From contig UBXV01000006.1 in NCBI GenBank assembly GCA_900469625.1, positions 124,001 through 188,000 of the forward strand: a DNA stretch of 64,000 nucleotides, read 5' to 3'. Positions within the stretch are counted from its first letter, which is position 1; the number at the start of each line of letters is the position of its first letter. The position numbers and the translations under genes are program-made. A model generated the notes under the pieces. It was not told the origin of the DNA, did not search any database, and worked only from the letters and a program-made list of their open reading frames with translations. This DNA is from Hyphomicrobiales bacterium. Lineage in GTDB: Bacteria > Pseudomonadota > Alphaproteobacteria > Rhizobiales > Rhizobiaceae. Below, piece after piece: positions 1-64,000 of the stretch.

Positions 1-930
1 GGTCGAAGTCAGGATCGCGCCCTTCTCCGACCCAGTGAGATCGGGTGCGAAGCGCTCGAGATACCAGCCGACATGCTTGCGCGCATGCCTCAGGCCCGTA
101 TCGGCACCGTAGAATTCGAGCATCATCTCGTAGTGCTCCACGAAAATGTCGGCGATCTCCGCCTGATCAGGATGGCGGGCAGCACCGGCGAGAACGCCGA
201 CGTGCCAGGGACGGCCCTGCGAGGACCGTCCTGCCATGACAGCATCGGCGCCCGAGCGCCTGAGGATTTCCTGCGCATCCGCGACCGTATCGACGTCGCC
301 GTTGGCGACCAGCGGCACCGTCACAACCTCGCGCACGGCGCGGATCGCGTCCCAATCGGCCTTGCCGGTGTAGAACTGCATGCGGGTGCGGCCATGCACG
401 GTTATCGCCTGGACGCCGGCCTCCTGCGCCCTCCTGGCAATCAGCGGCGCGTTGATCGTGTTCTCGTCCCAGCCGAGCCGCATCTTCAAGGTGACCGGCA
501 CATCGACCGCGTTGACGGTCGCCTCGACCAACGACAGGGCGTGGTCGGGATCACGCATCAGGGCCGAGCCAGAGTAGCCGCCCGTCACCTTCTTTGCCGG
601 GCAGCCCATGTTGATGTCGATGATGTCAGCGCCGTTGGCGGCGGCGATCTTGGCCGCCTCGGCCATCCAGTGGGCTTCGCGCCCGGCCAGTTGAACAATG
701 TGAGGCTTGATGCCGGAATTCTTCAGCCTTGCCCAGGATTCCGACGCATTGCCGACCAGCTCGCGGCTGGCGACCATTTCCGTCACGACGAAGCCCGCAC
801 CGTAGCGCCAGGCCAGAGTGCGGAACGGCAGGTCGGTGACGCCAGACATCGGGGCGAGCGCAACCCGGTTGCGGATTTCGATATTCCCGATCCGAAGCGG
901 TGATGACAAGGCCGGAGCTGGCAAATGCAT
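1..930 (-). CDS. dusB: tRNA-dihydrouridine synthase B (NifR3 family), 3' end beyond left edge
   Basis: FMN-dependent enzyme that reduces uridines in the tRNA D-loop. The 310 visible residues start at the ATG at 930 and stay open to the window edge, so the gene is cut at its 3' end. The protein shows the TIM-barrel opening APMSGVTD near residue 28, then [26 protein letters not shown] with the Cys conserved in Dus enzymes as catalytic acid, VHGRTR, and RHARKH near the cut. It diverges from ispDF across 164 bp. In rhizobia the NifR3 gene usually precedes ntrB-ntrC, which would lie off the left edge; that part is recalled, not seen. Confidence 0.93.
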
Positions 931-1094
931 ATCTTTCAGGCACATGGTGTTCTTGCACTATTTTTAGACATTGTTCTCTGGCTTGCCAAGCGATTTCGAA
1001 GCCTCGGGCAAATTTCCCTGTTCGGCTGGCAAAGCACGGACCTTCGCGGTACATCACGGCGAAGATTGGCGAAATCCGGGACCACATACAGAAG

Positions 1095-2315
1095 ATGCAG
1101 CCTGAAGAACAGCTTTCCTGCGGCATTGTGATCGTCGCAGCAGGGCGCGGCGAACGCGCGGGGCAGTCGGCCGAGGGGCCGAAACAATACCGCACCATCG
1201 GCGACAAGCCCGTTATCGCCCATACGCTTGACACTTTCGCGACATGGCCAGGGGCCGGACCGATCGTCGTCGTGATCCACCCCGATGACGAGGAACTGCT
1301 GGAGTCGGCACGCAAACGATCGCCGGCGCGCGCGCTGATCGTGGTCCACGGCGGCGCAACCCGGCAACAATCGGTCCTGGCAGGCCTCGAAGCCGTAGCT
1401 GCAACGGGCTCACGTAACGTGATGATCCATGATGCCGTGCGCCCGTTTGCCGACCACGCGCTGTTGTCGCGCTGCGCTGACGCCCTTGCAAATGGTGCGC
1501 GCGCCGTGCTGCCAGCGATTGCGGTGTCCGACACGCTGAAGCGCGCCGATGCCGCCGGCATGGTGAGCCAGACCGTTTCACGCAACCATCTTCACGCGGC
1601 ACAGACGCCGCAGACTTTCGACCTCAAGACCATCCTCGACGCCCACCGGGCCGCAGCCGGCAGCGGACGGACGGATTTTACCGACGACGCCTCGATCGCC
1701 GAATGGGCGGGCATCCCGGTCAAACTCGTCGAAGGCACGGTGGACAACGTCAAGCTTACACTGAAAAGGGACATCGCCATGGCCGACGAAAAACTCAAGC
1801 GCCACCTCATTCCGGATGTGCGCACCGGCAACGGCTATGATGTGCACCAACTGGTCGAAGGCGATGGCGTGACGCTTTGCGGCATCCTGATCCCGCACTC
1901 CAAAAAGCTCTCCGGTCATTCGGACGCCGATGTCGCCCTGCATGCGCTTACCGACGCGCTGCTTGCCACCTGTGGCGCCGGCGATATCGGCGACCATTTT
2001 CCGCCATCCGATCCGCAGTGGAAGGGGGCGCCATCGCGCATCTTCCTCGAACATGCAGCCAACATCGTTCGTCAACGTGGCGGTACAATCACCAATGCCG
2101 ACGTCTCGCTGATTGCCGAAGCGCCGAAGGTGGGGCCACACCGCCAGGCCATGCGCGAAAACCTCGCCGACATGCTCGGCATCGATCTCGACCGCTGCTC
2201 GGTCAAGGCGACGACGAACGAAAGGCTAGGCTTTGTCGGCCGCGATGAAGGCATCGCTGCCATCGCAACGGCAACCGTTGTCTATATGCCAAAGGACACA
2301 GACCATGTGGCCTGA
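1095..2315 (+). CDS. ispDF: Bifunctional IspD/IspF isoprenoid enzyme
   Basis: A 406-residue fusion for the MEP isoprenoid pathway. The N-terminal half (about 1-230) is 2-C-methyl-D-erythritol 4-phosphate cytidylyltransferase: [10 protein letters not shown] nucleotide-binding start and HDAVRPF. The C-terminal half (about 245-406) is 2-C-methyl-D-erythritol 2,4-cyclodiphosphate synthase: GYDVHQ and [16 protein letters not shown] carry the metal-binding Asp and His, and the tail has [13 protein letters not shown]. The frame is open upstream to 900, but ATG 1095 begins just before the IspD fold and gives the family length. The fusion is usual in alphaproteobacteria. The 3' end overlaps the next gene. 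Confidence 0.95.
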
Positions 2316-2802
2316 CGATATCCGGGCCGCGGCGGCGAGGATCATTGCCGATTTCAGCGCGCGCGGCCTCAAGGTGGCAACGGCCGAATCCTGCACCGGC
2401 GGGCTGATTGCCGGTGCATTGACGGAAATTGCCGGATCGTCGGCGGTCGTCGACCGCGGTTTCGTCACCTATTCCAACGACGCCAAGGTGCAGATGCTCG
2501 GCGTCGACCCGGCAACGCTTGCCGCGCATGGCGCGGTCTCAAGGCAGACGGCGATCGAAATGGCGCGGGGCGCGGTATCGCGCTCAGAGGCCAATTTTGC
2601 CGTCGCCGTCACCGGTGTTGCCGGACCGGGCGGCGGATCCGCGGAAAAGCCTGTCGGACTGGTGCATCTGTCAGCCACGGGCCGCAACGGCGCCGCCCTC
2701 CACCGGGAGATGCGCTATGGCGATATCGGCCGCGATGAAGTGCGGCTGGCCACCATCCGGACGGCGCTGGAGATGCTGGGCGAAGTCGCTCAGACGGCGT
2801 AG
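2305..2802 (+). CDS. CinA C-terminal family protein (PncC-type NMN amidase)
   Basis: A 165-residue protein matching only the C-terminal domain of CinA, the domain that in PncC deamidates nicotinamide mononucleotide in the pyridine nucleotide cycle. Visible hallmarks are [13 protein letters not shown] near residue 30, TYSNDAK, and [17 protein letters not shown] near residue 100. The N-terminal CinA domain is absent, which is normal for the stand-alone form. ATG 2305 lies 11 bases inside the ispDF end, so translation is probably coupled. Its 3' end overlaps the convergent RatA-like gene by 13 bases. Confidence 0.9.
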
Positions 2803-3239
2803 ATCTTGTCGGCCCGCTTTTCGAACGCGTCGGAAAACATGCGGAAGGCGCGGTCGAACATCGACCCCATCAGGGCCCCGAGGATGCGGCTCTTGAACTC
2901 GTAGTCGATGAAGAAATGCACCGACGATTGCCCCTCGCCCGCCGGCTCGAAACGCCAGCGATTGTCGAGATATTTGAACGGGCCGTCGATGTATTTGACC
3001 TCGATCACGCGCTCGGCCCTGTTGAGCAGCACCTGCGTGGTAAAGGTCTCGCGGATCGCCTTGTAGCCGACGGTCATGTCGGCGAGCAGCAGAACCTTGC
3101 CGTCCCTTTCCTTGCGCGAGCGCACGGCGAGCGCCTCGCAAAGCGGCAGGAACTGCGGATACTGTTCGACATCGGCGACGAGATCGAACATCTGATCGGC
3201 CGTGTGCTTGACGATGTGGTTTGTTTCGAATTGCGGCAT
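2790..3239 (-). CDS. RatA/COQ10 family START-domain protein
   Basis: A 149-residue polyketide cyclase/START-like protein. Members include COQ10, which chaperones ubiquinone, and RatA, described as a ribosome-association toxin in E. coli. The N-terminus [20 protein letters not shown] and the motif [10 protein letters not shown] are typical, followed by the usual strand pattern and a long C-terminal helix ending EKRADKIY. Although the name RatA suggests a toxin-antitoxin pair, no partner lies beside it. A ubiquinone-binding role is the more likely one in an alphaproteobacterium, but sequence alone cannot decide. Confidence 0.85.
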
Positions 3240-3248
3240 AGAGGGGAG

Positions 3249-3839
3249 TTAAGCGGGCAGACCGAGAAGATCAAGAAGCTGCGACATCTGGCGCCGCGAT
3301 TTCAACTGTAGAACCGGCACTTCAGGGCCATGCTCGGCGAGACCAGCGACGATACGCGGAGAGAACTTCTGCTCGAATGTCCAGATGAACTCGAGAAACT
3401 CCCGATCGACCTTCTCGATACAGCCCGGCGCCATCTCTGGGCGGGTGCGGCCGAAATATTTCAGCCAGCGGGTGAGAACGCCCCATACGCACAGAAGCCG
3501 CGGCATCCGCACCCAGATCACCACATCGCTTCTCGGCACGCGCAGATCGAAGGTAGACGGACCGGTCCCGTCCATGACCCAGCGATCGGCGGCGATCCTC
3601 TCGGCGATGCGCTGGCGTTGCTCGGCCCGATCGCGCTGTCGCCAGCCGGGCAGCCACAGGATATCGCGATCGATCGAGATGTAGGTCAGGTCGAAATGCC
3701 GCGCGAGCTTCTGCGAAAGCGTCGACTTACCGCCACCCGAACATCCGACGACGAGAATGCGCCGCGCGTTGCGTATGTGATCTACGCCGGCGGCATCGTC
3801 GACATAATTCACGACAGCGGGTTTTGACGACTGATCCAT
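3249..3839 (-). CDS. P-loop adenylate-kinase-like protein (FlaR-type)
   Basis: A 196-residue P-loop NTPase. The Walker A motif GCSGGGKST lies near residue 35, followed by HFDLTYISIDRDILW and WVMDGTG, the pattern of the small adenylate-kinase-like family often annotated as DNA topology modulation protein FlaR. A basic region around residues 130-150 could form the lid. It reads leftward and starts 89 bp beyond the lipA stop, across a terminator, so it is probably expressed separately. Substrate unknown; kinase is the family-level inference. Confidence 0.7.
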   Translation of the reverse strand: MDQSSKPAVVNYVDDAAGVDHIRNARRILVVGCSGGGKSTLSQKLARHFDLTYISIDRDILWLPGWRQRDRAEQRQRIAERIAADRWVMDGTGPSTFDLRVPRSDVVIWVRMPRLLCVWGVLTRWLKYFGRTRPEMAPGCIEKVDREFLEFIWTFEQKFSPRIVAGLAEHGPEVPVLQLKSRRQMSQLLDLLGLPA

Positions 3840-3865
3840 GGGTGAGCCCGGCCGATACGGGAAGA

Positions 3866-3902
3866 ACGATAAAAAGAAACTCCGGCGCCATGGCCGGAGT
3901 TC
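3866..3902 (-). terminator. Rho-independent terminator after lipA
   Basis: Arms AACTCCGG and CCGGAGTT at 3878-3901 form a stem. On the minus strand the stem is followed by a run of T (complement of 3870-3876). It lies 27 bp beyond the lipA stop. Confidence 0.85.
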
Positions 3903-3928
3903 CTGTTGTTTCGAAACGTCCTGACGCC

Positions 3929-4900
3929 CTACCCGGCCGCAGCTGCGAGCTTCTTTTCGCGCGCTGCACGCAGGCGGGCAAAGTCGTCGCCGGCATGGTG
4001 CGAGGAGCGGGTCAACGGGCTCGAAGCCACCATCAGGAAGCCCTTGGTGTAGGCGACCGTCTCGTAGGACTTGAATTCCTCAGGCGTCACGAACTTCTCG
4101 ACCTTGTGGTGCTTGCGGGTCGGCTGCAGGTACTGGCCGATGGTCATGAAGTCGACGTCCGCGGTCCTCAGGTCGTCCATCAGCTGCAGCACTTCGTTGC
4201 GCTCCTCGCCGAGGCCGACCATGATGCCGGACTTGGTGAACATCGTCGGGTCCAGTTCCTTCACCCGCTGCAGCAGGCGGATGGAGTGGAAGTAGCGCGC
4301 ACCCGGACGAACGGTCAGATAGTTGCCCGGAACGGTTTCCATGTTGTGGTTGAAGACGTCGGGCTTGGCGGCGACCACGCGCTCCAATGCGCCAGGCTTC
4401 TTCAGGAAGTCCGGCGTCAGGATTTCGATGGTGGTCTGCGGCGAAGCGGCGCGGATCGCCCAGATCACCTTCTCGAAATGCTCAGCGCCACCATCCGGCA
4501 GATCGTCGCGGTCCACCGACGTAATGACGACGTGGGAAAGGCCCATCTGCTTGACGGCCTTGGCGACGTTCTCGGGCTCCGCCATGTCGAGCGCATTCGG
4601 CTTGCCTGTCGAGACATTGCAGAAGGCGCAGGCGCGGGTACAGATTTCGCCCATGATCATGAAGGTGGCGTGCTTCTTGTCCCAGCACTCGCCGATGTTG
4701 GGGCAGCCGGCTTCTTCACAGACCGTGACCAGCTTGTGCGAACGCACCAGTTCGCGCGTTTCCTGGTAGCCCTTCGAGGTCGGCGCCTTGACGCGGATCC
4801 ATTCCGGCTTGCGCAGCATTTCGGTATCGGGCTTGTGGGCCTTTTCCGGGTGGCGGACGCGTTGCGCCCGTTCAGAGACGGCATCGAACACCGTTACCAT
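3929..4900 (-). CDS. lipA: Lipoyl synthase
   Basis: A 323-residue radical-SAM enzyme that inserts two sulfurs into protein-bound octanoyl groups, giving the lipoyl cofactor used by the pyruvate dehydrogenase subunits encoded downstream in this window. The auxiliary cluster Cys are C61, C66 and C72 ([12 protein letters not shown]); the radical-SAM Cys are C87, C91 and C94 (CTRACAFC). ATG 4900 (MVTVFDAV) gives the usual rhizobial length; an upstream in-frame start at 4978 would add a basic stretch unlike the family. A promoter-like pair lies at 4958-4985 and a terminator follows. Confidence 0.97.
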
Positions 4901-4957
4901 ACTGTCTTCCTCGTCGCGGCGGGCTCGGCGTCGTGCCGGCAGGCCCATTTTCGATCT

Positions 4958-4985
4958 ATATAGATGGACCGACGGCAAATGTCAG
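4958..4985 (-). promoter_or_regulatory. Candidate promoter for lipA
   Basis: On the minus strand CTGACA (4985-4980) and CTATAT (4963-4958) are 16 bases apart. This fits the rhizobial sigma-70 pattern, whose -10 is often CTATAT. It lies about 58 bp upstream of the lipA start. Confidence 0.5.
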
Positions 4986-5035
4986 GTCACCTTTTTGCTC
5001 GACGGCCAGACCGCTCGCACGGGAAGCGTCTGGCG

Positions 5036-5287
5036 CTATCGCTTGACAGCGCGGCCGGCGGCAATCAGCAGGCAGGCGCCGATGAAGCCGATGACCAGAT
5101 AGGCGAGCCAGCCGGCAAAGGCCATGCCGAAGGCTGCCAGAATGAAATTCAGCACCACCGCACCGATGATGCCGAGCGCTATGTTCATGAACAGACCCAT
5201 ATCGCTGTTCATGAACCTCTCCGCGAGCCATCCTGCCAACCCGCCGATGATAATCGCAGCCAGAATGCCGACGCCGTTCAAGCTCAT
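5036..5287 (-). CDS. GlsB/YeaQ/YmgE family stress membrane protein
   Basis: An 83-residue, almost wholly hydrophobic protein with three predicted membrane segments (about 6-24, 33-50 and 56-76) and the glycine pattern IIIGGLAGWLAE typical of the YeaQ/YmgE (transglycosylase-associated) family. The family is tied to general stress, but its molecular role is unknown. A clear ribosome site, GGAGATTACC, precedes ATG 5287. It lies between lpdA and lipA on the same strand, with a 20-bp palindrome just upstream. Confidence 0.9.
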   Translation of the reverse strand: MSLNGVGILAAIIIGGLAGWLAERFMNSDMGLFMNIALGIIGAVVLNFILAAFGMAFAGWLAYLVIGFIGACLLIAAGRAVKR

Positions 5288-5301
5288 GGTAATCTCCGTT
5301 C

Positions 5302-5321
5302 ATTGAGGACAAGTCCTCAAT
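5302..5321. repeat. Perfect 20-bp palindrome between lpdA and the YeaQ-like gene
   Basis: ATTGAGGAC at 5302-5310 and GTCCTCAAT at 5313-5321 are perfect complements separated by AA. No T-run follows, so it may be an operator for the small stress gene (its start is 15 bp away) or a weak terminator for lpdA. Confidence 0.7.
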
Positions 5322-5361
5322 GCCGGATCGCGCCAAAAAGTTCCGGCGTCAGCATTTTGGA

Positions 5362-6807
5362 TTAGGCGTTCAGCGCACGTCCATAGGCGTCAAGCACGCT
5401 TTCCTTCATCGTCTCCGAGATCGTCGGGTGCGGGAAGATCGTGTGCATCAGGTCTTCTTCGGTCGTCTCCAGGTTCATGGCAACGACGAAGCCCTGGATC
5501 AGTTCGGTGACCTCAGCGCCAACCATGTGCGCGCCGAGCAGCTCGCCGGTCTTCTTGTCGAAGATCGTCTTGACCAAACCCTGGTCTTCGCCAAGCGCGA
5601 TCGCCTTGCCGTTGGCAACGAAGGGGAAGCGACCGACGCGGATCTCGCGACCTTCGGCCTTCGCCTTGGCTTCCGTCAGACCAACGGAGGCGACCTGCGG
5701 GTGGCAATATGTGCAGCCCGGGATCTTCAGCTTGTCCATGGGGTGCACGTTCGGCAGACTCGCGATCTTCTCGACGCAGATGACGGCCTCATGCTCGGCC
5801 TTGTGGGCAAGCATCGGCGGGCCGGCGACATCGCCGATCGCATAGACGCCGGCCACATTGGTCTTGCCGTAGCCGTCGATGACGATGCAGCCGCGGTCGG
5901 TCTTGATCCCAAGCGTCTCGAGTCCGAGATTCTCGATATTGCCCTGGACGCCGACGGCCGAGATCATGCGGTCGGCAGTGATCTTCTCGATCTTGCCGTC
6001 CTTCATCTCGACATGGGCGGTGATCGAGTTCGCGCCCTTCTCCACCTTGGTCACCTTGGCTTCCAGATGGATCTTCATGCCCTGCTTTTCGAACTGCTTC
6101 TTGGCAATGTTCGAGATCTCGGCATCTTCTACCGGCATCACGTTGGGCATGACTTCGACAACGGTCACATCAACGCCCATGGTGCGGTAGAACGAAGCGA
6201 ATTCGATGCCGATCGCACCAGAGCCCATGACCAGCAGCGACTTCGGCATCTCTTCGGGCTTCATCGCCTCGAAATAAGTCCAGATCAGCTTGCCATCGGG
6301 CTCGATACCCGGCAGTGCGCGCGGACGAGCGCCAGTGGCGATGATGATGTGCTTGGCGGTGTAGGTGCCCTCGCCCTTGGTGTTCTTCGGCAGCGGCGCC
6401 TGCGGCTGGACGGCCGGCTTGGTCGACTTGCCGACCACGATCTCTCCGGGCTTCGTCAGCTTGGCTTCGCCCCAGATGACGTCGACCTTGTTCTTCTTCA
6501 TCAGGAAGCCGACGCCGCCGTTCATGCGCTCGGCGATACCGCGCGAGCGGGCGACGATCGCCTTCAGGTCGGGCGTTACAGCCCCCTCGATCTTGATGCC
6601 GTAGCTGGCCGGATGCTGGGCATAATGCAGCACTTCGGCCGAGCGCAGCAGCGCCTTGGTCGGGATGCAGCCCCAGTTGGAGCAGATTCCGGCCAGGTGT
6701 TCGCGCTCGACGACCGCGGTCTTGAGACCCAGCTGCGCCGCACGAATGGCGGCGATGTAGCCTCCCGGACCCGAACCGATGACGATGACGTCGTAATTCT
6801 CAGCCAT
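5362..6807 (-). CDS. lpdA: Dihydrolipoyl dehydrogenase (E3)
   Basis: A 481-residue FAD disulfide reductase that reoxidizes dihydrolipoamide in 2-oxoacid dehydrogenase complexes. The FAD site GSGPGG is at 11-16 and the redox disulfide is C42/C47 in GICSNWGCIPTK, a variant of the commoner TCLNVGCIPSK. The NAD-binding GSGAIGIEFASF lies near residue 190, AIGDVAG near 330, and the active-site HPTISE near the C-terminus. Its place downstream of pdhA-pdhB-pdhC on the same strand shows that it serves pyruvate dehydrogenase. A GNAT gene and an esterase gene separate it from pdhC. Confidence 0.97.
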   Translation of the reverse strand: MAENYDVIVIGSGPGGYIAAIRAAQLGLKTAVVEREHLAGICSNWGCIPTKALLRSAEVLHYAQHPASYGIKIEGAVTPDLKAIVARSRGIAERMNGGVGFLMKKNKVDVIWGEAKLTKPGEIVVGKSTKPAVQPQAPLPKNTKGEGTYTAKHIIIATGARPRALPGIEPDGKLIWTYFEAMKPEEMPKSLLVMGSGAIGIEFASFYRTMGVDVTVVEVMPNVMPVEDAEISNIAKKQFEKQGMKIHLEAKVTKVEKGANSITAHVEMKDGKIEKITADRMISAVGVQGNIENLGLETLGIKTDRGCIVIDGYGKTNVAGVYAIGDVAGPPMLAHKAEHEAVICVEKIASLPNVHPMDKLKIPGCTYCHPQVASVGLTEAKAKAEGREIRVGRFPFVANGKAIALGEDQGLVKTIFDKKTGELLGAHMVGAEVTELIQGFVVAMNLETTEEDLMHTIFPHPTISETMKESVLDAYGRALNA

Positions 6808-6825
6808 GTGTTTCCTGCCTTTGTC

Positions 6826-7407
6826 TCAAGCGACCTTGCGGGTGAAGAGCACCCAGTCGTGTTTTCTGCTGCCTTCGAAGAGCGGCACTGCCTCAGCCCG
6901 AGCCGCCTCCTCGAAGCCGTTTTCCCTGTAAAGCGCCTGTGCCCTGTCATTGTGGCTTTCGGTGATCAGGCTCACCGGCGCCGAGCCGGCGCGTGCAATT
7001 TCATGCTCAAGCAGTCTGCGCCCGATGCCGTGGCCCCGTCGGTGACGATAGACGCCGAGGCTATCGATGAACCAATGACCGACCACTTGCCGCTGCAGGG
7101 CGAGCAACGGCTCGATCACGGCATGCTTGGCTTCGGCTGCTACCGCCGATGCCTCAATGCCGTATGCAATCGACACGCCGGCAATTTCGTCCTCGATACC
7201 GGCAACAACAGCATCTCGCCAGTTTCCCGGCCCGACGTCCTCGCGCAGCTTGTTGCGCCCGCGCTCGAACGCCGTATCGGTGGTACCCCCGAGGACCGCG
7301 CCATACCAGAGCCAGGCGGCAAACCCCTGCGAGGCGATATCGACGAGAACCGCGAGTTCCGCGGCCTCTCTTCGCTCTGCCCGCCTGATCGTGACGCTGT
7401 CGGCCAT
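6826..7407 (-). CDS. GNAT family N-acetyltransferase
   Basis: A 193-residue GNAT protein. The acetyl-CoA loop LGVYRHRRGHGIGRRLLEHE lies near residue 130, followed by the late motif NDRAQALYRENGFEEA. ATG 7407 is used because it follows the upstream gene's stop directly (TGAGATG), implying reinitiation; an upstream TTG at 7419 is possible. It lies inside the pdh-lpdA block with no obvious link to pyruvate metabolism. The substrate cannot be read from sequence. Confidence 0.85.
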   Translation of the reverse strand: MADSVTIRRAERREAAELAVLVDIASQGFAAWLWYGAVLGGTTDTAFERGRNKLREDVGPGNWRDAVVAGIEDEIAGVSIAYGIEASAVAAEAKHAVIEPLLALQRQVVGHWFIDSLGVYRHRRGHGIGRRLLEHEIARAGSAPVSLITESHNDRAQALYRENGFEEAARAEAVPLFEGSRKHDWVLFTRKVA

Positions 7408-7408
7408 C

Positions 7409-8050
7409 TCAGACACCAAGCATCATTCGCACGACTGGCTCGAGGCCTCGGCCGATCGCGCGGGTATTTTCCGCATCCAGATGGACGCCATCGACTGGCG
7501 TCGTGACAGCAACCGATCCCGCATCGAAAAAGCCGCAATCGAGCTCATCGGCAAGATCGCGATAGAGCGGCGCCAGGAACCCCGACTGCTCGATGCCACC
7601 GGCGAACATTGCACCGAAGGCCGCATTGGCCGTTTCGCAAAGCTGTGGCGGCGATACGATCAGGATCTCAGGCGCCTCCACGTTCTCGACCGGCCAGTCG
7701 TGGCGGCGTACCAGATTGACCAGACGCTCGATGCCTTTCACGGCGCCGAAGGCCGTTCCGTGAATGATCGGCTTCATATCGTTGGCACCGAGAAGCAGGA
7801 TGACCAGATCAATCGGTGCATGGCTGTGGAGGATGGTCGGCAGCACCTTGGCGCCGTTGCGGTCGCAATCGGCGAGGTGATCGTCATAGGCGGTCGTGCG
7901 GCCGTTCAGTCCTTCGGCGATGACCTGAACATGCGCGCCCAGGGCCGTCTGCAGAACGCTTGGCCAGCGATCGGCAAGCACGTGGCGGCCGCCGTCCGTG
8001 GCATCGTAGCCCCAGGTCAGACTGTCGCCGTAGCAGAGAACTGTCTTCAT
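7409..8050 (-). CDS. SGNH/GDSL family hydrolase (arylesterase type)
   Basis: A 213-residue serine hydrolase. All SGNH blocks are visible: GDSLTWG (Ser, block I) near residue 9, GLNGRTT (block II), LLLGANDMK (Asn, block III) and DGVHLD (Asp/His, block V) near residue 190. It resembles the mycobacterial arylesterase/acyltransferase subgroup. There is no signal peptide, so it is probably cytoplasmic. It starts 67 bp beyond the pdhC stop and is probably co-transcribed with the following GNAT gene. Natural ester substrate unknown. Confidence 0.88.
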   Translation of the reverse strand: MKTVLCYGDSLTWGYDATDGGRHVLADRWPSVLQTALGAHVQVIAEGLNGRTTAYDDHLADCDRNGAKVLPTILHSHAPIDLVILLLGANDMKPIIHGTAFGAVKGIERLVNLVRRHDWPVENVEAPEILIVSPPQLCETANAAFGAMFAGGIEQSGFLAPLYRDLADELDCGFFDAGSVAVTTPVDGVHLDAENTRAIGRGLEPVVRMMLGV

Positions 8051-8117
8051 CGTCCGGACCCGCCTTCGGCGTTGCGATCAAGGAGCGGACCGGCCCGAAG
8101 GCCGGTCCCTGTCCAAG

Positions 8118-9473
8118 TCAGACCAGCATGCCCATCGGGTTTTCGATGTAGCGCTTGAAGGCACCGAGCAGTTCGGCGCCGAGCGCGCCATCGACGCAGC
8201 GATGGTCGGTCGAAAGCGTGACGGTCATCACAGTGGCGATGACCATCTGCTTGTTCTTGACCACGACGCGTTCCTCGCCGGCACCGACCGCCAGGATCGT
8301 TGCGTGCGGCGGGTTGACGACGGCGGCGAAGTCCTTGACGCCCATCATGCCCATGTTGGAGACCGCCGTGGTGCCGCCCTGATATTCCTCGGGCTTCAGC
8401 TTGCGGTCCTTGGCGCGCTTGCCGAGGTCCTTCATCTCGTTGGAGATGGCAGAGAGGCTCTTCAGCTCCGCCTGGCGCACGATCGGCGTGATCAGGCCGC
8501 CCGGGATCGACACGGCAACGCCGACGTCGGCGTGCTTGTGCTTGACCATGTTGCTGTCGGTCCAGGAGACGTTGGCGTCCGGAACGTCGCGCAGGGCAAG
8601 CGCCAGGGCCTTGATCACCATGTCGTTGACCGAAAGCTTGTAGACCGGCTTGCCGTCCTTTTCAGGGGATGCGGCATTGAGCTGGGCCCGCAGCGCCAAG
8701 AGCGCGTCGAGTTCGCAATCGACCGAGACGTAGAAGTGCGGGATCGTCTGCTTGGACTCGACGAGGCGCTTGGCGATCGTCTTGCGCATGCCGTCATGCG
8801 GCACGAGATCGTAGGAGCCCGGCTCGAACAGCTTGAGAACGGCGTCTTCCGACATGCCCTTGGCGAGCGGTGCGGCAGCGGGAGCTGCGGTACCTGCCGT
8901 TGCAGGTGTTGCCGCCGGCTTGGCGCCGCCACCGGCTACAGCGGTTTCGACGTCCTTCTTGATCACGCGGCCGTGCGGGCCGGTGCCCGAGATTGCCGAG
9001 AGATCGATGCCGGCATCCTTGGCGAGGCGACGGGCGAGCGGCGACGAGAAGACCCGCGCGCCGGTGTCAGCTTTGGCCGCCTGCGGTGCTGCCGGTGCGG
9101 CTTGAGCCGCGGCCGGTGCCGGAGTGGTCGCAGCCGCGGGTGCCGCGACGGCCTCTTCTTTCTTTTCGGCTGGCGCCGGGGCTGGTGCGGCTGCACCGTT
9201 GCCACCCTTTGCGGCCGCGGCGACATCTTCGCCATCGGCTGCAAGAACGGCGATCAGTGCGTTGACCTTGACGCCTTCGGTGCCGGCGGGAACGACGAGC
9301 TTGGCAACGGTGCCTTCGTCGACGGCCTCGACTTCCATCGTCGCCTTGTCGGTCTCGATCTCGGCGATCACGTCGCCAGACTTGACCTTATCGCCTTCCT
9401 TGACCAGCCACTTGGCCAGATTGCCTTCTTCCATCGTCGGGGAGAGGGCAGGCATTGTGATGTTGATAGGCAT
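8118..9473 (-). CDS. pdhC: Pyruvate dehydrogenase E2 (dihydrolipoamide acetyltransferase)
   Basis: A 451-residue E2 core protein. One lipoyl domain (residues 1-80) carries the lipoylated Lys in [12 protein letters not shown] long Ala/Pro-rich linker (about 85-140) leads to the subunit-binding domain with [19 protein letters not shown] second Ala-rich linker precedes the catalytic domain, which ends with [19 protein letters not shown] containing the active-site His and Asp. It follows pdhB with a 15-bp gap on the same strand. It transfers acetyl groups from lipoate to CoA. Confidence 0.97.
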
Positions 9474-9488
9474 CGAAGGGCCCTCCCC

Positions 9489-10862
9489 TTATTTGTAGCA
9501 AACGGCTTTCACCGCATCGACGACTTCTGCGACGTTCGGAAGCGCGAGCTTCTCGAGGTTCGCGGCGTAAGGCATCGGCACATCCTTGCCGGCGATCGTC
9601 AGGATCGGGGCATCGAGATAGTCGAAGGCCTGCTGCATGACGCGGGTCGCGATTTCGGTGCCGACGGACGACTGCGGATAGCCTTCCTCGACGGTCACGA
9701 GGCGACCGGTCTTCTTGACCGATTCGATGACCGTCGGCAGATCCATCGGACGGATGGTGCGAAGGTCGATCAACTCGACGTCGATGCCCTGCGCTTCCAG
9801 CTCGGCAACCGCCTTGACCGCGTAGGTCATGCCGATGCCGAAGGAAACGATTGTCGCGTCCTTGCCGACCTTGTGGATTCGCGCCTTGCCGATCGGCAGC
9901 ACGAAATCGTCGAGCTTCGGCACTTCGAAGGACTGGCCGTAGAGGATTTCGTTTTCGAGGAAGATGACCGGGTTCGGATCGCGGATCGCCGCCTTCAGCA
10001 GGCCCTTGGCGTCCGCTGCCGTGTAGGGCATGACGACCTTGAGGCCCGGAATGTGGCTGTACCAGGCAGCATAGCACTGCGAGTGCTGTGCGGCGACGCG
10101 GGCCGCAGCACCACTCGGGCCACGGAACACGATCGGCGCGCCCATCTGGCCGCCCGACATGTAGAGCGTCTTGGCGGCAGAGTTGATGATCTGGTCGATC
10201 GCCTGCATGGCGAAGTTGAAGGTCATGAACTCGACGATCGGGCGCAGGCCGGTCATGGCAGCGCCGACGCCGACGCCGGCAAAGCCGTGCTCGGTGATCG
10301 GCGTATCGATGACGCGACGGGCGCCGAATTCCTGCAGAAGCCCCTGCGTGATCTTGTAGGCGCCCTGATATTCGGCGACTTCCTCACCCATGACGAAGAC
10401 GTCGTCGCTGGCGCGCATTTCCTCGGCCATGGCGTCGCGCAGCGCTTCGCGCACGGTCATCGTCACCATCTCGGTGCCAGCCGGGATGGCCGGATCGGCA
10501 GCGACCTCGACCTTCGGCTGGGCGGCGACCGGTGCCGGCGCAGAAGAGGCGACGGCCGGCGCTTCTGCTGCAGCCTTCGGCGCTTCGGCCTTCGGTGCAG
10601 CGATATCGCCAGCGCCTTCGCCGTCCTGCAACAGGACCGCGATCGGCGTATTGACCTTGACGCCCTCGGTGCCGGCCGCGATCAGCAGCTTGCCGATCGT
10701 GCCTTCGTCGACGGCTTCCACTTCCATGGTGGCCTTGTCAGTCTCGATCTCGGCAATGACGTCACCGGAGGAGACCTTGTCGCCTTCGTTCTTCAGCCAT
10801 TTCGAGAGCGTGCCTTCCTCCATCGTCGGGGAAAGAGCGGGCATGAGAATTTCTACTGGCAT
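9489..10862 (-). CDS. pdhB: Pyruvate dehydrogenase E1 beta subunit with N-terminal lipoyl domain
   Basis: A 457-residue E1-beta. Residues 1-80 are a complete lipoyl domain with the [11 protein letters not shown] lipoylation site, then an Ala/Pro-rich linker (about 85-135), then the transketolase-like core ([36 protein letters not shown]). The extra lipoyl domain is known in several alphaproteobacteria and is absent from classic E1-beta. ATG 10862 has GGGGAGGCT just upstream; an in-frame start at 10883 would overlap pdhA. Gene order is pdhA, pdhB, pdhC. Confidence 0.96.
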
Positions 10863-10879
10863 GTTTGAGCCTCCCCGGA

Positions 10880-11926
10880 TCAAAGCAGGATATCGGTATA
10901 GAGCTCGGATGCATCCGGCTCCGGATCAGCCTGGGCAAAATCGGCGCTGTCGGCGACGATGTCGCGGACGTCCTTGTCGATCAGCTTCAGCTCGTCCTCG
11001 CTCGCCCAGCCATTCTCGGTCAGACGCGCCTTCACCTGCTCGATCGGATCGTGTTCCGACCGCATCTTCTGCACTTCGTCCTTGGAGCGATACTTCGCCG
11101 GGTCGGACATCGAGTGACCGCGGTAGCGATAGGTCTGCATTTCCAGGATGATCGGGCCCTTGCCGGAACGGCAGTATTCGACCGCCTCGTCGCCGGCCGC
11201 CTTGACGGCACGCACGTCCATGGCGTCGACCTGGAAGCCAGGAATGCCGAAGGAAACGCCACGCTTGGAGAAATCGGTCTGAGCCGAAGCGCGGGTGACC
11301 GAGGTACCCATTGCGTAGCGGTTGTTCTCGATCACGTAGATCACCGGAAGCTTCCACAGCTGCGCCATGTTGAAGCTTTCGTAGACCTGGCCCTGGTTGG
11401 CAGCGCCGTCGCCGAAGTAGGCGACGCTGACATTGTCATTGCCGCGGTAGCGGTTGGCAAAGGCAAGACCGGTGCCAAGCGACACCTGGGCACCAACGAT
11501 GCCGTGACCGCCGTAGAAGTGCTTTTCCTTGGAGAACATGTGCATCGAACCGCCCTTCCCCTTGGAAAGACCGTTGCGACGCCCCGTGAGTTCGGCCATG
11601 ACGCCGCGGGCGCTCATGCCGCAGGCCAGCATGTGGCCGTGGTCGCGGTAGGCGGTGATGACCTGGTCGCCTTCTTTCAAAGCCATCTGCATGCCGACGA
11701 CGACAGCTTCCTGGCCGATGTAAAGGTGACAGAAGCCGCCGATGAAGCCCATGCCATAAAGCTGGCCGGCCTTTTCCTCGAAACGCCGGATGAGCAGCAT
11801 TTCGCGATAGGCCTTCAGTTCGTCTTCTTTGGTGAAGTCGGCGATATTGCCGCCGCTCAGGTCCTTCTTGGCCGGCTTTGCTGCGGTCTTACGGCTGGAG
11901 ACGGACGCGTTTTTTCGCGGAGCCAT
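10880..11926 (-). CDS. pdhA: Pyruvate dehydrogenase E1 alpha subunit
   Basis: A 348-residue thiamine-diphosphate subunit, first gene of the pdh operon. The cofactor motif begins [12 protein letters not shown] near residue 170 and ends with NNRYAMGTS. The phosphorylation-loop region [20 protein letters not shown] is near 270. The N-terminus is basic and Ala-rich (KKDLSGGNI). ATG 11926 follows TTGGGAGGA, a strong ribosome site. A minus-strand promoter candidate (TTGCGC, 17 bases, AATATG) and a 23-bp palindrome lie upstream. Confidence 0.97.
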
Positions 11927-12045
11927 TCATTCCTCCCAATGGTTAGCCTTTGAGGGTTACCATAGGGAAAGAAAAGCGCCGCAGCAATGCCATATTTGCA
12001 TGGCTCACATTCCGCGCAAGTATTTGATTTTATTTGCAAAATATC

Positions 12046-12068
12046 AATTAACCGAATTTCGGTTAATT
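12046..12068. promoter_or_regulatory. 23-bp perfect palindrome upstream of the pdh operon
   Basis: AATTAACCGAA (12046-12056) and TTCGGTTAATT (12058-12068) are perfect complements around one central base. It overlaps the ftsB stop codon and lies 120 bp upstream of pdhA. It is too AT-rich and lacks the tail expected of a terminator, so an operator is more likely. The regulator is not known. Confidence 0.6.
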
Positions 12069-12383
12069 CGTCATTCGGTGGAAAATAACGATTTCGTCGC
12101 TTCGCGACATGTTGAGCGCGAGGCGTGCCTTTTCATCCAGCATGTCGCGCTCCAGCGAACCATCGCTCATCAGCTGAACCTCTCTTTCGAGGGTCGTGCG
12201 CTGCTTGGTGAGCTCGTCCAGCCGTGCCTGCCGCTCAACGATCTGGCGATCGAATTGTTCCGTCGCCTTCAGGCCGTAGCCGCCATGAACGGAATGATAG
12301 CCGAAATAGGAAAGAAAGGCGACCGCGATCAGCGGCAGCACCAGCCGGCCCAGTTTCCGTTTCTTATGATGCCGTGTCCACAT
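12063..12383 (-). CDS. ftsB: FtsB/DivIC septum formation initiator
   Basis: A 106-residue bitopic division protein. A basic N-terminus (RHHKKRKLGR) is followed by one membrane helix (about 13-30) and then a periplasmic coiled coil (about 40-80, TEQFDRQIVERQARLDELTK) typical of FtsB, which with FtsL and FtsQ links the divisome to septal wall synthesis. The C-terminal segment LERDMLDEKARLALNMSRSD matches the family. Its position between eno and pdhA is the conserved rhizobial and wider proteobacterial context. Confidence 0.9.
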   Translation of the reverse strand: MWTRHHKKRKLGRLVLPLIAVAFLSYFGYHSVHGGYGLKATEQFDRQIVERQARLDELTKQRTTLEREVQLMSDGSLERDMLDEKARLALNMSRSDEIVIFHRMTN

Positions 12384-12463
12384 CCCGTCACACCCTGATA
12401 CGCATTACGGAAAAGAGACTAGCGGGCATTGATTAACCGACCGTTGACCATGAATGCTCGGAT

Positions 12464-12500
12464 AAAGCAAAACCCGCCCACGGAGGCCGTGAGCGGGTCA
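12464..12500 (-). terminator. Rho-independent terminator after eno
   Basis: ACCCGCCCACGG (12472-12483) pairs with CCGTGAGCGGGT (12487-12498), a 12-bp stem with one wobble. On the minus strand it is followed by TTTGCTTT. It is 26 bp beyond the eno stop. Confidence 0.85.
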
Positions 12501-12525
12501 AGATTTCAACGATCGATCGAGGCTA

Positions 12526-13863
<1,338 letters not shown>

Positions 13864-13929
13864 TCAATGGCGCGCAAGATGCAAAAACGTTCGCGCCATC
13901 AGGGTTCATGAAAATTTCACGAGACTGGC

Positions 13930-14772
13930 TCAGCCCTTGGCAACGGCATCGAATGCCATCAGCTTTTCGAGCAATCGCGGCATATCCTTCAGATGCACCA
14001 TGTTGGGACCATCGGAAGGTGCGTTGTCAGGATCCTCGTGGGTTTCGACAAACAGTCCGGCAATGCCGACGGCAACGGCCGCACGCGACAGCGTCTCGAC
14101 GAACTCGCGCTGGCCGCCTGTAGAACCGCCCTGCCCGCCTGGCTGCTGCACCGAATGCGTCGCGTCGAAAACGACGGGCGCACCGAGCGAAGCCATGATC
14201 GGCAGCGAGCGCATGTCGGAGACCAGCGTGTTGTAGCCGAAGGATGCGCCGCGCTCGCACAGAAGGATGTTGGGGTTGCCGCTCTCGGTGAACTTGGCGA
14301 GCACGTTCTTCATGTCCCAGGGCGCCAGGAACTGGCCCTTCTTGACGTTGATCGTGCGGCCGGTCTTGGCCGCCGCCACCAGGAGGTCTGTCTGTCGCGA
14401 CAGGAAGGCCGGGATCTGCAGGATATCGACCGTCTCGGCGACGAGGGCGCACTGTTCCTCGGTGTGGACATCGGTCAGGACCGGAAAGCCGAATTCCTTC
14501 TTGAGGTCGGCAAAGACCTCCATCGCCGTGTCGAGGCCGATGCCGCGCTTGCCCGACAGCGACGTGCGGTTGGCCTTGTCGAACGACGACTTGTAGACGA
14601 GGCCGATATCGAGCGACTTGCAGAGTTCGGCAAGCGCGCCCGCCATCATGAAGGCGTGCTCGCGACTTTCCATCTGGCAGGGGCCGGCGATCAGCGACAG
14701 CCGCTCTTTCTGCGAAAAGGCGACCTGGTTGGCGCCGTCACCGACGACTACTCTGGCATTCGTTTCCATCAT
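13930..14772 (-). CDS. kdsA: 3-deoxy-D-manno-octulosonate 8-phosphate synthase
   Basis: A 280-residue enzyme joining phosphoenolpyruvate and arabinose 5-phosphate to give Kdo 8-phosphate for the LPS inner core. SLIAGPCQMESREHA is near residue 27, YKSSFDKANRTS near 60, LTDVHTEEQC near 95, and VFDATHSVQQPGGQGG near 195. Two ATG codons follow each other; ATG 14772 overlaps the preceding stop as TGATG, so it is translationally coupled to the glyoxalase-like gene. An upstream TTG would add one residue. Confidence 0.97.
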   Translation of the reverse strand: MMETNARVVVGDGANQVAFSQKERLSLIAGPCQMESREHAFMMAGALAELCKSLDIGLVYKSSFDKANRTSLSGKRGIGLDTAMEVFADLKKEFGFPVLTDVHTEEQCALVAETVDILQIPAFLSRQTDLLVAAAKTGRTINVKKGQFLAPWDMKNVLAKFTESGNPNILLCERGASFGYNTLVSDMRSLPIMASLGAPVVFDATHSVQQPGGQGGSTGGQREFVETLSRAAVAVGIAGLFVETHEDPDNAPSDGPNMVHLKDMPRLLEKLMAFDAVAKG

Positions 14773-15662
14773 CAAGCTCCAAAAGCGAAGATCACCCCTT
14801 GCCCCGCGATTTCGGGAACAATGAGGCGTCCGCCCATTTCTGAAAATTCGATATCGTTCAGCGCAAAATGCGCACGCGTCACTTCGATGTCAGCGACGCG
14901 GAAGACCACGGCCCGGCCGCGCAGACCGCGTTCGGCGTTGCGAACCGAGCGGCCGAAGAACGCTTCCATGCCGGCGGCGCTCAAAACCGAGATTTTCGCA
15001 TTGGTCGTCTCGATGTCCATGCCGAAGGAGTGCGCCTCGACCTCGCGCTCATCCACGGCCTCTTGCAGGAGGTACTGGAAATCCGTCGGGTTCGTTTCGG
15101 ACAGCACGACCTCGGCTATGCCGAGCACGCCGTTTGCGTGCCGCTCGAGCGCGCCGCGGTCGGTCGGAAGCGCGCGCACACGTTGGCAGCTGAACAGGAA
15201 GAAATCCGGGGAGCGCAGGTCGGCGGCAAAGGCGAGCCGGAAGGAGCCGAGCCCCTCGCGGCCATCCGGCAACCGCATCGGGCGCGAGAATTCCAGCATG
15301 TCGCCGCCGGAAATGCCTCGGGCACGGAACCGCATGTGATCCATGGCAGCGTCTTCAGTGCCGAGTACGATCGCCGACAGCCCTTGCGGCCCCTGGCGGA
15401 ATCGGAACGCCTGGTCGCGCGCAACAAACGCATTGCCGTCCAGGGCGGCGGCCTCGCATTCCTCACGCGACGCAACCGCCAGCGGCTCGAGATAGGTGTT
15501 GTCGGAGAAAAAGACGCAGGCGTTTTCGGTGCCGAAAGGATGGCGGGCATCCTCCGCGACCGTGAAGCCGAGTTCGCCAAGGCGACGACGGGCCTGAGAC
15601 AGCGTATCCACCGGCAGCACGAGGTGATCGAGCGGGCGGGTGGTGCGCTTGGAGAGGCTCAT
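14772..15662 (-). CDS. VOC/glyoxalase-like domain protein
   Basis: A 296-residue protein with two vicinal-oxygen-chelate-like halves. The first starts LDHLVLPVDTLSQARRRLGE with GFTVAEDARHPFGTENACVFF; the second begins around residue 160 (GIAEVVLSETNPTDFQYLLQ). This matches the glyoxalase-like family PF13468 with its N-terminal LDHLVL strand. ATG 15662 is chosen because the fold begins eleven residues later; longer in-frame starts add unrelated basic sequence. The 3' end overlaps kdsA (TGATG). Substrate unknown; coupling to kdsA does not by itself indicate an LPS role. Confidence 0.8.
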   Translation of the reverse strand: MSLSKRTTRPLDHLVLPVDTLSQARRRLGELGFTVAEDARHPFGTENACVFFSDNTYLEPLAVASREECEAAALDGNAFVARDQAFRFRQGPQGLSAIVLGTEDAAMDHMRFRARGISGGDMLEFSRPMRLPDGREGLGSFRLAFAADLRSPDFFLFSCQRVRALPTDRGALERHANGVLGIAEVVLSETNPTDFQYLLQEAVDEREVEAHSFGMDIETTNAKISVLSAAGMEAFFGRSVRNAERGLRGRAVVFRVADIEVTRAHFALNDIEFSEMGGRLIVPEIAGQGVIFAFGA

Positions 15663-15844
15663 GGCGTGTTCCCTGATGGTTCGCCGCTGTTTGCAACTTT
15701 TGGCCGGGGAATGCAAGCCAGCTGGCAAGCATGGCGGCAATTGGCCGCCCGGGCCCAGACATCGGTTACAAGCAGGAACCGCCCGCGCCGAACACCCTCC
15801 GCCGCAGATCTACGAATGCCGGCAGGTGCCGAACCGCCTGAGCG

Positions 15845-16015
15845 TCAATAATAGCCCGGTGCCGCGGTGGAGTTGGCCGTGTTCGAGGCCCCGAGACCGG
15901 GAGCGAACGTTTGCGGCTGCGCGTAGGACGTATTGCTAGAGGACGTGGTAGCACAGCCCGAAAGCCCCATCAGGACGATCGTCAAAGGCACAAGCAACTT
16001 AGATATGTGGCGCAT
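15845..16015 (-). CDS. Small lipoprotein
   Basis: A 56-residue protein with a short basic start (MRHISK), a hydrophobic core and the lipobox GLSGC, so Cys21 should be lipidated. The mature part is about 36 residues, rich in Ser, Thr, Asn and Ala, with no known domain. A ribosome site AAAGGATC precedes ATG 16015. Residue +2 is Ala, not Asp, favouring outer-membrane sorting by the usual rule. Function unknown; many rhizobial small lipoproteins look like this. Confidence 0.75.
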   Translation of the reverse strand: MRHISKLLVPLTIVLMGLSGCATTSSSNTSYAQPQTFAPGLGASNTANSTAAPGYY

Positions 16016-16126
16016 CCGTACTGATCCTTTCCAGTTTCGTGGAAGACCACAAAAGAACGAATTCACCGGGTTGGCGAGTACGTAACAGTAACACGACGTA
16101 ACGCGCAGCCACGAAGCGGCGCCGAA

Positions 16127-16161
16127 GCGCAACCGCAGCGTCCTGTCTGCTGCGGTTGCGC
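16127..16161 (-). terminator. Strong hairpin after the methyltransferase gene
   Basis: GCGCAACCGCAGC (16127-16139) and GCTGCGGTTGCGC (16149-16161) are perfect 13-bp arms with a 9-base loop. It lies 50 bp beyond the stop of the minus-strand methyltransferase gene. No real T-run follows, so termination is likely but not certain. Confidence 0.55.
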
Positions 16162-16210
16162 CCGATCCGTCACCGACCAGGGTCCGGTAAGCGACGCTGG
16201 ACCACCGGCA

Positions 16211-17020
16211 TCAAAGGCCGAGATCGCTCCTGATCGCGCAGGTCGCGATAAAGGTCGGCAGGTAACGATCGATCAGGAAACGCGGCACCGGTTGCCAATC
16301 CTCGTGGAAGCCAACGAGCACGAACCCGGCCCTGAGCTGACCATTGATCTGCGCGGCGAGGCTATGACCGAACACCAGGGCTTCGCCACGCTCGATCTTG
16401 GCCTGCAGCGCTTCGGCAGCGAGATGCTCTGCCTCGACAAAGGGAAGCGCATATGCCGGCCGGATGAGCCCCTGCTCGGCATAGCTCTGGTCTCGATCGC
16501 CGACGAAAACCACCGGATTGAAGAAACTTGCCAGCAGTCGCCCGCCGGTCTTCAGCACCCGGTGGCACTCGTGCCAGACCGGTTCGATATCCGGCACGTA
16601 AAGGTTCGATATCGGATGAAAGACGATGTCGAAGGTGCCGTCGGCAAAGATCGAGAGATCGCGCATGTCGCCCTGGATCGCTGTCAGCGACAGGCCTTCG
16701 CGCTCCGCCACCAGCCGGTCCTGGTCAAGCTGCCCTTCCGAGATGTCGAAGACGGTGACGTCGGCGCCGGCCGCAGCCAGTATAGGCGCCTGCTGCCCCC
16801 CGGCCGAAGCCAGGCACAGTATCCTCTTGCCGCGGATGTCGGGCAGCCATCCCTGCGGCAGATCGCCGGGCGTCAGTCGGGCCTGCCATCGTCCTTGACG
16901 GGCAGCAGCGATCAGGTCCGGCGTCACCGGACGTGACCATTCGCAGTCCCGGCTCGCCTGCCTGTCCCAGGCCTGGCGGTTGTGATCGATGATATCGAGC
17001 TTGGTGGATGTATCTTGCAT
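16211..17020 (-). CDS. Class I SAM-dependent methyltransferase
   Basis: A 269-residue methyltransferase. Motif I is KRILCLASAGGQQAPILAAA near residue 66, followed by ADVTVFDISEGQLDQD (acidic end of strand 2) and the later LKTGGRLLASFFNP. The N-terminal NRQAWDRQASR is typical of a group of uncharacterized small-molecule methyltransferases. The same fold occurs in the fusion gene at 24627-25940. Substrate unknown. It is flanked by a 13-bp hairpin downstream and a long non-coding gap upstream. Confidence 0.85.
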   Translation of the reverse strand: MQDTSTKLDIIDHNRQAWDRQASRDCEWSRPVTPDLIAAARQGRWQARLTPGDLPQGWLPDIRGKRILCLASAGGQQAPILAAAGADVTVFDISEGQLDQDRLVAEREGLSLTAIQGDMRDLSIFADGTFDIVFHPISNLYVPDIEPVWHECHRVLKTGGRLLASFFNPVVFVGDRDQSYAEQGLIRPAYALPFVEAEHLAAEALQAKIERGEALVFGHSLAAQINGQLRAGFVLVGFHEDWQPVPRFLIDRYLPTFIATCAIRSDLGL

Positions 17021-17559
17021 AATCGGTCCCTTGGAAACATGTCCAGATATGACCGCTCACGATGGAAAATAGAGATCGCAGGCAGAAATGCCCCAGCGTC
17101 CGTCCGTCGGTTGCGGATCAAGCAATGCCATCGTCCATCCCCTTCGCAAGCGAAGTTGAGGCGAATTCGGTTCTCACCGGGCATTACTGGCGCATTGGAC
17201 GACGCTCCTCTGTTTCAGCCGGAAAACTAGCGGCGGCTGGCCATATGGTCAACGCCGGACTGCGGCCAAGCGCGTGCCGAAGGCTGCGGTGCGACGTCGC
17301 ATTGTTTCCGGCCCTACATGAAAAATCGACCGGGATCGAAGAAACGGTGCATCTCGCCCGTCACCATTTCATCAGCGCCTTCGCCCGCTTGTGAAGCCGA
17401 CACAATCGCGTAATGTCGGCGGATGCAGCCTGAGGTTACAAGGGCAGACGCATTTGAGGGAAACCGTTTGAGCACTTCATCACCAGTCCCGGGATATGGG
17501 CTGCGCCCCCATGAAACGCCCGCGCATGCCAGATTCCGCCGGCAGGGAGGTGAAGCGGC
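17021..17559. other. Non-coding gap, 539 bp
   Basis: The upstream region of two divergent genes. Short open frames on either strand have no ribosome site or recognizable protein. Just before 17560 there is a clear site, GGGAGGTG. I see no hairpin with a T-run or other structured element. Confidence 0.5.
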
Positions 17560-18207
17560 ATGATTCGCCCCCTACTCGCCAAGCTCGCATCGGTCGCCAT
17601 CATGATGTTCGCCCGCGCGCTCACAGCCGCCCGGGCGCTCTGGCACGAAACGGGCCTGCCGCCGAAACAGAGCGTCTATTTCGCCAATCACTCCAGTCAT
17701 GGCGATTTCATCCTGATCTGGGCGGTGCTGCCGCCCTGGCTGCGCGAACACGCCCGTCCCGTCGCCAGCGCCGAGTACTGGCTGAAATCGAAGCTGACAT
17801 CGTTCATTGGCCGCGACGTCTTCAATGCGGTGCTGATCGAGCGCGATCCGGCGGCGCGCACCAGCGACCCCGTGGAGCAGATGGCGGCAGCGCTCGACGA
17901 CGGCGCCTCGCTGATCGTCTTTCCCGAAGGCACCCGCAACCAGACCGAAGCCAGGCTGCTGCCTTTCAAGAGCGGGCTCTACCATCTCGCCCGCAAGCGG
18001 CCGGACGTGGCCCTCGTGCCGGTCTGGATCAACAATCTCAACCGCGTGATGCCGAAGGGCGAGTTCGTCCCTATCCCGCTGATCTGCACGATCAACTTCG
18101 GCGAACCTCTCAAGGTCAGGCCGGACGAGAGCAAGGGAGACTTCATCGCCAGGGCCGAAGGCGCACTCGTTGCGCTCGCCCCGGCACAGACGGACAACGA
18201 CGCATGA
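17560..18207 (+). CDS. PlsC-type lysophospholipid acyltransferase
   Basis: A 215-residue acyltransferase. The catalytic HX4D motif is NHSSHGD near residue 42, and the acceptor-site motif FPEGTRNQ lies near 125. Such enzymes acylate lysophosphatidate or related lipids at the inner membrane. First gene of a four-gene operon whose members overlap by ATGA each time. A strong ribosome site (GGGAGGTG) precedes the ATG. Together with the CdsA-like and CDP-alcohol enzymes downstream it could supply phosphatidate to a dedicated lipid pathway. Confidence 0.9.
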   Translation: MIRPLLAKLASVAIMMFARALTAARALWHETGLPPKQSVYFANHSSHGDFILIWAVLPPWLREHARPVASAEYWLKSKLTSFIGRDVFNAVLIERDPAARTSDPVEQMAAALDDGASLIVFPEGTRNQTEARLLPFKSGLYHLARKRPDVALVPVWINNLNRVMPKGEFVPIPLICTINFGEPLKVRPDESKGDFIARAEGALVALAPAQTDNDA

Positions 18208-19154
18208 GCACGACGACTTCCGACATGGTCACCCTGCTGCTCGGCGTCGGCGGCATCCTGCTGTTTGCCTCCGCCGTCGGCTACGCCCTGCAACGCAAGC
18301 TCTCGCCCGACGGGTCGAATGGCGCCATCGAGAACCTCAATGCCCGCATCAAGGCGTGGTGGGCGATGGTGTTCCTGATCGCCATCGCCTTCATTGCCGG
18401 ACGTGTCGGGGTGCTGCTGCTCTTTGCGTTCTGCTCGTTTGCAGCGCTGCGCGAATTCATTACGCTGATCAACACGCGGCGCGCCGACCATTGGGCAATC
18501 GCTGCCGCCTTCTTCCTGGCCCTGCCAATCAACTATTATCTGCTGTGGGCGGAGGAATACGGCATCTATGCCATTTTCATTCCCGTCTATGCCTTCCTGC
18601 TGATGCCGATCATCGCGGTCCTGCGCGGCGACACGCAGAACTTCCTGCTGCGGATCTCCGAAGTGCAATGGGCCTTGATGATCTGCGTCTTCTGCGCATC
18701 GCACGTGCCGGCGCTCCTGACACTGCAGATCCCCGGCTACGAGGGGCGCAACGTGTTGCTGATCGCCTTCCTGGTGATCGTCGTGCAATCGAGCGACGTG
18801 TTGCAATATGTCTGGGGCAAGCTCTTCGGTCGCACCAAGATCGCCCCCATGCTTTCGCCGTCGAAGACGGTGGAGGGCTTCGTCGGCGGCGTCGCCAGCG
18901 CCACATTGCTCGGCGCCTCGCTCTGGTGGATCACGCCGTTTACGCCGTTTCAGGCAGGGCTGATGTCGTTCATCATTACGATGATGGGCTTCTTCGGCGG
19001 ACTGGTGATGTCGGCGATCAAGCGGGATCGCGGGGTCAAGGACTGGGGACATCTGATCGAAGGTCATGGCGGCCTGATCGACCGGCTCGATTCGGTGGTG
19101 TTCTCGGCACCGATCTTCTTTCACCTGACGCGATACTGGTGGTCGCTGACATGA
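18204..19154 (+). CDS. CdsA-like phosphatidate cytidylyltransferase (YnbB type)
   Basis: A 316-residue, polytopic membrane protein with about eight hydrophobic segments. The CdsA-family signature sits near the C-terminal third as LSPSKTVEGFVGG, followed by VKDWGHLIEGHGGLIDRLDS with the conserved His and Asp. It makes CDP-diacylglycerol from CTP and phosphatidate. As a second cytidylyltransferase placed beside a CDP-alcohol transferase, it resembles E. coli YnbB next to YnbA. ATG 18204 overlaps the upstream stop as ATGA. Whether it is the housekeeping CdsA cannot be told from the window. Confidence 0.9.
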   Translation: MSTTTSDMVTLLLGVGGILLFASAVGYALQRKLSPDGSNGAIENLNARIKAWWAMVFLIAIAFIAGRVGVLLLFAFCSFAALREFITLINTRRADHWAIAAAFFLALPINYYLLWAEEYGIYAIFIPVYAFLLMPIIAVLRGDTQNFLLRISEVQWALMICVFCASHVPALLTLQIPGYEGRNVLLIAFLVIVVQSSDVLQYVWGKLFGRTKIAPMLSPSKTVEGFVGGVASATLLGASLWWITPFTPFQAGLMSFIITMMGFFGGLVMSAIKRDRGVKDWGHLIEGHGGLIDRLDSVVFSAPIFFHLTRYWWSLT

Positions 19155-19543
19155 ACAGCCGCCTGCGCGTCCTTGCCCGCAGCAGCGTCGTCCACGTTGT
19201 CTTCGCGTTCGTGGCCATGGGTGGGTGGGCGCTGTTTGCCAACCGGCACCACCCGATGCCACGCCCGCTCGTCGCCGGTCTGGTGCAGGGCGCGCTTTCG
19301 GCCGCGCTGACGCTTTGCCTGAAATCGGCGATCGATGCGCTCTCTCGCCGTTTCCGTGGTTTAACACGGCTGTGGATGCCGCCGCTTCTGGCCTGCCTTG
19401 CCTCGACGAGCATTCTCGTTGCAATCCATGCTTTGACCGGTACGCCGGAAATCCTGAAGACCATTGCCGTGCCGCTCGTGGTCTCGACCAGCTACGCGGT
19501 TGCCTACAACTATTCGATCAGCCGCGGGGAGCTTGAACCATGA
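19151..19543 (+). CDS. Membrane protein of the phospholipid operon, unknown function
   Basis: A 130-residue protein with four likely membrane helices (about 12-30, 40-58, 74-92 and 103-120) and a short basic N-terminus. I recognise no family motif. It overlaps the genes on both sides by ATGA, so it is made in step with the CdsA-like and CDP-alcohol enzymes. A role as accessory subunit or lipid transporter is only an inference. Confidence 0.75.
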   Translation: MNSRLRVLARSSVVHVVFAFVAMGGWALFANRHHPMPRPLVAGLVQGALSAALTLCLKSAIDALSRRFRGLTRLWMPPLLACLASTSILVAIHALTGTPEILKTIAVPLVVSTSYAVAYNYSISRGELEP

Positions 19544-20193
19544 CAGAAACCGGCGACCGCAGGCCGCTTGCGAGCCGCAACACCCGCTGGGCGCAGGCGA
19601 TCGCACGGCGGCTCGTCGGGATGGCGATCACGCCCAACCAGATCTCGCAGGCGAGCATGGCGGCCGCGGCATTGGCGGGCCTTGCCTTCTGGCTGACCAG
19701 CGAGACGCAGGACGGCTTTCGCTCCCTGCTCTTCATCGCGGCTGCGCTGTTTTGCCAGATGCGGCTTCTCTGCAATCTCTTCGACGGCATGGTGGCCGTC
19801 GAGGGCGGCAAGGGCGCGCCCGACGGCCCCTTCTGGAACGAGTTTCCCGACCGCATCGCCGACCTCGTCATATTCGTCGGCGCCGGCTATGCCATCGGCC
19901 TACCGGCGCTCGGCTTTGCCGCAGGCGCTTTTGCCGTCCTTACGGCCTATGTCCGCGAGCTCGGCCGTGCCAATGGCGCGCCGAGCGACTTTTCCGGGCC
20001 GATGGCAAAACAGCACCGCATGGCGGCGATCACCGCCGCCGCGGTCGTGTCGGCTTTTGAAGGGCTCTGGCTCGGCGATGGTGAAGTGATACTCGTCGCC
20101 CTCGTCGTCGTCTCGCTCGGCGCTGCCTTTACGGCCTTGCGGCGTGCACGGCGCCAGACCGCCTGGCTCAAGGCCAACGCAACCGGCAAGTAG
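19540..20193 (+). CDS. CDP-alcohol phosphatidyltransferase family protein (YnbA-like)
   Basis: A 217-residue membrane enzyme. The family motif is present but divergent: NLFDGMVAVEGG, where the first Asp of the canonical DxxDGxxAR is Asn and the Arg is Val, followed by NEFPDRIAD, which keeps the last two Asp of the motif. Six hydrophobic segments follow the usual layout. Enzymes of this class move a phosphatidyl group from CDP-diacylglycerol to an alcohol. The divergent motif sets this subfamily apart from PgsA and PssA. Last gene of the coupled operon. Confidence 0.85.
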   Translation: MTETGDRRPLASRNTRWAQAIARRLVGMAITPNQISQASMAAAALAGLAFWLTSETQDGFRSLLFIAAALFCQMRLLCNLFDGMVAVEGGKGAPDGPFWNEFPDRIADLVIFVGAGYAIGLPALGFAAGAFAVLTAYVRELGRANGAPSDFSGPMAKQHRMAAITAAAVVSAFEGLWLGDGEVILVALVVVSLGAAFTALRRARRQTAWLKANATGK

Positions 20194-20287
20194 CGCCGCT
20201 GGGCAAACTGCCCTTCCTCTATCCGTCCCCGCTTCTGTCCGCCGCCCATCCCATTGGCATTGCAGCGCCAGATGACATTCTTTCGTC

Positions 20288-20316
20288 TTGACTCTAATTA
20301 GATGAATTTCTAATTA
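20288..20316 (+). promoter_or_regulatory. Promoter and operator of the sdpR-sdpI operon
   Basis: TTGACT (20288-20293) and TAATTA (20311-20316) are 17 bases apart, a good sigma-70 promoter. A perfect inverted repeat TAATTAGA (20295-20302), 6 bases, TCTAATTA (20309-20316) fills the spacer and covers the -10. This is the geometry expected for autorepression by the ArsR-type protein that starts at 20334. Confidence 0.75.
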
Positions 20317-20333
20317 TTACTCGACAACGGACA

Positions 20334-20609
20334 ATGGCCATGCGGATCAACACCGTCTTCGAAGCACTTTCACACCCCGTGCGGCGACAAATCCTGGCAT
20401 TGCTGAAAAGCGGGCCGATGAGCGCCGGCGAACTCGCCAGCCATTTCGACCTGACCAAGCCCACGCTTTCTGTCCATTTCAACAAGCTGCGCGATGCCGA
20501 ACTGGTCGCGGTGGAGCGCCGCGGCACCAGCCTGATCTATCACCTCAACATGTCCGTCCTGGAAGAAGCCTTGAGCGGGCTTCTGGGCAACAAGGATAAA
20601 TCGCCATGA
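20334..20609 (+). CDS. ArsR-family autorepressor, SdpR-like
   Basis: A 91-residue winged-helix repressor. The N-terminus EALSHPVRRQILALLKSGP, the recognition helix region AGELASHFDLTKPTLSVHFNKL and the wing VERRGTSLIYHLN are typical of SdpR. Metal-binding Cys of ArsR/SmtB are absent, as in SdpR. It starts 18 bp after a palindromic operator over its own promoter and overlaps the SdpI-like gene by ATGA, the same order as Bacillus sdpR-sdpI. No sdpC-like toxin is nearby. Confidence 0.88.
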   Translation: MAMRINTVFEALSHPVRRQILALLKSGPMSAGELASHFDLTKPTLSVHFNKLRDAELVAVERRGTSLIYHLNMSVLEEALSGLLGNKDKSP

Positions 20610-21265
20610 CATCTGTGCTGCGTGCTCCCCTGGTCATACCCCTGGCCGCGTTCCTTGCCGCCGCGACATGCGCCGGCTACCTCATGATTCCAACCGACAC
20701 CGAACTACCGATCCACTGGGGCGTCGACGGCGATGCTGACTTATTCTGGCCACGCGACCGGGCACTGTTGCTGGCGCCCATCGGTGCAACGGTCGTTCTG
20801 GCGTTGATGGCTCTTGCCCGCCGCTTCGCTCCCGCCCGGCAGGCCGGCCGTCATGTTGCCGCCGCCACATCCACCGGCATGCTTGCCCTCTTTACGACAA
20901 TCCAGACCGTCATCGTTCTCATCGGCCTCGGGATAGACGTATCGATGGTTCGGGTCATCGCATTCGCCATGGGTCTACTTTCCATCATCATCGGCAATGT
21001 GATGCCAAAATCGCAACCGAACGGCTTTGCCGGCCTCCGTCTGCCCTGGACGCTCGCCGATCCGTCCAACTGGGTGGCGACGCATCGCCTGACCGGTCGA
21101 CTGATGCTGACTTCCGGCACCGTCCTGATGCTGGCCGCGTTGATGCTCAATGCCGGGCCGCTGCTGGCCGTCGTGACCATCGCCGCATTCGTACTGCCAT
21201 TCGGCGTTGGCAGCCTTTACAGCTACATCTTTTCGCGCCGGCGAGCCCGACCGTCACGTCGGTAA
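20606..21265 (+). CDS. SdpI-family membrane protein
   Basis: A 219-residue membrane protein with six or so helices. The first part carries the DUF1648-type motif ELPIHWGVDGDADLFWPR, and the later part the SdpI-type motif NVMPKSQPNGFAGLRLPWTL with NWVATHRLTGRL. In Bacillus, SdpI gives immunity to the SdpC toxin and relays its presence to SdpR. Here the toxin gene is absent, so the pair may sense another membrane stress. The start overlaps sdpR by ATGA. Confidence 0.9.
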   Translation: MTSVLRAPLVIPLAAFLAAATCAGYLMIPTDTELPIHWGVDGDADLFWPRDRALLLAPIGATVVLALMALARRFAPARQAGRHVAAATSTGMLALFTTIQTVIVLIGLGIDVSMVRVIAFAMGLLSIIIGNVMPKSQPNGFAGLRLPWTLADPSNWVATHRLTGRLMLTSGTVLMLAALMLNAGPLLAVVTIAAFVLPFGVGSLYSYIFSRRRARPSRR

Positions 21266-21290
21266 CAGGGCAGCGTCGGGCGCAGAAACG

Positions 21291-21326
21291 AAAACGGCCG
21301 ATCACGAGGGACCGGCCGTTATTTTC
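21291..21326. terminator. Bidirectional terminator between sdpI and pyrG
   Basis: AACGGCCG (21293-21300) and CGGCCGTT (21313-21320) form a stem with a 12-base loop. T-rich sequence follows on the plus side (ATTTTC) and TTTTCG follows on the minus side. It serves two convergent genes. Confidence 0.8.
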
Positions 21327-21343
21327 AGGATCACGCAAACGGA

Positions 21344-23023
<1,680 letters not shown>

Positions 23024-23065
23024 CTATCCGAATTTTTCCGTCTTCGAAGGGAATCTGATTTTCAC

Positions 23066-23101
23066 ACAAAACAAAACCGGCGGATGGTGCCATCCGCCGG
23101 C
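23066..23101 (-). terminator. Rho-independent terminator after secG
   Basis: CCGGCGGATGG (23077-23087) and CCATCCGCCGG (23090-23100) form a perfect 11-bp stem. On the minus strand TTTTGTTTT follows. It lies 22 bp beyond the secG stop. Confidence 0.9.
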
Positions 23102-23122
23102 GGGTTCTTCAGATTTGCGACC

Positions 23123-23593
23123 TTATTGGCCGCTGGGAACTTGCGATCCCGTATTGCCGTTTGCGCCGGCTGCGGGTGTCTGCGTTGTCGCAGCACCGCC
23201 GGCCGGAGCTTCGCCCGTGGTGGCGGGAGCCGGTGCTGCGGCGCCGTTGCCGGTCGCCGGCTGCTGGGTTGCACCGCCAGCCGGAGCCTGGGTGTTGCCG
23301 CCACCGAGCGAATCGAGCACGCCGCCGCCAGAGCTCGTGCCCGGAATACGGTCGAGAATGTCGGTCGCCTGCGGCTCGTAACGGGCAAGGATGCCCATCG
23401 CCAGAGCCAGAACGAAAAACAGCGCGGCAAGGATCGCCGTGGTGCGGGTCAGCGCATTGGCCGTGCCGCGTGCGGACATGAAGCCCGAGCCGCCACCGAT
23501 GCCGAGGCCGCCGCCTTCGGAACGCTGAATGAGAACGACGCCGATCAGGGCAACGACGACCATGAGATAGATGACGAGTAGTACGGTCTGCAT
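23123..23593 (-). CDS. secG: Protein translocase subunit SecG
   Basis: A 156-residue SecG with two membrane helices (about 2-22 and 52-72) around the conserved cytoplasmic loop VVLIQRSEGGGLGIGGGSGF. This is the SecYEG subunit that helps SecA-driven export. The C-terminal 80 residues are a low-complexity Ala/Gly/Pro/Thr/Gln tail, much longer than the E. coli form (110 residues in total) but common in rhizobia. ATG 23593 begins at MQTVLL. The gene lies between tpiA and pyrG, the usual alphaproteobacterial order, and ends with a strong terminator. Confidence 0.93.
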   Translation of the reverse strand: MQTVLLVIYLMVVVALIGVVLIQRSEGGGLGIGGGSGFMSARGTANALTRTTAILAALFFVLALAMGILARYEPQATDILDRIPGTSSGGGVLDSLGGGNTQAPAGGATQQPATGNGAAAPAPATTGEAPAGGAATTQTPAAGANGNTGSQVPSGQ

Positions 23594-23727
23594 CAGCTTC
23601 CAGTCCTGCCCTTTGGGCAAACGAATCAAATCTTGCGCGGACACGGGGTTTCCGGGGCGCAATTTTCGCGCCTCTTTATACCAACCTGTCCGCTATTCCA
23701 ACCCCCTGCCCGACCAGTGCCGGACAA

Positions 23728-24498
23728 TCAGGCCGTCAAATCACCATAAGCCCGATAAATGGCGAGGAAGTCTTCGGCTTTCAAGCTTGCGCCACCGATC
23801 AGCGCGCCGTCGACATTGGCGATGCCCATCAGTTCGCGCGCGTTGGAAGGCTTGACTGATCCGCCATAGAGGATGCGCATCTTTGCCCCTGCGTCTGCGA
23901 AGCGCGACACCAGTTCCCGGCGCATGAAGGCATGCGCCTCCTCGATGTCGGCAGCGGTCGGCGTCAGGCCGGTGCCAATTGCCCAGACGGGCTCGTAGGC
24001 AATGACGGTATTTTCCGCCGTCGCCGTGTCGGGCAGACTTTCGGCGAGTTGACGCTTGAGCACGTCGAGCGTCTTGCCCGCCTTGCGCTCGTCACCGGTT
24101 TCGCCGATGCAGACGATGGCAATCAGGTCGGCAGCATGCGCCGCGTCCGTCTTGGCGCGCACGACGCTGTCCTGTTCGGCGTGGTCCGTGCGGCGCTCGG
24201 AATGGCCGACGATCACATGCGTGCCGAAGCAATCGCCGATCATCTCGGCCGAGACGTCACCGGTGTGTGCGCCGGACTGTTTGGGATGGCAATCCTGGCC
24301 CCCGATCATCAACGGGCTGTCGTCGCAAAGCGCCGTCGCCACGTAAAGCAATGTCGCGGGCGGGCAGATCAAAGTCTCGACCTTGCCGGACAGATCGCCC
24401 TTGACCCCTTCAGCCATCGCCTTGATCTGGTCGAGCGATGCGCGCGTTCCGTTCATCTTCCAGTTTCCGGCGACGAGCGGGCGGATGTCAGGCGTCAT
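23728..24498 (-). CDS. tpiA: Triosephosphate isomerase
   Basis: A 256-residue TIM barrel that interconverts dihydroxyacetone phosphate and glyceraldehyde 3-phosphate. The active-site Lys is in GNWKMNG at residue 12, the catalytic His in VIVGHSERR near 97, the catalytic Glu in [11 protein letters not shown] near 170, and the phosphate loop in [11 protein letters not shown] near 215. Full length. Start ATG 24498 has GGAGGAAAATTC upstream. Confidence 0.98.
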
Positions 24499-24582
24499 GA
24501 ATTTTCCTCCGGTTCAGGACTTTTTCTCCGGAAGCGGCCTAGCAAATGCCATCGGCAAAGAAAAGCATGCGCATTGGATAAA

Positions 24583-24615
24583 TACGGCGGGGCCACTGCG
24601 AATGGCCCCGCCGGT
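24583..24615 (-). terminator. Terminator-like hairpin after the methyltransferase-GNAT gene
   Basis: CGGCGGGGCCA (24585-24595) and TGGCCCCGCCG (24603-24613) form a perfect 11-bp stem. It lies 14 bp beyond the minus-strand stop. Only a short TATTTA follows, so efficiency is uncertain. Confidence 0.65.
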
Positions 24616-24626
24616 CGTCTGCTGTA

Positions 24627-25940
24627 TCAGTCGCCGCGGGCCATGTGGATCACGGCGAACGGCAGTCCTTCGTCGTCCGTCTCCTGACGCCCCGTCTCGA
24701 CAAATCCGCGACGGCGGTAGAATTCGACCGCGTCGCCATTGTCCGCGTAGACGCTGACCTCAAGGCGACCGAGGCGCTCAGCGGCGTGCTCGATCAGCCC
24801 GCGGCCGATGCCGGCACCGTGAATTTGCGGATCGACGAAAAGGCCGCCGATGAAACTGTCGATCAAGCCGATGAAGCCAGCCGGACGCCCATCGACCTCG
24901 GCCACCCAGTTGTCGGCCATCGGCAGGTAGGTGTCTCGAACCATCTCAAGCTGAACGAGCAGGCGTTCTTCGCCAAGAAACGGATGCCCGACGCTCGAGG
25001 CCGCAAGCCAGATGTCGACCAGCCGGTCTCGATCCTCGGCGCGGTAGGGCCGGATTACCGTTTCTCGACGCGATGCCACCGCCGCCGCCGATTTCGGCCT
25101 TGCCGCAGCGATCGCATACATCAACGGAACACTCGGCATGGCTTCGGGGGGCAGCATCCGTCCACTGCCGCCGTCGCGCATCGCCTCGAAGCCGACCCAG
25201 CCGTTCGAATAGGGATACTCCTTCAGGCATTCGATCCGGAGGCCTGCATCGATCAGAGCCTGAACGACGTCGGCGATACCCCAATTGAACTCGAACGAAG
25301 GATGCGGATTGCGAAAATCCACCACACCCTCTTCGTAGCCATTCTGGGCCAGCCCCGTCCCGGATGCGGCGACATAGTCGCCGACCCCCGGCTCCGAGAC
25401 CGGCTCTCGCGGCGCGTAGTCGTAGCGCGGCTGCCATTTTTCATCGAAGACCATCGCGAACGGGTGGAACTCGATGAAGGCAAATCGCCCGCCCGGCTTC
25501 AGCACCGAAGCAATGCCGCGGGCCCAGGGGCCGAGATCGGACAGCCAGCATATCGTGCCATAGGAGGCAAAGACGCGATCGAAGGTCAGGCCGCGTGCCC
25601 TGGCCGTGTCGAACCAGTGAAAAAGATCGGCGCGCTCGAAGGTGGCTGCTACACCGCTTTCGCGCGAAAGCCGCGTGGCAAAGGCAATCGCCTCGTCGGA
25701 AATATCGACGCCGGTTACATTCGCACCCAGCCGTGCAAGGCTCAGACTGTCCTGGCCGGCGTTGCATTGCAGATGCAGAAGATCGAGGCCGCTCAGGTCG
25801 CCGAGCAACTCGATCTCTTCCGGATAGAGCGTTGAACCGCCGTTGCGGAAGAACGTGGCTTGATCGCCCTTGTGGCTGTTGTGCGCGACGGTTGCCGCGT
25901 TCCATGAAAGCCTGTTGGCCTCGTGAAGGTCGTTTTGCAT
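24627..25940 (-). CDS. Methyltransferase-GNAT fusion protein
   Basis: A 437-residue two-domain protein. Residues 1-280 are a class I SAM methyltransferase: LDLLHLQCNAGQDSLSLARL (motif I), NVTGVDISDEAIAFA, and LKPGGRFAFIEFHP. Residues 290-437 are a GNAT domain: IRPYRAEDRDRLVDIWL, FVDPQIHGAGIGRGLIEHA (acetyl-CoA loop) and GDAVEFYRRRGF. The join at about residue 285 is Ala-rich. ATG 25940 (MQNDLHEANRLSW) is preferred over 25988 because it begins the conserved N-terminus. Both substrates are unknown. Confidence 0.85.
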   Translation of the reverse strand: MQNDLHEANRLSWNAATVAHNSHKGDQATFFRNGGSTLYPEEIELLGDLSGLDLLHLQCNAGQDSLSLARLGANVTGVDISDEAIAFATRLSRESGVAATFERADLFHWFDTARARGLTFDRVFASYGTICWLSDLGPWARGIASVLKPGGRFAFIEFHPFAMVFDEKWQPRYDYAPREPVSEPGVGDYVAASGTGLAQNGYEEGVVDFRNPHPSFEFNWGIADVVQALIDAGLRIECLKEYPYSNGWVGFEAMRDGGSGRMLPPEAMPSVPLMYAIAAARPKSAAAVASRRETVIRPYRAEDRDRLVDIWLAASSVGHPFLGEERLLVQLEMVRDTYLPMADNWVAEVDGRPAGFIGLIDSFIGGLFVDPQIHGAGIGRGLIEHAAERLGRLEVSVYADNGDAVEFYRRRGFVETGRQETDDEGLPFAVIHMARGD

Positions 25941-25999
25941 GTCTCTCTCGTCAGGTATTCTGGGCAACGCTTTATCGAGCGCCGCCAATGATGTCTCGA

Positions 26000-26491
26000 T
26001 CAGGCCGCGAATTTAAGCACGGCCTCCGGCTCCTCGCCGTAGCTGTCACCCGTGGGCACGAAGCCCAGGCCCTTGTAGAAGCCTTCCGGGCTTGCTTCGC
26101 CCAGACCGTAGCTGGTGTAGAGTTCGCGAATGCCACGCGCCTTGAGGTCGCGCACGACAAGATCGATCGCCTTCTTGCCGATGCCCTTGCCCTGGAACGG
26201 GCGAGCAATCATGAAGCGCCAGAGATAGACGCCGGGGCAATCGATGCCGTCATCCCAATCCGAGCCCTGGTGCAACATGATGAAGCCAACCAGCGTCTCC
26301 TCGGCGTAGATCGCGCGGAACCAGGCATTTTCCGAGAAATGCGCCTCGGCGATCGAGGTGCCGTTGTCGGCAACCATGTTGCGCTGCCCTTCACTCAACG
26401 TGTCGCTCAATTCGCACACGTCGCAGACGGTCAGGGCAGAGATCCGGCGGAAGGTAATTTCGGCGTCGGGCGGCAATACATTTTCGCTCAT
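26000..26491 (-). CDS. GNAT acetyltransferase, PaiA/SpeG-like
   Basis: A 163-residue GNAT protein. RFMIARPFQGKGIGKKAIDL is the acetyl-CoA loop near residue 92, and the end has SPEGFYKGLGFVPTGD. The WFRAIYAEETLVGFIML stretch and the overall layout resemble polyamine acetyltransferases of the PaiA/SpeG group. It diverges from the TetR gene at 26647 with 155 bp between, so it is a plausible target of that repressor. Polyamine substrate is an inference from resemblance only. Confidence 0.82.
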   Translation of the reverse strand: MSENVLPPDAEITFRRISALTVCDVCELSDTLSEGQRNMVADNGTSIAEAHFSENAWFRAIYAEETLVGFIMLHQGSDWDDGIDCPGVYLWRFMIARPFQGKGIGKKAIDLVVRDLKARGIRELYTSYGLGEASPEGFYKGLGFVPTGDSYGEEPEAVLKFAA

Positions 26492-26646
26492 GAGCGTTCC
26501 CTAAATATCGAATAGATGAAAACGAGGACCGGGACAAAAATGCCGGCCGCGGTTTTAGATCGTCCGCCAACGATTTGAGCCAACGCTCAAGCTGGACATA
26601 TGACCAAATTCATGTTATGTCAATCGCCTACAACCGGAGACTGAAT

Positions 26647-27258
26647 ATGGTTTACATGACCCGCCTCGCCCGGCGCGAGGCGATCATTGCTGCGGCCAGC
26701 GCCGTCATGCTGAAGGACGGCTTCGACGCGATGACGACCCGGCGGGTCGCCGCTGAAATGGGCGCGGCGAACGGCATCATCCACCATCACTTCAAGACGG
26801 CGAGCGAACTCAAATGCGCGGCCTTCCTGGACTACGAGGCCGCGGCCCGCAAAGCGTTCATCGAGATGCGCCCGACGCTGACGCCGACCGCGGCGCTCAA
26901 ACTGTTCGTCAGCGACCACACGGACGATGCTCGCGACAGCGGCATGTGGTTCTGGGCGCAGGCCTGGCGGGCTGCCCAGGCCGACACAGCGTTGGCCAGC
27001 GCTTACGCGGAGGCAGTGTCCGGCTGGCACCGCCTGCTTTGCGATATCATTGCCGATGGCAACGCCGGCGGTGAATTTCGGACGCATGCACACGCCGAAA
27101 CGGTCGCCTGGCGGATCCTCGGCCTTGGCATTGGCCTCTCCAGCATGGCGGTGCTGCCGGTGCCCCTGCTTTCGCCAACGGCCGTGCGAGCCCTGATGAT
27201 ACGGACCGTGGCCGACGACCTCGGTGTCGAACTACAACCGGCAACCGATATCTCCTGA
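26647..27258 (+). CDS. TetR family transcriptional regulator
   Basis: A 203-residue repressor. The N-terminal helix-turn-helix is clear: ARREAIIAAASAVMLKDGFD, then MTTRRVAAEMGAANGIIHHHF. The C-terminal ligand domain is all-helical with FWAQAWRAAQAD near residue 98. Start ATG 26647 follows GGAGA by seven bases; ATG 26656 is an alternative. It diverges from a polyamine-type GNAT gene. A weak inverted repeat TTGAG-6-CTCAA at 26575-26590 in the shared spacer could be its operator. Confidence 0.88.
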   Translation: MVYMTRLARREAIIAAASAVMLKDGFDAMTTRRVAAEMGAANGIIHHHFKTASELKCAAFLDYEAAARKAFIEMRPTLTPTAALKLFVSDHTDDARDSGMWFWAQAWRAAQADTALASAYAEAVSGWHRLLCDIIADGNAGGEFRTHAHAETVAWRILGLGIGLSSMAVLPVPLLSPTAVRALMIRTVADDLGVELQPATDIS

Positions 27259-27266
27259 GCTTACGG

Positions 27267-27707
27267 TCATGTTGCAATCGCCCTGCGGATTTCGGCCAGG
27301 TGCTGCCGATCGAACAGGCCGAACACACGGTCCCCCACCAACCGCTGGACGTCCTTGATATGGTCGCGGGCATTTTCGGCCTCACCGAGGGCCAGATAGG
27401 CTCGGGCGATGGTCAACGATGCGATCGGCTGGCGCAGCGAAAGCGTCCATTCACGAACGAGCTTCGAAACCGCAATGCTCTCCCGGTGGCGGCCGACATC
27501 GTGAAGGGCCGCACCATAGCCGCTCTTGACCCAATAGTAGAAATCTTCGCCCTCGAAATTCGCGTCCACCAATTGTGAGGCCAATTGCCATTGAGCCACC
27601 GATTCCTCGAACCGGCGCTCAGCGCCGAGCGCGATACCCGCGTTGGCATACGTCATGACGACGTCCTCAAGCGGCACCAGTTGGTTTGTCGAATTGTTCT
27701 TTGTCAT
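27267..27707 (-). CDS. TPR-like hypothetical protein
   Basis: A 146-residue soluble protein predicted to be all-helical. Paired helices such as DVVMTYANAGIALGAERRFEES, GYGAALHDVGRHRESIAV and TIARAYLALGEAENARDHI follow the tetratricopeptide spacing (Ala at the small positions), suggesting three repeats. ATG 27707 follows a plausible leader; a longer start at 27767 adds a Cys-containing stretch that looks non-coding. Function unknown; TPR proteins usually bind partners. Confidence 0.65.
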   Translation of the reverse strand: MTKNNSTNQLVPLEDVVMTYANAGIALGAERRFEESVAQWQLASQLVDANFEGEDFYYWVKSGYGAALHDVGRHRESIAVSKLVREWTLSLRQPIASLTIARAYLALGEAENARDHIKDVQRLVGDRVFGLFDRQHLAEIRRAIAT

Positions 27708-27796
27708 GATCGATGTTCCGATGGTCAGGATCTTGCAAGTCGCCAGACGTTCAAAGCCTGCTGACAAGAAAATGAGACGTCTTTCGGTCGCATCAA

Positions 27797-27819
27797 CGTA
27801 AATCCTCCGTAGATTTACG
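27797..27819. promoter_or_regulatory. Palindromic operator candidate upstream of cytochrome b561
   Basis: CGTAAATC (27797-27804) and GATTTACG (27812-27819) are perfect complements with a 7-base spacer. It lies in the divergent space 95 bp upstream of the cytochrome b561 gene. The layout fits a dimeric regulator site; which regulator is unknown. Confidence 0.55.
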
Positions 27820-27913
27820 GTATTGTCGGCGAATAAAAGCGACGATCCGTGGGTCCCATCCGAGCGACAAGCGCGACGTCGCAGACGTTGGATAGAGGTC
27901 GCGGGAGCGTGCC

Positions 27914-28522
27914 ATGCTGCGAAACGGCAAGTCGAACTTCGGCTGGATGACGATCATCCTGCATTGGACCATCGCCGTGCTGATCCTTGGTCTCATCGCG
28001 CTCGGCTTTGCCATGCGCAGGCTATCGCTGGACCCGACGCTGCAATTCTCGCTCTACCAGTGGCACAAATCGTTTGGCTTTACCGTACTTGGGTTCGCAG
28101 CGTTTCGCGCCGCCTGGCATCTGTTCGATCTCAAGCCGCAGCCGACGGCTGGCCTTTCGCCGCTGGAGCGGCGTGCATCGGCAACGACGCATGTCCTTCT
28201 GATCGTTCTGACGCTCGCGGTTCCCCTGGCCGGCTGGGCGGTCGCCTCGACGTCGACGCTGAACATTCCGAGCTTCTATTTCGACTGGTTCGTCATCCCC
28301 CATCTGCCGATGGCGAAATCGCAAGCCGCTGAAAATTTCTGGACTTCGACCCATGCCGTGCTCGCCTACGCCACGCTTGGCCTCGTCGCTCTCCATGCGC
28401 TCGCCGCGGTCTATCACCACCTGGTGCGCCGCGACGAGGTGCTGGCCCGCATGTTGACCACCAGGTCGCAGCGACGCGGTGAACACGTCAAGGGCGGCCA
28501 GGCCATTGCCAAGAGGAAGTGA
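27914..28522 (+). CDS. Cytochrome b561 family protein
   Basis: A 202-residue membrane di-haem cytochrome of the bacterial b561 family. Four hydrophobic helices (about 12-32, 49-66, 90-110 and 145-168) carry the haem-ligand candidates: His17 in ILHWTIAV, His51 in QWHKSFGF, and His in FWTSTHAVLAY and VALHALAAVYHH. These proteins pass electrons across the inner membrane. The gene is three bases ahead of a YceI gene, a pairing seen in many proteobacteria. Confidence 0.9.
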   Translation: MLRNGKSNFGWMTIILHWTIAVLILGLIALGFAMRRLSLDPTLQFSLYQWHKSFGFTVLGFAAFRAAWHLFDLKPQPTAGLSPLERRASATTHVLLIVLTLAVPLAGWAVASTSTLNIPSFYFDWFVIPHLPMAKSQAAENFWTSTHAVLAYATLGLVALHALAAVYHHLVRRDEVLARMLTTRSQRRGEHVKGGQAIAKRK

Positions 28523-28525
28523 ACC

Positions 28526-29134
28526 ATGACGAAGCAGCAATCGAAACCATGGCCGACAGTCGCCCTGGCACTCATCAGCGTCGTGCTCGCGGCGAGCCCT
28601 GGACCTGACGCAGCGTTTGCCAGCGCGCCGCAGCTTGCGGATGCGGCCGGCAACTATGGCATCACCGGCGCATCGCGGATTCACTTCTCCGTCGCGCAGG
28701 TCGGCGGCGGCGGCATTGTCGGCGACTTCGGCAAATTCTCCGGCAATTTCCGTATCGACGGCAACAACATCGGCCGCTCGTCGGTCGAGTTCACGCTTTA
28801 TCCCGAAAGTGTCGAGACCGGCGAAAGTCGCGTCGAAGACTTCCTGAAATCGAGTGCCGTGTTCGACAGCGCGACCTACCGCACCGTCACCTTCCGCTCG
28901 ACCAGCGTCAGGCAGACGGGTCCCGACAGCGCCGCCGTCGAGGGCACGCTGACGGCGCGCGGCAAGGCCCGCAAGGAACAGTTTTCGGTCAAGCTTACGG
29001 ATTGGAACAGCCGCCAGATTTCGTTCAAGATCCGCGGCAGCATCTTCCGGGCGCCCTATGGCATGGATGTCGGCACACCGATCTACTCGAATGTCGTCGA
29101 GTTCGACATGAACATAAAAGGGCAGAAGCGCTGA
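28526..29134 (+). CDS. YceI family periplasmic protein
   Basis: A 202-residue secreted lipocalin-like protein. A signal peptide (about 1-32, cleavage near AFASA) leads to the YceI beta-barrel, which begins GNYGITGASRIHFSVAQVGG and contains GKFSGNFRIDGNN and SRVEDFLKSSAVFDSATY. Family structures bind polyprenyl or isoprenoid quinone-like lipids in the barrel. With cytochrome b561 directly upstream, a quinone or redox role in the periplasm is plausible. The gene ends inside a convergent terminator hairpin. Confidence 0.92.
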   Translation: MTKQQSKPWPTVALALISVVLAASPGPDAAFASAPQLADAAGNYGITGASRIHFSVAQVGGGGIVGDFGKFSGNFRIDGNNIGRSSVEFTLYPESVETGESRVEDFLKSSAVFDSATYRTVTFRSTSVRQTGPDSAAVEGTLTARGKARKEQFSVKLTDWNSRQISFKIRGSIFRAPYGMDVGTPIYSNVVEFDMNIKGQKR

Positions 29135-29150
29135 GCGCCCCTGCCCTTCA
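29114..29150. terminator. Convergent terminator for yceI and the DprE1 operon
   Basis: AAGGGCAG (29118-29125) and CTGCCCTT (29141-29148) form a stem with an inner GCGC-TGA-GCGC. On the minus strand TTTTATG follows, so it ends the five-gene minus operon. It also spans the yceI stop codon. Confidence 0.75.
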
Positions 29151-29170
29151 ATCGGATTTCGGCCTTCGGT

Positions 29171-30631
29171 TCAGCTGCCGATCTGGCTGCCGACGAAGTC
29201 CTTGACGATGCGCACGATGCCGCGACCCAGGAGATCGTCGAGCGCTGCGATGAACTGGTCGACATGCGCGCGCTCGCAGATCAGCGGCGGTTCCAGCCGG
29301 ATGACGTTGCGATTGTACTCGGTGAAGGCGACAAGCACGTCGTAATCACGCAGAAGAAGCGCGCCGATGAAGCCGGAAAGCGACCCCTTCAGCTTGTCGT
29401 CGAGCACGGACACAACAGGGCGCAGCACCATCGGCAAGGTCTGGCTGAAATCCTGGAACTCCAGGCCGACCATCAGTCCCTTGCCGCGCACGTCCTTGAT
29501 GATCTTCGGATACTTCTCCTTCAACGCCTGCAGGCGCTCGAACAGATAATCGCCGCTGTCTGCGGCGCGATCGATCAGTTGCTCGTCGTAGAGCACGTTG
29601 ATGCCCTCGATCGCGGTGATGCAGGCTTCGCCCATGCCGCCGAAGGTTGCCATGGCGTGGATCATCGCCGTCTTCGAGGTGCCATAGGCCTTCATGTAGA
29701 CTTCGCGCCGGGCAATCATCGCGCCGACCGCCGCCTTGCCGGCACCGAGCGACTTGGCAAGCGCGGTTACGTCGGGCACCACACCATAGTGTTCGAAGGC
29801 GTAGAAGCGACCCGAACGGCCATAGCCGCATTGCACTTCGTCAGCGACCCACAGCACGCCGTAGCGATCGCACAATGCGCGCAGTTGCTGCCAGTACTCA
29901 GCCGGCGCCTGGATGATGCCGCCGCCGCCCTGGATCGTCTCCAGCACGATGACGCCGATCTCCGGATCGGACCTGAACGCATCCTCGACAGCCTGGATAT
30001 CGGCGAAGGGAACGCGGACCGTGTTGTCGGTGAGCTTGAAATCGGCGCGATAGAGCTGGCCGTCGGTAATGGCGAGCACGCCCTTAGTCTTGCCGTGGAA
30101 GGAGTTTTCCGCATAGACGACCTTCGGCCGCTTCGGGCCGGCGGCGCGCTCCGCTAGCTTGATCGCCGCCTCCATTGCCTCGGAACCGGACGAACCGAGG
30201 AAGACCATGTCGAGGTCTCCCGGCGAGCATGCGGCGATGTTCTTGGCGAGCGCCGCTGCATATTGCGACATGAATGCGATCGCGATTTCGTGGCGCTTCT
30301 CGTCCTGGAACTTCCGCCGCGCTTCGAGAATGCGCGGGTGATTGTGCCCGAAGGCCAGCGAGCCGAAGCCGCCGAAGAAATCGAGGATCTTGCGGCCGTT
30401 CTGATCGGTGTAGAACATGCCCTCGGCGCTTTCGATCTTCACCTTGTGAAAACCGAGCAGCTTCATGAAGTGCAACTGGCCGGGATTGAGATGATCCTTG
30501 AAGGCCGTGGTGATGTCGCCGATCGACATGGCCTTCGCCTGCTCGACGCTGATCAGGTTCGGCCTCGGAACGCCGCCGTCGAGAGACGGGGCCGGCACGG
30601 CGGTACGGTTCGGTTTATCCAGCATGGTCAT
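29171..30631 (-). CDS. Class III (GABA-type) PLP aminotransferase
   Basis: A 486-residue fold-type I aminotransferase. FGGFGSLAFGHNHPRI lies near residue 86, GSSGSEAMEAAIKLA (phosphate-binding) near 146, WVADEVQCGYGRSG with the cofactor Asp264 near 261, and the PLP Lys293 in ALAKSLGAGKAAVGA. Class III enzymes transfer amino groups to aldehydes or ketones from omega-amines or amino acids. It is the last gene of the operon, 7 bp after the SDR. ATG 30625 is an alternative start with better spacing to GGGGAAA. Substrate unknown; amination of a keto-pentose is only a hypothesis. Confidence 0.88.
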   Translation of the reverse strand: MTMLDKPNRTAVPAPSLDGGVPRPNLISVEQAKAMSIGDITTAFKDHLNPGQLHFMKLLGFHKVKIESAEGMFYTDQNGRKILDFFGGFGSLAFGHNHPRILEARRKFQDEKRHEIAIAFMSQYAAALAKNIAACSPGDLDMVFLGSSGSEAMEAAIKLAERAAGPKRPKVVYAENSFHGKTKGVLAITDGQLYRADFKLTDNTVRVPFADIQAVEDAFRSDPEIGVIVLETIQGGGGIIQAPAEYWQQLRALCDRYGVLWVADEVQCGYGRSGRFYAFEHYGVVPDVTALAKSLGAGKAAVGAMIARREVYMKAYGTSKTAMIHAMATFGGMGEACITAIEGINVLYDEQLIDRAADSGDYLFERLQALKEKYPKIIKDVRGKGLMVGLEFQDFSQTLPMVLRPVVSVLDDKLKGSLSGFIGALLLRDYDVLVAFTEYNRNVIRLEPPLICERAHVDQFIAALDDLLGRGIVRIVKDFVGSQIGS

Positions 30632-30638
30632 TTTCCCC

Positions 30639-31649
30639 TCATTCGGCCGGGATGGCGGCAGCGTCTTGAACGGCCGCGCCGCTCTTCTTGGCCCGATATT
30701 CGTTATAGGCGGCGATCAGCATGTCACCGTCGTTGAACTCCGGCCGCCAACCGAGCTCGCGTTTCAGCTTGCCCGTTTCACGAACGCACAGTTCGTCGGC
30801 GATCAGATACTGCTCCGGATCCATGATCGGCTTGTTGATCAGATCGAACAGCGCCAGCGTCTGCTTCACCGCAAAGCCCGGTGTCGGCAGCAGGATGGAT
30901 TTCGATCCGGCATGCTTTATGAGATTGCCGAGAAGCTCACGCACCGATGGCGGGCTGTCCGAGCCCAGATTATAGGCTTCGTTCGGCACGCCGCCCTTCC
31001 AGGCAAGCCGTGCGGCTTCGGCGCAATCGAACACCGAGATGAACTGGTAGGGCACCTTGCCCGAACCGATCATCGGAACCGGCAGGTTCAGGTCGATCAG
31101 CTTGAACAGTTTCTCCAGAATACCGAGACGGCCGGGGCCGATGATCAGTCGCGGACGGAAGATCGATATGTTCAGCCCCTCCTTGCGCCATTGCGCCGCG
31201 AGCTGCTCGGTCGCCCACTTCGATTTCCCGTATTCGCCGAGCGGCTTTGCCGGGTGGTCTTCCGTCTGCGGCGACTGCACCGTGTGGCCGTAGATCATGT
31301 CGGTGGTGAACTGGACGAGGCGCGAGGCGTTCGCCACCCCCATCGCCTTCATGATGTTCTCGGCACCGTAATAATTGACCGGCCAGAAGAAGTCCCACCG
31401 CTTCGAGCGGATCTGCAACGGCGACAGCATCTTGGCCGCCATGTTGTAGACCATGTCGTCCGGGCCGATCCCGACCTTCAGGACGTCGCCCATTTGCGTC
31501 ACGTCGCAATGGACGAAGCGGGCGCGGCCGTAGTGTGGCAGGTCGGACTTGACGATATCGGCGATGACGACGTCCTCGCCGTCCTGAACGAGGCGTTGCG
31601 CCAGATGCCGGCCGACGAAACCGTCGCCGCCGAAAATGATATGTCTCAT
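30639..31649 (-). CDS. Extended SDR family NAD-dependent epimerase/reductase
   Basis: A 336-residue extended short-chain dehydrogenase. The dinucleotide site is GGDGFVGRHLAQRL at residue 7, the catalytic Tyr and Lys are in EYGKSKWATEQ near 150, and FRPRLIIGPGR and VFDCAEAARLAWKG follow. Extended SDRs mostly act on nucleotide sugars. In mycobacteria the step after DprE1 uses DprE2, a classical SDR of about 250 residues, so this would be a non-orthologous stand-in. It overlaps the SMR-like gene by ATGA. Confidence 0.88.
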   Translation of the reverse strand: MRHIIFGGDGFVGRHLAQRLVQDGEDVVIADIVKSDLPHYGRARFVHCDVTQMGDVLKVGIGPDDMVYNMAAKMLSPLQIRSKRWDFFWPVNYYGAENIMKAMGVANASRLVQFTTDMIYGHTVQSPQTEDHPAKPLGEYGKSKWATEQLAAQWRKEGLNISIFRPRLIIGPGRLGILEKLFKLIDLNLPVPMIGSGKVPYQFISVFDCAEAARLAWKGGVPNEAYNLGSDSPPSVRELLGNLIKHAGSKSILLPTPGFAVKQTLALFDLINKPIMDPEQYLIADELCVRETGKLKRELGWRPEFNDGDMLIAAYNEYRAKKSGAAVQDAAAIPAE

Positions 31650-32086
31650 GACTTGCTCCCGAAATCTGCTGTTCTTGCACCAGCCGCTTCGGCCGGCTTT
31701 TCGTCGCTATGGGATGACATGCCCGACTGGGCGATCAGAACCGTTCCGACGCAAATGAGCGCGATGCCGGCGATGCGCCAGGCATTGAGGTCCTCGCGAA
31801 AGACGAAGTAGGCGAAAACCGCCACCGCCACATAAGCCAGGCTCAGGAACGGATAGGCGAAGGAAAGCTCCACCTTCGACAGCACGTACAAATGTGATGC
31901 CATGGAGATGACGAAGGTCACGAGACCGGCGAAAACCCATGGATTAAAAACGATCTGGAACAGGCGGACGATCGCCGTCTCTGCCGTCATCGAGATCGGC
32001 CCGAGCGACATCATGCCCTGCTTCAGCATCAACTGCGCCGCAGCATTGGTGGCCACGGTGAAGAGAATGAATGGAATATATTTCAT
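31646..32086 (-). CDS. SMR/EamA-like small membrane transporter (ArnE/F type)
   Basis: A 146-residue protein with four membrane helices (about 3-20, 44-66, 72-93 and 98-118), a short loop pattern AAAQLMLKQGM and a soluble 25-residue tail. This is the layout of small multidrug resistance proteins and of ArnE/ArnF, which flip undecaprenyl-phosphate aminoarabinose. In this operon a lipid-linked sugar flippase is the natural reading; in mycobacteria a GtrA-type protein was proposed for that job. It overlaps the SDR gene by ATGA. Confidence 0.8.
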   Translation of the reverse strand: MKYIPFILFTVATNAAAQLMLKQGMMSLGPISMTAETAIVRLFQIVFNPWVFAGLVTFVISMASHLYVLSKVELSFAYPFLSLAYVAVAVFAYFVFREDLNAWRIAGIALICVGTVLIAQSGMSSHSDEKPAEAAGARTADFGSKS

Positions 32087-32179
32087 AGTTTTACTCCCAG
32101 TCCCGGGAAATGAACTACACGCAAGAGACGCATATTCCGTGAAGTTCGCGCATTTAATTTAATAAAATTGTCTGCATTC

Positions 32180-33502
32180 TCATTTTGGCAAAGCCAGCGC
32201 CGTGCGGCGCCAGAAGTTCGACGTCAGCGCCGGATCGCGCAGCGCCTCAAGCGAACGCCAGGAAGGGAAAGACTTTTCAAAGACTTGTGGGCTCATGCGC
32301 GCATCCTTGTAAGGATTGATCGCGCCACCTGCCTCGATAACGATCGCATCGAGACGGTCCAGGAGCTTTACTGTCCGTTCACCTTGATTGGCGAAGTCCA
32401 GCGTCAAAGTAAAACCGGGCCTCGGGAACGACAGGATGCCGCGCGAGGCGACGTCGCCGAAGCGCTTCAGAACGGTCAGGAACGATGCATGTCCAGCGCG
32501 CCACGCCGTCTCCATCAGCGTGGCGGTGATCTCCCGCGCATTCTCGGCCGGGTAGACGCTCTGATGCTGAAAGAGCCCTTTAGGACCATACAGCCGGTTC
32601 CACGCGCCGATGGCGTCGAGCGGATAGAAATAGGAGGTCCACGGCACCGTCGCGACAGTCTCGCCCGCCTTCTGCCTGCGGTAATAATACTCGTTGAAGG
32701 CCTTGAGTGTTGCGAAATTGAGGAGATTGAATGGCGGCGAAAAAGGCACCGTGAGCTTCATGCCCTTGGGCATATCGGGAAATTCACACGAACCGTCCGC
32801 ATGGTCGCCGGCAAGCAAGATCCCGCGGCCCATGCGCCGTCCCGTGGCCAACTGGTCGATCCAGGCGACGGAATATTCGTGTTCCTCGTCGATGCGATCG
32901 ACCAGACCGAAATATTCCTCGAGATTGTCGAAGCGGATGGCGTGCTGCTGCACATGCGGCGACGGGACCTTCGTCAGGCGAAGGCTGACACTCAGGATCA
33001 GACCGGTCAGTCCCATGCCGCCGATCGTCGCGGCAAAGAGCTCAGCGTTTTCCTGCGGCGTACAGGTCAGGCGTTCGCCATTGGACCGCAAGAGCGTGAA
33101 GCCGGTGACATGATTGCCGAACGTGCCGCGGGCGTGGTGGTTCTTGCCGTGCACATCGTTGGCAAGCGCGCCACCCACGGTAACGAAGGCCGTGCCGGGC
33201 GTCACCGGCAGAAAGAAGCGGTGCGGAATGGCGCGCGCGAGAGCGTCGCTGAGCGTCACGCCCGCCTCGCAGGTCATCAATCCGGTGCCGGGATCAAAGG
33301 CGAGGATCCGTCCATGCCGACGGTTGTCGATCAGCATGCCCTGGTCGTTGTGGCAACTGTCGCCATAGCTGCGGCCGTTGCCAAACGGCAGAAAGGCTCC
33401 GGGGTCGATCGCGCCGATGCGATCTTCGTAGTCGTCGGGTGAAATGCCCTGCCTTGGCCGCTGGTCGAGACGGCCCCAGCTTTGGTAGTCTTGCATGTTC
33501 AT
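32180..33502 (-). CDS. DprE1-type decaprenylphosphoryl-ribose 2'-oxidase
   Basis: A 440-residue FAD oxidase. GRSYGDSC (43-50) and VHGKNHHARGTFGNH (117-131) match the FAD-binding hallmarks of mycobacterial DprE1 as I recall them, including the His of HGKNHH. FQHQSVYP (311-318) keeps the two Gln, and K399 in YKDAR matches the active-site Lys. The residue aligned with Cys387 of M. tuberculosis is Thr367 (TLTLDF). It should oxidize C2' of a polyprenyl-phosphoryl ribose. ATG 33502 overlaps the upstream stop as ATGA. Confidence 0.9.
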   Translation of the reverse strand: MNMQDYQSWGRLDQRPRQGISPDDYEDRIGAIDPGAFLPFGNGRSYGDSCHNDQGMLIDNRRHGRILAFDPGTGLMTCEAGVTLSDALARAIPHRFFLPVTPGTAFVTVGGALANDVHGKNHHARGTFGNHVTGFTLLRSNGERLTCTPQENAELFAATIGGMGLTGLILSVSLRLTKVPSPHVQQHAIRFDNLEEYFGLVDRIDEEHEYSVAWIDQLATGRRMGRGILLAGDHADGSCEFPDMPKGMKLTVPFSPPFNLLNFATLKAFNEYYYRRQKAGETVATVPWTSYFYPLDAIGAWNRLYGPKGLFQHQSVYPAENAREITATLMETAWRAGHASFLTVLKRFGDVASRGILSFPRPGFTLTLDFANQGERTVKLLDRLDAIVIEAGGAINPYKDARMSPQVFEKSFPSWRSLEALRDPALTSNFWRRTALALPK

Positions 33503-34941
33503 TGCGGCCCTACCGCTCCGATGAGGATAAGCAATGCCCCGACCAGCATCGTCAACTGGCTGCGCCAATCGCGCATGATGAAGACGACGGGATCTTCATG
33601 CAACATGCCACGGCGGGCCAGCATCCAGATGCGCAGCAACATGTAGAGCACCAGCGGGCAAAGCGGCCACAATGCCCAGGGGGTCGTATACATCTCCTGA
33701 AGCTCCTTGCTGTGCACGTAGAGCGCAAGCACCAGAGCCGAGGTGAAGGCGGAGGCGACGCCTGCCTGCCCGACCATTTCGAAATCGACCGCGAGATAGC
33801 CACGACCGGGAACGGCGCCACCGTCCTTGTCCTCGAATTCGTGCAATTCGACGTAGCGCTTCACCAGCGCAAGGCTCAGGAAGAAGAAGATTGCGAATGA
33901 CACCAGCCAGAAGGAAAGCTCGGTGCCCGTTGCGGCCGCACCGGCGACGATGCGTGTCGTGTAAAGGCCGGCGAGCGTGAACACATCGACCAGAAGCTTG
34001 CGCTTGAGCACAAACGTGTAGGCCGTCGTGGCGCAGGCATAAAAGGCGAGCACGCCGGCGAAATGCAACGGCAGCATGGTCGTCAGCGAGACCGAGGCGA
34101 GGATCAGGCAGATGACGAGGATCAACGCCGTCGGCACCGACATCTGACCGCTCGCGAGCGGACGGTTGCGCTTCTTGGCGTGGCGCCGGTCGTTGGCGAG
34201 ATCGGAGAGATCGTTGATGACGTAAACGGCGGAAGCAAGAAAACTGAAGGCGAAAAACGCCACGATGACGTTGACCAGCGCATCCAGATGCAGGACTTCG
34301 TGGTTGAGGATCATCGGCACGCCGATCAGCACGTTCTTGGCCCACTGGTGGACGCGGATCGACTTCAGGGCGGCCAGCGCGCTTACCTTGCCGGTATCGA
34401 GCTTCTCGGCATCGTGATTGCGGCGCCATTTTTCCGCCGCCGCATCAGGCGCCACGACGATCGCCCGGCGCGACACCTCGAATACCGCAATGTCATCACC
34501 GCTGTTGCCCATATAGTCGAACCGGCCTTTGCCGAACCGTTGAACCAGGGCGTCACGCTTGCGGTCGCTTGTGAGGTTCAGCACATCGGACGAATGCATG
34601 ACCGACGAAAAAAGCCCGACATGGGCTGCAACGTCCATCGCGACGGTGGACGCAGCGCCGGTGACGAGCACGATATCGCGGCCGCTTGCCTTTTCCGTTG
34701 CCAACCGGTCCAGCACGGTCTGACGGTACGGCCAGTCTTCGGCCCTTCGCCCGGATCGTGCTGCAACTTCCTGCTTCAGGCGCGCCTTGCCCTGAAACAG
34801 CCATATCAGCATCGGGAAGACCATCAACGGATTGCGCAAGAGGACGATTGCAGCGCCTTCCCAAAGTGTATCGGCCGCCAGCAACGTGCCATCCAGGTCG
34901 ACACACAACGGAATTTGCCGTGTTTCGATGTGCGCATTCAT
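33499..34941 (-). CDS. HAD phosphatase-UbiA fusion, DPPR synthase type
   Basis: A 480-residue two-domain protein. Residues 1-180 are a HAD domain with DLDGT (15-19) and GNSGDD (145-150). Residues 190-480 are a UbiA membrane prenyltransferase with about nine helices; NDLSDLANDRRHAKKRNRP (243-261) and KRYVELHEFE (361-370) closely follow the mycobacterial decaprenylphosphoryl-5-phosphoribose synthase (Rv3806c) pattern. The fusion would join polyprenyl phosphate to phosphoribosyl pyrophosphate and remove the 5-phosphate. First gene of the operon, with a hairpin over its ribosome site. Confidence 0.9.
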   Translation of the reverse strand: MNAHIETRQIPLCVDLDGTLLAADTLWEGAAIVLLRNPLMVFPMLIWLFQGKARLKQEVAARSGRRAEDWPYRQTVLDRLATEKASGRDIVLVTGAASTVAMDVAAHVGLFSSVMHSSDVLNLTSDRKRDALVQRFGKGRFDYMGNSGDDIAVFEVSRRAIVVAPDAAAEKWRRNHDAEKLDTGKVSALAALKSIRVHQWAKNVLIGVPMILNHEVLHLDALVNVIVAFFAFSFLASAVYVINDLSDLANDRRHAKKRNRPLASGQMSVPTALILVICLILASVSLTTMLPLHFAGVLAFYACATTAYTFVLKRKLLVDVFTLAGLYTTRIVAGAAATGTELSFWLVSFAIFFFLSLALVKRYVELHEFEDKDGGAVPGRGYLAVDFEMVGQAGVASAFTSALVLALYVHSKELQEMYTTPWALWPLCPLVLYMLLRIWMLARRGMLHEDPVVFIMRDWRSQLTMLVGALLILIGAVGPQ

Positions 34942-34948
34942 GAAAAAT

Positions 34949-34974
34949 ACCCCAGCCCTATTTGTTGGGGATAG
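34949..34974 (-). promoter_or_regulatory. Leader hairpin at the start of the UbiA-DprE1 operon
   Basis: CCCCA (34952-34956) and TGGGG (34968-34972) can pair across an 11-base loop. On the minus strand the GGGG that would act as ribosome site lies in the stem, followed by TATTTTTC and the ATG at 34941. It could modulate initiation. The short stem makes this tentative. Confidence 0.35.
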
Positions 34975-35064
34975 TCGCGCCGATCACTTTCAAAGGTGGA
35001 AACGAGGCGTGCGATTACACCCGGAAATTGCTGGTCTGGTTAACAAATGCCAAGCGAATGCGCG

Positions 35065-35997
35065 TTATCGGCTGCCGATCCAGTTCAAGGCGTCGCGCCA
35101 ATCCGTCATGCGGACCGGCGTTCCATGCGATCCGGTCTCAAAGAGCACGAAGCGGGCCGGATAGCCCTGCCTCTTCAAGGATCTGTAGAGCGTCTCCTGG
35201 CTTGTGGCGGGATAGACGCTGTCCCGACTGCCGTGGCTGAAGAACATCGGCAGCCTGGCGGCAAATGCCGCGCTCTTCGCAAAATCGGGATCGCTGGCAC
35301 CGCCCATGATCATCATGCCGCTCAGAGAAGCGACGGCGTCTGCGTCACGGGAAACGCCCCAGCAGATAAAGCTGCCCATCGAAGCGCAGGCCAGCACCAC
35401 CGGCCGGCCGCCAGAGCGCTCCGCCGCAAGCTTGACGAGCCCGGCGACATCGGCGGCACCCGCCTTATCGAACGTCCGCACACTCGGCGCGTAATAGACG
35501 CCACCATTGGCAACCGCGAGGTTCTTCAGGCGATTGAAGTTGCCGCCGAAGGAAAAATCGTTGGCGCCGAGCCGCCTGTCTCCACCTCGGCCATGGATGA
35601 AAATCACGCTGAACGCCGCGCCTTGCTCCTGCCCGACACGGGTCACCTCGAGCGGACGCCCGCCAAGGTCGAGCGTCTCGTTGGCTTGCTCGCCCTTGAC
35701 GCCGAGCGACACGAAGGCACGCTTGACCCGTCGCTCCGGAATTTCGTCCCGCTCGTTGATATCCCGCAGTTCCTGATAATCGACGACGCGGTGGTCACCG
35801 CCATCGCTTTCCTCCAGCACCTTGCCATAGGAAAACAGGTCGTCCTTGTAGGGCTTCAGTTGCTGCGCCTCAGCGCTTGTGATCCCGCCTGCGAGGGCGC
35901 CGACGGCCAGGATTGCGGCGACAAGCCGGCGAAAGCAGAAATGAGCTGTGGACACGGACAACGAAGGGCTCCCTGGTTCGGCGCAAAGCCTTGCCAT
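35065..35997 (-). CDS. Secreted alpha/beta hydrolase
   Basis: A 310-residue serine hydrolase with a signal peptide (hydrophobic LVAAILAVGALAGGI, cleavage near AEA). The fold shows the oxyanion strand VIFIHGRGGDRRLG, the nucleophile elbow ACASMGSF (Ser near 190), a likely acid around SHGSRDSVYP and the catalytic His in TGSHGTP. Related to phospholipase/carboxylesterase-type or depolymerase-like enzymes. The start is uncertain: ATG 35997 has no strong ribosome site and a GTG nearer the hydrophobic core is possible. It lies 124 bp upstream of the UbiA operon on the same strand. Confidence 0.75.
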   Translation of the reverse strand: MARLCAEPGSPSLSVSTAHFCFRRLVAAILAVGALAGGITSAEAQQLKPYKDDLFSYGKVLEESDGGDHRVVDYQELRDINERDEIPERRVKRAFVSLGVKGEQANETLDLGGRPLEVTRVGQEQGAAFSVIFIHGRGGDRRLGANDFSFGGNFNRLKNLAVANGGVYYAPSVRTFDKAGAADVAGLVKLAAERSGGRPVVLACASMGSFICWGVSRDADAVASLSGMMIMGGASDPDFAKSAAFAARLPMFFSHGSRDSVYPATSQETLYRSLKRQGYPARFVLFETGSHGTPVRMTDWRDALNWIGSR

Positions 35998-36208
35998 CGG
36001 CCCCGTGCCAAAGCAACAGTTGACGACGGACGCCAGCGCCGAGGCTTTGATTTCTCGGCATTCGGCACCCAATATTCTCGTTTTGTTCGCATAATCGCCG
36101 AGAGTCTGGCACAATTCGAGTGATTCGAATGGCGGGGGATGGCGACAAGACCGAGGTCTTGCTATGGCCATGAAAACGACCGCACGACAGGAATGATCTA
36201 AACGCCCC

Positions 36209-38272
36209 ATGGACGACAGCAACGACCTCTTCTCCGCAATGCCCGAACAACCGAAGCCCGTGGCTCCAGCCGCTGCGCCTGTGCAGCGCCCCGCTGCGGC
36301 TCCGCGTGAAGAACCGCGCCCGGCCCCCAAGGGCAGCGACAGTGGCGATTACGACGCGTCGGCGATCGAGGTGCTGGAGGGGCTGGAGCCTGTTCGACGT
36401 CGCCCGGGCATGTATATCGGCGGCACCGACGAAAAGGCGCTGCACCATCTCTTTGCCGAAGTCATCGACAACTCGATGGACGAAGCGGTGGCCGGGCACG
36501 CCAACTTCATCGAGGTCAATCTCGACGCCGACGGTTATCTGACGGTCACCGACAACGGCCGCGGCATTCCTGTCGAGAACCACCCGAAGTTTCCCGGCAA
36601 GTCGACGCTTGAAGTCGTCATGACGATCCTGCACGCCGGCGGCAAGTTCGACGGCAAGGCCTACGAGACCTCAGGCGGTCTGCACGGCGTCGGTGTCTCG
36701 GTTGTCAACGCTTTGTCGGATGACCTCGAGGTCGAGGTTGCCAGAAACCGCAAGCTTTACCGGCAGCGCTTTTCGCGCGGCATCCCGCAGGGCGGTCTCG
36801 AAGAACTGGGCGACGTGCACAACCGGCGTGGAACCCGCGTCCGCTTTCATCCCGATCCGCAGATCTTCGGTCCGCACGCCCGCTTCGAGCCGGCGCGGTT
36901 GTTCCGGATGGCCCGCTCGAAGGCCTATCTGTTCGGCGGCGTCGAAATCCGCTGGTCCTGCGATCCGTCGCTGCTGCAGGAAGGCTCCGAGATCCCCGAT
37001 CGCGCAGTGTTCCACTTCCCCGGCGGCCTGAAGGATTACCTGGCGGCAACCCTCGGCAAGGAATTTACGGTCACCCGCGAGATCTTTGCCGGCAAGTCGG
37101 AGAAGTCGAATGGCCACGGCTCGCTCGAATGGGCGGTCACCTGGTACGGGGGCGACCAACAGGTCCACTCCTATTGCAATACCATTCCGACACCCGAAGG
37201 CGGGACGCATGAAGCTGGCTTCCGCATCGCCCTCACCAAGGGGCTGAAGAATTATGCGGAGCTGACGCAGAACAAGCGCGCTGCCATCATCACCACCGAT
37301 GACGTGATGATTTCGGCCGCGGGCATGCTTTCCGTCTTTATCCGCGAACCGGAATTCGTCGGCCAGACGAAGGACAAGCTGGCGACGGTCGAGGCCCAGC
37401 GCATCGTTGAAAACGCCCTGCGCGACCCCTTCGACCACTATCTCGCCGACAACCCGGCCGAGGCTGCAAAGCTGCTCGAATGGGTGATCGAGCGCGCCGA
37501 CGAGCGCGTCCGCCGCCGCAAGGAAAAGGAAGTCAACCGCAAGACCGCCGTTCGCAAGCTGCGCCTGCCCGGCAAGCTTGCCGATTGCTCCCAGAACACC
37601 GCAGAAGGTGCCGAACTTTTCATCGTCGAAGGGGATTCGGCCGGCGGCTCTGCCAAGCAGGCACGCAACCGCGCCAACCAGGCGATCCTGCCATTGCGCG
37701 GCAAGATCCTCAACGTCGCCAGCGCAGGACGCGAAAAGCTCGGCGCGAACCAGCAGATCACCGACCTCATCCAGGCGCTTGGCTGCGGCACGCGCAGCAA
37801 GTACCGGGAAGAGGACCTGCGCTATGAGCGCATCGTCGTCATGACCGACGCCGACGTCGATGGCGCGCATATCGCCTCGCTGCTGATCACCTTCTTTTAC
37901 CAGGAGATGCCGGAGCTCATCCGCGGCGGCCATCTCTACCTCGCCGTTCCACCGCTCTATCGCCTGAGCCAGGGCTCAAAGACGCTTTATGCCCGCGATG
38001 ACGCGCATCGAGAGGAATTGATGCGCACCGAGTTCAACGGTCGCGGCAAGGTGGAAGTCGGTCGGTTCAAGGGTCTCGGCGAGATGCTGCCGGCGCAGCT
38101 CAAGGAAACGACGATGGATCCGAAGTTCCGCACGCTGCTGAAGGTCGAGATCGACGACGTCGATTTCGAGGGCACCCGCGAAGCCGTCGACAGCCTGATG
38201 GGCACCAAGGCGGATGCGCGCTTCCGCTTCATTCAGGAGCGCGCCGTGTTTGCCGACAACCTCGACATCTGA
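36209..38272 (+). CDS. parE: DNA topoisomerase IV subunit B
   Basis: A 687-residue GHKL ATPase subunit that decatenates daughter chromosomes with ParC. After a Pro/Ala-rich N-terminal 45 residues come VRRRPGMYIGGTD, the ATP-site Asn in EVIDNSMDEAVAGH, DNGRGIPV, and GGLHGVGVSVVNAL. The TOPRIM domain has VEGDSAGGSA near 475 and MTDADVDGAH near 550. Its length, lack of a GyrB-type insert and the QALGCG segment point to ParE and not GyrB. A terminator follows at 38286. Confidence 0.94.
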   Translation: MDDSNDLFSAMPEQPKPVAPAAAPVQRPAAAPREEPRPAPKGSDSGDYDASAIEVLEGLEPVRRRPGMYIGGTDEKALHHLFAEVIDNSMDEAVAGHANFIEVNLDADGYLTVTDNGRGIPVENHPKFPGKSTLEVVMTILHAGGKFDGKAYETSGGLHGVGVSVVNALSDDLEVEVARNRKLYRQRFSRGIPQGGLEELGDVHNRRGTRVRFHPDPQIFGPHARFEPARLFRMARSKAYLFGGVEIRWSCDPSLLQEGSEIPDRAVFHFPGGLKDYLAATLGKEFTVTREIFAGKSEKSNGHGSLEWAVTWYGGDQQVHSYCNTIPTPEGGTHEAGFRIALTKGLKNYAELTQNKRAAIITTDDVMISAAGMLSVFIREPEFVGQTKDKLATVEAQRIVENALRDPFDHYLADNPAEAAKLLEWVIERADERVRRRKEKEVNRKTAVRKLRLPGKLADCSQNTAEGAELFIVEGDSAGGSAKQARNRANQAILPLRGKILNVASAGREKLGANQQITDLIQALGCGTRSKYREEDLRYERIVVMTDADVDGAHIASLLITFFYQEMPELIRGGHLYLAVPPLYRLSQGSKTLYARDDAHREELMRTEFNGRGKVEVGRFKGLGEMLPAQLKETTMDPKFRTLLKVEIDDVDFEGTREAVDSLMGTKADARFRFIQERAVFADNLDI

Positions 38273-38285
38273 TCCACGAACCATC

Positions 38286-38332
38286 GCGCCGCCCATTTGC
38301 CAGTGACCATCGGGCGGCGCCAGATTTTATCT
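38286..38332 (+). terminator. Terminator after parE
   Basis: GCGCCGCCC (38286-38294) and GGGCGGCGC (38312-38320) form a perfect 9-bp stem, followed on the plus strand by CAGATTTTATCTG. It lies 13 bp beyond the parE stop. Confidence 0.7.
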
Positions 38333-38349
38333 GGAGCGGAATGACGAGG

Positions 38350-38820
38350 CTAGACGCGCGTGGACAGCGCCTTCTCCATGAACAGGCTCAAGGGATCGGG
38401 CTTGTAGCTGCCGAAGGGCGGGCGCTCGACGTATCCAGCACTCCTGTAAAGGCCGATGGCTTCCGGTTGATGAATGCCGGTTTCAAGGCGGATCGCGGTC
38501 AGCCGGAGACTTTCGCCGTGCCGCTCGACCGTCTGCAGCAGGCGCTTGCCGACTTTCAGGCCACGGGCTTTCGGATCGACGAACATGCGCTTGATCTCCG
38601 CCGTGCCATCGCCGGCCTCGACCAGCGCACAACAACCGGCGACAGCGCCATCGACCCGCGCGACGAAGAAGCACACGGACGGCCGCTCCAGTGTCGATAC
38701 ATCGACCAGATGATTGCTTTCGGCAGGGTAAAGCGAGGCCGCATAGGCATCCGACATCTCCAGCAGACGCAGGATCTCCGGCTGACGTGGTGGTTCTTCG
38801 GCAATCGTGACGTCTGGCAA
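38350..38820 (-). CDS. GNAT family N-acetyltransferase
   Basis: A 156-residue GNAT protein. CCALVEAGDGTAEIKRMFVD leads into the acetyl-CoA loop PKARGLKVGKRLLQTVE near residue 90, and the end has HQPEAIGLYRSAGYVERPPF. TTG 38820 is the likely start: AGAGG lies seven bases upstream and the conserved fold begins directly after it. The open frame continues far upstream without protein-like sequence. Substrate unknown. Convergent with parE. Confidence 0.8.
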   Translation of the reverse strand: MPDVTIAEEPPRQPEILRLLEMSDAYAASLYPAESNHLVDVSTLERPSVCFFVARVDGAVAGCCALVEAGDGTAEIKRMFVDPKARGLKVGKRLLQTVERHGESLRLTAIRLETGIHQPEAIGLYRSAGYVERPPFGSYKPDPLSLFMEKALSTRV

Positions 38821-39058
38821 TTTATATCCTCTGCTCTCAACCTGCTTGCAAACACGCGCCGACACGCTAGCGTCCGATGCAGCGCCAACCAATACGCCAA
38901 ATGGCGCAAGGACCAACCCTGCCCCATCAATCCGAGTGACGCAGCGAAACAAATTGTTTCCGCGCGGTTGAGCATGTGCCCTATTTTCGGAAGAATCATG
39001 CAGGCATAAGTTGACCGCAACATGCCTACAACCACCATCCAGATGGATAGCCCCGACC

Positions 39059-39475
39059 ATGAAAGCCGCCCTGATCGTCATGACCATTCTTGGCTGTGAC
39101 CACGACGTCAGCCAATGCCAATATATCTCGACGGTGGATGGGACATGGCCCTCGATCGCGCAGTGCGACACGGATTCGCAACAACAGTTGCCACGCTTCT
39201 CGAACGCCAACTACCCGGTGGTCGTTGCGGTCTGCGAGAGTTCCGGCCCGGGTCTTGCCGCTGAGGATGCTCAGCCGGAGGTGGCCGCGCCGCTTGCCCG
39301 CCCCGATACGCCTGCGCCGCAAGCAACCGATGCCCAGCCGGGCCTGCCCAAGCGCGCGCTAGAATTCCTGTCCGGTGCCGTGCCCGACCGCGAGAAACTG
39401 AAGTCTCTCGTGAGCAAGCCGGTTCACTATATCGAGGATGGTTATTCCTGGGTGGCGCGACGTTTCACGAATTGA
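39059..39475 (+). CDS. Small hypothetical protein with Pro/Ala linker
   Basis: A 138-residue protein. The first 60 residues contain four Cys (CDHDVSQC, QC, VC) and the pattern AALIVMTILGCDHDVSQCQY; the middle (70-95) is a Pro/Ala/Gln linker; the end is KSLVSKPVHYIEDGYSWVARRF. There is no signal peptide, so it is probably cytoplasmic despite the Cys. It looks like a rhizobial orphan family that I cannot place. ATG 39059 lacks a strong ribosome site. Confidence 0.65.
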   Translation: MKAALIVMTILGCDHDVSQCQYISTVDGTWPSIAQCDTDSQQQLPRFSNANYPVVVAVCESSGPGLAAEDAQPEVAAPLARPDTPAPQATDAQPGLPKRALEFLSGAVPDREKLKSLVSKPVHYIEDGYSWVARRFTN

Positions 39476-39552
39476 CGCCGCCAGACGAAGCCGGCTCTCA
39501 TCGGACTTTGGTGCGCGGCGTCATGACAAGCGCCTTGATTTGCCAATGTCGG

Positions 39553-40710
39553 CTATGCCGCCTGGCGCGCGGCCAGTTGAGCGTAGTCGCGAGCCGACTG
39601 CCGGTGCTCGGCGAAGGCCAGCCGCTCCAGAATTTCGGCCATGGCGTTGCACGCGGCCGAAGGTGTTCGCTGGTTGCGCAGGCTTTCAAGCAGCGCGGCG
39701 CAGACGGAGTCGCGGCAATGTTCGGTGCCCGCCATACCGTCCCTGCGCCACAGCAGCACGGCTTGCCCGAAAGCTTCGCTGACGTCGCGCCCGAGGCCGG
39801 CGCTTTCGAACAGGGCACGAATGGAATGGATGCGGCCACTCGACAGGATGGAGCGGACCCGCTTCTCGGTGACACCGGAGAGATCAACGATGGCGGCCGA
39901 GAAGAACTCGGCCCGACCGCTGACAAGTGCGTGCAACAGGAACGCCGGTGTCAGGCGACCGGTTTCGCGCAGGTGCGCGACGAGGCCCGGCAACTCGGCG
40001 ACAGACAACGCGCCGGCCATGCAGACCGCAGCCACGTCGCAGGCTTCGCGCGTGATGCGCTCGACCCGCGTCGTACCAATCGCCATCTGCACCAGACCGA
40101 AGGCTGCAAGAGCGGCCCCCACCTCTTCGACAAGCGCATGCCGGGCCTCGCTCGGCAGATCCGGGCGATCAAGCAGGAGATCACGAACGGTAGCGGACGA
40201 GCCGAGACGATCGGCCATCCGTTTCAACGACCGACGCGACAGCTGTGCCCCGGCATTCTCGAGCAGGATCAGTACTTCCTCCTCACCCCCGATTTCGGCG
40301 ATGGCGGCCGAAACCGAGCGGGAGACGAAGGTGCGCGCGGCAATCAGCGCGCGTGTTTCCACGGAACCTCGGGCCGCAAGGTCGACGAGGTCGTCGTCGG
40401 TAAGCACCGGCGAGCGGGAGATCACGATATAGGCGACTTCCGGCTGATCCTCGGCAAGACCCAGAATGATGGTGCGCGGGATATCGGAGGATGGGGCGAG
40501 CACATCGGCGAGCGCCGAACGCACCTTTGGCGAGGGATCGTCGAGCAGGAAGGTCATCGCCATTTCGGCAGCCTGGCGATCGATACCGCTCATTTGCGCG
40601 TCGACATAGGCGCGACCGAGAGCACGGGCAGCGCGCGCGCGGTCGCCCGTTCTCGCGGTTTCCACCCAGCGAAGAAATGCTTGTATGATCACCGACGCCC
40701 CACTAGACAC
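39553..40710 (-). CDS. DUF2336 domain protein
   Basis: A 385-residue all-helical protein of the DUF2336 family, found almost only in alphaproteobacteria. Helix pairs with HEAT-like spacing are visible: SGIDRQAAEMAMTFLLDDPS, VRSALADVLAPSSD, VAYIVISRSPVLTDDDLVDL. The start appears to be GTG 40710 with GGTGG upstream. Family members turn up near cell-cycle and signalling genes, but none has a firm biochemical role known to me. It diverges from the CitE-like gene at 40766 with 55 bp between. Confidence 0.85.
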   Translation of the reverse strand: MSSGASVIIQAFLRWVETARTGDRARAARALGRAYVDAQMSGIDRQAAEMAMTFLLDDPSPKVRSALADVLAPSSDIPRTIILGLAEDQPEVAYIVISRSPVLTDDDLVDLAARGSVETRALIAARTFVSRSVSAAIAEIGGEEEVLILLENAGAQLSRRSLKRMADRLGSSATVRDLLLDRPDLPSEARHALVEEVGAALAAFGLVQMAIGTTRVERITREACDVAAVCMAGALSVAELPGLVAHLRETGRLTPAFLLHALVSGRAEFFSAAIVDLSGVTEKRVRSILSSGRIHSIRALFESAGLGRDVSEAFGQAVLLWRRDGMAGTEHCRDSVCAALLESLRNQRTPSAACNAMAEILERLAFAEHRQSARDYAQLAARQAA

Positions 40711-40765
40711 CCAAAGCCACCTGATGTTCGAAGCCTAGCTGGCAAAGGTTTAAGATTGGTTCACC

Positions 40766-41470
40766 ATGTCCGTTAACCGCTTCAAAACCATGAAGCCGCT
40801 GCTTTCGCTCAGGCCCGGCGCACTGCTGCCGACGTCAGTCGGGTTCGATGCATTCGGTGGTATCGTCGTCGACTTCGGCTCCAACAACGACGCGCTGACA
40901 GCGCTGATGACAGCAACGCGCGGCGCCTGCCGTGTCTTCGCACGCATTGCTTCGATCGATCGGGTGACAGAGGGAGACCTGGCGCAGCTGCTCGACCGAC
41001 ACATCGACGGCGTCATGCTTGGAGAATGCCGCGGCCGGGTCGACGTGCAGAGGCTCGACGTGATGTTGCGTGTTGCGGAGGCGAGCGCCGGCATTCGCCG
41101 GCAACACATTGCCATCCTTGCCGAATATGGCACGACGCCCGAAAGCGTTCTGTCGCCCCACTCACTGGACGAATGCTCCTTGCGTCTCGAAGGCCTCGTT
41201 TTCGATGGCAACGCCCTGGCAACGGCATTGGGCTGCGCGGCACCGAACACACAGCTGGACGTCACCCAACCCGCACCGATCGTCGCCGGACGCGCGGCGG
41301 CCATTCTTCGTGCCCGTGAAGCCAGTCTTGACTGTTACGAAACGTTGCCGCAGGCGGCCTTGACGCAAAATGCTGTCCGGAGCGCCATGGCGGCCAGTCG
41401 AGCCAACGGATTTTCATCCGTTGTCTGCCACCTGCCGCAACAGGCCGACTGGCTGGACGCAGACGACTGA
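40766..41470 (+). CDS. HpcH/CitE-like TIM-barrel protein, degenerate
   Basis: A 234-residue protein resembling the HpcH/HpaI and citrate-lyase-beta fold: SLRPGALLPTSVG near the start, RVFARIASIDR, DRHIDGVMLGECRGRVDVQRLD, HIAILAEYGTTPESVL, LEGLVFDGNALATALG. Some barrel-end motifs match the family (the GVML and LVFDGNAL positions), but the usual metal-binding Glu and Asp are only partly visible, so activity is uncertain. No partner lyase genes are nearby. Confidence 0.6.
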   Translation: MSVNRFKTMKPLLSLRPGALLPTSVGFDAFGGIVVDFGSNNDALTALMTATRGACRVFARIASIDRVTEGDLAQLLDRHIDGVMLGECRGRVDVQRLDVMLRVAEASAGIRRQHIAILAEYGTTPESVLSPHSLDECSLRLEGLVFDGNALATALGCAAPNTQLDVTQPAPIVAGRAAAILRAREASLDCYETLPQAALTQNAVRSAMAASRANGFSSVVCHLPQQADWLDADD

Positions 41471-41486
41471 TACGACCGCCAGCGCT

Positions 41487-42089
41487 TCAGCGCGACGGTC
41501 GCACCATCTGGAACACATCGCCGCCGTCGCAATAATCCATGTAGCCAAGGCGGGCGAGCGGGCGCACCGTCGCCATGTCGAAACGACCGTCGCGGATTGC
41601 CTCGTCGCGAATGTGAATGCCGACCACCTGGCCGATGACGACGTAGTTGTCCGAGGGCTCGCCATCGAGCGCCTTCGGCTGGAACATCTCGGTCATCCGG
41701 CACTCGAGTGCCGCATAGGCCTCGCCGACGAACGGCGCCTTGATCAGCGTACCATCGACAGGCGTCAATCCGGCGATCTGAAACTCGCTCTCGCCATGGG
41801 GGGCGGCAATCGAAGTCTTATTGATCGCCTCCCTCAGATTGAGGCTTGCGAAACTGGCGGTGAACTCGCCGGTTGCCTCGATGTTGCGCACCGAATCCTT
41901 GTAGCCGCTCGATGAGAACATCACGAGCTTCGGGCGATCGCTGATCGCATTGAAAAAGGAATAGGGCGCGACATTCAGCGAGCCATCGAGCGCGCGGGTG
42001 CCAATCCAGCCGATCGGCCGCGGCGAGACTATGGCCTTGAACGGATCATGCGGCAGACCATGCCTGTTTGCGGCCGTGTCGTAGAACAT
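41487..42089 (-). CDS. Flavin reductase-like FMN-binding protein
   Basis: A 200-residue split-barrel flavoprotein. The start PHDPFKAIVSPRPIGWIGT with VAPYSFFNAISDRPKLVMFSSSG is typical of the flavin reductase-like domain family. It overlaps the upstream nitroreductase gene (stop and start share TGATG), so the two are coupled. Such proteins either give reduced flavin to a partner or act directly. The nitroreductase partner suggests a small redox unit. Substrate unknown. Confidence 0.88.
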   Translation of the reverse strand: MFYDTAANRHGLPHDPFKAIVSPRPIGWIGTRALDGSLNVAPYSFFNAISDRPKLVMFSSSGYKDSVRNIEATGEFTASFASLNLREAINKTSIAAPHGESEFQIAGLTPVDGTLIKAPFVGEAYAALECRMTEMFQPKALDGEPSDNYVVIGQVVGIHIRDEAIRDGRFDMATVRPLARLGYMDYCDGGDVFQMVRPSR

Positions 42090-42673
42090 CAGGCGTCTTC
42101 TCCGACCCAGGTGACGATCTCGGCCAGTTCCGGGCGCGGACGTTCCGTGGGCGGGACCATGGCGGTGCCGATGTGGATGAAGCCAGCGATCTTTTCACCC
42201 GGCTCGACGCCGAGCAGCGGATAGGCCGCCTCGTCGAAGGCGTACCATTCGGTCAGCCAATTCGAGGCGTAGCCGAGCGCGTTGGCCGCCATCAGCAGAT
42301 TGAGGCAGACGGCGCCGGCGGACATCTGCTGCTCCCATTCCGGGATCTTGAAATGCGGGGCCGCCTTGCTGACCACTGCAACGACCACGGGCGCGCGCGA
42401 CAGCCGCGTTTCCTCGACCTTGATCATTTCGTCAGACAGGTCCGGCTTTTTGGCCAGCGCCATCGTCTTCAGTTCGCCGCTGATGCGGGCGCGTTCCTCG
42501 CCGCGGTAAACGATGAACCGCCAGGGCGCGAGCTTGCCGTGATCCGGCACGCGCGAGGCGAGCGTCAGCATTTCCTCGACTTCGGCCTTGCCGGGGCCCG
42601 GCTCGCCCATCTGGAATGCGGGGATGGACCGGCGGGAGGCCAGATAGTCAACGAGCTTTATTTCGGTTTTCAT
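42089..42673 (-). CDS. Nitroreductase family protein (YdjA/RutE-like)
   Basis: A 194-residue FMN enzyme. The FMN-binding start [20 protein letters not shown], the segment [18 protein letters not shown] and [21 protein letters not shown] are family hallmarks, and [13 protein letters not shown] closes the fold. The short form lacking a long C-terminal extension resembles YdjA. It is translated ahead of, and coupled to, the flavin reductase-like gene. Physiological substrate unknown; nitro groups are test substrates only. Confidence 0.9.
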
Positions 42674-42772
42674 ATTGGGTGAATTCCACTATTTTGCCGC
42701 CGACCGGCAGCCACGAAAATGCCATACCGGCGTCTCAAGTGGAGTCACCCAGTCAGGAAGTCAACTGCTCTC

Positions 42773-43777
42773 ATGCGCACCTGCCCTCGTATTTTCATCA
42801 GAACCGGTTTGGCGGTCGCACTCGCAAGCATCACCGCCGGCAGCGTGCTGGCGCAGGATGCCACCGAAGCCTTCGAGAGTTTTCCGTCGATCTCCGGAAC
42901 CCGCAAGATGCCGAAGCTGACCGGCTTCAGTCCGCTGACCACCGACCCGACGCAGGGCGGTACGCTGAAGGACGTGAAGCTGGAAGCCCTTCTGACCGGC
43001 AAGGGCCAACCGGTCGAGGCGGGGCTTACCTGGCGGGTATTCAGCCCTATTCCGGGCAGCGACGGCAAGCTGCCGCTGCTGGCGACATCTGAAGGCGGAT
43101 CGACCGCGTTCAGCCTGGTGCCGGGAGAATACTTCGTCAACGTCGCCTTCGGCCGCGCCGCCGCAACGCGCAAGATCCGCATCCCCGAGGACGGCGTCCT
43201 CGACAAGCAGGTGCTTGTGCTCGATGCCGGCGGCATGAAGCTGAACGCGGTTTCCGGCAGCGATGTCCGTATCCCGCCCGGCGAACTCAGCTTCTCGATC
43301 TATTCGTCCGAGACACAGAGCGACGGCGAGCGGGCGCTGATTGCCGCTGATGTAAAACCAAGCACCGTGCTGCGCCTCGGCGCCGGCACCTACCATGTCA
43401 GCTCGAACTACGGCACCACCAATGCAGTGATTACCGCCGACATCCAGGTGGAAGCCGGCAAGCTGACCGAAGCGACGATCCAGCACAAGGCCGCGAAACT
43501 GACACTGAAGCTGGTCTCCGAGGCCGGCGGTGAAGCCATCGCCGACACCGGCTGGTCGATCCTCACCTCCGCCGGCGACATCGTCGACCAGGAAGAAGGC
43601 GCGTTTCCGACACTCGTTCTTCTCGAAGGCAACTATACGGCCGTGGCGCGAAACAAGAACAAGATCTACCAGCGCGACTTCACGGTGAAGGCCGGCGTCA
43701 ACACCGATATCGAAGTGCTGCTGACCAATGGCGGTGCAGCCGCAAGCCCAGACGCGGCAGCGGAAGCCCAGGACTGA
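42773..43777 (+). CDS. Exported hypothetical protein, rhizobial
   Basis: A 334-residue secreted protein. A signal peptide (1-27, ending SVLAQDA) is clear. The rest is mostly beta-strands: repeated units such as GEYFVNVAFGRAAATRKI, GTYHVSSNYGTTNAVITADI and GNYTAVARNKNKIYQRDF have similar spacing and may be three or four Ig-like or prealbumin-like repeats. The C-terminus is Ala/Asp-rich. I recognise no catalytic motif. It may be a periplasmic or surface structural protein. Confidence 0.8.
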   Translation: MRTCPRIFIRTGLAVALASITAGSVLAQDATEAFESFPSISGTRKMPKLTGFSPLTTDPTQGGTLKDVKLEALLTGKGQPVEAGLTWRVFSPIPGSDGKLPLLATSEGGSTAFSLVPGEYFVNVAFGRAAATRKIRIPEDGVLDKQVLVLDAGGMKLNAVSGSDVRIPPGELSFSIYSSETQSDGERALIAADVKPSTVLRLGAGTYHVSSNYGTTNAVITADIQVEAGKLTEATIQHKAAKLTLKLVSEAGGEAIADTGWSILTSAGDIVDQEEGAFPTLVLLEGNYTAVARNKNKIYQRDFTVKAGVNTDIEVLLTNGGAAASPDAAAEAQD

Positions 43778-43822
43778 TACGGCAATCGGGAGCTGCCCCG
43801 GCGACAGGAGCCTGACGCGACG

Positions 43823-44662
43823 TCAACCAGCGCGTTTCAGAAAACGCCGGCGGGGCGGCGCCATCGAAAACACGGCCTCATAGATACGGCCGAGCAGATC
43901 CTTGCGGTCCGCGTGCGCGCGAAGCTCGTCCCAGCTCAGAACATGGCCGATGCGCGCCGCGATCGTGGTCCCTGACAGCCTGCGGAACTCGCGGATCAGC
44001 AATGAGATCCGAAGTGTCAGCGACACCTTGCTGGCCAGATGGAATATGCGGCCGTTCTGCCCCTCGAAAAAGATCGGGATGACGCTGGCGCGTGCGGCCT
44101 GGATCAGCTTGGCCGGGAAGATCTTCCAGGGCAGATCCTCGGCCCTGCCCCATACCGAGCGCGCCGTTGCCACGCCGCCGGCGGGAAAGATCACGATCGT
44201 CACGCCCTCCTTCAGCAGACGCAAAGCCTCATGGCGCGTCGCCATGTTGAGCGCCAGCGCTTCCTTCGTTTCCTCGAACGACACCGGCAGCGAATAGGGC
44301 GCCATCTCCGGCACCTTCAACAGCTCGTTGTTGATCAACACCCGAAAGGGCCGGCCGAGCTGCTCGGCGAGCGCGAGAACGGCGATACCGTCGCCAATAC
44401 CGAAGGGATGATTTGCGACGATGACCAGAGGCGTGTCCGGCAAGTTGCGCGGCGGCCATTCACCCTGGAGCCTGAGGCGCACGTCGATCAGCTGCAGCAT
44501 CTCGCCGAAGATCCGGTCGCTCTTGCCGACGATGTCGGTTCTCCAGCGCGCATAGAGCTTGGCGTATCGGTTGCGACCCGCCAAGCCCTCCATGGAGCGG
44601 ATGAACCAGCGCTTCAGGCGCCGGTCGTTTTCGTTAGCGTAGGACAGCTCTTTGAACTGCAC
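43823..44662 (-). CDS. LPLAT-family acyltransferase
   Basis: A 279-residue lysophospholipid-acyltransferase-like enzyme. The active-site motif is NHPFGIGDG near residue 84 and the second is IFPAGGVATA near 160. The His-Asp spacing is one residue longer than HX4D, as seen in the hemolysin/OlsA-related subgroup. The N-terminus (WFIRSMEGLAGRNRYAKLYA) is amphipathic and could sit on the inner membrane. It might act in ornithine or other non-phospho lipids, but that is only a possibility. Confidence 0.82.
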   Translation of the reverse strand: MQFKELSYANENDRRLKRWFIRSMEGLAGRNRYAKLYARWRTDIVGKSDRIFGEMLQLIDVRLRLQGEWPPRNLPDTPLVIVANHPFGIGDGIAVLALAEQLGRPFRVLINNELLKVPEMAPYSLPVSFEETKEALALNMATRHEALRLLKEGVTIVIFPAGGVATARSVWGRAEDLPWKIFPAKLIQAARASVIPIFFEGQNGRIFHLASKVSLTLRISLLIREFRRLSGTTIAARIGHVLSWDELRAHADRKDLLGRIYEAVFSMAPPRRRFLKRAG

Positions 44663-44748
44663 GGAAGTCTCCGATGGATGGCCTCCAGCGAGGCGCTCAG
44701 GTATCCGGATAATCCGCTAATATGACAGTTCACTGACAGAGCGAAGGT

Positions 44749-44768
44749 CCCGGGGTGTTAACCCCGGG
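44749..44768 (-). terminator. Hairpin over the thrS stop codon
   Basis: CCCGGGGT (44749-44756) and ACCCCGGG (44761-44768) form a perfect 8-bp stem with loop GTTA, which contains the thrS stop. No T-run follows on the minus strand, so termination strength is unclear. Confidence 0.5.
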
Positions 44769-46743
44769 CTTTCTTTTCGGCCCTGCGCTGAAGATCGGGC
44801 GCGGTCGCCTCGGCCGAGAGCGATGCGATCGCCTCATCGAGCGACATGGCCGTCTGGGCCTGCGAGCCGAGACGGCGGATGTTGACCGACCGCTCTTCCG
44901 CTTCGCGCTTGCCGCAAACGACGATGACCGGAACCTTGGTCACCGAATGCTCGCGGACCTTGTAGTTGATCTTCTCGTTGCGGAAGTCGGTCTCGACCGT
45001 CAACCCGGCGTCACGCAGCAGCTCGGCGACCTCGCGACCGTAGTCGTCGGCTTCCGAGGTAATCGTCGCGACGACGACCTGCAGCGGCGAGATCCATAGC
45101 GGCATGTGGCCGGCGAAGTTCTCGATGAGAATGCCGAGGAAGCGTTCCATCGAGCCGCAGATCGCGCGGTGGATCATCACCGGCTGACGCTTTTCCGAAT
45201 CCTTGTCGATGTAGAATGCGCCAAAGCGTTCCGGCAGGTTGAAATCGACCTGCGTCGTGCCGCACTGCCATTCGCGACCGATGGCGTCCTTCAGCGTGTA
45301 CTCGAACTTCGGGCCGTAGAAGGCGCCCTCGCCCGGCAGGATGCCGGTCTTGATGCGGCCCTCGGACTGCGCCTCGATCGTCTTCAGCACGTCGGTCATG
45401 ACGCTTTCGGCACGATCCCACAGCTCGTCGGAACCGACGCGCTTTTCCGGACGGGTCGACAGCTTGACCACGACTTCCTTGAAGCCGAAGTCCTCGTAGA
45501 CCGACAGGATCAGATCGTTGATACGCAGGCACTCGGCCGCCATCTGCTCATCGGTGCAGAAGACGTGCGCGTCGTCCTGGGTGAAACCGCGCACGCGCAT
45601 CAGCCCGTGCAATGCGCCAGACGGCTCGTAGCGATGGACGTTGCCGAACTCGGCCAGCCGCACCGGCAGTTCGCGATAGGACTTCAGGCCGTGCTTGAAG
45701 ATCTGGATATGACCCGGGCAGTTCATCGGCTTCAGCGCGAAGACGCGCTCGTCGTCGGTGTCATCGCCCGCAACCGTGACCTTGAACATGTTGTCACGGT
45801 ACCAGCCCCAGTGGCCGGAGGTTTCCCAGAGCGACTTGTCGAGCACCTGTGGCGCGTTCACTTCCTGGTAGGTGTTGGCAAGCCGACGGCGCATATAGGC
45901 CGTCAGCGTCTGGAACAGACGCCAACCCTTGCCATGCCAGAAGACGACACCCGGACCTTCCTCCTGGAAGTGGAAGAGATCCATCTCGCGGCCGAGGCGA
46001 CGGTGGTCGCGCTTTTCCGCTTCGGCCAGGATGTGCAGGTACTGGTCGAGTTCTTCCTGCGTATGCCAGGCCGTTCCATAGATGCGCGTCAGCATCGGGT
46101 TGTTGCTGTCGCCGCGCCAGTAGGCCCCGGCAACCTTCATCAGCTTGAAGGCCGTGCCGATCTGGCCGGTGGACGCCAGATGCGGGCCACGGCAGAGGTC
46201 GAACCAGTCGCCCTGGTAGTAGATCTTCAGATCCTGGCCTTCCGGGATCGCATCGACGAGCTCGACCTTGTAGGCCTCGCCCTTGTCGGCGAACACCTGG
46301 CGTGCTTTTTCGCGCGACCAGACTTCCCGGGTAAACGGCTTGTTGCGCGCAATGATCTCCTTCATCCGCTTCTCGATCAGCGGCAGATCGTCAGGCGTGA
46401 AAGGCTCGTTCTTGGCGAAGTCGTAATAGAAGCCATTGTCGATCACCGGGCCGATGGTCACCTGCGTACCGGGCCACAGCTCCTGCACTGCTTCGGCCAT
46501 CACGTGTGCCGCATCGTGGCGGATCAGCTCGAGCGAGCGCTTGTCGTCGCGCGTGACGATCTCGATGCGGCCGTCGGCGATCGTGTCGGACAGGTCGCGC
46601 AGCTCGCCGTCGAGCGCAATGGCGACGGCCTTCTTGGCCAGCGACTTCGAAATCGACTCGGCGACGTCGCGGCCGGTCGTGCCCGGGGCATATTCGCGGA
46701 CGGAGCCATCAGGAAATGTAAGGGAAACGGGATTCGACATCAT
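44758..46743 (-). CDS. thrS: Threonine-tRNA ligase
   Basis: A 661-residue class II synthetase. The N-terminal TGS domain begins [19 protein letters not shown]; the editing domain has [11 protein letters not shown] near residue 90; the core has [11 protein letters not shown] (zinc Cys) near 340, [14 protein letters not shown] (motif 2 area) near 385, and the anticodon domain [14 protein letters not shown] near 560. Full length. Two adjacent ATG codons (46743 and 46740) follow GGAGATC; the second has better spacing. A hairpin covers the stop codon. Confidence 0.97.
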
Positions 46744-46868
46744 GATCTCCTATCCAGTCCCGCCAACGAATGCGGGTGGTATGGTGTGGTATGATTGACC
46801 GGCTTGGGCCGGCTATTTGACGCAGGCCTGATAGAGGTTTTTCGAGGCGGAGTAAAGGCAAGCGCCGA

Positions 46869-47408
46869 TCAGGTGCCGAGCATCGCGGCAAGGCCTTTCA
46901 CCGTGTTCCAGTTGCGGAACGTGCCGACTCCGAGGCGCTTTTTCGTCAACGCGCCGAGCAATTTCGATTCGCTTGCCTGGCCGGTGAAGTGAACCCAGAG
47001 ATCGCCATCAACCACCGCCAGCCGCTCGCCGGCGGTGCAATAGCGATCGAAGTCGGCAGGCGCCGTCGCGGGCAGCGGCTCGCGCATTACGCGGACATGG
47101 ACGCGAGTGCCGTCCTCCTCGCCTTCCGCCTGAAACGGATTGGCCACAACCAATCGCTGCCAGTCGGCGCCGGGGCGCACGATGATGTCGACATGACGGC
47201 CGAAGGTTTCGGCAAATGCCGTCTCGAGCGCCAGCTCAAGGTCCCCGACCGTGGCTTTGCCCGTATCGAACAGGAGGTTGCCAGTCGCAACAAGCGTGCG
47301 AGGCGAACGGTGGCCGAGGCGCTCGGCCATGCCCCTGAGGTCACTCATGACCACCCGACGCCCCTTACCGAGCACGATGCTGTAGAGCAGGGCGACATAG
47401 GTGTTCAT
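46869..47408 (-). CDS. DUF1697 family protein
   Basis: A 179-residue protein. The N-terminus TYVALLYSIVLGKGRRVVMSDLRGMAERLGH and the ATGNLLFDT segment are the DUF1697 hallmarks (usually YVALLRGINVG and SGNVVF). The middle has WQRLVVANPFQAEGE, and the end KLLGALTKKRLGVGTFRNWNTVKGL matches the family tail (GTxRNWxTV). No biochemical function is established for the family. It lies between thrS and yidD on the minus strand without overlap. Confidence 0.88.
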   Translation of the reverse strand: MNTYVALLYSIVLGKGRRVVMSDLRGMAERLGHRSPRTLVATGNLLFDTGKATVGDLELALETAFAETFGRHVDIIVRPGADWQRLVVANPFQAEGEEDGTRVHVRVMREPLPATAPADFDRYCTAGERLAVVDGDLWVHFTGQASESKLLGALTKKRLGVGTFRNWNTVKGLAAMLGT

Positions 47409-47504
47409 GTCAACGATTTCCGCCTATCTGGGTGTTGCTGCGTAAAGCACCGGAAACTGGCGAGAGCCGCAGACGGCAATTCGCCGTCGGTATCTTCATT
47501 GCGC

Positions 47505-47879
47505 TCATCCGTCCTTTCGCCTTGGTTGCCAGTAGCGCCAGGGCGCGAACCAGCGTTGCCTGGCGTCACGATGTTCCGGCACCGGGTCGAAGCCATGGGT
47601 GCCGCCCGGCCCGCAACGCGCAACGCGAAAAAGGGTCATCCAGCCGCCGGCCCAAAGACCGTGACGTGCGACAGCCTCATAGCCATACTCCGAGCAGGTC
47701 GGCAGATGCCGGCAGGCGTTGCCGATCAAACTGGACAGCGTCAACTGATAGGCGCGGATGAGGGCCATGCCGAAGAGCCGCCCGGGCGTCTTGGCGAACG
47801 CGCCGGACCAATTACGGCCCCTGTTGACGGGCGTCGGGCCGGGCGCTGCCGAATGCTCGCAATGCGGATCCCGGCACAT
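47505..47879 (-). CDS. yidD: Membrane protein insertion efficiency factor YidD
   Basis: A 124-residue protein. The YidD core is YQLTLSSLIGNACRHLPTCSEYGYEAVARHG, read as two stretches with its three conserved Cys (C56, C62 and one near C89), followed by GGWMTLFRVARCGPGGTHGFDPVP. YidD helps YidC insert membrane proteins. The N-terminal 35 residues are an extension without clear homology. It follows the NifU-like gene by three bases. In many bacteria YidD sits in the rpmH-rnpA-yidC cluster, so this position is a rhizobial variant. Confidence 0.93.
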   Translation of the reverse strand: MCRDPHCEHSAAPGPTPVNRGRNWSGAFAKTPGRLFGMALIRAYQLTLSSLIGNACRHLPTCSEYGYEAVARHGLWAGGWMTLFRVARCGPGGTHGFDPVPEHRDARQRWFAPWRYWQPRRKDG

Positions 47880-47882
47880 CGC

Positions 47883-48329
47883 TTAAATGGCCGCCGCCAG
47901 TCGTCTGGCCTCGACCTGGCCGATCGCATCGACAACGGCATCGAAGGTGAGCATGGTAGAAGCGTGGCGGGCGCGATAGTCCTTCACCGGCTTCAAGAAT
48001 CGCATGTCCTCGAAACGGCCCGCGGGGCCTTCGCCGTCGGCTTTCAGCATCGCCAGCATCTCGTCGCGGGCCTGGCGAATTTCCGCGGCATGGGCGCCGA
48101 CGACATGGCGCGCCATGATCGAGGACGATGCCTGCCCAAGGGCGCACGCCTTGACGTCATGGGCAAAGTCAGTGACCACGTCGCCGTCCATCTTCAGCCA
48201 GATCCGCACCTTGGATCCGCAGAGCTTCGAATGCGCCACGGCTTCCGCGTCGGCATTCTCGAGCGTCCCGATGCGCGGAATATTGCCGGCGAAGTCGAGA
48301 ATTTTATTGTTGTAGATGTCATCCATCAT
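47883..48329 (-). CDS. NifU/IscU-like Fe-S scaffold homolog lacking third Cys
   Basis: A 148-residue protein of the IscU/NifU N-terminal family. Two of the three scaffold Cys are present in SKLCGSKV (residue 37) and VKACALGQASSS (residue 62). The region that normally holds the third Cys, near residue 120, reads RARHASTMLTFDAV and has none. Such alphaproteobacterial homologs may bind metal differently or act as an accessory. The gene is three bases ahead of yidD. Start ATG 48329 or 48326 lacks a strong ribosome site. Confidence 0.82.
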   Translation of the reverse strand: MMDDIYNNKILDFAGNIPRIGTLENADAEAVAHSKLCGSKVRIWLKMDGDVVTDFAHDVKACALGQASSSIMARHVVGAHAAEIRQARDEMLAMLKADGEGPAGRFEDMRFLKPVKDYRARHASTMLTFDAVVDAIGQVEARRLAAAI

Positions 48330-48468
48330 GTGACGCGATCCGGCTCATTTTTCGCGGTTTTGGGTGATCGGCGCATGATTTTCTCCTGTAGACAGGAAAA
48401 AAGCACGACGCAGTCTCCTCCGCCTCTTTCATCTCTATGGCACCATACTATATGCTATGTCGTGTTGG

Positions 48469-48668
48469 GGCGACAGTTCCGCAAGAGGATCAAATGTCGC
48501 CTGTTGTTTGGGAAACCGTGCCGGACGGTCCATTGCACTGCTAAGCAAGGACCAGAAAGCCCCGGAGCCCGCCGACGGAACCCAAGCCTGCAGGGTTAGG
48601 CGAATGGCCAGTGGCGAGTTGTCCGAAAGATAAAACGTCAAGCAATCCCCGTATTGCGCAAAGAGGCC
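48469..48668 (+). ncRNA. Structured leader or riboswitch candidate upstream of folE
   Basis: Several nested stems lie in the 340-bp space before folE. Stem 1: GGCGACA (48469-48475) with TGTCGCC (48495-48501). Stem 2: GGTCC-A-TTGC (48527-48536) with GCAA-GGACC (48545-48553). Stem 3: AACCC (48579-48583) with GGGTT (48593-48597), flanked by CGCC/GGCG. A closing stem CGGAC (48522-48526) with GTCCG (48621-48625) would make a multi-branch junction. A last hairpin GCAAT/ATTGC (48642-48657) ends beside the ribosome site AGAGG at 48662. I cannot place it in a known riboswitch class. Confidence 0.5.
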
Positions 48669-48671
48669 ATT

Positions 48672-49289
48672 ATGGACGCCATAGTGAAGAATTTCCCCGT
48701 GCTCGACAATGCGAGCGACCGACCGACGCAGAAGGAAGCCGAGGACGCAGTGCGCGTGCTCTTGCGCTGGGCCGGTGACGATCCGAGCCGCGAAGGCCTG
48801 CTGGACACGCCAGCGCGTGTCGCCAAGTCCTACCGCGAGCTTTTCAGCGGCTATGACCTTGCAGCCGAGGACGTTCTCGGCCGGACCTTCGAGGAGGTTG
48901 CCGGCTACGACGACATGGTGCTGGTCAAGGACATTCCGTTCTACTCCCATTGCGAACACCATATGGTGCCGATCATCGGCAAGGCCCATGTCGCCTATCT
49001 GCCGAACGGCCGTGTCCTTGGTCTTTCGAAGATCGCTCGCGTCGTCGACATCTACGGCCGCCGGCTGCAGACCCAGGAATCGATGACGGCGCAGATCGCC
49101 CGTTCGATCGACGAAACGCTGGCGCCACGCGGCGTCGCGGTCATGATCGAGGCGGAGCATATGTGCATGGCGATGCGCGGCGTTCAGAAGCAAGGCTCGA
49201 CAACGCTGACCACCACATTTACGGGTACGTTCCAGACGGAACCGGCCGAGCAGGCCCGTTTCATGACCATGCTCAGGGGCTTCAAGTAA
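48672..49289 (+). CDS. folE: GTP cyclohydrolase I
   Basis: A 205-residue FolE that makes dihydroneopterin triphosphate from GTP, the first step to folate. The zinc Cys/His are in [20 protein letters not shown] near residue 95 and [14 protein letters not shown]-like [12 protein letters not shown] near 163; [17 protein letters not shown] is intact. This is the zinc-dependent FolE, not FolE2. ATG 48672 follows AGAGG; a TTG at 48654 is in frame but inside the leader. A 9-bp hairpin between folE and hisI starts at the folE stop. Confidence 0.97.
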
Positions 49290-49310
49290 GGCTCCGACCA
49301 ACGGAGCCTT
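49288..49310 (+). promoter_or_regulatory. Intercistronic hairpin covering the hisI ribosome site
   Basis: AAGGCTCCG (49288-49296) and CGGAGCCTT (49302-49310) form a perfect 9-bp stem with a 5-base loop. It starts in the folE stop codon and contains the hisI GGAG; the hisI ATG is 3 bases downstream. It would limit hisI initiation unless ribosomes leaving folE open it. Confidence 0.75.
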
Positions 49311-49312
49311 CG

Positions 49313-49765
49313 ATGACGCTGACCTTCGAGACCCCCTCCTCCAAAAAGGCCGAGCTGGAAAACGGTCCGGCCTTCACGCCCCGCTTCGATGAAAAGGGCC
49401 TGATCACCGCCGTCGTCACCGATGCGCGCGACGGCGAACTGCTGATGGTCGCGCACATGAACGCCGAAGCGCTGGCGCTGACAATCGAAACCGGGGTCGC
49501 CCACTATTACAGCCGCTCGCGCAAGAGCCTCTGGAAGAAGGGGGAAAGCTCCGGCAATCTGCAGACGGTCCAGGAAATCCGCACCGATTGCGACCAGGAT
49601 GCGATCTGGCTGAAGGTGTCGGTCGCGGGCCACGATGCAACCTGCCACACCGGCCGCCGCTCCTGCTTCTACCGCACCGTCGGCACAAACGACGGCCGCG
49701 CGACGGTGACGATCACCGACGATCACAGGCATTTCGACCCCACCGAGGTCTACGACAAAAATTAA
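49313..49765 (+). CDS. hisI: Phosphoribosyl-AMP cyclohydrolase
   Basis: A 150-residue histidine biosynthesis enzyme, step three. [20 protein letters not shown] begins the fold near residue 37, [16 protein letters not shown] follows, and the zinc and metal motifs [11 protein letters not shown] and [11 protein letters not shown] are intact. This is the stand-alone form without HisE. It follows folE by 23 bases. Both enzymes hydrolyse a purine-ring carbon, and the pairing is common in alphaproteobacteria. Confidence 0.97.
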
Positions 49766-50173
49766 GCATTGCGCGCCTTTTTGGAGCGGGTGCATACTGC
49801 ATTTATGTTTTGGTAACCCCGTGAGCGCCTAATCCTACGCAAAGGATACAGTTTCCACGGGGAGCGGCCACAGGCCGAGCAGTGTTGCAAACTGTAGCGA
49901 ATGTTTATCGACCCTGTCGCGCGCAAGTGCCGGGATCGATGGTAATCTGAAGAACGGTGCCAGTCTTTCAGCGATGACAAGGACAAGGCCGGCACCAGCG
50001 CCGGCTTGGCGGGTTTTCCTCCAGACATGAGCGCTCAAAAATTTATTGCGTGGTTCCAGGATCGAATCTGGTCTTCGGAAGTTTGAGTCAATGCATGGAG
50101 CGCCAGGACGCCCTTCGCGCAGACTGAAGGTCGTGTTGCGCTGCCAGGTATTCGGCGGTGTTGGAGGTGCCGG
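49766..50173. other. Non-coding gap with a foldable segment, 408 bp
   Basis: No convincing gene. A two-part stem exists: CCCCGTG (49817-49823) with CACGGGG (49856-49862), enclosing ATCC (49832-49835) with GGAT (49844-49847). A terminator-like GCCGGC repeat pair with a TTTTCC tail lies at about 49986-50015. A plus-strand RNA is possible but unproven. Confidence 0.4.
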
Positions 50174-51139
50174 ATGTTGAACTGGACTTTTACGCGTAGC
50201 AGCCAGATTGCCGACCTGACCGACCCCGGTGGGCCTTCACTCTCGACACCGCCAGTTGAACCCGCCGTACCGCCCCGGCCGCCGAAGATCGCCATCGCCC
50301 TTGGCGGCGGCGCTGCGCGCGGTTGGGCCCATATCGGCGTGCTCAGAGCGCTCGACGAGGAAGGGATCGAAGTCGGGATGATTGCCGGCACGTCGATCGG
50401 AGCGCTGGTCGGCGGCTGCTATCTCGCTGGCAAGCTCGACGAGCTCGAAGCCTTCGCCCGCTCGCTGACGGTACGGCGCATCGCCGGCCTGCTGGATTTC
50501 GCCATCGGCGGCGGCGGCCTGTTCGGCGGCCTGCGCCTGACCAAGCGCATGCAGGAACATCTCCAGGGCCTCAGCATCGAGGGCCTTGACCGGCCGTTTG
50601 TTGCCGTTGCAACCGAAGTCCATAGCGGTCACGAAGTCTGGCTGGAAAAGGGCTCGCTGATCACCGCCATTCGTGCATCCTACGCCCTTCCCGGCATCTT
50701 CGAGCCGATCAAGGCCAATGGCCGAACATTGATGGACGGCGCATTGGTCAATCCCGTTCCGGTTTCGGTCTGCCGCGCCCACGAGCAGCAGCTCGTCGTT
50801 GCCGTCAATCTCAACTACGATCTTTATGGCCGCTCGGCCGTGGTCAAGCACAGTGCCGGCATCGAGAGCCAGGATACGCCACCCATCAACGAACCAACGC
50901 GCCACTCGTCGCGCATGGGCATGACCAGCGTCATGGTTCAGGCCTTCAACATCATTCAGGATCGCATCTCGCGGGCACGCCTTGCCGGAGATCCTCCGGA
51001 TCTGGCGCTCCACCCGAAGCTCAACGATATCGGTCTGTCGGAATTCCACCGTGCCGGCGAGGCGATTGATCGCGGCTATCAGGAAGCGAAAGCAAGGTTG
51101 GTGGAAATCCGCCGGATGCAGGAAGTGCTGGTGCGCTGA
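50174..51139 (+). CDS. Patatin-like phospholipase
   Basis: A 321-residue serine lipase. The oxyanion GGGAARG and nucleophile elbow GTSIGALVGG lie near residues 44-80, and the catalytic Asp is in LMDGALVNPVP near 190. The N-terminal 35 residues are Pro-rich. The C-terminal 100 residues (MVQAFNIIQDRISRARLAGD) are the helical extension of the RssA/YchK-type patatins. It may act on membrane phospholipids. There is no signal peptide, so it is cytoplasmic. Confidence 0.92.
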   Translation: MLNWTFTRSSQIADLTDPGGPSLSTPPVEPAVPPRPPKIAIALGGGAARGWAHIGVLRALDEEGIEVGMIAGTSIGALVGGCYLAGKLDELEAFARSLTVRRIAGLLDFAIGGGGLFGGLRLTKRMQEHLQGLSIEGLDRPFVAVATEVHSGHEVWLEKGSLITAIRASYALPGIFEPIKANGRTLMDGALVNPVPVSVCRAHEQQLVVAVNLNYDLYGRSAVVKHSAGIESQDTPPINEPTRHSSRMGMTSVMVQAFNIIQDRISRARLAGDPPDLALHPKLNDIGLSEFHRAGEAIDRGYQEAKARLVEIRRMQEVLVR

Positions 51140-51302
51140 TCGCCGGTTCGAGGCGAGGTTTTCCGCAACCTGCCTCGTGCTCCAGGACCAGTCACGCAGC
51201 CGCCGGCCGGTCGATCGCGCTGGGCGACATGCGGCGCTAGCCGCGCCTTTCCGCATTCGCGCTGTCGGCGTATCGAAAAAGGGCGGAGAACCGCCCTCTC
51301 CC

Positions 51303-51731
51303 CTAGCCTGCGATATAGGCCTTGATGTGCTCGGCCTCTTGCTCCATGGCGCGAATGTGATGCTTGATCACGTCGCCGATCGAGATGATGCCGACCAAGT
51401 GTCCGTTGGTTTCGACCGGGAGATGACGGGCGCGCAACTTGCTCATCATTTCCATCAGCGTATCGACGGACATATCCTCCGTGCAGCAATAGACGTTTTG
51501 CCACATGACGGCCGAGACGGGTTTGTCCAGACAGGCTGCGCCGTGTTTTGCGATTGCGGCGACGATGTCGCGCTCGGTCAGGATGCCGGCAATATGATCA
51601 TCCGCAGCAAGGATGATGACCGCGCCGATATGGTTGTCACGCAGAAGGACCGCAGCCTCTTGAACCGTCATGCGCGGGCCGACGGTCACGACATTGCGGC
51701 CCTTTTCATTGAGTATCGCTTTTACTGACAT
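51303..51731 (-). CDS. CBS domain pair protein
   Basis: A 142-residue protein made of two CBS motifs. The first has VGPRMTVQEAAVLLRDNHIGA and ILTERDIVAAIAKHG, the second VDTLMEMMSKLRARHLPVET and GIISIGDVIKHHI. The pair forms one Bateman module that binds adenosine-containing ligands. It has no other domain, so it is a stand-alone sensor. ATG 51731 (MSVKAIL) is chosen over longer starts. Its partner is unknown; the neighbours are patatin and rhomboid genes. Confidence 0.92.
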   Translation of the reverse strand: MSVKAILNEKGRNVVTVGPRMTVQEAAVLLRDNHIGAVIILAADDHIAGILTERDIVAAIAKHGAACLDKPVSAVMWQNVYCCTEDMSVDTLMEMMSKLRARHLPVETNGHLVGIISIGDVIKHHIRAMEQEAEHIKAYIAG

Positions 51732-51995
51732 GCGTACTTCTCCCCGTTGCGGCGACGCCGGGTCGGCGGAGACGATTCCAGCCTGTCGTGTGCGGCACAG
51801 TCGGGCGGCGGAACCCATACCCCTTCCGATGCCTGAATACCGCGGCGCCGCTCCTCAGAGACGCCCCCAGCCTTCAGGCACCCGGCCTTCACGGACCGCG
51901 TCGTCATCGAACGAAAGCGGCCGTTTCAAATGGTGCGCCAGCGCCCCGGGGAAATCAAGCACCCTGACGCCAATGGCAACAGGATCGATGCGCTA

Positions 51996-52727
51996 TCAGT
52001 CCCTCGGATCGAACATCGCGAACAGGAGGAAGCCGAAGATGAAACCGCCGATATGCGCTTCCCAGGCGACACTGCCTGCCGCACCGGCCGTGAACATGCC
52101 GAAGCCGACAAGAAAATTCGTCAGGAACCAGATGCCGCTGAAGACGACGACGGAGCGGTTGGAGAGCGCCTCGGTGACGGAAAGCCGCCGGTTGAGATGG
52201 GCAAACTGCCGACTGATGCGCCCGCTCGGCGAAAACACGAAACGCGCCGCGGCGCCCATGAAGCCCGAAACGACGCCTGAGGCGCCGACGACGACAATCA
52301 TCTCGCCCCAGTGAAAGACGGTGTGCAGCGCTACGGCCGCTGCCGCCGAAAGCGCCCAGAAGACAGCCAGCCGCGCCATGCCGATGCGACGGACCACCGG
52401 CGCGCCGAAGGCAACCATCCAGAAGATATTGAAGATCAGGTGTTCCCAGCTGCCGTGCAGGAACGAATAGGTGACCGGGCTCCAGAGCCAGGCGAGGCTC
52501 TGTTCGGCCAGCGGATGATCGTAGCGTGCCGGCAGGAAGGCGAAATTCAGGATGATTTCCTGATCGAGACTGTCGGAAAAGACGTAGGTGCGCAGCGCAT
52601 GGATAGCGACGAGAAACAGCAGGATGCATGTCAATCCGGCCGGCAGGTTGAATGCCGGCTCACGCATGCGAGGGGCCGCGCCTTCCCGCTCCGCCTCCGG
52701 TGGCGTCGCTGCCTGATCTCTTTCCAT
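51996..52727 (-). CDS. Rhomboid family intramembrane serine protease
   Basis: A 243-residue membrane protease with six helices. The catalytic Ser is in VVVGASGVVSGFMGA near residue 150 and the catalytic His in AWEAHIGGFIFGF near 230. The N-terminal extension (about 1-35) is charged; the loop WSPVTYSFLHGSWEHLIFN carries the conserved HxxxxHxxxN. ATG 52727 is chosen; the open frame to 52826 adds basic sequence. Rhomboids cut within membrane segments of client proteins; none is evident here. Confidence 0.92.
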   Translation of the reverse strand: MERDQAATPPEAEREGAAPRMREPAFNLPAGLTCILLFLVAIHALRTYVFSDSLDQEIILNFAFLPARYDHPLAEQSLAWLWSPVTYSFLHGSWEHLIFNIFWMVAFGAPVVRRIGMARLAVFWALSAAAAVALHTVFHWGEMIVVVGASGVVSGFMGAAARFVFSPSGRISRQFAHLNRRLSVTEALSNRSVVVFSGIWFLTNFLVGFGMFTAGAAGSVAWEAHIGGFIFGFLLFAMFDPRD

Positions 52728-52825
52728 GGTTGCTGCTCTCTTCCGTCCGCTTATCCGTTTCGATCCGACCCGGTGGGCCGGCAAATTGCTCATAGCCGGA
52801 CAGCGCGCCCAGCCATAAGCAAACA

Positions 52826-52917
52826 AAAAAAGACCGTCCAGTAAAAACTGAACGGCCGGTGAGCCCTCAATACACCGAGCTCAAGTTCTGTGCCGAAGGC
52901 AAACCTTCGTGAAGTGA
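52826..52917 (-). ncRNA. Candidate small RNA, about 90 nt
   Basis: A strong rho-independent terminator reads on the minus strand with no gene before it: stem CCGTTCAG/CTGGACGG (complement of 52834-52855) followed by seven T. Ahead of it lies a perfect hairpin CGAAGG-4-CCTTCG (52894-52909). A -10-like CTAGAT (52929-52924) with a weak -35 would start transcription near 52917. This is the standard layout of a free-standing sRNA. The 5' end is a guess. Confidence 0.55.
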
Positions 52918-53083
52918 TGGCCGATCTAGTGCCAGCCCGGTGCAGCCGACGCAATCGAAACCCTTTGTTAACCTTAATTCTCGGGTGGCACGGAATTCGC
53001 TCCGTCAACGGAACAACCGGACTGAGCGGCAGGATCTGTGTCGGATCGACACAAATGGCCGCAGAAATGGAATGTAGGACACC

Positions 53084-53680
53084 ATGCGCAGCAACACATC
53101 GATGCAGTTGTTCCACTACTGGAACTTCATTCGTGGCGACCGCGAGCTCCCGTGCCGCAGCGAGATCGAACCATCGGCCCTTCGCACCCTGCTTCCCGAG
53201 CTCTTCATCCTGGAGCGCGACCACTTCGGCGGCATAAAATTCCGCCTTGCCGGCACCCATGTCTGCGCACTGTTCGATTGCGATTTGCGCGGCGAACAGT
53301 TTGCCACGCTCTGGTTCGGAACGCAGGCTGGCCGATTGCTGCAGATCGGCCGGCAGGTGATGACGCAACACGTGCCCGTGATGCTGTCCGCCACCGGGAG
53401 GACGGAGGACGGCAGAGATATCGAGACCGAGCTTCTCATGCTTCCCCTCGCCTCCAGCGAAGGCCGCAGCGACCGGATCCTCGGCGCGCTCGCACCTCTG
53501 TCGCGGCCCTATTGGCTCCACGCCACCGCCGTCAGCGGACTGGATGTCACAGGCCTGCGCGTGCTCGACCCGGACCGGACCGCCGTCTTCCTGAATGAAC
53601 CAGTCATGGACGAGACATTTTCGCCGGAAATCCGGCGGGTGCAGCACCTTCGGGTGTTCGAGGGAGGCAGGGACGCCTGA
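53084..53680 (+). CDS. PAS-fold protein (PAS_5 type)
   Basis: A 198-residue soluble protein of the PAS_5 family, common in alphaproteobacteria. The start FHYWNFIRGDRELPCRSEIEP is typical, followed by LLPELFILERD, FRLAGTHVCALFDCDLRGE, and MLPLASSEGRSDRILGALAPL. It has no output domain, so it would act through a partner. ATG 53084 precedes a conserved N-terminus; an earlier in-frame start is not evident. It lies 110 bp ahead of the PilZ gene, on the same strand. Confidence 0.85.
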   Translation: MRSNTSMQLFHYWNFIRGDRELPCRSEIEPSALRTLLPELFILERDHFGGIKFRLAGTHVCALFDCDLRGEQFATLWFGTQAGRLLQIGRQVMTQHVPVMLSATGRTEDGRDIETELLMLPLASSEGRSDRILGALAPLSRPYWLHATAVSGLDVTGLRVLDPDRTAVFLNEPVMDETFSPEIRRVQHLRVFEGGRDA

Positions 53681-53791
53681 CACGGCGTGCCGGCGAGCGG
53701 CTCGACCCTAGCACCAACCGCAGGGCGAACATTCTATTAACCGGAACACACTATGCTTTCGCGTGCCAAGTTACGTCGATGCAGAGTGATC

Positions 53792-54400
53792 ATGTTCTCG
53801 TTTCAACAAGCGCAAAATACCGGGCCGAAGCCACACCAAGAAGGCGCATTCCAGCGCGTTTCGGTGAACCTCACCGGGCGACTGATGCTTGCCAACCACG
53901 AAGAGTATGACTGCACTGCCGTCGACATGTCGCCGGGCGACGTGCTTTTGTCGTCGCCGGCGCGCCCGCGCGCGGGCGAACGTATCATCGCCTACATCGA
54001 TCACGTCGGTCGTCTCGAAGGTACCGTGGCCCGGCTTTCCGAGAACGCCTTCGTCATCCAGCTGAACGCAACGGAACGCAAGCGCGAGAAGCTGGCGGCA
54101 CAGCTGACCTGGATCGCCAACAAGCACGAACTCGGCCTGCCGGAAGACCGGCGCCACGATCGTCTCGCACCGCGCAAGACTTTGACCGAGCTGACGCTCG
54201 ATACTGGCGCAAAGTACCCCTGCCGCATCATCGACCTTTCGATGTCTGGTGCCGCCGTCGACATTGAAAATCGTCCGCCGATCGGCACGCACATCCGCCT
54301 CGGCAACATGAAGGGCAAGATCGTCCGCCATTTTCAGGAAGGCGTCGCCATCGAGTTCTCGGGCGTCCAGTCCCGCGAAGCTCTGACGGAATTTCTCTAA
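53792..54400 (+). CDS. Tandem PilZ domain protein
   Basis: A 202-residue protein with two PilZ-like domains. The first (about 20-100) is degenerate: RVSVNLTGRLML and VDMSPGDVLLSS. The second (about 115-200) carries both c-di-GMP motifs, RRHDRLAPR and DLSMSGAAVDI, so it should bind the ligand. ATG 53792 is taken; the frame is open to 53753. In Sinorhizobium a two-domain PilZ protein of this kind is known next to the same neighbours, as far as I recall. Confidence 0.88.
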   Translation: MFSFQQAQNTGPKPHQEGAFQRVSVNLTGRLMLANHEEYDCTAVDMSPGDVLLSSPARPRAGERIIAYIDHVGRLEGTVARLSENAFVIQLNATERKREKLAAQLTWIANKHELGLPEDRRHDRLAPRKTLTELTLDTGAKYPCRIIDLSMSGAAVDIENRPPIGTHIRLGNMKGKIVRHFQEGVAIEFSGVQSREALTEFL

Positions 54401-55133
54401 AAGCCTTGCCAGGAAAAGCGCTAAGCGGCACCCCGCCAGGAAATGCGCAAACACAGCGACATGAAGCGCTTCTGTCTTTTCGTCTGAATCGATAGCACCC
54501 TCAGCGACCACGGTCGGCACTTCGGCCGCATTGCGACCAGAATACCCAGGCGCCGTAAGCGCGGCCACCCTCCGGCAAATACCGAGACCCGGCAACACGC
54601 GACATGCCCATCCCTGCGCACAAGGGCCCTCAAGCTCGACGCTATCGACGATCGGACTGAAGCACCCTCCAGTTTTGCCGCCAGTTTGCACACCCCCTGC
54701 TCCATTTCAGGACAGCCGGCGCGTCGATGCAAATTTCTGGAACAACTTTTTTCAAATATTTTTTCGCCTCATTCTCGCTCTTCGCGTTGATTTCGCTTCC
54801 TGATCAAGCATCGCGACGAATATGGGGCGGGATTTTTTGACCGCCGGGCGCCCGTCATCATGGCCGCGCACCTGCGCTCCAGCACACCCGCCGCGGAACG
54901 CTCCTGCGAAAAAATCCGTCAACACAAGCGGTTGGTTGCTTAACAGATTTCACCCGCCCGATCGGTCTCCCGGGAAATTCAATAAAATTTGAATCAAATT
55001 CAATTCAAATACATCTAAAAATCTATTCTTATTTTATTCTTATACGTCCCGTATTTGTACTTTGTTTTACCTCGCATATTCGCGAGCGATAAAAATGTCC
55101 GTGCCATTGTCAAACCACAACGGGGAGACAATC
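54401..55133. other. Non-coding gap with AT-rich tract, 733 bp
   Basis: No convincing gene. Two near-identical 14-mers, GCCAGGAAAAGCGC (54408-54421) and GCCAGGAAATGCGC (54435-54448), lie just after the PilZ gene. From about 54975 to 55060 the base composition becomes strongly AT-rich with repeats of ATTCAA/TTGAAT and TTCTTAT. It is the control region of the cysteine protease gene at 55134. Confidence 0.45.
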
Positions 55134-55742
55134 ATGCTCAAGACAATCACCAAGATGATCGCTGTCGCCGCAGTTTTCACCGGCAGCCTGATCACAACGG
55201 CCCAGGCCCTTCCGGCGAACATGACCGTAACCGGCTCAACCAATCCGCCGATCGGCCATTATGAATTCTGCAAGATCAATCCGAGCGAGTGCCGCTCGAA
55301 CGGCGCCGATCGCGGCCCGATGGTCCTGACACGCGAGGGCTGGCAGAAAATTCTCGAGGTCAACTTCGACGTCAATCAGGCGGTAACGCCGATGACCGAC
55401 ATGGAAATCCACGGCGTCGAAGAAAAATGGTCCTACCCTGATAACGTCGGCGACTGCGAGGACTACGTGCTCCTGAAGCGCCGCAAGCTGATCGAGAGCG
55501 GCTTTTCCGCCTCCGACCTGCTGATCACCGTCGTACTTCAGCCGAACGGCGACGGCCACGCGGTACTGACTGTGCGCACAGATCGCGGCGACTTCATTCT
55601 CGACAACATGCGCAACAAGGTGCTGCTGTGGTCTGACACCGAATACACCTATCTGAAGCGCCAATCGACCGAACATGCCGGCCGCTGGGTCAAGCTGCAG
55701 GATGGCCGCACCGTCGCCGTCGGCAGCGTCCGGACCCAGTAA
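55134..55742 (+). CDS. Transglutaminase-like cysteine peptidase (BTLCP, LapG-like)
   Basis: A 202-residue exported protein. A signal peptide (1-26, ending AQA) leads to the papain-like core of family PF06035: Cys in GDCEDYVLLKRRKL near residue 107, His in GHAVLTV near 143 and Asp in DFILDN near 153. LapG of Pseudomonas belongs here and cuts the adhesin LapA under c-di-GMP control. Start ATG 55134 follows GGGGAGA. An AT-rich control region precedes it. The nearby PilZ gene hints at a link, but no LapA or LapD is in the window. Confidence 0.9.
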   Translation: MLKTITKMIAVAAVFTGSLITTAQALPANMTVTGSTNPPIGHYEFCKINPSECRSNGADRGPMVLTREGWQKILEVNFDVNQAVTPMTDMEIHGVEEKWSYPDNVGDCEDYVLLKRRKLIESGFSASDLLITVVLQPNGDGHAVLTVRTDRGDFILDNMRNKVLLWSDTEYTYLKRQSTEHAGRWVKLQDGRTVAVGSVRTQ

Positions 55743-55836
55743 CCCGCGCAAACGGTGGCGCGCCCGGGTGATTGCCCGCGCCACTTGCATCTTTCCGGGC
55801 TTCGGTCAGTTCCATCCCCGTTTCAGACCAGGCCCC

Positions 55837-55872
55837 GGCCGGTTCCGTTGTCCCTCGGAGCCGGCCTTTTTC
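55837..55872 (+). terminator. Rho-independent terminator after the BTLCP gene
   Basis: GGCCGGTTCCG (55837-55847) and CGGAGCCGGCC (55856-55866) form an 11-bp stem with one wobble, followed by TTTTT. It lies 95 bp beyond the stop. The rest of the 319-bp gap to 56062 shows nothing else. Confidence 0.8.
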
Positions 55873-56061
55873 GTTGTCGTCCGCTCTCCTCGCCGGCATA
55901 AGGCTCGCCCGGCGGCAGGGACGCGACGATTTCATCTAAAATTAACCATCTTCGACCAGCGTCGAGACTGTAATTCTTGCCAGCACGCAATTGGCGCTTC
56001 CGGCCGGCGAAGTGCCTGAACCACGAGAGGTCGCGCGCACGCCGCGACGGGACGCCCATCG

Positions 56062-56796
56062 ATGAGCACCTCTTCCAACGGGAATTCGGAGCCGGAGTAC
56101 AGCCCACTTCTTTCAGGACGCTTCGTCACAAGAATTGCCGCGGCCGTGGTCCTGCTCGCCGCCATCACCGCGACTCTGTCCCTGTCAGGCCGGTGGTTCG
56201 GCGAAAAGCTCGCCCTCGCCGGCCATACGTCGAGCCTGACGGTCTACGACATCTTCATCGGCCAGGATCACCTGCGCCTTCCTGCCAACGTCATCCGCTT
56301 CGAAAACCAGCGGGCGACATCGATCTCAGAACGGGTCGATCTCTATCTGACCTGGCCGGCACTCGAAGGCTATAGCGACGACAACAGGCACTTTTTCAAC
56401 GACGTCAGCCAGCCCGAAGGCCTGATCTTTCTGCAGATCTCCCAAAGCACGATGTCGCGCGACATGTCCGGTCGCCTCGACCCCATCTACACTCAGGTCT
56501 TTGACGGCTCGGCAAGCGTGGGTGCCGACGGCCTGACACGCCATGGCGTCAAGGCGACATCGAGCTATGCCGGAGAAATCTTTCTGACGGCGGAACGCGA
56601 CGGAGAGCCACCCTATGTCGTGCGGTGCCTGGCGCAGGCCAGCAACGAAGTCTCCACAAGTGCGGATTGCCAGCGCGACGTTCACGCCGGGAAGGACCTG
56701 GTCGTGCTCTACCGCTTCTCGCGCAATCTACTGCCGCAGTGGCGCGAAATCGACAATGCTGTGCAAGGCTTCGTGAAAAGCCGCCTCGTGCCCTGA
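56062..56796 (+). CDS. Membrane-anchored periplasmic protein, unknown function
   Basis: A 244-residue protein with one N-terminal membrane helix (about 22-42) and a large periplasmic part. Features: GHTSSLTVYDIFIGQDHLRLPANVIRF in two stretches and VDLYLTWPALEGYSDD; a final helix near NAVQGFVKSRLVP. I find no known motif; rhizobial proteins of this type are uncharacterized. The RFENQR segment and the lack of catalytic residues suggest a structural or sensing role, as inference. It reads toward the carboxypeptidase gene. Confidence 0.7.
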   Translation: MSTSSNGNSEPEYSPLLSGRFVTRIAAAVVLLAAITATLSLSGRWFGEKLALAGHTSSLTVYDIFIGQDHLRLPANVIRFENQRATSISERVDLYLTWPALEGYSDDNRHFFNDVSQPEGLIFLQISQSTMSRDMSGRLDPIYTQVFDGSASVGADGLTRHGVKATSSYAGEIFLTAERDGEPPYVVRCLAQASNEVSTSADCQRDVHAGKDLVVLYRFSRNLLPQWREIDNAVQGFVKSRLVP

Positions 56797-56980
56797 TTTC
56801 GTCCAAGTGGTGTGGTGCTGGCGTGTCCGCCGCATCGTTTTGCTGCACCGGTGTCGTCTTTGTACAAATGCGTCCGATCCCGGAAACCAATCATTCATCA
56901 TAAACCGATTGGTAACGCTATGCCGATACTGTCTCAGGAACGGTCGTTCCCGGAGGCGGCGTCCGGACAACACCCATGAC

Positions 56981-58498
56981 ATGAGAATGAAGAGTAGCGT
57001 AGTGTCCCAATCAGGTTTTCTTGATCTCGCGAAACGCCCGTTCGGCGCCTTTTCAAAGATGGTCGGACGGATCGTCCTTGCTGGCGCCGTCGCATCGGTT
57101 GCCTTCGCAGCACCCGCGTTGGCCAACCCGAAATACTCGGGCATCGTCGTCGACGCGAAAACCGGCAAGGTTCTCTACGGCGAAGATGCCGACGAGTTGC
57201 GCTACCCCGCCTCGCTGACCAAGATGATGACGCTTTATCTGGCGTTCGAGGCGCTTGAAGCCGGCCGGATCAGCAAGTCGACACCCGTTCCCTTCTCCAA
57301 GAACGCCTCCGCGGAACCGCCATCGAAACTTGGCGTTCGCGCCGGACAGTCGATCACCGTCGAACAGGCGATCCTGTCGCTCGTCACCCGCTCCGCCAAC
57401 GACGCCTCGACGGCGCTTGGCGAATTGCTGGGTGGCTCGGAGCAGCGTTTTGCCCGCATGATGACCAACAAGGCGCGGGCGCTCGGCATGACGCGCACCA
57501 CCTATCGCAACGCCAACGGCCTGCCCAACACGGAACAGCGCACCACGGCACGCGACCAGGCCCGCCTTGGCCTGGCACTGCGCCAGCATTTTCCACAGTA
57601 CTACGATTATTTCTCGACGCGCAGCTTCCGCTTCGGCAAGCAGACGATCGGCAATCACAACCGCCTGCTCGGCAACGTTCGCGGCGTCGATGGCATCAAG
57701 ACCGGCTATACCCGCGCCTCGGGCTTCAATCTCGTCACCTCCGCGCAGCTCGACGGTCGCAGCATCGTGGCCGTCGTCATGGGCGGGACATCCGGTGGCA
57801 GTCGCGACGCCCAGATGCGCCGTCTCGTGGCAAAATACATGCCGGCCGCATCGCGCCGCGGCGGTGGCAACCTGATCGCCCAGACGGCACCCACACCGGT
57901 TGCAGCGGTTGCTGAAGAGCCGGTCGCCGTCGCGCAGGTTGCGGAATCGCCGGTCGCAAGCCCGGTTGCAGCCGCTGCGGGTCTCGACCTGCCCAACACC
58001 GGACCGGTGCCGGCGGTGCGTTACGATGGCGAAAGCACCAACAGCGTGCAAATGGCCTATGCGGGCACCAAGCGCACCTCGGACAACCCGGTCCTGTCGC
58101 CGAAGATCGTTCCCAATACGCTCGATGCCCAGAGCATCAAGCTGTCGCGCCAGCCCGTCGCTGCCGCCATGGTCGATGCCCAGGTCACCAATTCGGTTCC
58201 CAAGCGCGAACCGGTCGCGGCCGAAGCCGAAGCGCAGCCTATTCCCCAGCCGCAGGGTTGGGTCATCCAGATCGGCGCGACGCCGGACAAGGATCAGGCC
58301 ATGACGCTGCTCGGCAACGCCAAGGACAAGGGCGGCAAGGCGCTGAGCAAGGCAACACCCTTTACCGTTGCGTTCAGCAACGGCGGCGCGCAGGTCTACC
58401 GTGCCCGCTTCGGCGGCTTCGATGACCAGAACGCGGCGATCAATGCCTGCAAGACGTTGAAGAAGAAAGGCATTTCCTGCTGGGCTGCCCAGCAGTAA
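56981..58498 (+). CDS. D-alanyl-D-alanine carboxypeptidase with SPOR domain
   Basis: A 505-residue low-molecular-weight penicillin-binding protein. After a signal peptide (about 20-47) the three active-site motifs are visible: SLTK (Ser near residue 80), SAN near 143, and KTG in GIKTGYTRAS near 240. A long low-complexity Val/Ala/Pro linker (about 300-425) leads to a C-terminal SPOR domain (GWVIQIGATPDKDQA ... KKGISCWAAQ), which binds denuded glycan at the septum. Start ATG 56981 or 56987. It should trim the stem peptides of new wall. Confidence 0.93.
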   Translation: MRMKSSVVSQSGFLDLAKRPFGAFSKMVGRIVLAGAVASVAFAAPALANPKYSGIVVDAKTGKVLYGEDADELRYPASLTKMMTLYLAFEALEAGRISKSTPVPFSKNASAEPPSKLGVRAGQSITVEQAILSLVTRSANDASTALGELLGGSEQRFARMMTNKARALGMTRTTYRNANGLPNTEQRTTARDQARLGLALRQHFPQYYDYFSTRSFRFGKQTIGNHNRLLGNVRGVDGIKTGYTRASGFNLVTSAQLDGRSIVAVVMGGTSGGSRDAQMRRLVAKYMPAASRRGGGNLIAQTAPTPVAAVAEEPVAVAQVAESPVASPVAAAAGLDLPNTGPVPAVRYDGESTNSVQMAYAGTKRTSDNPVLSPKIVPNTLDAQSIKLSRQPVAAAMVDAQVTNSVPKREPVAAEAEAQPIPQPQGWVIQIGATPDKDQAMTLLGNAKDKGGKALSKATPFTVAFSNGGAQVYRARFGGFDDQNAAINACKTLKKKGISCWAAQQ

Positions 58499-58573
58499 TC
58501 GGCATCTAGTTTCGGTGGCCGATTTGTTTGTCCGGCCACCCTCCTCGGTTTTGTAAAGCGTACGAGGTTAGTT

Positions 58574-58843
58574 ATGGCAATGAACGAGAATGTTCCGGGT
58601 GTCACTCCCTTGCCCGGGCGGCGGGCCAAACCGTCGCGCATCAATCTGCATCCGCTGCATGAAGCGGCGATGCGCATTGCCGATCTCGGTCTCAACCGCC
58701 CGAAGGCGAAGACCAAGGACCTGGTCGGGATGTTGCTGACACACGGCGCAAGAGCCTGGCGTTCGACGCAGCCCCGCGCGGGCATCCATCTTCACGTGAC
58801 GGCACCGGGTCGTCGGCACCCCCTGAAGATGCGTATCGTCTGA
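58574..58843 (+). CDS. Small basic hypothetical protein
   Basis: An 89-residue protein, rich in Arg, Lys, His and Pro: PLPGRRAKPSRINLHPLHEAA, then LGLNRPKAKTKDLVGMLLTHGA. No membrane segment. It could bind nucleic acid, but no fold is recognised. ATG 58574 is followed by a second Met two residues on. It is followed by a strong terminator and lies 76 bp after the carboxypeptidase. It appears to be a rhizobial orphan. Confidence 0.65.
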   Translation: MAMNENVPGVTPLPGRRAKPSRINLHPLHEAAMRIADLGLNRPKAKTKDLVGMLLTHGARAWRSTQPRAGIHLHVTAPGRRHPLKMRIV

Positions 58844-58856
58844 CGGGAAACATGGT

Positions 58857-58886
58857 TTAAAAGGCGGCTTCGGCCGCCTTTTTCGT
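58857..58886. terminator. Bidirectional terminator
   Basis: AAGGCGGC (58861-58868) and GCCGCCTT (58873-58880) form a stem with the stable loop TTCG. T-runs flank both sides, so it serves the small gene at 58574 and the convergent DUF1489 gene. Confidence 0.9.
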
Positions 58887-58890
58887 CTGA

Positions 58891-59328
58891 TCAGAGCAGG
58901 CCGAGCTCGGCAAGTTCGCGGCGCAACTCGAGCGGCATCTCCGCCCCACCGCCGGACAAGGATGCCAGGTCCCGTGGCGCCTCGTCGGTTTTCAGATAGC
59001 GCCAGCCCTGGAAAGCCCGGCGCGGCTGTAGCTCGGTCTCGATGACCTCAGGCCCGAGCAGCAGATTACAGCGGCCGATCCCCTCACCGTCGGTGAATGT
59101 CTCGATACCGATCAGCGACTGGCGCGCCTGGACCTGCCCCTTGATGACCCAATAGAGCGACCCACCCTCGAGCAGTTCTTCGACCCGTTTGGGGACCATG
59201 CGCGTCGTGTGAAACGAATGCGGTTCAAGTCCGGCGGCAATCGCCGTCAGGGCCTTGCGCGAAACCCATTCGCGCAGGTCCTCGATCGATTCCGCTCCGA
59301 CGCAGAGCTTTATGAGATGCAGTGACAT
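58891..59328 (-). CDS. DUF1489 family protein
   Basis: A 145-residue protein of DUF1489, an alphaproteobacterial family without known function. The N-terminus LHLIKLCVGAESIEDLREWV, the HTTRMVPKR stretch, GSLYWVIKGQVQARQSLIGIE and FQGWRYLKTDEAPRDL are the family's conserved parts. No membrane segment or signal. It lies 77 bp after sdaA on the same strand and ends at a terminator. Confidence 0.9.
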   Translation of the reverse strand: MSLHLIKLCVGAESIEDLREWVSRKALTAIAAGLEPHSFHTTRMVPKRVEELLEGGSLYWVIKGQVQARQSLIGIETFTDGEGIGRCNLLLGPEVIETELQPRRAFQGWRYLKTDEAPRDLASLSGGGAEMPLELRRELAELGLL

Positions 59329-59405
59329 GGCTGTTTTTGAACACCCGTCCGGCTGTCATGGTCAAGCGAATTGCGCGATGTCATCAACAATCACGCACGT
59401 GACGC

Positions 59406-60806
59406 TCAACATTCGACGACGTTGACCGCGAGGCCGCCGGTCGAGGTTTCCTTGTATTTCTCGTTCATGTCGACGCCGGTCTGGCGCATGGTCTCGATGC
59501 AGGCGTCGAGCGGCACGAAATGCTGTCCGTCGCCCTTGAGCGCCAATGACGCCGCAGTGACGGCCTTGACGGCACCCAGCGCGTTGCGCTCGATGCACGG
59601 CACCTGCACCAGTCCCGCCACGGGGTCGCAGGTCATGCCGAGGTGGTGCTCCAGCGCAATTTCCGCGGCGTTTTCGATCTGCTCCGGCGAGCCGCCCATC
59701 ACGGCGGCAAGACCGGCGGCGGCCATCGCCGAGGCCGAGCCAACCTCGCCCTGACAGCCGACTTCGGCACCCGAGATCGAGGCGTTGTGCTTGATAATGC
59801 CGCCGATTGCAGCTGCGGTCAGCAGATAGTCGCGAACGCCGTCCTGGTCGGCATCGTCATGGAAATGCATGTAGTAGCGGATGGTCGCCGGAACGACACC
59901 GGCAGCACCGTTGGTCGGCGACGTGACAACGCGCCCGCCGGCGGCATTTTCCTCGTTGACCGCCATGGCGTAGACGCTCAGCCAGTCGTTGGCGAGCAAC
60001 GGGTTGATCTTGTTGGAGCGCCACTCTTCCTGCAGCTTGTCGTGAATGGAGCGGGCACGCCGGCGGACCTTCAGCCCCCCCGGCATGATGCCGTCCTGGC
60101 TGAGACCACGGTCGATGCAGGTGCTCATGGCACCCCAGATGCGATCCAGCCCGTCATTCAGTTCGTCGGGCGACATGGTGCATTCTTCGTTGGCGCGCTT
60201 CATCTGCGCGATGGTCAGACCGGAGCGTGCGGCCATCTCCAGCATTTCAACAGCGCTGCTGAAGGGAAACGGTACCTTGACGCCGGCGGGCTTGTTCTTC
60301 GAAGCGCGCATGGCCTCGAGTTCGGTGTCGGTCACCACAAAGCCGCCGCCGATCGAGTAGTAGATCCGCTTGAGCAGAAGACGGCCGTCCTTGTCGAAGG
60401 CCGAAAAGGACATGCCGTTGGCATGGCCGGGCAAAGGCACCTTCTTGTCGAAGACAAGATCGGTCTTCGGCTGGAATTCGTAAGAGGGATGTCCCGGCGG
60501 CGTGATGCGACCGGTGCGCTCGACCTCGTCGATCAGTGCATCCATGCGATCCGGATCGACGCGATCGGGCCGTTCACCGACAAGGCCAAGCACCACGGCC
60601 CTGCCCGAACCATGACCAATACCCGTATGAGCAAGCGAGCCGTGCAGGCTGACCTTGATGGCGGCGACCGCCGCGTGCGACGGCCTGGGCCATTCGTCCG
60701 ACAGGATAAGTTCAAGGAAGCGATTGGCGGCCGACATCGGGCCCATCGTATGCGAACTTGAAGGACCAATACCGATCTTGAAAACGTCAAAGACGGATAG
60801 AAACAT
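59406..60806 (-). CDS. sdaA: L-serine ammonia-lyase (SdaA)
   Basis: A 466-residue iron-sulfur serine dehydratase that converts L-serine to pyruvate and ammonia. The N-terminus [20 protein letters not shown] and [16 protein letters not shown] near residue 300 are diagnostic. The Cys ligands lie in [25 protein letters not shown] and the C-terminal VVEC. ATG 60806 (MFLSVF) gives the family length. It stands alone; pyruvate formed here would feed the PDH complex encoded in the window. Confidence 0.96.
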
Positions 60807-61071
60807 GGATTGCCTGCCCGGAGCCTGAACATCTGCCGCCCGGCCCATCGCCGGATGCCGACATATGCATGATTGCGCGATCGAAACCAACCTCGATCTC
60901 TGCTTAGGACCGAAGCCGTCGTCTCATTGAGAGATATAGGATCAAACCCTAAGCCATCCTATGCCAGTCGATCAGGTGATCGACCGACATCCGATCCCGT
61001 TGCTGCGACATTGCCCTGGCAGGAGGCAAACCGGCGGCCGATCAACGGTCGAAACATCGGCCTGAATCAAA
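60807..61071. other. Upstream region of sdaA, 265 bp
   Basis: No gene seen. An 18-bp palindrome, GTCGATCA-GG-TGATCGAC, at 60967-60984 lies 161 bp upstream of sdaA and could be an operator. The other bases show no clear structure. Confidence 0.45.
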
Positions 61072-61100
61072 ACAGCGCGGCTTCCGGGAAGCCGCGCTGT
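61072..61100 (-). terminator. Perfect terminator hairpin after the small membrane protein
   Basis: ACAGCGCGGCTTCC (61072-61085) and GGAAGCCGCGCTGT (61087-61100) are perfect 14-bp arms. On the minus strand TTTTGATT follows. It lies 20 bp beyond the stop of the 33-codon gene. Confidence 0.85.
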
Positions 61101-61120
61101 CAATCAGAGGACTTTTGGTA

Positions 61121-61222
61121 TCAAAGGCCGCCAAAAAGATAAGCAAGAACAAGAACGCCAGCGAAACCGGCCACGGCGCGAGCAGTCACGCCCCAGCAAG
61201 ACTTCTGTATTGTGTTGTCCAT
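61121..61222 (-). CDS. 33-residue single-helix membrane protein
   Basis: A very short gene: ATG 61222 has the ribosome site GGAGAC five to ten bases upstream and TGA ends at 61121. The product starts MDNTIQKSCWGV, then a membrane helix of about 18 residues (AVAGFAGVLVLAYLFGGL) to the C-terminus. A strong terminator follows directly, so it is probably its own unit. It resembles other bacterial small membrane proteins in size only. No family known to me. Confidence 0.6.
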   Translation of the reverse strand: MDNTIQKSCWGVTARAVAGFAGVLVLAYLFGGL

Positions 61223-61500
61223 GATGTCTCCGAAAAACTCTCAACGGCTGCGGGCCACACATCAAGGGCCCGTGCATGGCGCATTCCATACTGAAGAAAG
61301 TGTAAAGACGCAACGGTCAAATATGGCAGAAAGGTGTCAGACCCATTCCGACCGACTGCCCGATGCTGCAAACGCTGACGTTCAGCGCTTTTTGTAGCAA
61401 GAAATTTCGCCGCATTTTCATCACACTAGTTGATGTAGGCCCGATTCTTCACAGGTGCCGCGACCTTGCAATTTCCAAAAGCCATGCCAAAAACACGTGT

Positions 61501-62193
61501 ATGACCTTCGAAGATTACATAGCACTTTTCGTGTTCATCCTGCTTTGGGCGGGCTTCAGCTGGGCGACCGACGGGACTCGCGGCTTCAAACGCATCAGTC
61601 TCACGCGGCTGATGAACGAACATCGCGGCCGGTGGATTCGCAATTCGCTCAACCGCGACCTGAAGATGATCGACACGCAGATCATTGCCGGGCTGCAGGC
61701 CGGCACGGCGTTCTTCGCCTCGACGACGATCTTCGCGCTCGGCGGGTGTTTTGCGCTTCTGGGCGCAACCGAGCAGGCGCAGATGATTTTCGCCGACATG
61801 CCCTATGTCTTTCACGGCGGGCGAACCGCCTTCGAGCTGAAGGTCGCCGGGCTGACCTGCCTGTTCGGCTATTCGTTCTTCAAGTTCGGCTGGTCCTATC
61901 GCCTGTTCAACTACTGCTCCATTCTCATGGGCGGCATCCCGATGACGGCGGACATGGTCCGCGACCGGCACGGTGCAGAGGTTGCGGCCGAGCGGGCCGT
62001 GCGCATGAACGTCCTTGCAGCCAAGCACTTCAATGCCGGCCTCAGGGCAATCTTCCTGTCGATCGGCTACCTCGGCTGGTTCATCAGTCCCTATGCCTTC
62101 GTCGGCCTGACAATCTTCGTCATCTTCGTTCTGACCCGACGGCAGTTTTTTTCCGAGGCACGGGCAGCGCTTCTGGAAGACAGCGCCCGATAA
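61501..62193 (+). CDS. DUF599 family membrane protein
   Basis: A 230-residue membrane protein of DUF599. Four hydrophobic segments (about 5-22, 70-90, 120-138 and 190-212) separate conserved loops: RLMNEHRGRWIRNSLNRDLK and DTQIIAGLQAGTAFFASTTI. The family occurs in proteobacteria and plants and has no established function. ATG 61501 (MTFEDYIAL) begins the conserved part; the open frame to 61363 adds nothing protein-like. It lies upstream of two more membrane protein genes on the same strand. Confidence 0.88.
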   Translation: MTFEDYIALFVFILLWAGFSWATDGTRGFKRISLTRLMNEHRGRWIRNSLNRDLKMIDTQIIAGLQAGTAFFASTTIFALGGCFALLGATEQAQMIFADMPYVFHGGRTAFELKVAGLTCLFGYSFFKFGWSYRLFNYCSILMGGIPMTADMVRDRHGAEVAAERAVRMNVLAAKHFNAGLRAIFLSIGYLGWFISPYAFVGLTIFVIFVLTRRQFFSEARAALLEDSAR

Positions 62194-62315
62194 CGGCCAC
62201 TGCGACGCCCCCTCCACTTTTGATGAGCGAGGCTCGGCGCAGCACTCGCGTTTACAGCGAAATCAAGGCCGGTCTGGCGCAAGCCTGACCTGCCAGTCTC
62301 ATTCGCGCCAACAGG

Positions 62316-63335
62316 ATGGCGAACACCATGTCCGATACCAACATGACCTCGACCGCTGAACCGCAGCCCACGACAGGCACCCGTCGCCGGCTCGTCTTCA
62401 TCGATGTGCTGCGCGGCCTGGCACTCGTCGCCATGGCACTTTACCATTTCGTCTGGGATCTGGAGTTCTTCGGCTACGTTGCAGCCGGAACCGCCGGCAC
62501 CGGTGGGTGGAAGATGTTTGCCCGGCTGATCGCCAGCAGCTTCCTGTTTCTCGCAGGCTACAGCCTCGTGCTCGGACAACGCCCGAAGATCCGTTTTGAC
62601 GCCTTCCTGCGTCGCTTCGCCAAGATCGCCGGCGCGGCCGCATTGATCAGTGTCGCCACCTGGTTCGCCTTCCCGAAGACGTTCATCTTCTTCGGGATCC
62701 TGCATTCGATTGCAGCGGCCAGCCTCGTTGGCCTTCTGTTCCTGCCGCTTCCGACGATCGTTTCGTTCATCGCCGCCGCCGCCGCCTTTGCCGCTCCGCT
62801 TTATCTGCGCTCAACCGTTTTCGATATGCCTGCTCTATGGTGGGTCGGCCTTTCCGAAACGATCCCGCGATCGAACGACTATGTGCCCCTGCTGCCCTGG
62901 CTCGCGCCCTTCCTGCTTGGTCTCGGCACCGCGAAACTGGTGCACGACCGGCTTGTCGCGGCCCTTGCGCGGCGTCCGGATGGAGATGGAAAGACACGCC
63001 TGTGGACGAAGGCGCTCGTCTTCGGCGGCCGTCACAGTCTGGCCATATACCTCCTCCACCAGCCGCTGCTCATCGGACTGGTCTATCTCTTCTCGCTGAT
63101 CTCACCGCCGACACTGCCGGATCCAAAGCAAGCCTACAGGACCAACTGCGTGGAGGCCTGCAGCCGTGGCAATCCCGCCGTGCCGTGCGACGCCTTCTGC
63201 GGCTGCACGCTCGACCGTCTGGTGCAACAGAACCTGTTCGACGATCTGAACAGCGGAAAGATCAACGTGAACACGGATGAACGCATTGCGCGAATCGCCG
63301 GCCAATGCACAATGGACGTGCAACCAGGGGACTAG
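62316..63335 (+). CDS. DUF1624/HGSNAT-like membrane protein with Cys-rich tail
   Basis: A 339-residue membrane protein of the DUF1624 (heparan-alpha-glucosaminide N-acetyltransferase-like, acyltransferase_3-like) family. The start RLVFIDVLRGLALVAMALYH and FGILHSIAAASLVGLLFLP are typical, as is SLAIYLLHQPLLIGLVYL near residue 245. After the last helix comes a 75-residue soluble tail with seven Cys (CVEACSR, CDAFCGCTLD, QC), not part of the common core. The gene is 3 bases ahead of the methyltransferase-like gene. Substrate unknown. Confidence 0.85.
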   Translation: MANTMSDTNMTSTAEPQPTTGTRRRLVFIDVLRGLALVAMALYHFVWDLEFFGYVAAGTAGTGGWKMFARLIASSFLFLAGYSLVLGQRPKIRFDAFLRRFAKIAGAAALISVATWFAFPKTFIFFGILHSIAAASLVGLLFLPLPTIVSFIAAAAAFAAPLYLRSTVFDMPALWWVGLSETIPRSNDYVPLLPWLAPFLLGLGTAKLVHDRLVAALARRPDGDGKTRLWTKALVFGGRHSLAIYLLHQPLLIGLVYLFSLISPPTLPDPKQAYRTNCVEACSRGNPAVPCDAFCGCTLDRLVQQNLFDDLNSGKINVNTDERIARIAGQCTMDVQPGD

Positions 63336-63338
63336 GAC

Positions 63339-63812
63339 ATGAATGCCTACCGTGCCAAGCCGCTGAGTTTCCCATGGCCGGCCCTGCTCTACGCCGCCGC
63401 CACGCTTGCAGCCGTGCTGCTGGCGCGCCACTCGCCCATTCCCGTCGCGCATAGCCATGGCTGGTTCACCTGGATTTCAGGAGGCGTTCTGGTCACGGCC
63501 GCCATCTGGCTCGATCTTTGGGCGGTCAAGACGCTCCTGGACAGGCACACGGCAGTGATGCCTTATCGATGCGCCACCTGCCTCGTGACCTACGGGCCGT
63601 TCCGCTTTACCCGCAACCCGATCTACCTTGGCTACACGCTGATGATGATCGGCTTCGGCCTAATCGCGCTCAATCCATGGTTCTTCATCATGGCTGTTGC
63701 CGCAGTCATTTTGACCACCATCCTTGCCGTCCGCAACGAGGAGCGGCACCTGCTATCGCGCTTCGGCTTCGAGTTCGAGCGCTATTGCCGGCACACGAGC
63801 CGCTGGATCTGA
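63339..63812 (+). CDS. Isoprenylcysteine carboxyl methyltransferase-like protein
   Basis: A 157-residue membrane protein of the ICMT/PEMT-like family. Four hydrophobic segments and the signature loop GPFRFTRNPIYLGYTLMMIG near residue 87 are followed by RNEERHLLSRFGFEFERYC, which holds the conserved Glu and Arg of the SAM site. Bacterial members methylate unknown lipids or small molecules. SD AGGAC precedes ATG 63339. Likely co-transcribed with the DUF1624 gene. Confidence 0.87.
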   Translation: MNAYRAKPLSFPWPALLYAAATLAAVLLARHSPIPVAHSHGWFTWISGGVLVTAAIWLDLWAVKTLLDRHTAVMPYRCATCLVTYGPFRFTRNPIYLGYTLMMIGFGLIALNPWFFIMAVAAVILTTILAVRNEERHLLSRFGFEFERYCRHTSRWI

Positions 63813-63831
63813 TCGCCGTCTAGAAGACGGC

Positions 63832-63860
63832 AACAAAAAAGGCGGCCAAGCCGCCTTTCT
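63832..63860 (-). terminator. Rho-independent terminator of the right-edge gene
   Basis: AAGGCGGC (63839-63846) and GCCGCCTT (63850-63857) form an 8-bp stem. On the minus strand TTTTTTG follows. A shorter T-run on the plus side may also help end the ICMT-like gene. Confidence 0.85.
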
Positions 63861-63886
63861 CAATCCTTGCCTGTGCTTAAACAGCG

Positions 63887-64000
63887 TCAGGTGCCGACGC
63901 CGATCTCGGCGAGACGCGTCAGGCACGCCTCCTCGACATTGTCGAGTTCAGTCAGCGTGTCCTCGATGTCCTTGCGCTTCTGGCGCAACTCTTCGCGCTT
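63887..64000 (-). CDS. Unknown protein, C-terminal 37 residues only
   Basis: A minus-strand gene enters from the right edge; only its last 37 residues are here. They are a charged helix (KREELRQKRKDIEDTLTELD) that looks like a coiled coil, ending LAEIGVGT. The stop is at 63887 and a good terminator follows. The family cannot be named from so little. Confidence 0.6.
   Translation of the reverse strand, partial: KREELRQKRKDIEDTLTELDNVEEACLTRLAEIGVGT

Follow-up and report, generated by a model that had tools for sequence, protein, structure and literature searches.

A rhizobial gene block with an aminotransferase in place of DprE2: a possible route to a lipid-linked aminopentose

Introduction

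The window analyzed here, a stretch of 64,000 nucleotides from a bacterium of the Rhizobiaceae, contains five adjacent genes that raise the question of which sugar they make. The block probably assembles a pentose on a lipid carrier in the membrane, much like the mycobacterial route to arabinose. The enzyme that normally comes last seems to have given way to an aminotransferase, and the product may therefore be an amino sugar not described before.

Organization of the gene block

The five genes, from the upstream end, are as follows.
33499-34941, minus strand: UbiA-HAD fusion ORF, 480 aa
32180-33502, minus strand: DprE1-like ORF, 440 aa from its own ATG, with the open frame extending upstream to 33568
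31646-32086, minus strand: SMR/EamA ORF, 146 aa
30639-31649, minus strand: extended SDR ORF, 336 aa
29171-30631, minus strand: class III aminotransferase ORF, 486 aa

An earlier note had described this order on one strand, with gaps of -4, 93, -4 and 7 bp, and the ORFs, coordinates and spacings are confirmed. Scanning for promoters and terminators gave no more matches than were found in shuffles.

The UbiA-HAD fusion and the DprE1-like oxidase

The fusion looks secure by homology as a polyprenyl-phosphate phosphoribosyltransferase (C-terminal UbiA domain) joined to a phosphoribose phosphatase (N-terminal HAD domain). It matches UbiA PF01040 in Pfam (E 5.3e-26) and scores 575 bits against the NCBIfam model for HAD-UbiA fusions, PRK08238, above the cut-off of 351, and its best PDB match is the decaprenyl-phosphate phosphoribosyltransferase 8j8j (E 8.6e-26). 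The HAD domain scores 24.6 in Pfam, under the cut-off of 27, but its DxDGT motif is nevertheless present; the PRK08238 score and this motif support the proposal that a phosphatase is fused to the UbiA domain. Residues D15 (within DLDGT), N243, D244, D247, D251, R362 and E365 are spaced like those tested in Citrobacter ORF15, a pattern taken from the description in part of PMC11127046 rather than from aligned Citrobacter sequences. N243, D244, D247, D251 and R362 are kept in all 35 alignment rows, and D15 and E365 in 34 of the 35, with a gap in one. The sections of PMC11127046 on this system report that the Citrobacter fusion makes polyprenyl-P-ribose, describe such pentofuranose systems as widespread, and state that typical Gram-negatives do not make decaprenyl phosphate; the carrier here could well be undecaprenyl phosphate instead.

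The DprE1-like FAD oxidase is expected to oxidize C2 of polyprenyl-P-ribose, a step that also looks secure by homology. Its score against the DprE1 model NF053785 is 343 bits, under the cut-off of 500, and it matches DprE1 chains in the PDB (best E 1.1e-68), contains the motifs GRSYGD, HGKNHH and KDAR, and keeps H118, H122 and K399 in 35 of 35 alignment rows. The PDB matches uphold the resemblance of UbiA and DprE1 to the mycobacterial enzymes. This homology likewise favors the idea of a lipid-linked pentose operon outside actinobacteria, but such a system is not new in kind, given the polyprenyl-P-ribose made by the Citrobacter fusion (PMC11127046).

An aminotransferase apparently in place of DprE2

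The last gene encodes a protein matching Aminotran_3 (PF00202, E 6.3e-85), with Lys293 present in 41 of 41 alignment rows and a near-invariant insert, LDDKLKGSLSG, at positions 410-420. Its best NCBIfam model is PigE, under that model's own cut-off, and among the best 60 of 167 solved relatives none is named as a sugar enzyme. The AlphaFold model, with a mean pLDDT of 57, is too poor for use. A hopanoid (HpnO-like) role was considered as an idea and set aside.

The partners of UbiA and DprE1 were compared at 50 loci containing both, of which 34 have the aminotransferase, 14 have DprE2, two have neither and none has both. The 50 were drawn from 72 whole-genome loci (L052-L091 and L138-L169); the other 22 comprise six aminotransferase loci without UbiA or DprE1 in the stretch (L085, L090, L091, L157, L159 and L162) and 16 with neither the UbiA-DprE1 pair nor the aminotransferase. 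Some genomes are counted twice (e.g. G012 and G416), and the named loci L092-L128 are excluded, having been retrieved via the GT-C-like gene described below and overlapping in part with the same genomes. Both loci with neither partner, L148 (G396) and L150 (G361), are from genomes with the aminotransferase elsewhere. With related genomes and loci hand-picked from matches, these counts lack independence, and little weight can be put on the proportions.

The exclusion is by locus. DprE2 is found at E 1e-40 in three of 151 family genomes, one of which is aminotransferase-negative (G362), while the other two (G012 and G416) hold it in a second UbiA-DprE1-DprE2 locus, and both enzymes can therefore share one genome; a UbiA-DprE1-DprE2-like locus (L149) is likewise present in G409, an aminotransferase-positive genome. 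No DprE2 match at E 1e-40 turned up in the window's genome among the 16 of 65 first-look candidates that were scored. DprE2 lies within about 3 kb in all 14 aminotransferase-negative genomes chosen for having DprE1 beside UbiA, but in none of 12 aminotransferase-positive genomes and none of four other negatives. At least three changes between aminotransferase and DprE2 partners are required by a DprE1 tree of 48 hand-picked rows, in which L046 and L048 carry a DprE2 label from the nearby-DprE2 search because their loci are short; the UbiA tree, in which L138 fills 36% of the columns, also needs three. On these comparisons of gene content, the enzyme beside UbiA and DprE1 that appears to substitute for DprE2 belongs to a tight family of class III aminotransferases, and the absence of DprE2 with an aminotransferase in its place suggests that the product is an aminopentose, not plain arabinose.

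Linkage and distribution

The arrangement is more than chance: in the sample of 151 family genomes the aminotransferase is present in 80 (E 1e-130) and UbiA in 85 (E 1e-30), and all 80 aminotransferase-bearing genomes have UbiA. UbiA lies within 10 kb of the aminotransferase, 5' to it and on the same strand, in 75 of these 80; the two genes are 2.3 Mb apart in G361 and on different contigs in G453, G409, G403 and G396. Among 20 genomes searched for DprE1, it was found in 15 of 15 aminotransferase-positive and two of five negative genomes, and in G352, G357, G402 and G416 it lies outside the block, elsewhere in the genome. Within the genus UbiA is present in 16 of 16 genomes, and UbiA, DprE1 and the start of the SMR gene follow one another in all 15 besides the window's. 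The full five-gene order was read in the window and in two of the 15 genus genomes (L052 and L053). In another order of bacteria the genes run SMR-SDR-UbiA-DprE1-aminotransferase (L138), and the set thus stays together when rearranged.

The SMR protein and the SDR

The small SMR/EamA membrane protein is, as the earlier note had suggested, a candidate flippase of ArnE/F-like type. It matches EamA (PF00892, E 1.8e-7), and its scores against the ArnF model (54.4 bits, cut-off 99) and the ArnE model (35.6 bits, cut-off 92) are both under the cut-offs. The SMR gene is present at 33 of 34 aminotransferase loci and at none of 14 DprE2 loci, whereas GtrA is present at none of the 34 and at six of the 14. 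BLAST gave no alignment between the window's SMR protein and GtrA from a DprE2 locus of an alphaproteobacterium. The mycobacterial protein Rv3789 we take to be GtrA-like.

The extended SDR (Epimerase PF01370, E 5e-31) is GalE-like and a candidate for an accessory role in epimerizing the lipid-linked pentose. The glycines of GGxGxxG, the sequence TTDM, and the Y and K of YxxxK are invariant in 38 alignment rows. Distant SDR-SMR pairs (SDR identity 27-28%) occur no more than about 6 kb from UbiA where the stretch has no DprE1 match (L071, which is only 5.3 kb long, L173 and L174), and the pair is thus not bound to the ketone made by DprE1.

A GT-C-like gene in relatives

The earlier note had found no glycosyltransferase, and this agrees with the Pfam scan of 17 window proteins (nine, and a further eight ORFs that are mostly membrane proteins), which identified no GT-C family, but relatives encode a GT-C-like protein directly 3' of the aminotransferase. 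This gene is present in 35 family genomes, all 35 of which have the aminotransferase, and is at most 2.5 kb downstream of it in 30; all six genes occur in 34 of the 37 named loci, which were fetched via the GT-C-like gene. In the window's genome no match to it was found among the 12 of 16 candidates scored. The protein has no Pfam or NCBIfam match. Its model has a pLDDT of 93, and the first nine Foldseek matches are GT-C enzymes or complexes holding one, with nothing at E 0.001 or better. We took as the mark of a GT-C fold a membrane protein whose first helix is followed by a loop bearing an acidic residue, and Asp60 is conserved across 34 rows at a level of 90% or more. Profile comparison showed no relation between this family and the PMT_2-type protein that neighbors the L144 locus, and the two are therefore different GT-C sequences or the GT-C-like family is not GT-C; a four-member alignment of PMT_2-type neighbors was too divergent for use.

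Proposed pathway and alternatives

We infer amination, and its position on the sugar, from genomics, and the balance tips slightly towards an operon that makes a lipid-linked aminopentose. By homology, the HAD-UbiA fusion would carry out phosphoribosyl transfer and dephosphorylation to give polyprenyl-P-ribose, and the DprE1-like enzyme would convert C2 to a ketone. Where DprE2 would reduce this to arabinose, the class III aminotransferase may transaminate the C2 ketone, giving polyprenyl-P-2-amino-2-deoxy-pentofuranose. The SDR could act as an accessory epimerase, perhaps at C3, setting the stereochemistry in most, though not all, species. The ArnE/F-like SMR protein would then flip the amino sugar lipid, and a GT-C enzyme of the periplasm, whose gene adjoins the block in many relatives, might move the sugar onto a surface glycan. 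We put at even chances the full proposal of an undescribed amino-sugar route in rhizobia and relatives, in which a PRPP-derived, polyprenyl-phosphate-linked 2-amino-2-deoxy-pentofuranose arises by transamination of the DprE1 2-keto intermediate, with ArnE/F-like flipping and a new GT-C-like family.

Other roles for the late enzymes can be weighed against the same genomes. The SDR, present at 31 of 34 aminotransferase loci that lack DprE2, might itself substitute for DprE2 and reduce the 2-keto lipid to polyprenyl-P-arabinofuranose, with the aminotransferase acting elsewhere (on the acceptor glycan or another lipid), and extended SDRs do include reductases. The UbiA-linked SDR of Citrobacter is however an epimerase according to the part of PMC11127046 that deals with it. 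Moreover, three of 15 aminotransferase genomes (G334, G608 and G629) have UbiA, DprE1 and the aminotransferase but neither an SDR homologue (E 1e-40) nor DprE2 (E 1e-30), and although another reductase could serve there, these genomes and the SDR-SMR pairs near UbiA without a DprE1 match make an SDR reductase unlikely.

It is quite improbable that the aminotransferase acts at C3, following oxidation by the SDR, or on a C5 aldehyde, to yield a 3-amino or 5-amino pentose lipid. Class III aminotransferases act mostly on terminal aldehydes, which they prefer, GalE-like SDRs form transient ketones, and the co-occurrence with UbiA (80 of 80) and the locus counts tie the aminotransferase to the pathway; yet it is kept where the SDR is gone, and the missing enzyme is DprE2, the user of DprE1's ketone. 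The match of UbiA and DprE1 to mycobacterial enzymes would also suit plain lipid-linked arabinose with the aminotransferase as a chance neighbor, which we regard as very improbable given UbiA in every aminotransferase-bearing family genome, a linkage that outlasts rearrangement and reaches another bacterial order, and the mutual exclusion of aminotransferase and DprE2 by locus.

If the C2 aminopentose route is correct, the DprE1 ketone, an intermediate of a mycobacterial drug-target pathway, is captured by an aminotransferase in one branch, and a single lipid-linked keto-pentose leads to either arabinose or an amino sugar. An aminotransferase instead of DprE2 would then be a genome rule for predicting surface sugars. 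Positively charged surface sugars can alter encounters with host plants, antimicrobial peptides and phages.

Relationship to known systems

The new part looks to be the late steps, an aminotransferase variant of the three-component pentofuranose system. A literature search by title and abstract start found nothing relevant that links an aminotransferase to DprE1, UbiA or decaprenyl-phosphate, nor anything on aminopentoses.

In the Arn pathway 4-amino-4-deoxy-L-arabinose is placed on lipid A. The common logic is a lipid-linked amino sugar, an ArnE/F-like flippase and a GT-C transferase; the sugar of the window would derive from PRPP rather than from UDP-glucuronate, and the aminotransferase is of class III rather than ArnB-type.

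The Citrobacter youngae O1/O2 system, as part of PMC11127046 describes it, includes the HAD-UbiA fusion ORF15, the MATE flippase ORF14, the GT136 enzyme ORF12 and, in O2, the SDR epimerase ORF13. The two share a HAD-UbiA fusion with the same catalytic-residue pattern, a GalE-like SDR and a flippase candidate, with the GT-C-like gene in relatives, but the window has an ArnE/F-like SMR protein rather than a MATE protein, DprE1 without DprE2, and an added class III aminotransferase; the word aminotransferase is absent from the main text of PMC11127046. The mycobacterial decaprenylphosphoryl-arabinose pathway (Rv3806c, Rv3807c, DprE1, DprE2, Rv3789 and Emb/Aft transferases, as listed in part of PMC11127046) has the UbiA and DprE1 steps in common with the window, in which the phosphatase is instead a fused HAD domain, DprE2 is absent and an aminotransferase is added. 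Genes for Nod-factor arabinosylation, noeCHOP of Azorhizobium and noeCNHOP of Rhizobium IRBG74, are described in portions of PMC2443382 and PMC5080398. Compared by these partial descriptions rather than by sequence, both cover steps leading to a lipid-linked pentose in a rhizobium, but the noe genes serve Nod factors, whereas in the window the core genes stand in a row and DprE2 is absent. One genome of the window's own genus has a separate UbiA-GtrA-DprE1-DprE2 set (L151), which looks like the classical arabinose kind.

The operon and its distribution

The window is part of contig C52 of a 6.5-Mb genome. The five-gene order and spacing described in the earlier note hold exactly: the block occupies 29171-34941 on the minus strand, with gaps of -4, 93, -4 and 7 bp. 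The genes and their neighbors are:

33499-34941, minus strand: HAD-UbiA fusion protein
32180-33502, minus strand: DprE1-like oxidase
31646-32086, minus strand: SMR protein
30639-31649, minus strand: SDR
29171-30631, minus strand: class III aminotransferase (AT)
one flank: cytochrome b561 and YceI, ordinary neighbor genes
36209-38272, other flank: ParE, an ordinary neighbor gene

Matches to the AT were found in 80 of 151 genomes of the window's bacterial family (E 1e-130), 10 of 199 from the order (E 1e-100; two of the ten, the window's genome being one, belong to the family) and two of 289 from the class (E 1e-85), these being the window's own and G235, a genome of another order. Matches outside the family are still 67–75% identical, and the AT is one tight family. 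UbiA is present in 85 of the 151 family genomes (E 1e-30), including all 80 with the AT, and in 75 of these it lies on the same strand no more than 10 kb upstream of the AT. The earlier note had proposed searching other rhizobia for the block, and the 1.17-Mb plasmid of Neorhizobium sp. SOG26 carries all five genes in order. Elsewhere the order is SMR-SDR-UbiA (not fused)-DprE1-AT (G235, locus L138), AT-SDR-SMR divergent from UbiA-DprE1 (L144), or UbiA-(other)-SMR-SDR-AT-DprE1 (L146), with further orders in other genomes; since the genes are kept together despite this reshuffling, the set is likely a functional unit.

The fusion protein and the DprE1-like oxidase

The NCBIfam model PRK08238 recognizes the fusion protein with 575 bits, and the best solved match of its UbiA half is a decaprenyl-phosphate phosphoribosyltransferase (8j8j, E 8.6e-26). 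The DprE1-like protein matches DprE1 structures (best E 1.1e-68), and its residues H118, H122 and K399, the last of which we take to be the catalytic lysine, are present in 35 of 35 aligned rows. Residue 367, presumably the position of the inhibitor-reactive cysteine in mycobacterial DprE1 numbering, is Thr in 33 of 35 rows from AT loci (the exceptions, L138 and L142, are the separate lineages) and Ala in all 14 DprE2 loci. Fusion residues N243, D244, D247, D251, R362 and E365, together with D15 of the HAD domain, share the spacing of those altered by mutation in Citrobacter ORF15, an enzyme shown to make farnesyl-P-ribose from PRPP (PMC11127046). The first five are invariant in 34 loci and the window, and D15 and E365 are present in 34 of 35 rows with a gap in one.

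Among 20 genomes searched, DprE1 is present in 15 of 15 with the AT and two of five lacking it. The gene is located away from the block in G352, G357, G402 and G416. Two of these separate copies, from G402 and G357 (L163, L164), cluster with DprE2-type rows on the DprE1 tree, so the AT pairs with several DprE1 lineages. The DprE1 of genome G360 (L160) shares 66% identity with that of the window and lies in a 19-kb stretch that has neither UbiA nor the AT; its UbiA is on another contig, and the genome has no AT match.

An aminotransferase apparently in place of DprE2

DprE2, the reductase of the classical arabinose route, was found in three of the 151 family genomes (E 1e-40). G362 has DprE2 and lacks the AT, and in G012 and G416 DprE2 lies within a second UbiA-DprE1-DprE2 locus (L151, L152). 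In G012, of the same genus as the window, this second set is UbiA-GtrA-DprE1-DprE2, of the classical arabinose kind, and the genome also has the AT block. In a search of 30 genomes, DprE2 was within about 3 kb in all 14 AT-negative genomes chosen for DprE1 beside UbiA; none of 12 AT-positive genomes and none of four further AT-negatives have it. The 50 loci with UbiA and DprE1 comprise 34 with the AT, 14 with DprE2, none with both and two with neither, these two coming from genomes with the AT elsewhere; all such counts come from related genomes and are hence not independent. Partner labels require three changes on the DprE1 tree and three on the UbiA tree, change counts that do not tell direction. 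On the DprE1 tree the AT label covers the large clade that holds the window, the G608 row, whose sister row is of the DprE2 type (support 100/98), and, in a distant clade, G235. A counter-example is G409, which has the AT and a separate DprE2-like locus (L149). Overall, the AT appears to stand where DprE2 would be, and a reading in which it would act on the 2-keto lipid-linked pentose of DprE1 yields a sharp chemical prediction.

The ketone could instead be handled by the SDR, homologues of which (E 1e-40) are found in 12 of the 15 AT genomes and none of the five AT-negative ones among the 20 searched, and whose YxxxK and TTDM motifs are kept in 38 rows. G334, G608 and G629, all AT-positive, lack both an SDR homologue at this threshold and DprE2, which makes handling by the SDR alone unlikely; in G334 (L158) SMR alone lies between DprE1 and the AT, while its congener G435 does carry the SDR. 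The SDR looks accessory. A GalE-like SDR encoded next to the fusion gene in Citrobacter O2 makes the pentose xylose rather than ribose (PMC11127046), and an epimerase role is accordingly the simplest guess for the operon SDR.

A strongly conserved insertion, LDDKLKGSLSG, falls in the part of the AT (residues about 395–430) at which alignments with the top-scoring solved relatives break off; it might touch membrane or lipid.

Relationship to known systems

The pathway class is already known, and the closest defined system is that of PMC11127046. The word aminotransferase is absent from its main text. Noe arabinosylation is described in PMC2443382 and PMC5080398. No report tying an aminotransferase to this lipid-linked pentose pathway was found in the open-access literature, and an AT in the place of DprE2, accompanied by another kind of flippase candidate, is new to our knowledge.

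Flippase candidate and GT-C-like gene

The flippase candidate, the SMR protein, is encoded in 33 of 34 AT loci and is absent from all 14 DprE2 loci, six of which have GtrA, a gene that no AT locus has. In many relatives the AT is directly followed by a gene for a GT-C-like membrane protein of about 400 aa, present in 35 of the 151 family genomes, all 35 AT-positive, and no more than 2.5 kb downstream of the AT in 30. A scan for this gene retrieved 37 named loci (Mesorhizobium, Aminobacter, Nitratireductor, Chelativorans, Aquibium, Aurantimonas and others), of which 34 have all six genes, the exceptions being L111 (cut by a contig end), L117 and L123. In L117, from Tianweitania, the homologue is inside a polysaccharide locus with glycosyltransferases and Wzy-type and MurJ/MatE-type genes.

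The GT-C-like protein has no Pfam or NCBIfam match. The first nine Foldseek matches of its model (pLDDT 93) are GT-C enzymes or complexes containing one (ALG9, PglB, oligosaccharyltransferase, ALG3, ArnT), and AftB, EmbA/B and AftD appear further down the same list with unrelated proteins interspersed; no match reaches E 0.001. Four of seven membrane proteins from other AT loci match PMT_2, two above the Pfam cut-off (L144, L142). The relatives' gene was not found in the window's own genome among the 12 of 16 candidate matches scored, and Pfam placed none of eight further window ORFs, mostly membrane proteins, in a GT-C family. After the GT-C-like gene, 11 of the 37 loci (L092, L093, L095, L096, L099, L100, L101, L111, L120, L124, L125) have a gene for an FkbM-type methyltransferase, which perhaps methylates the sugar.

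Other observations

At 62316-63335 on the plus strand, 27 kb from the operon, the window encodes a membrane protein with a heparan-alpha-glucosaminide N-acetyltransferase catalytic domain (PF07786, 3.3e-74); enzymes of this type acetylate amino sugars across the membrane.

The symbiosis plasmids of Rhizobium sp. CCGE531 (L173) and Sinorhizobium fredii NGR234 (pNGR234a, L174, near nodSU) have a UbiA-family gene, a second SDR and a large uncharacterized protein; opposite this group lie a GMC oxidoreductase and a paired SDR and SMR. On M. japonicum pMLa (L171) there is a UbiA gene, with an SDR across the start of the record. These loci may represent a further type of lipid-linked pentose system close to nod genes.
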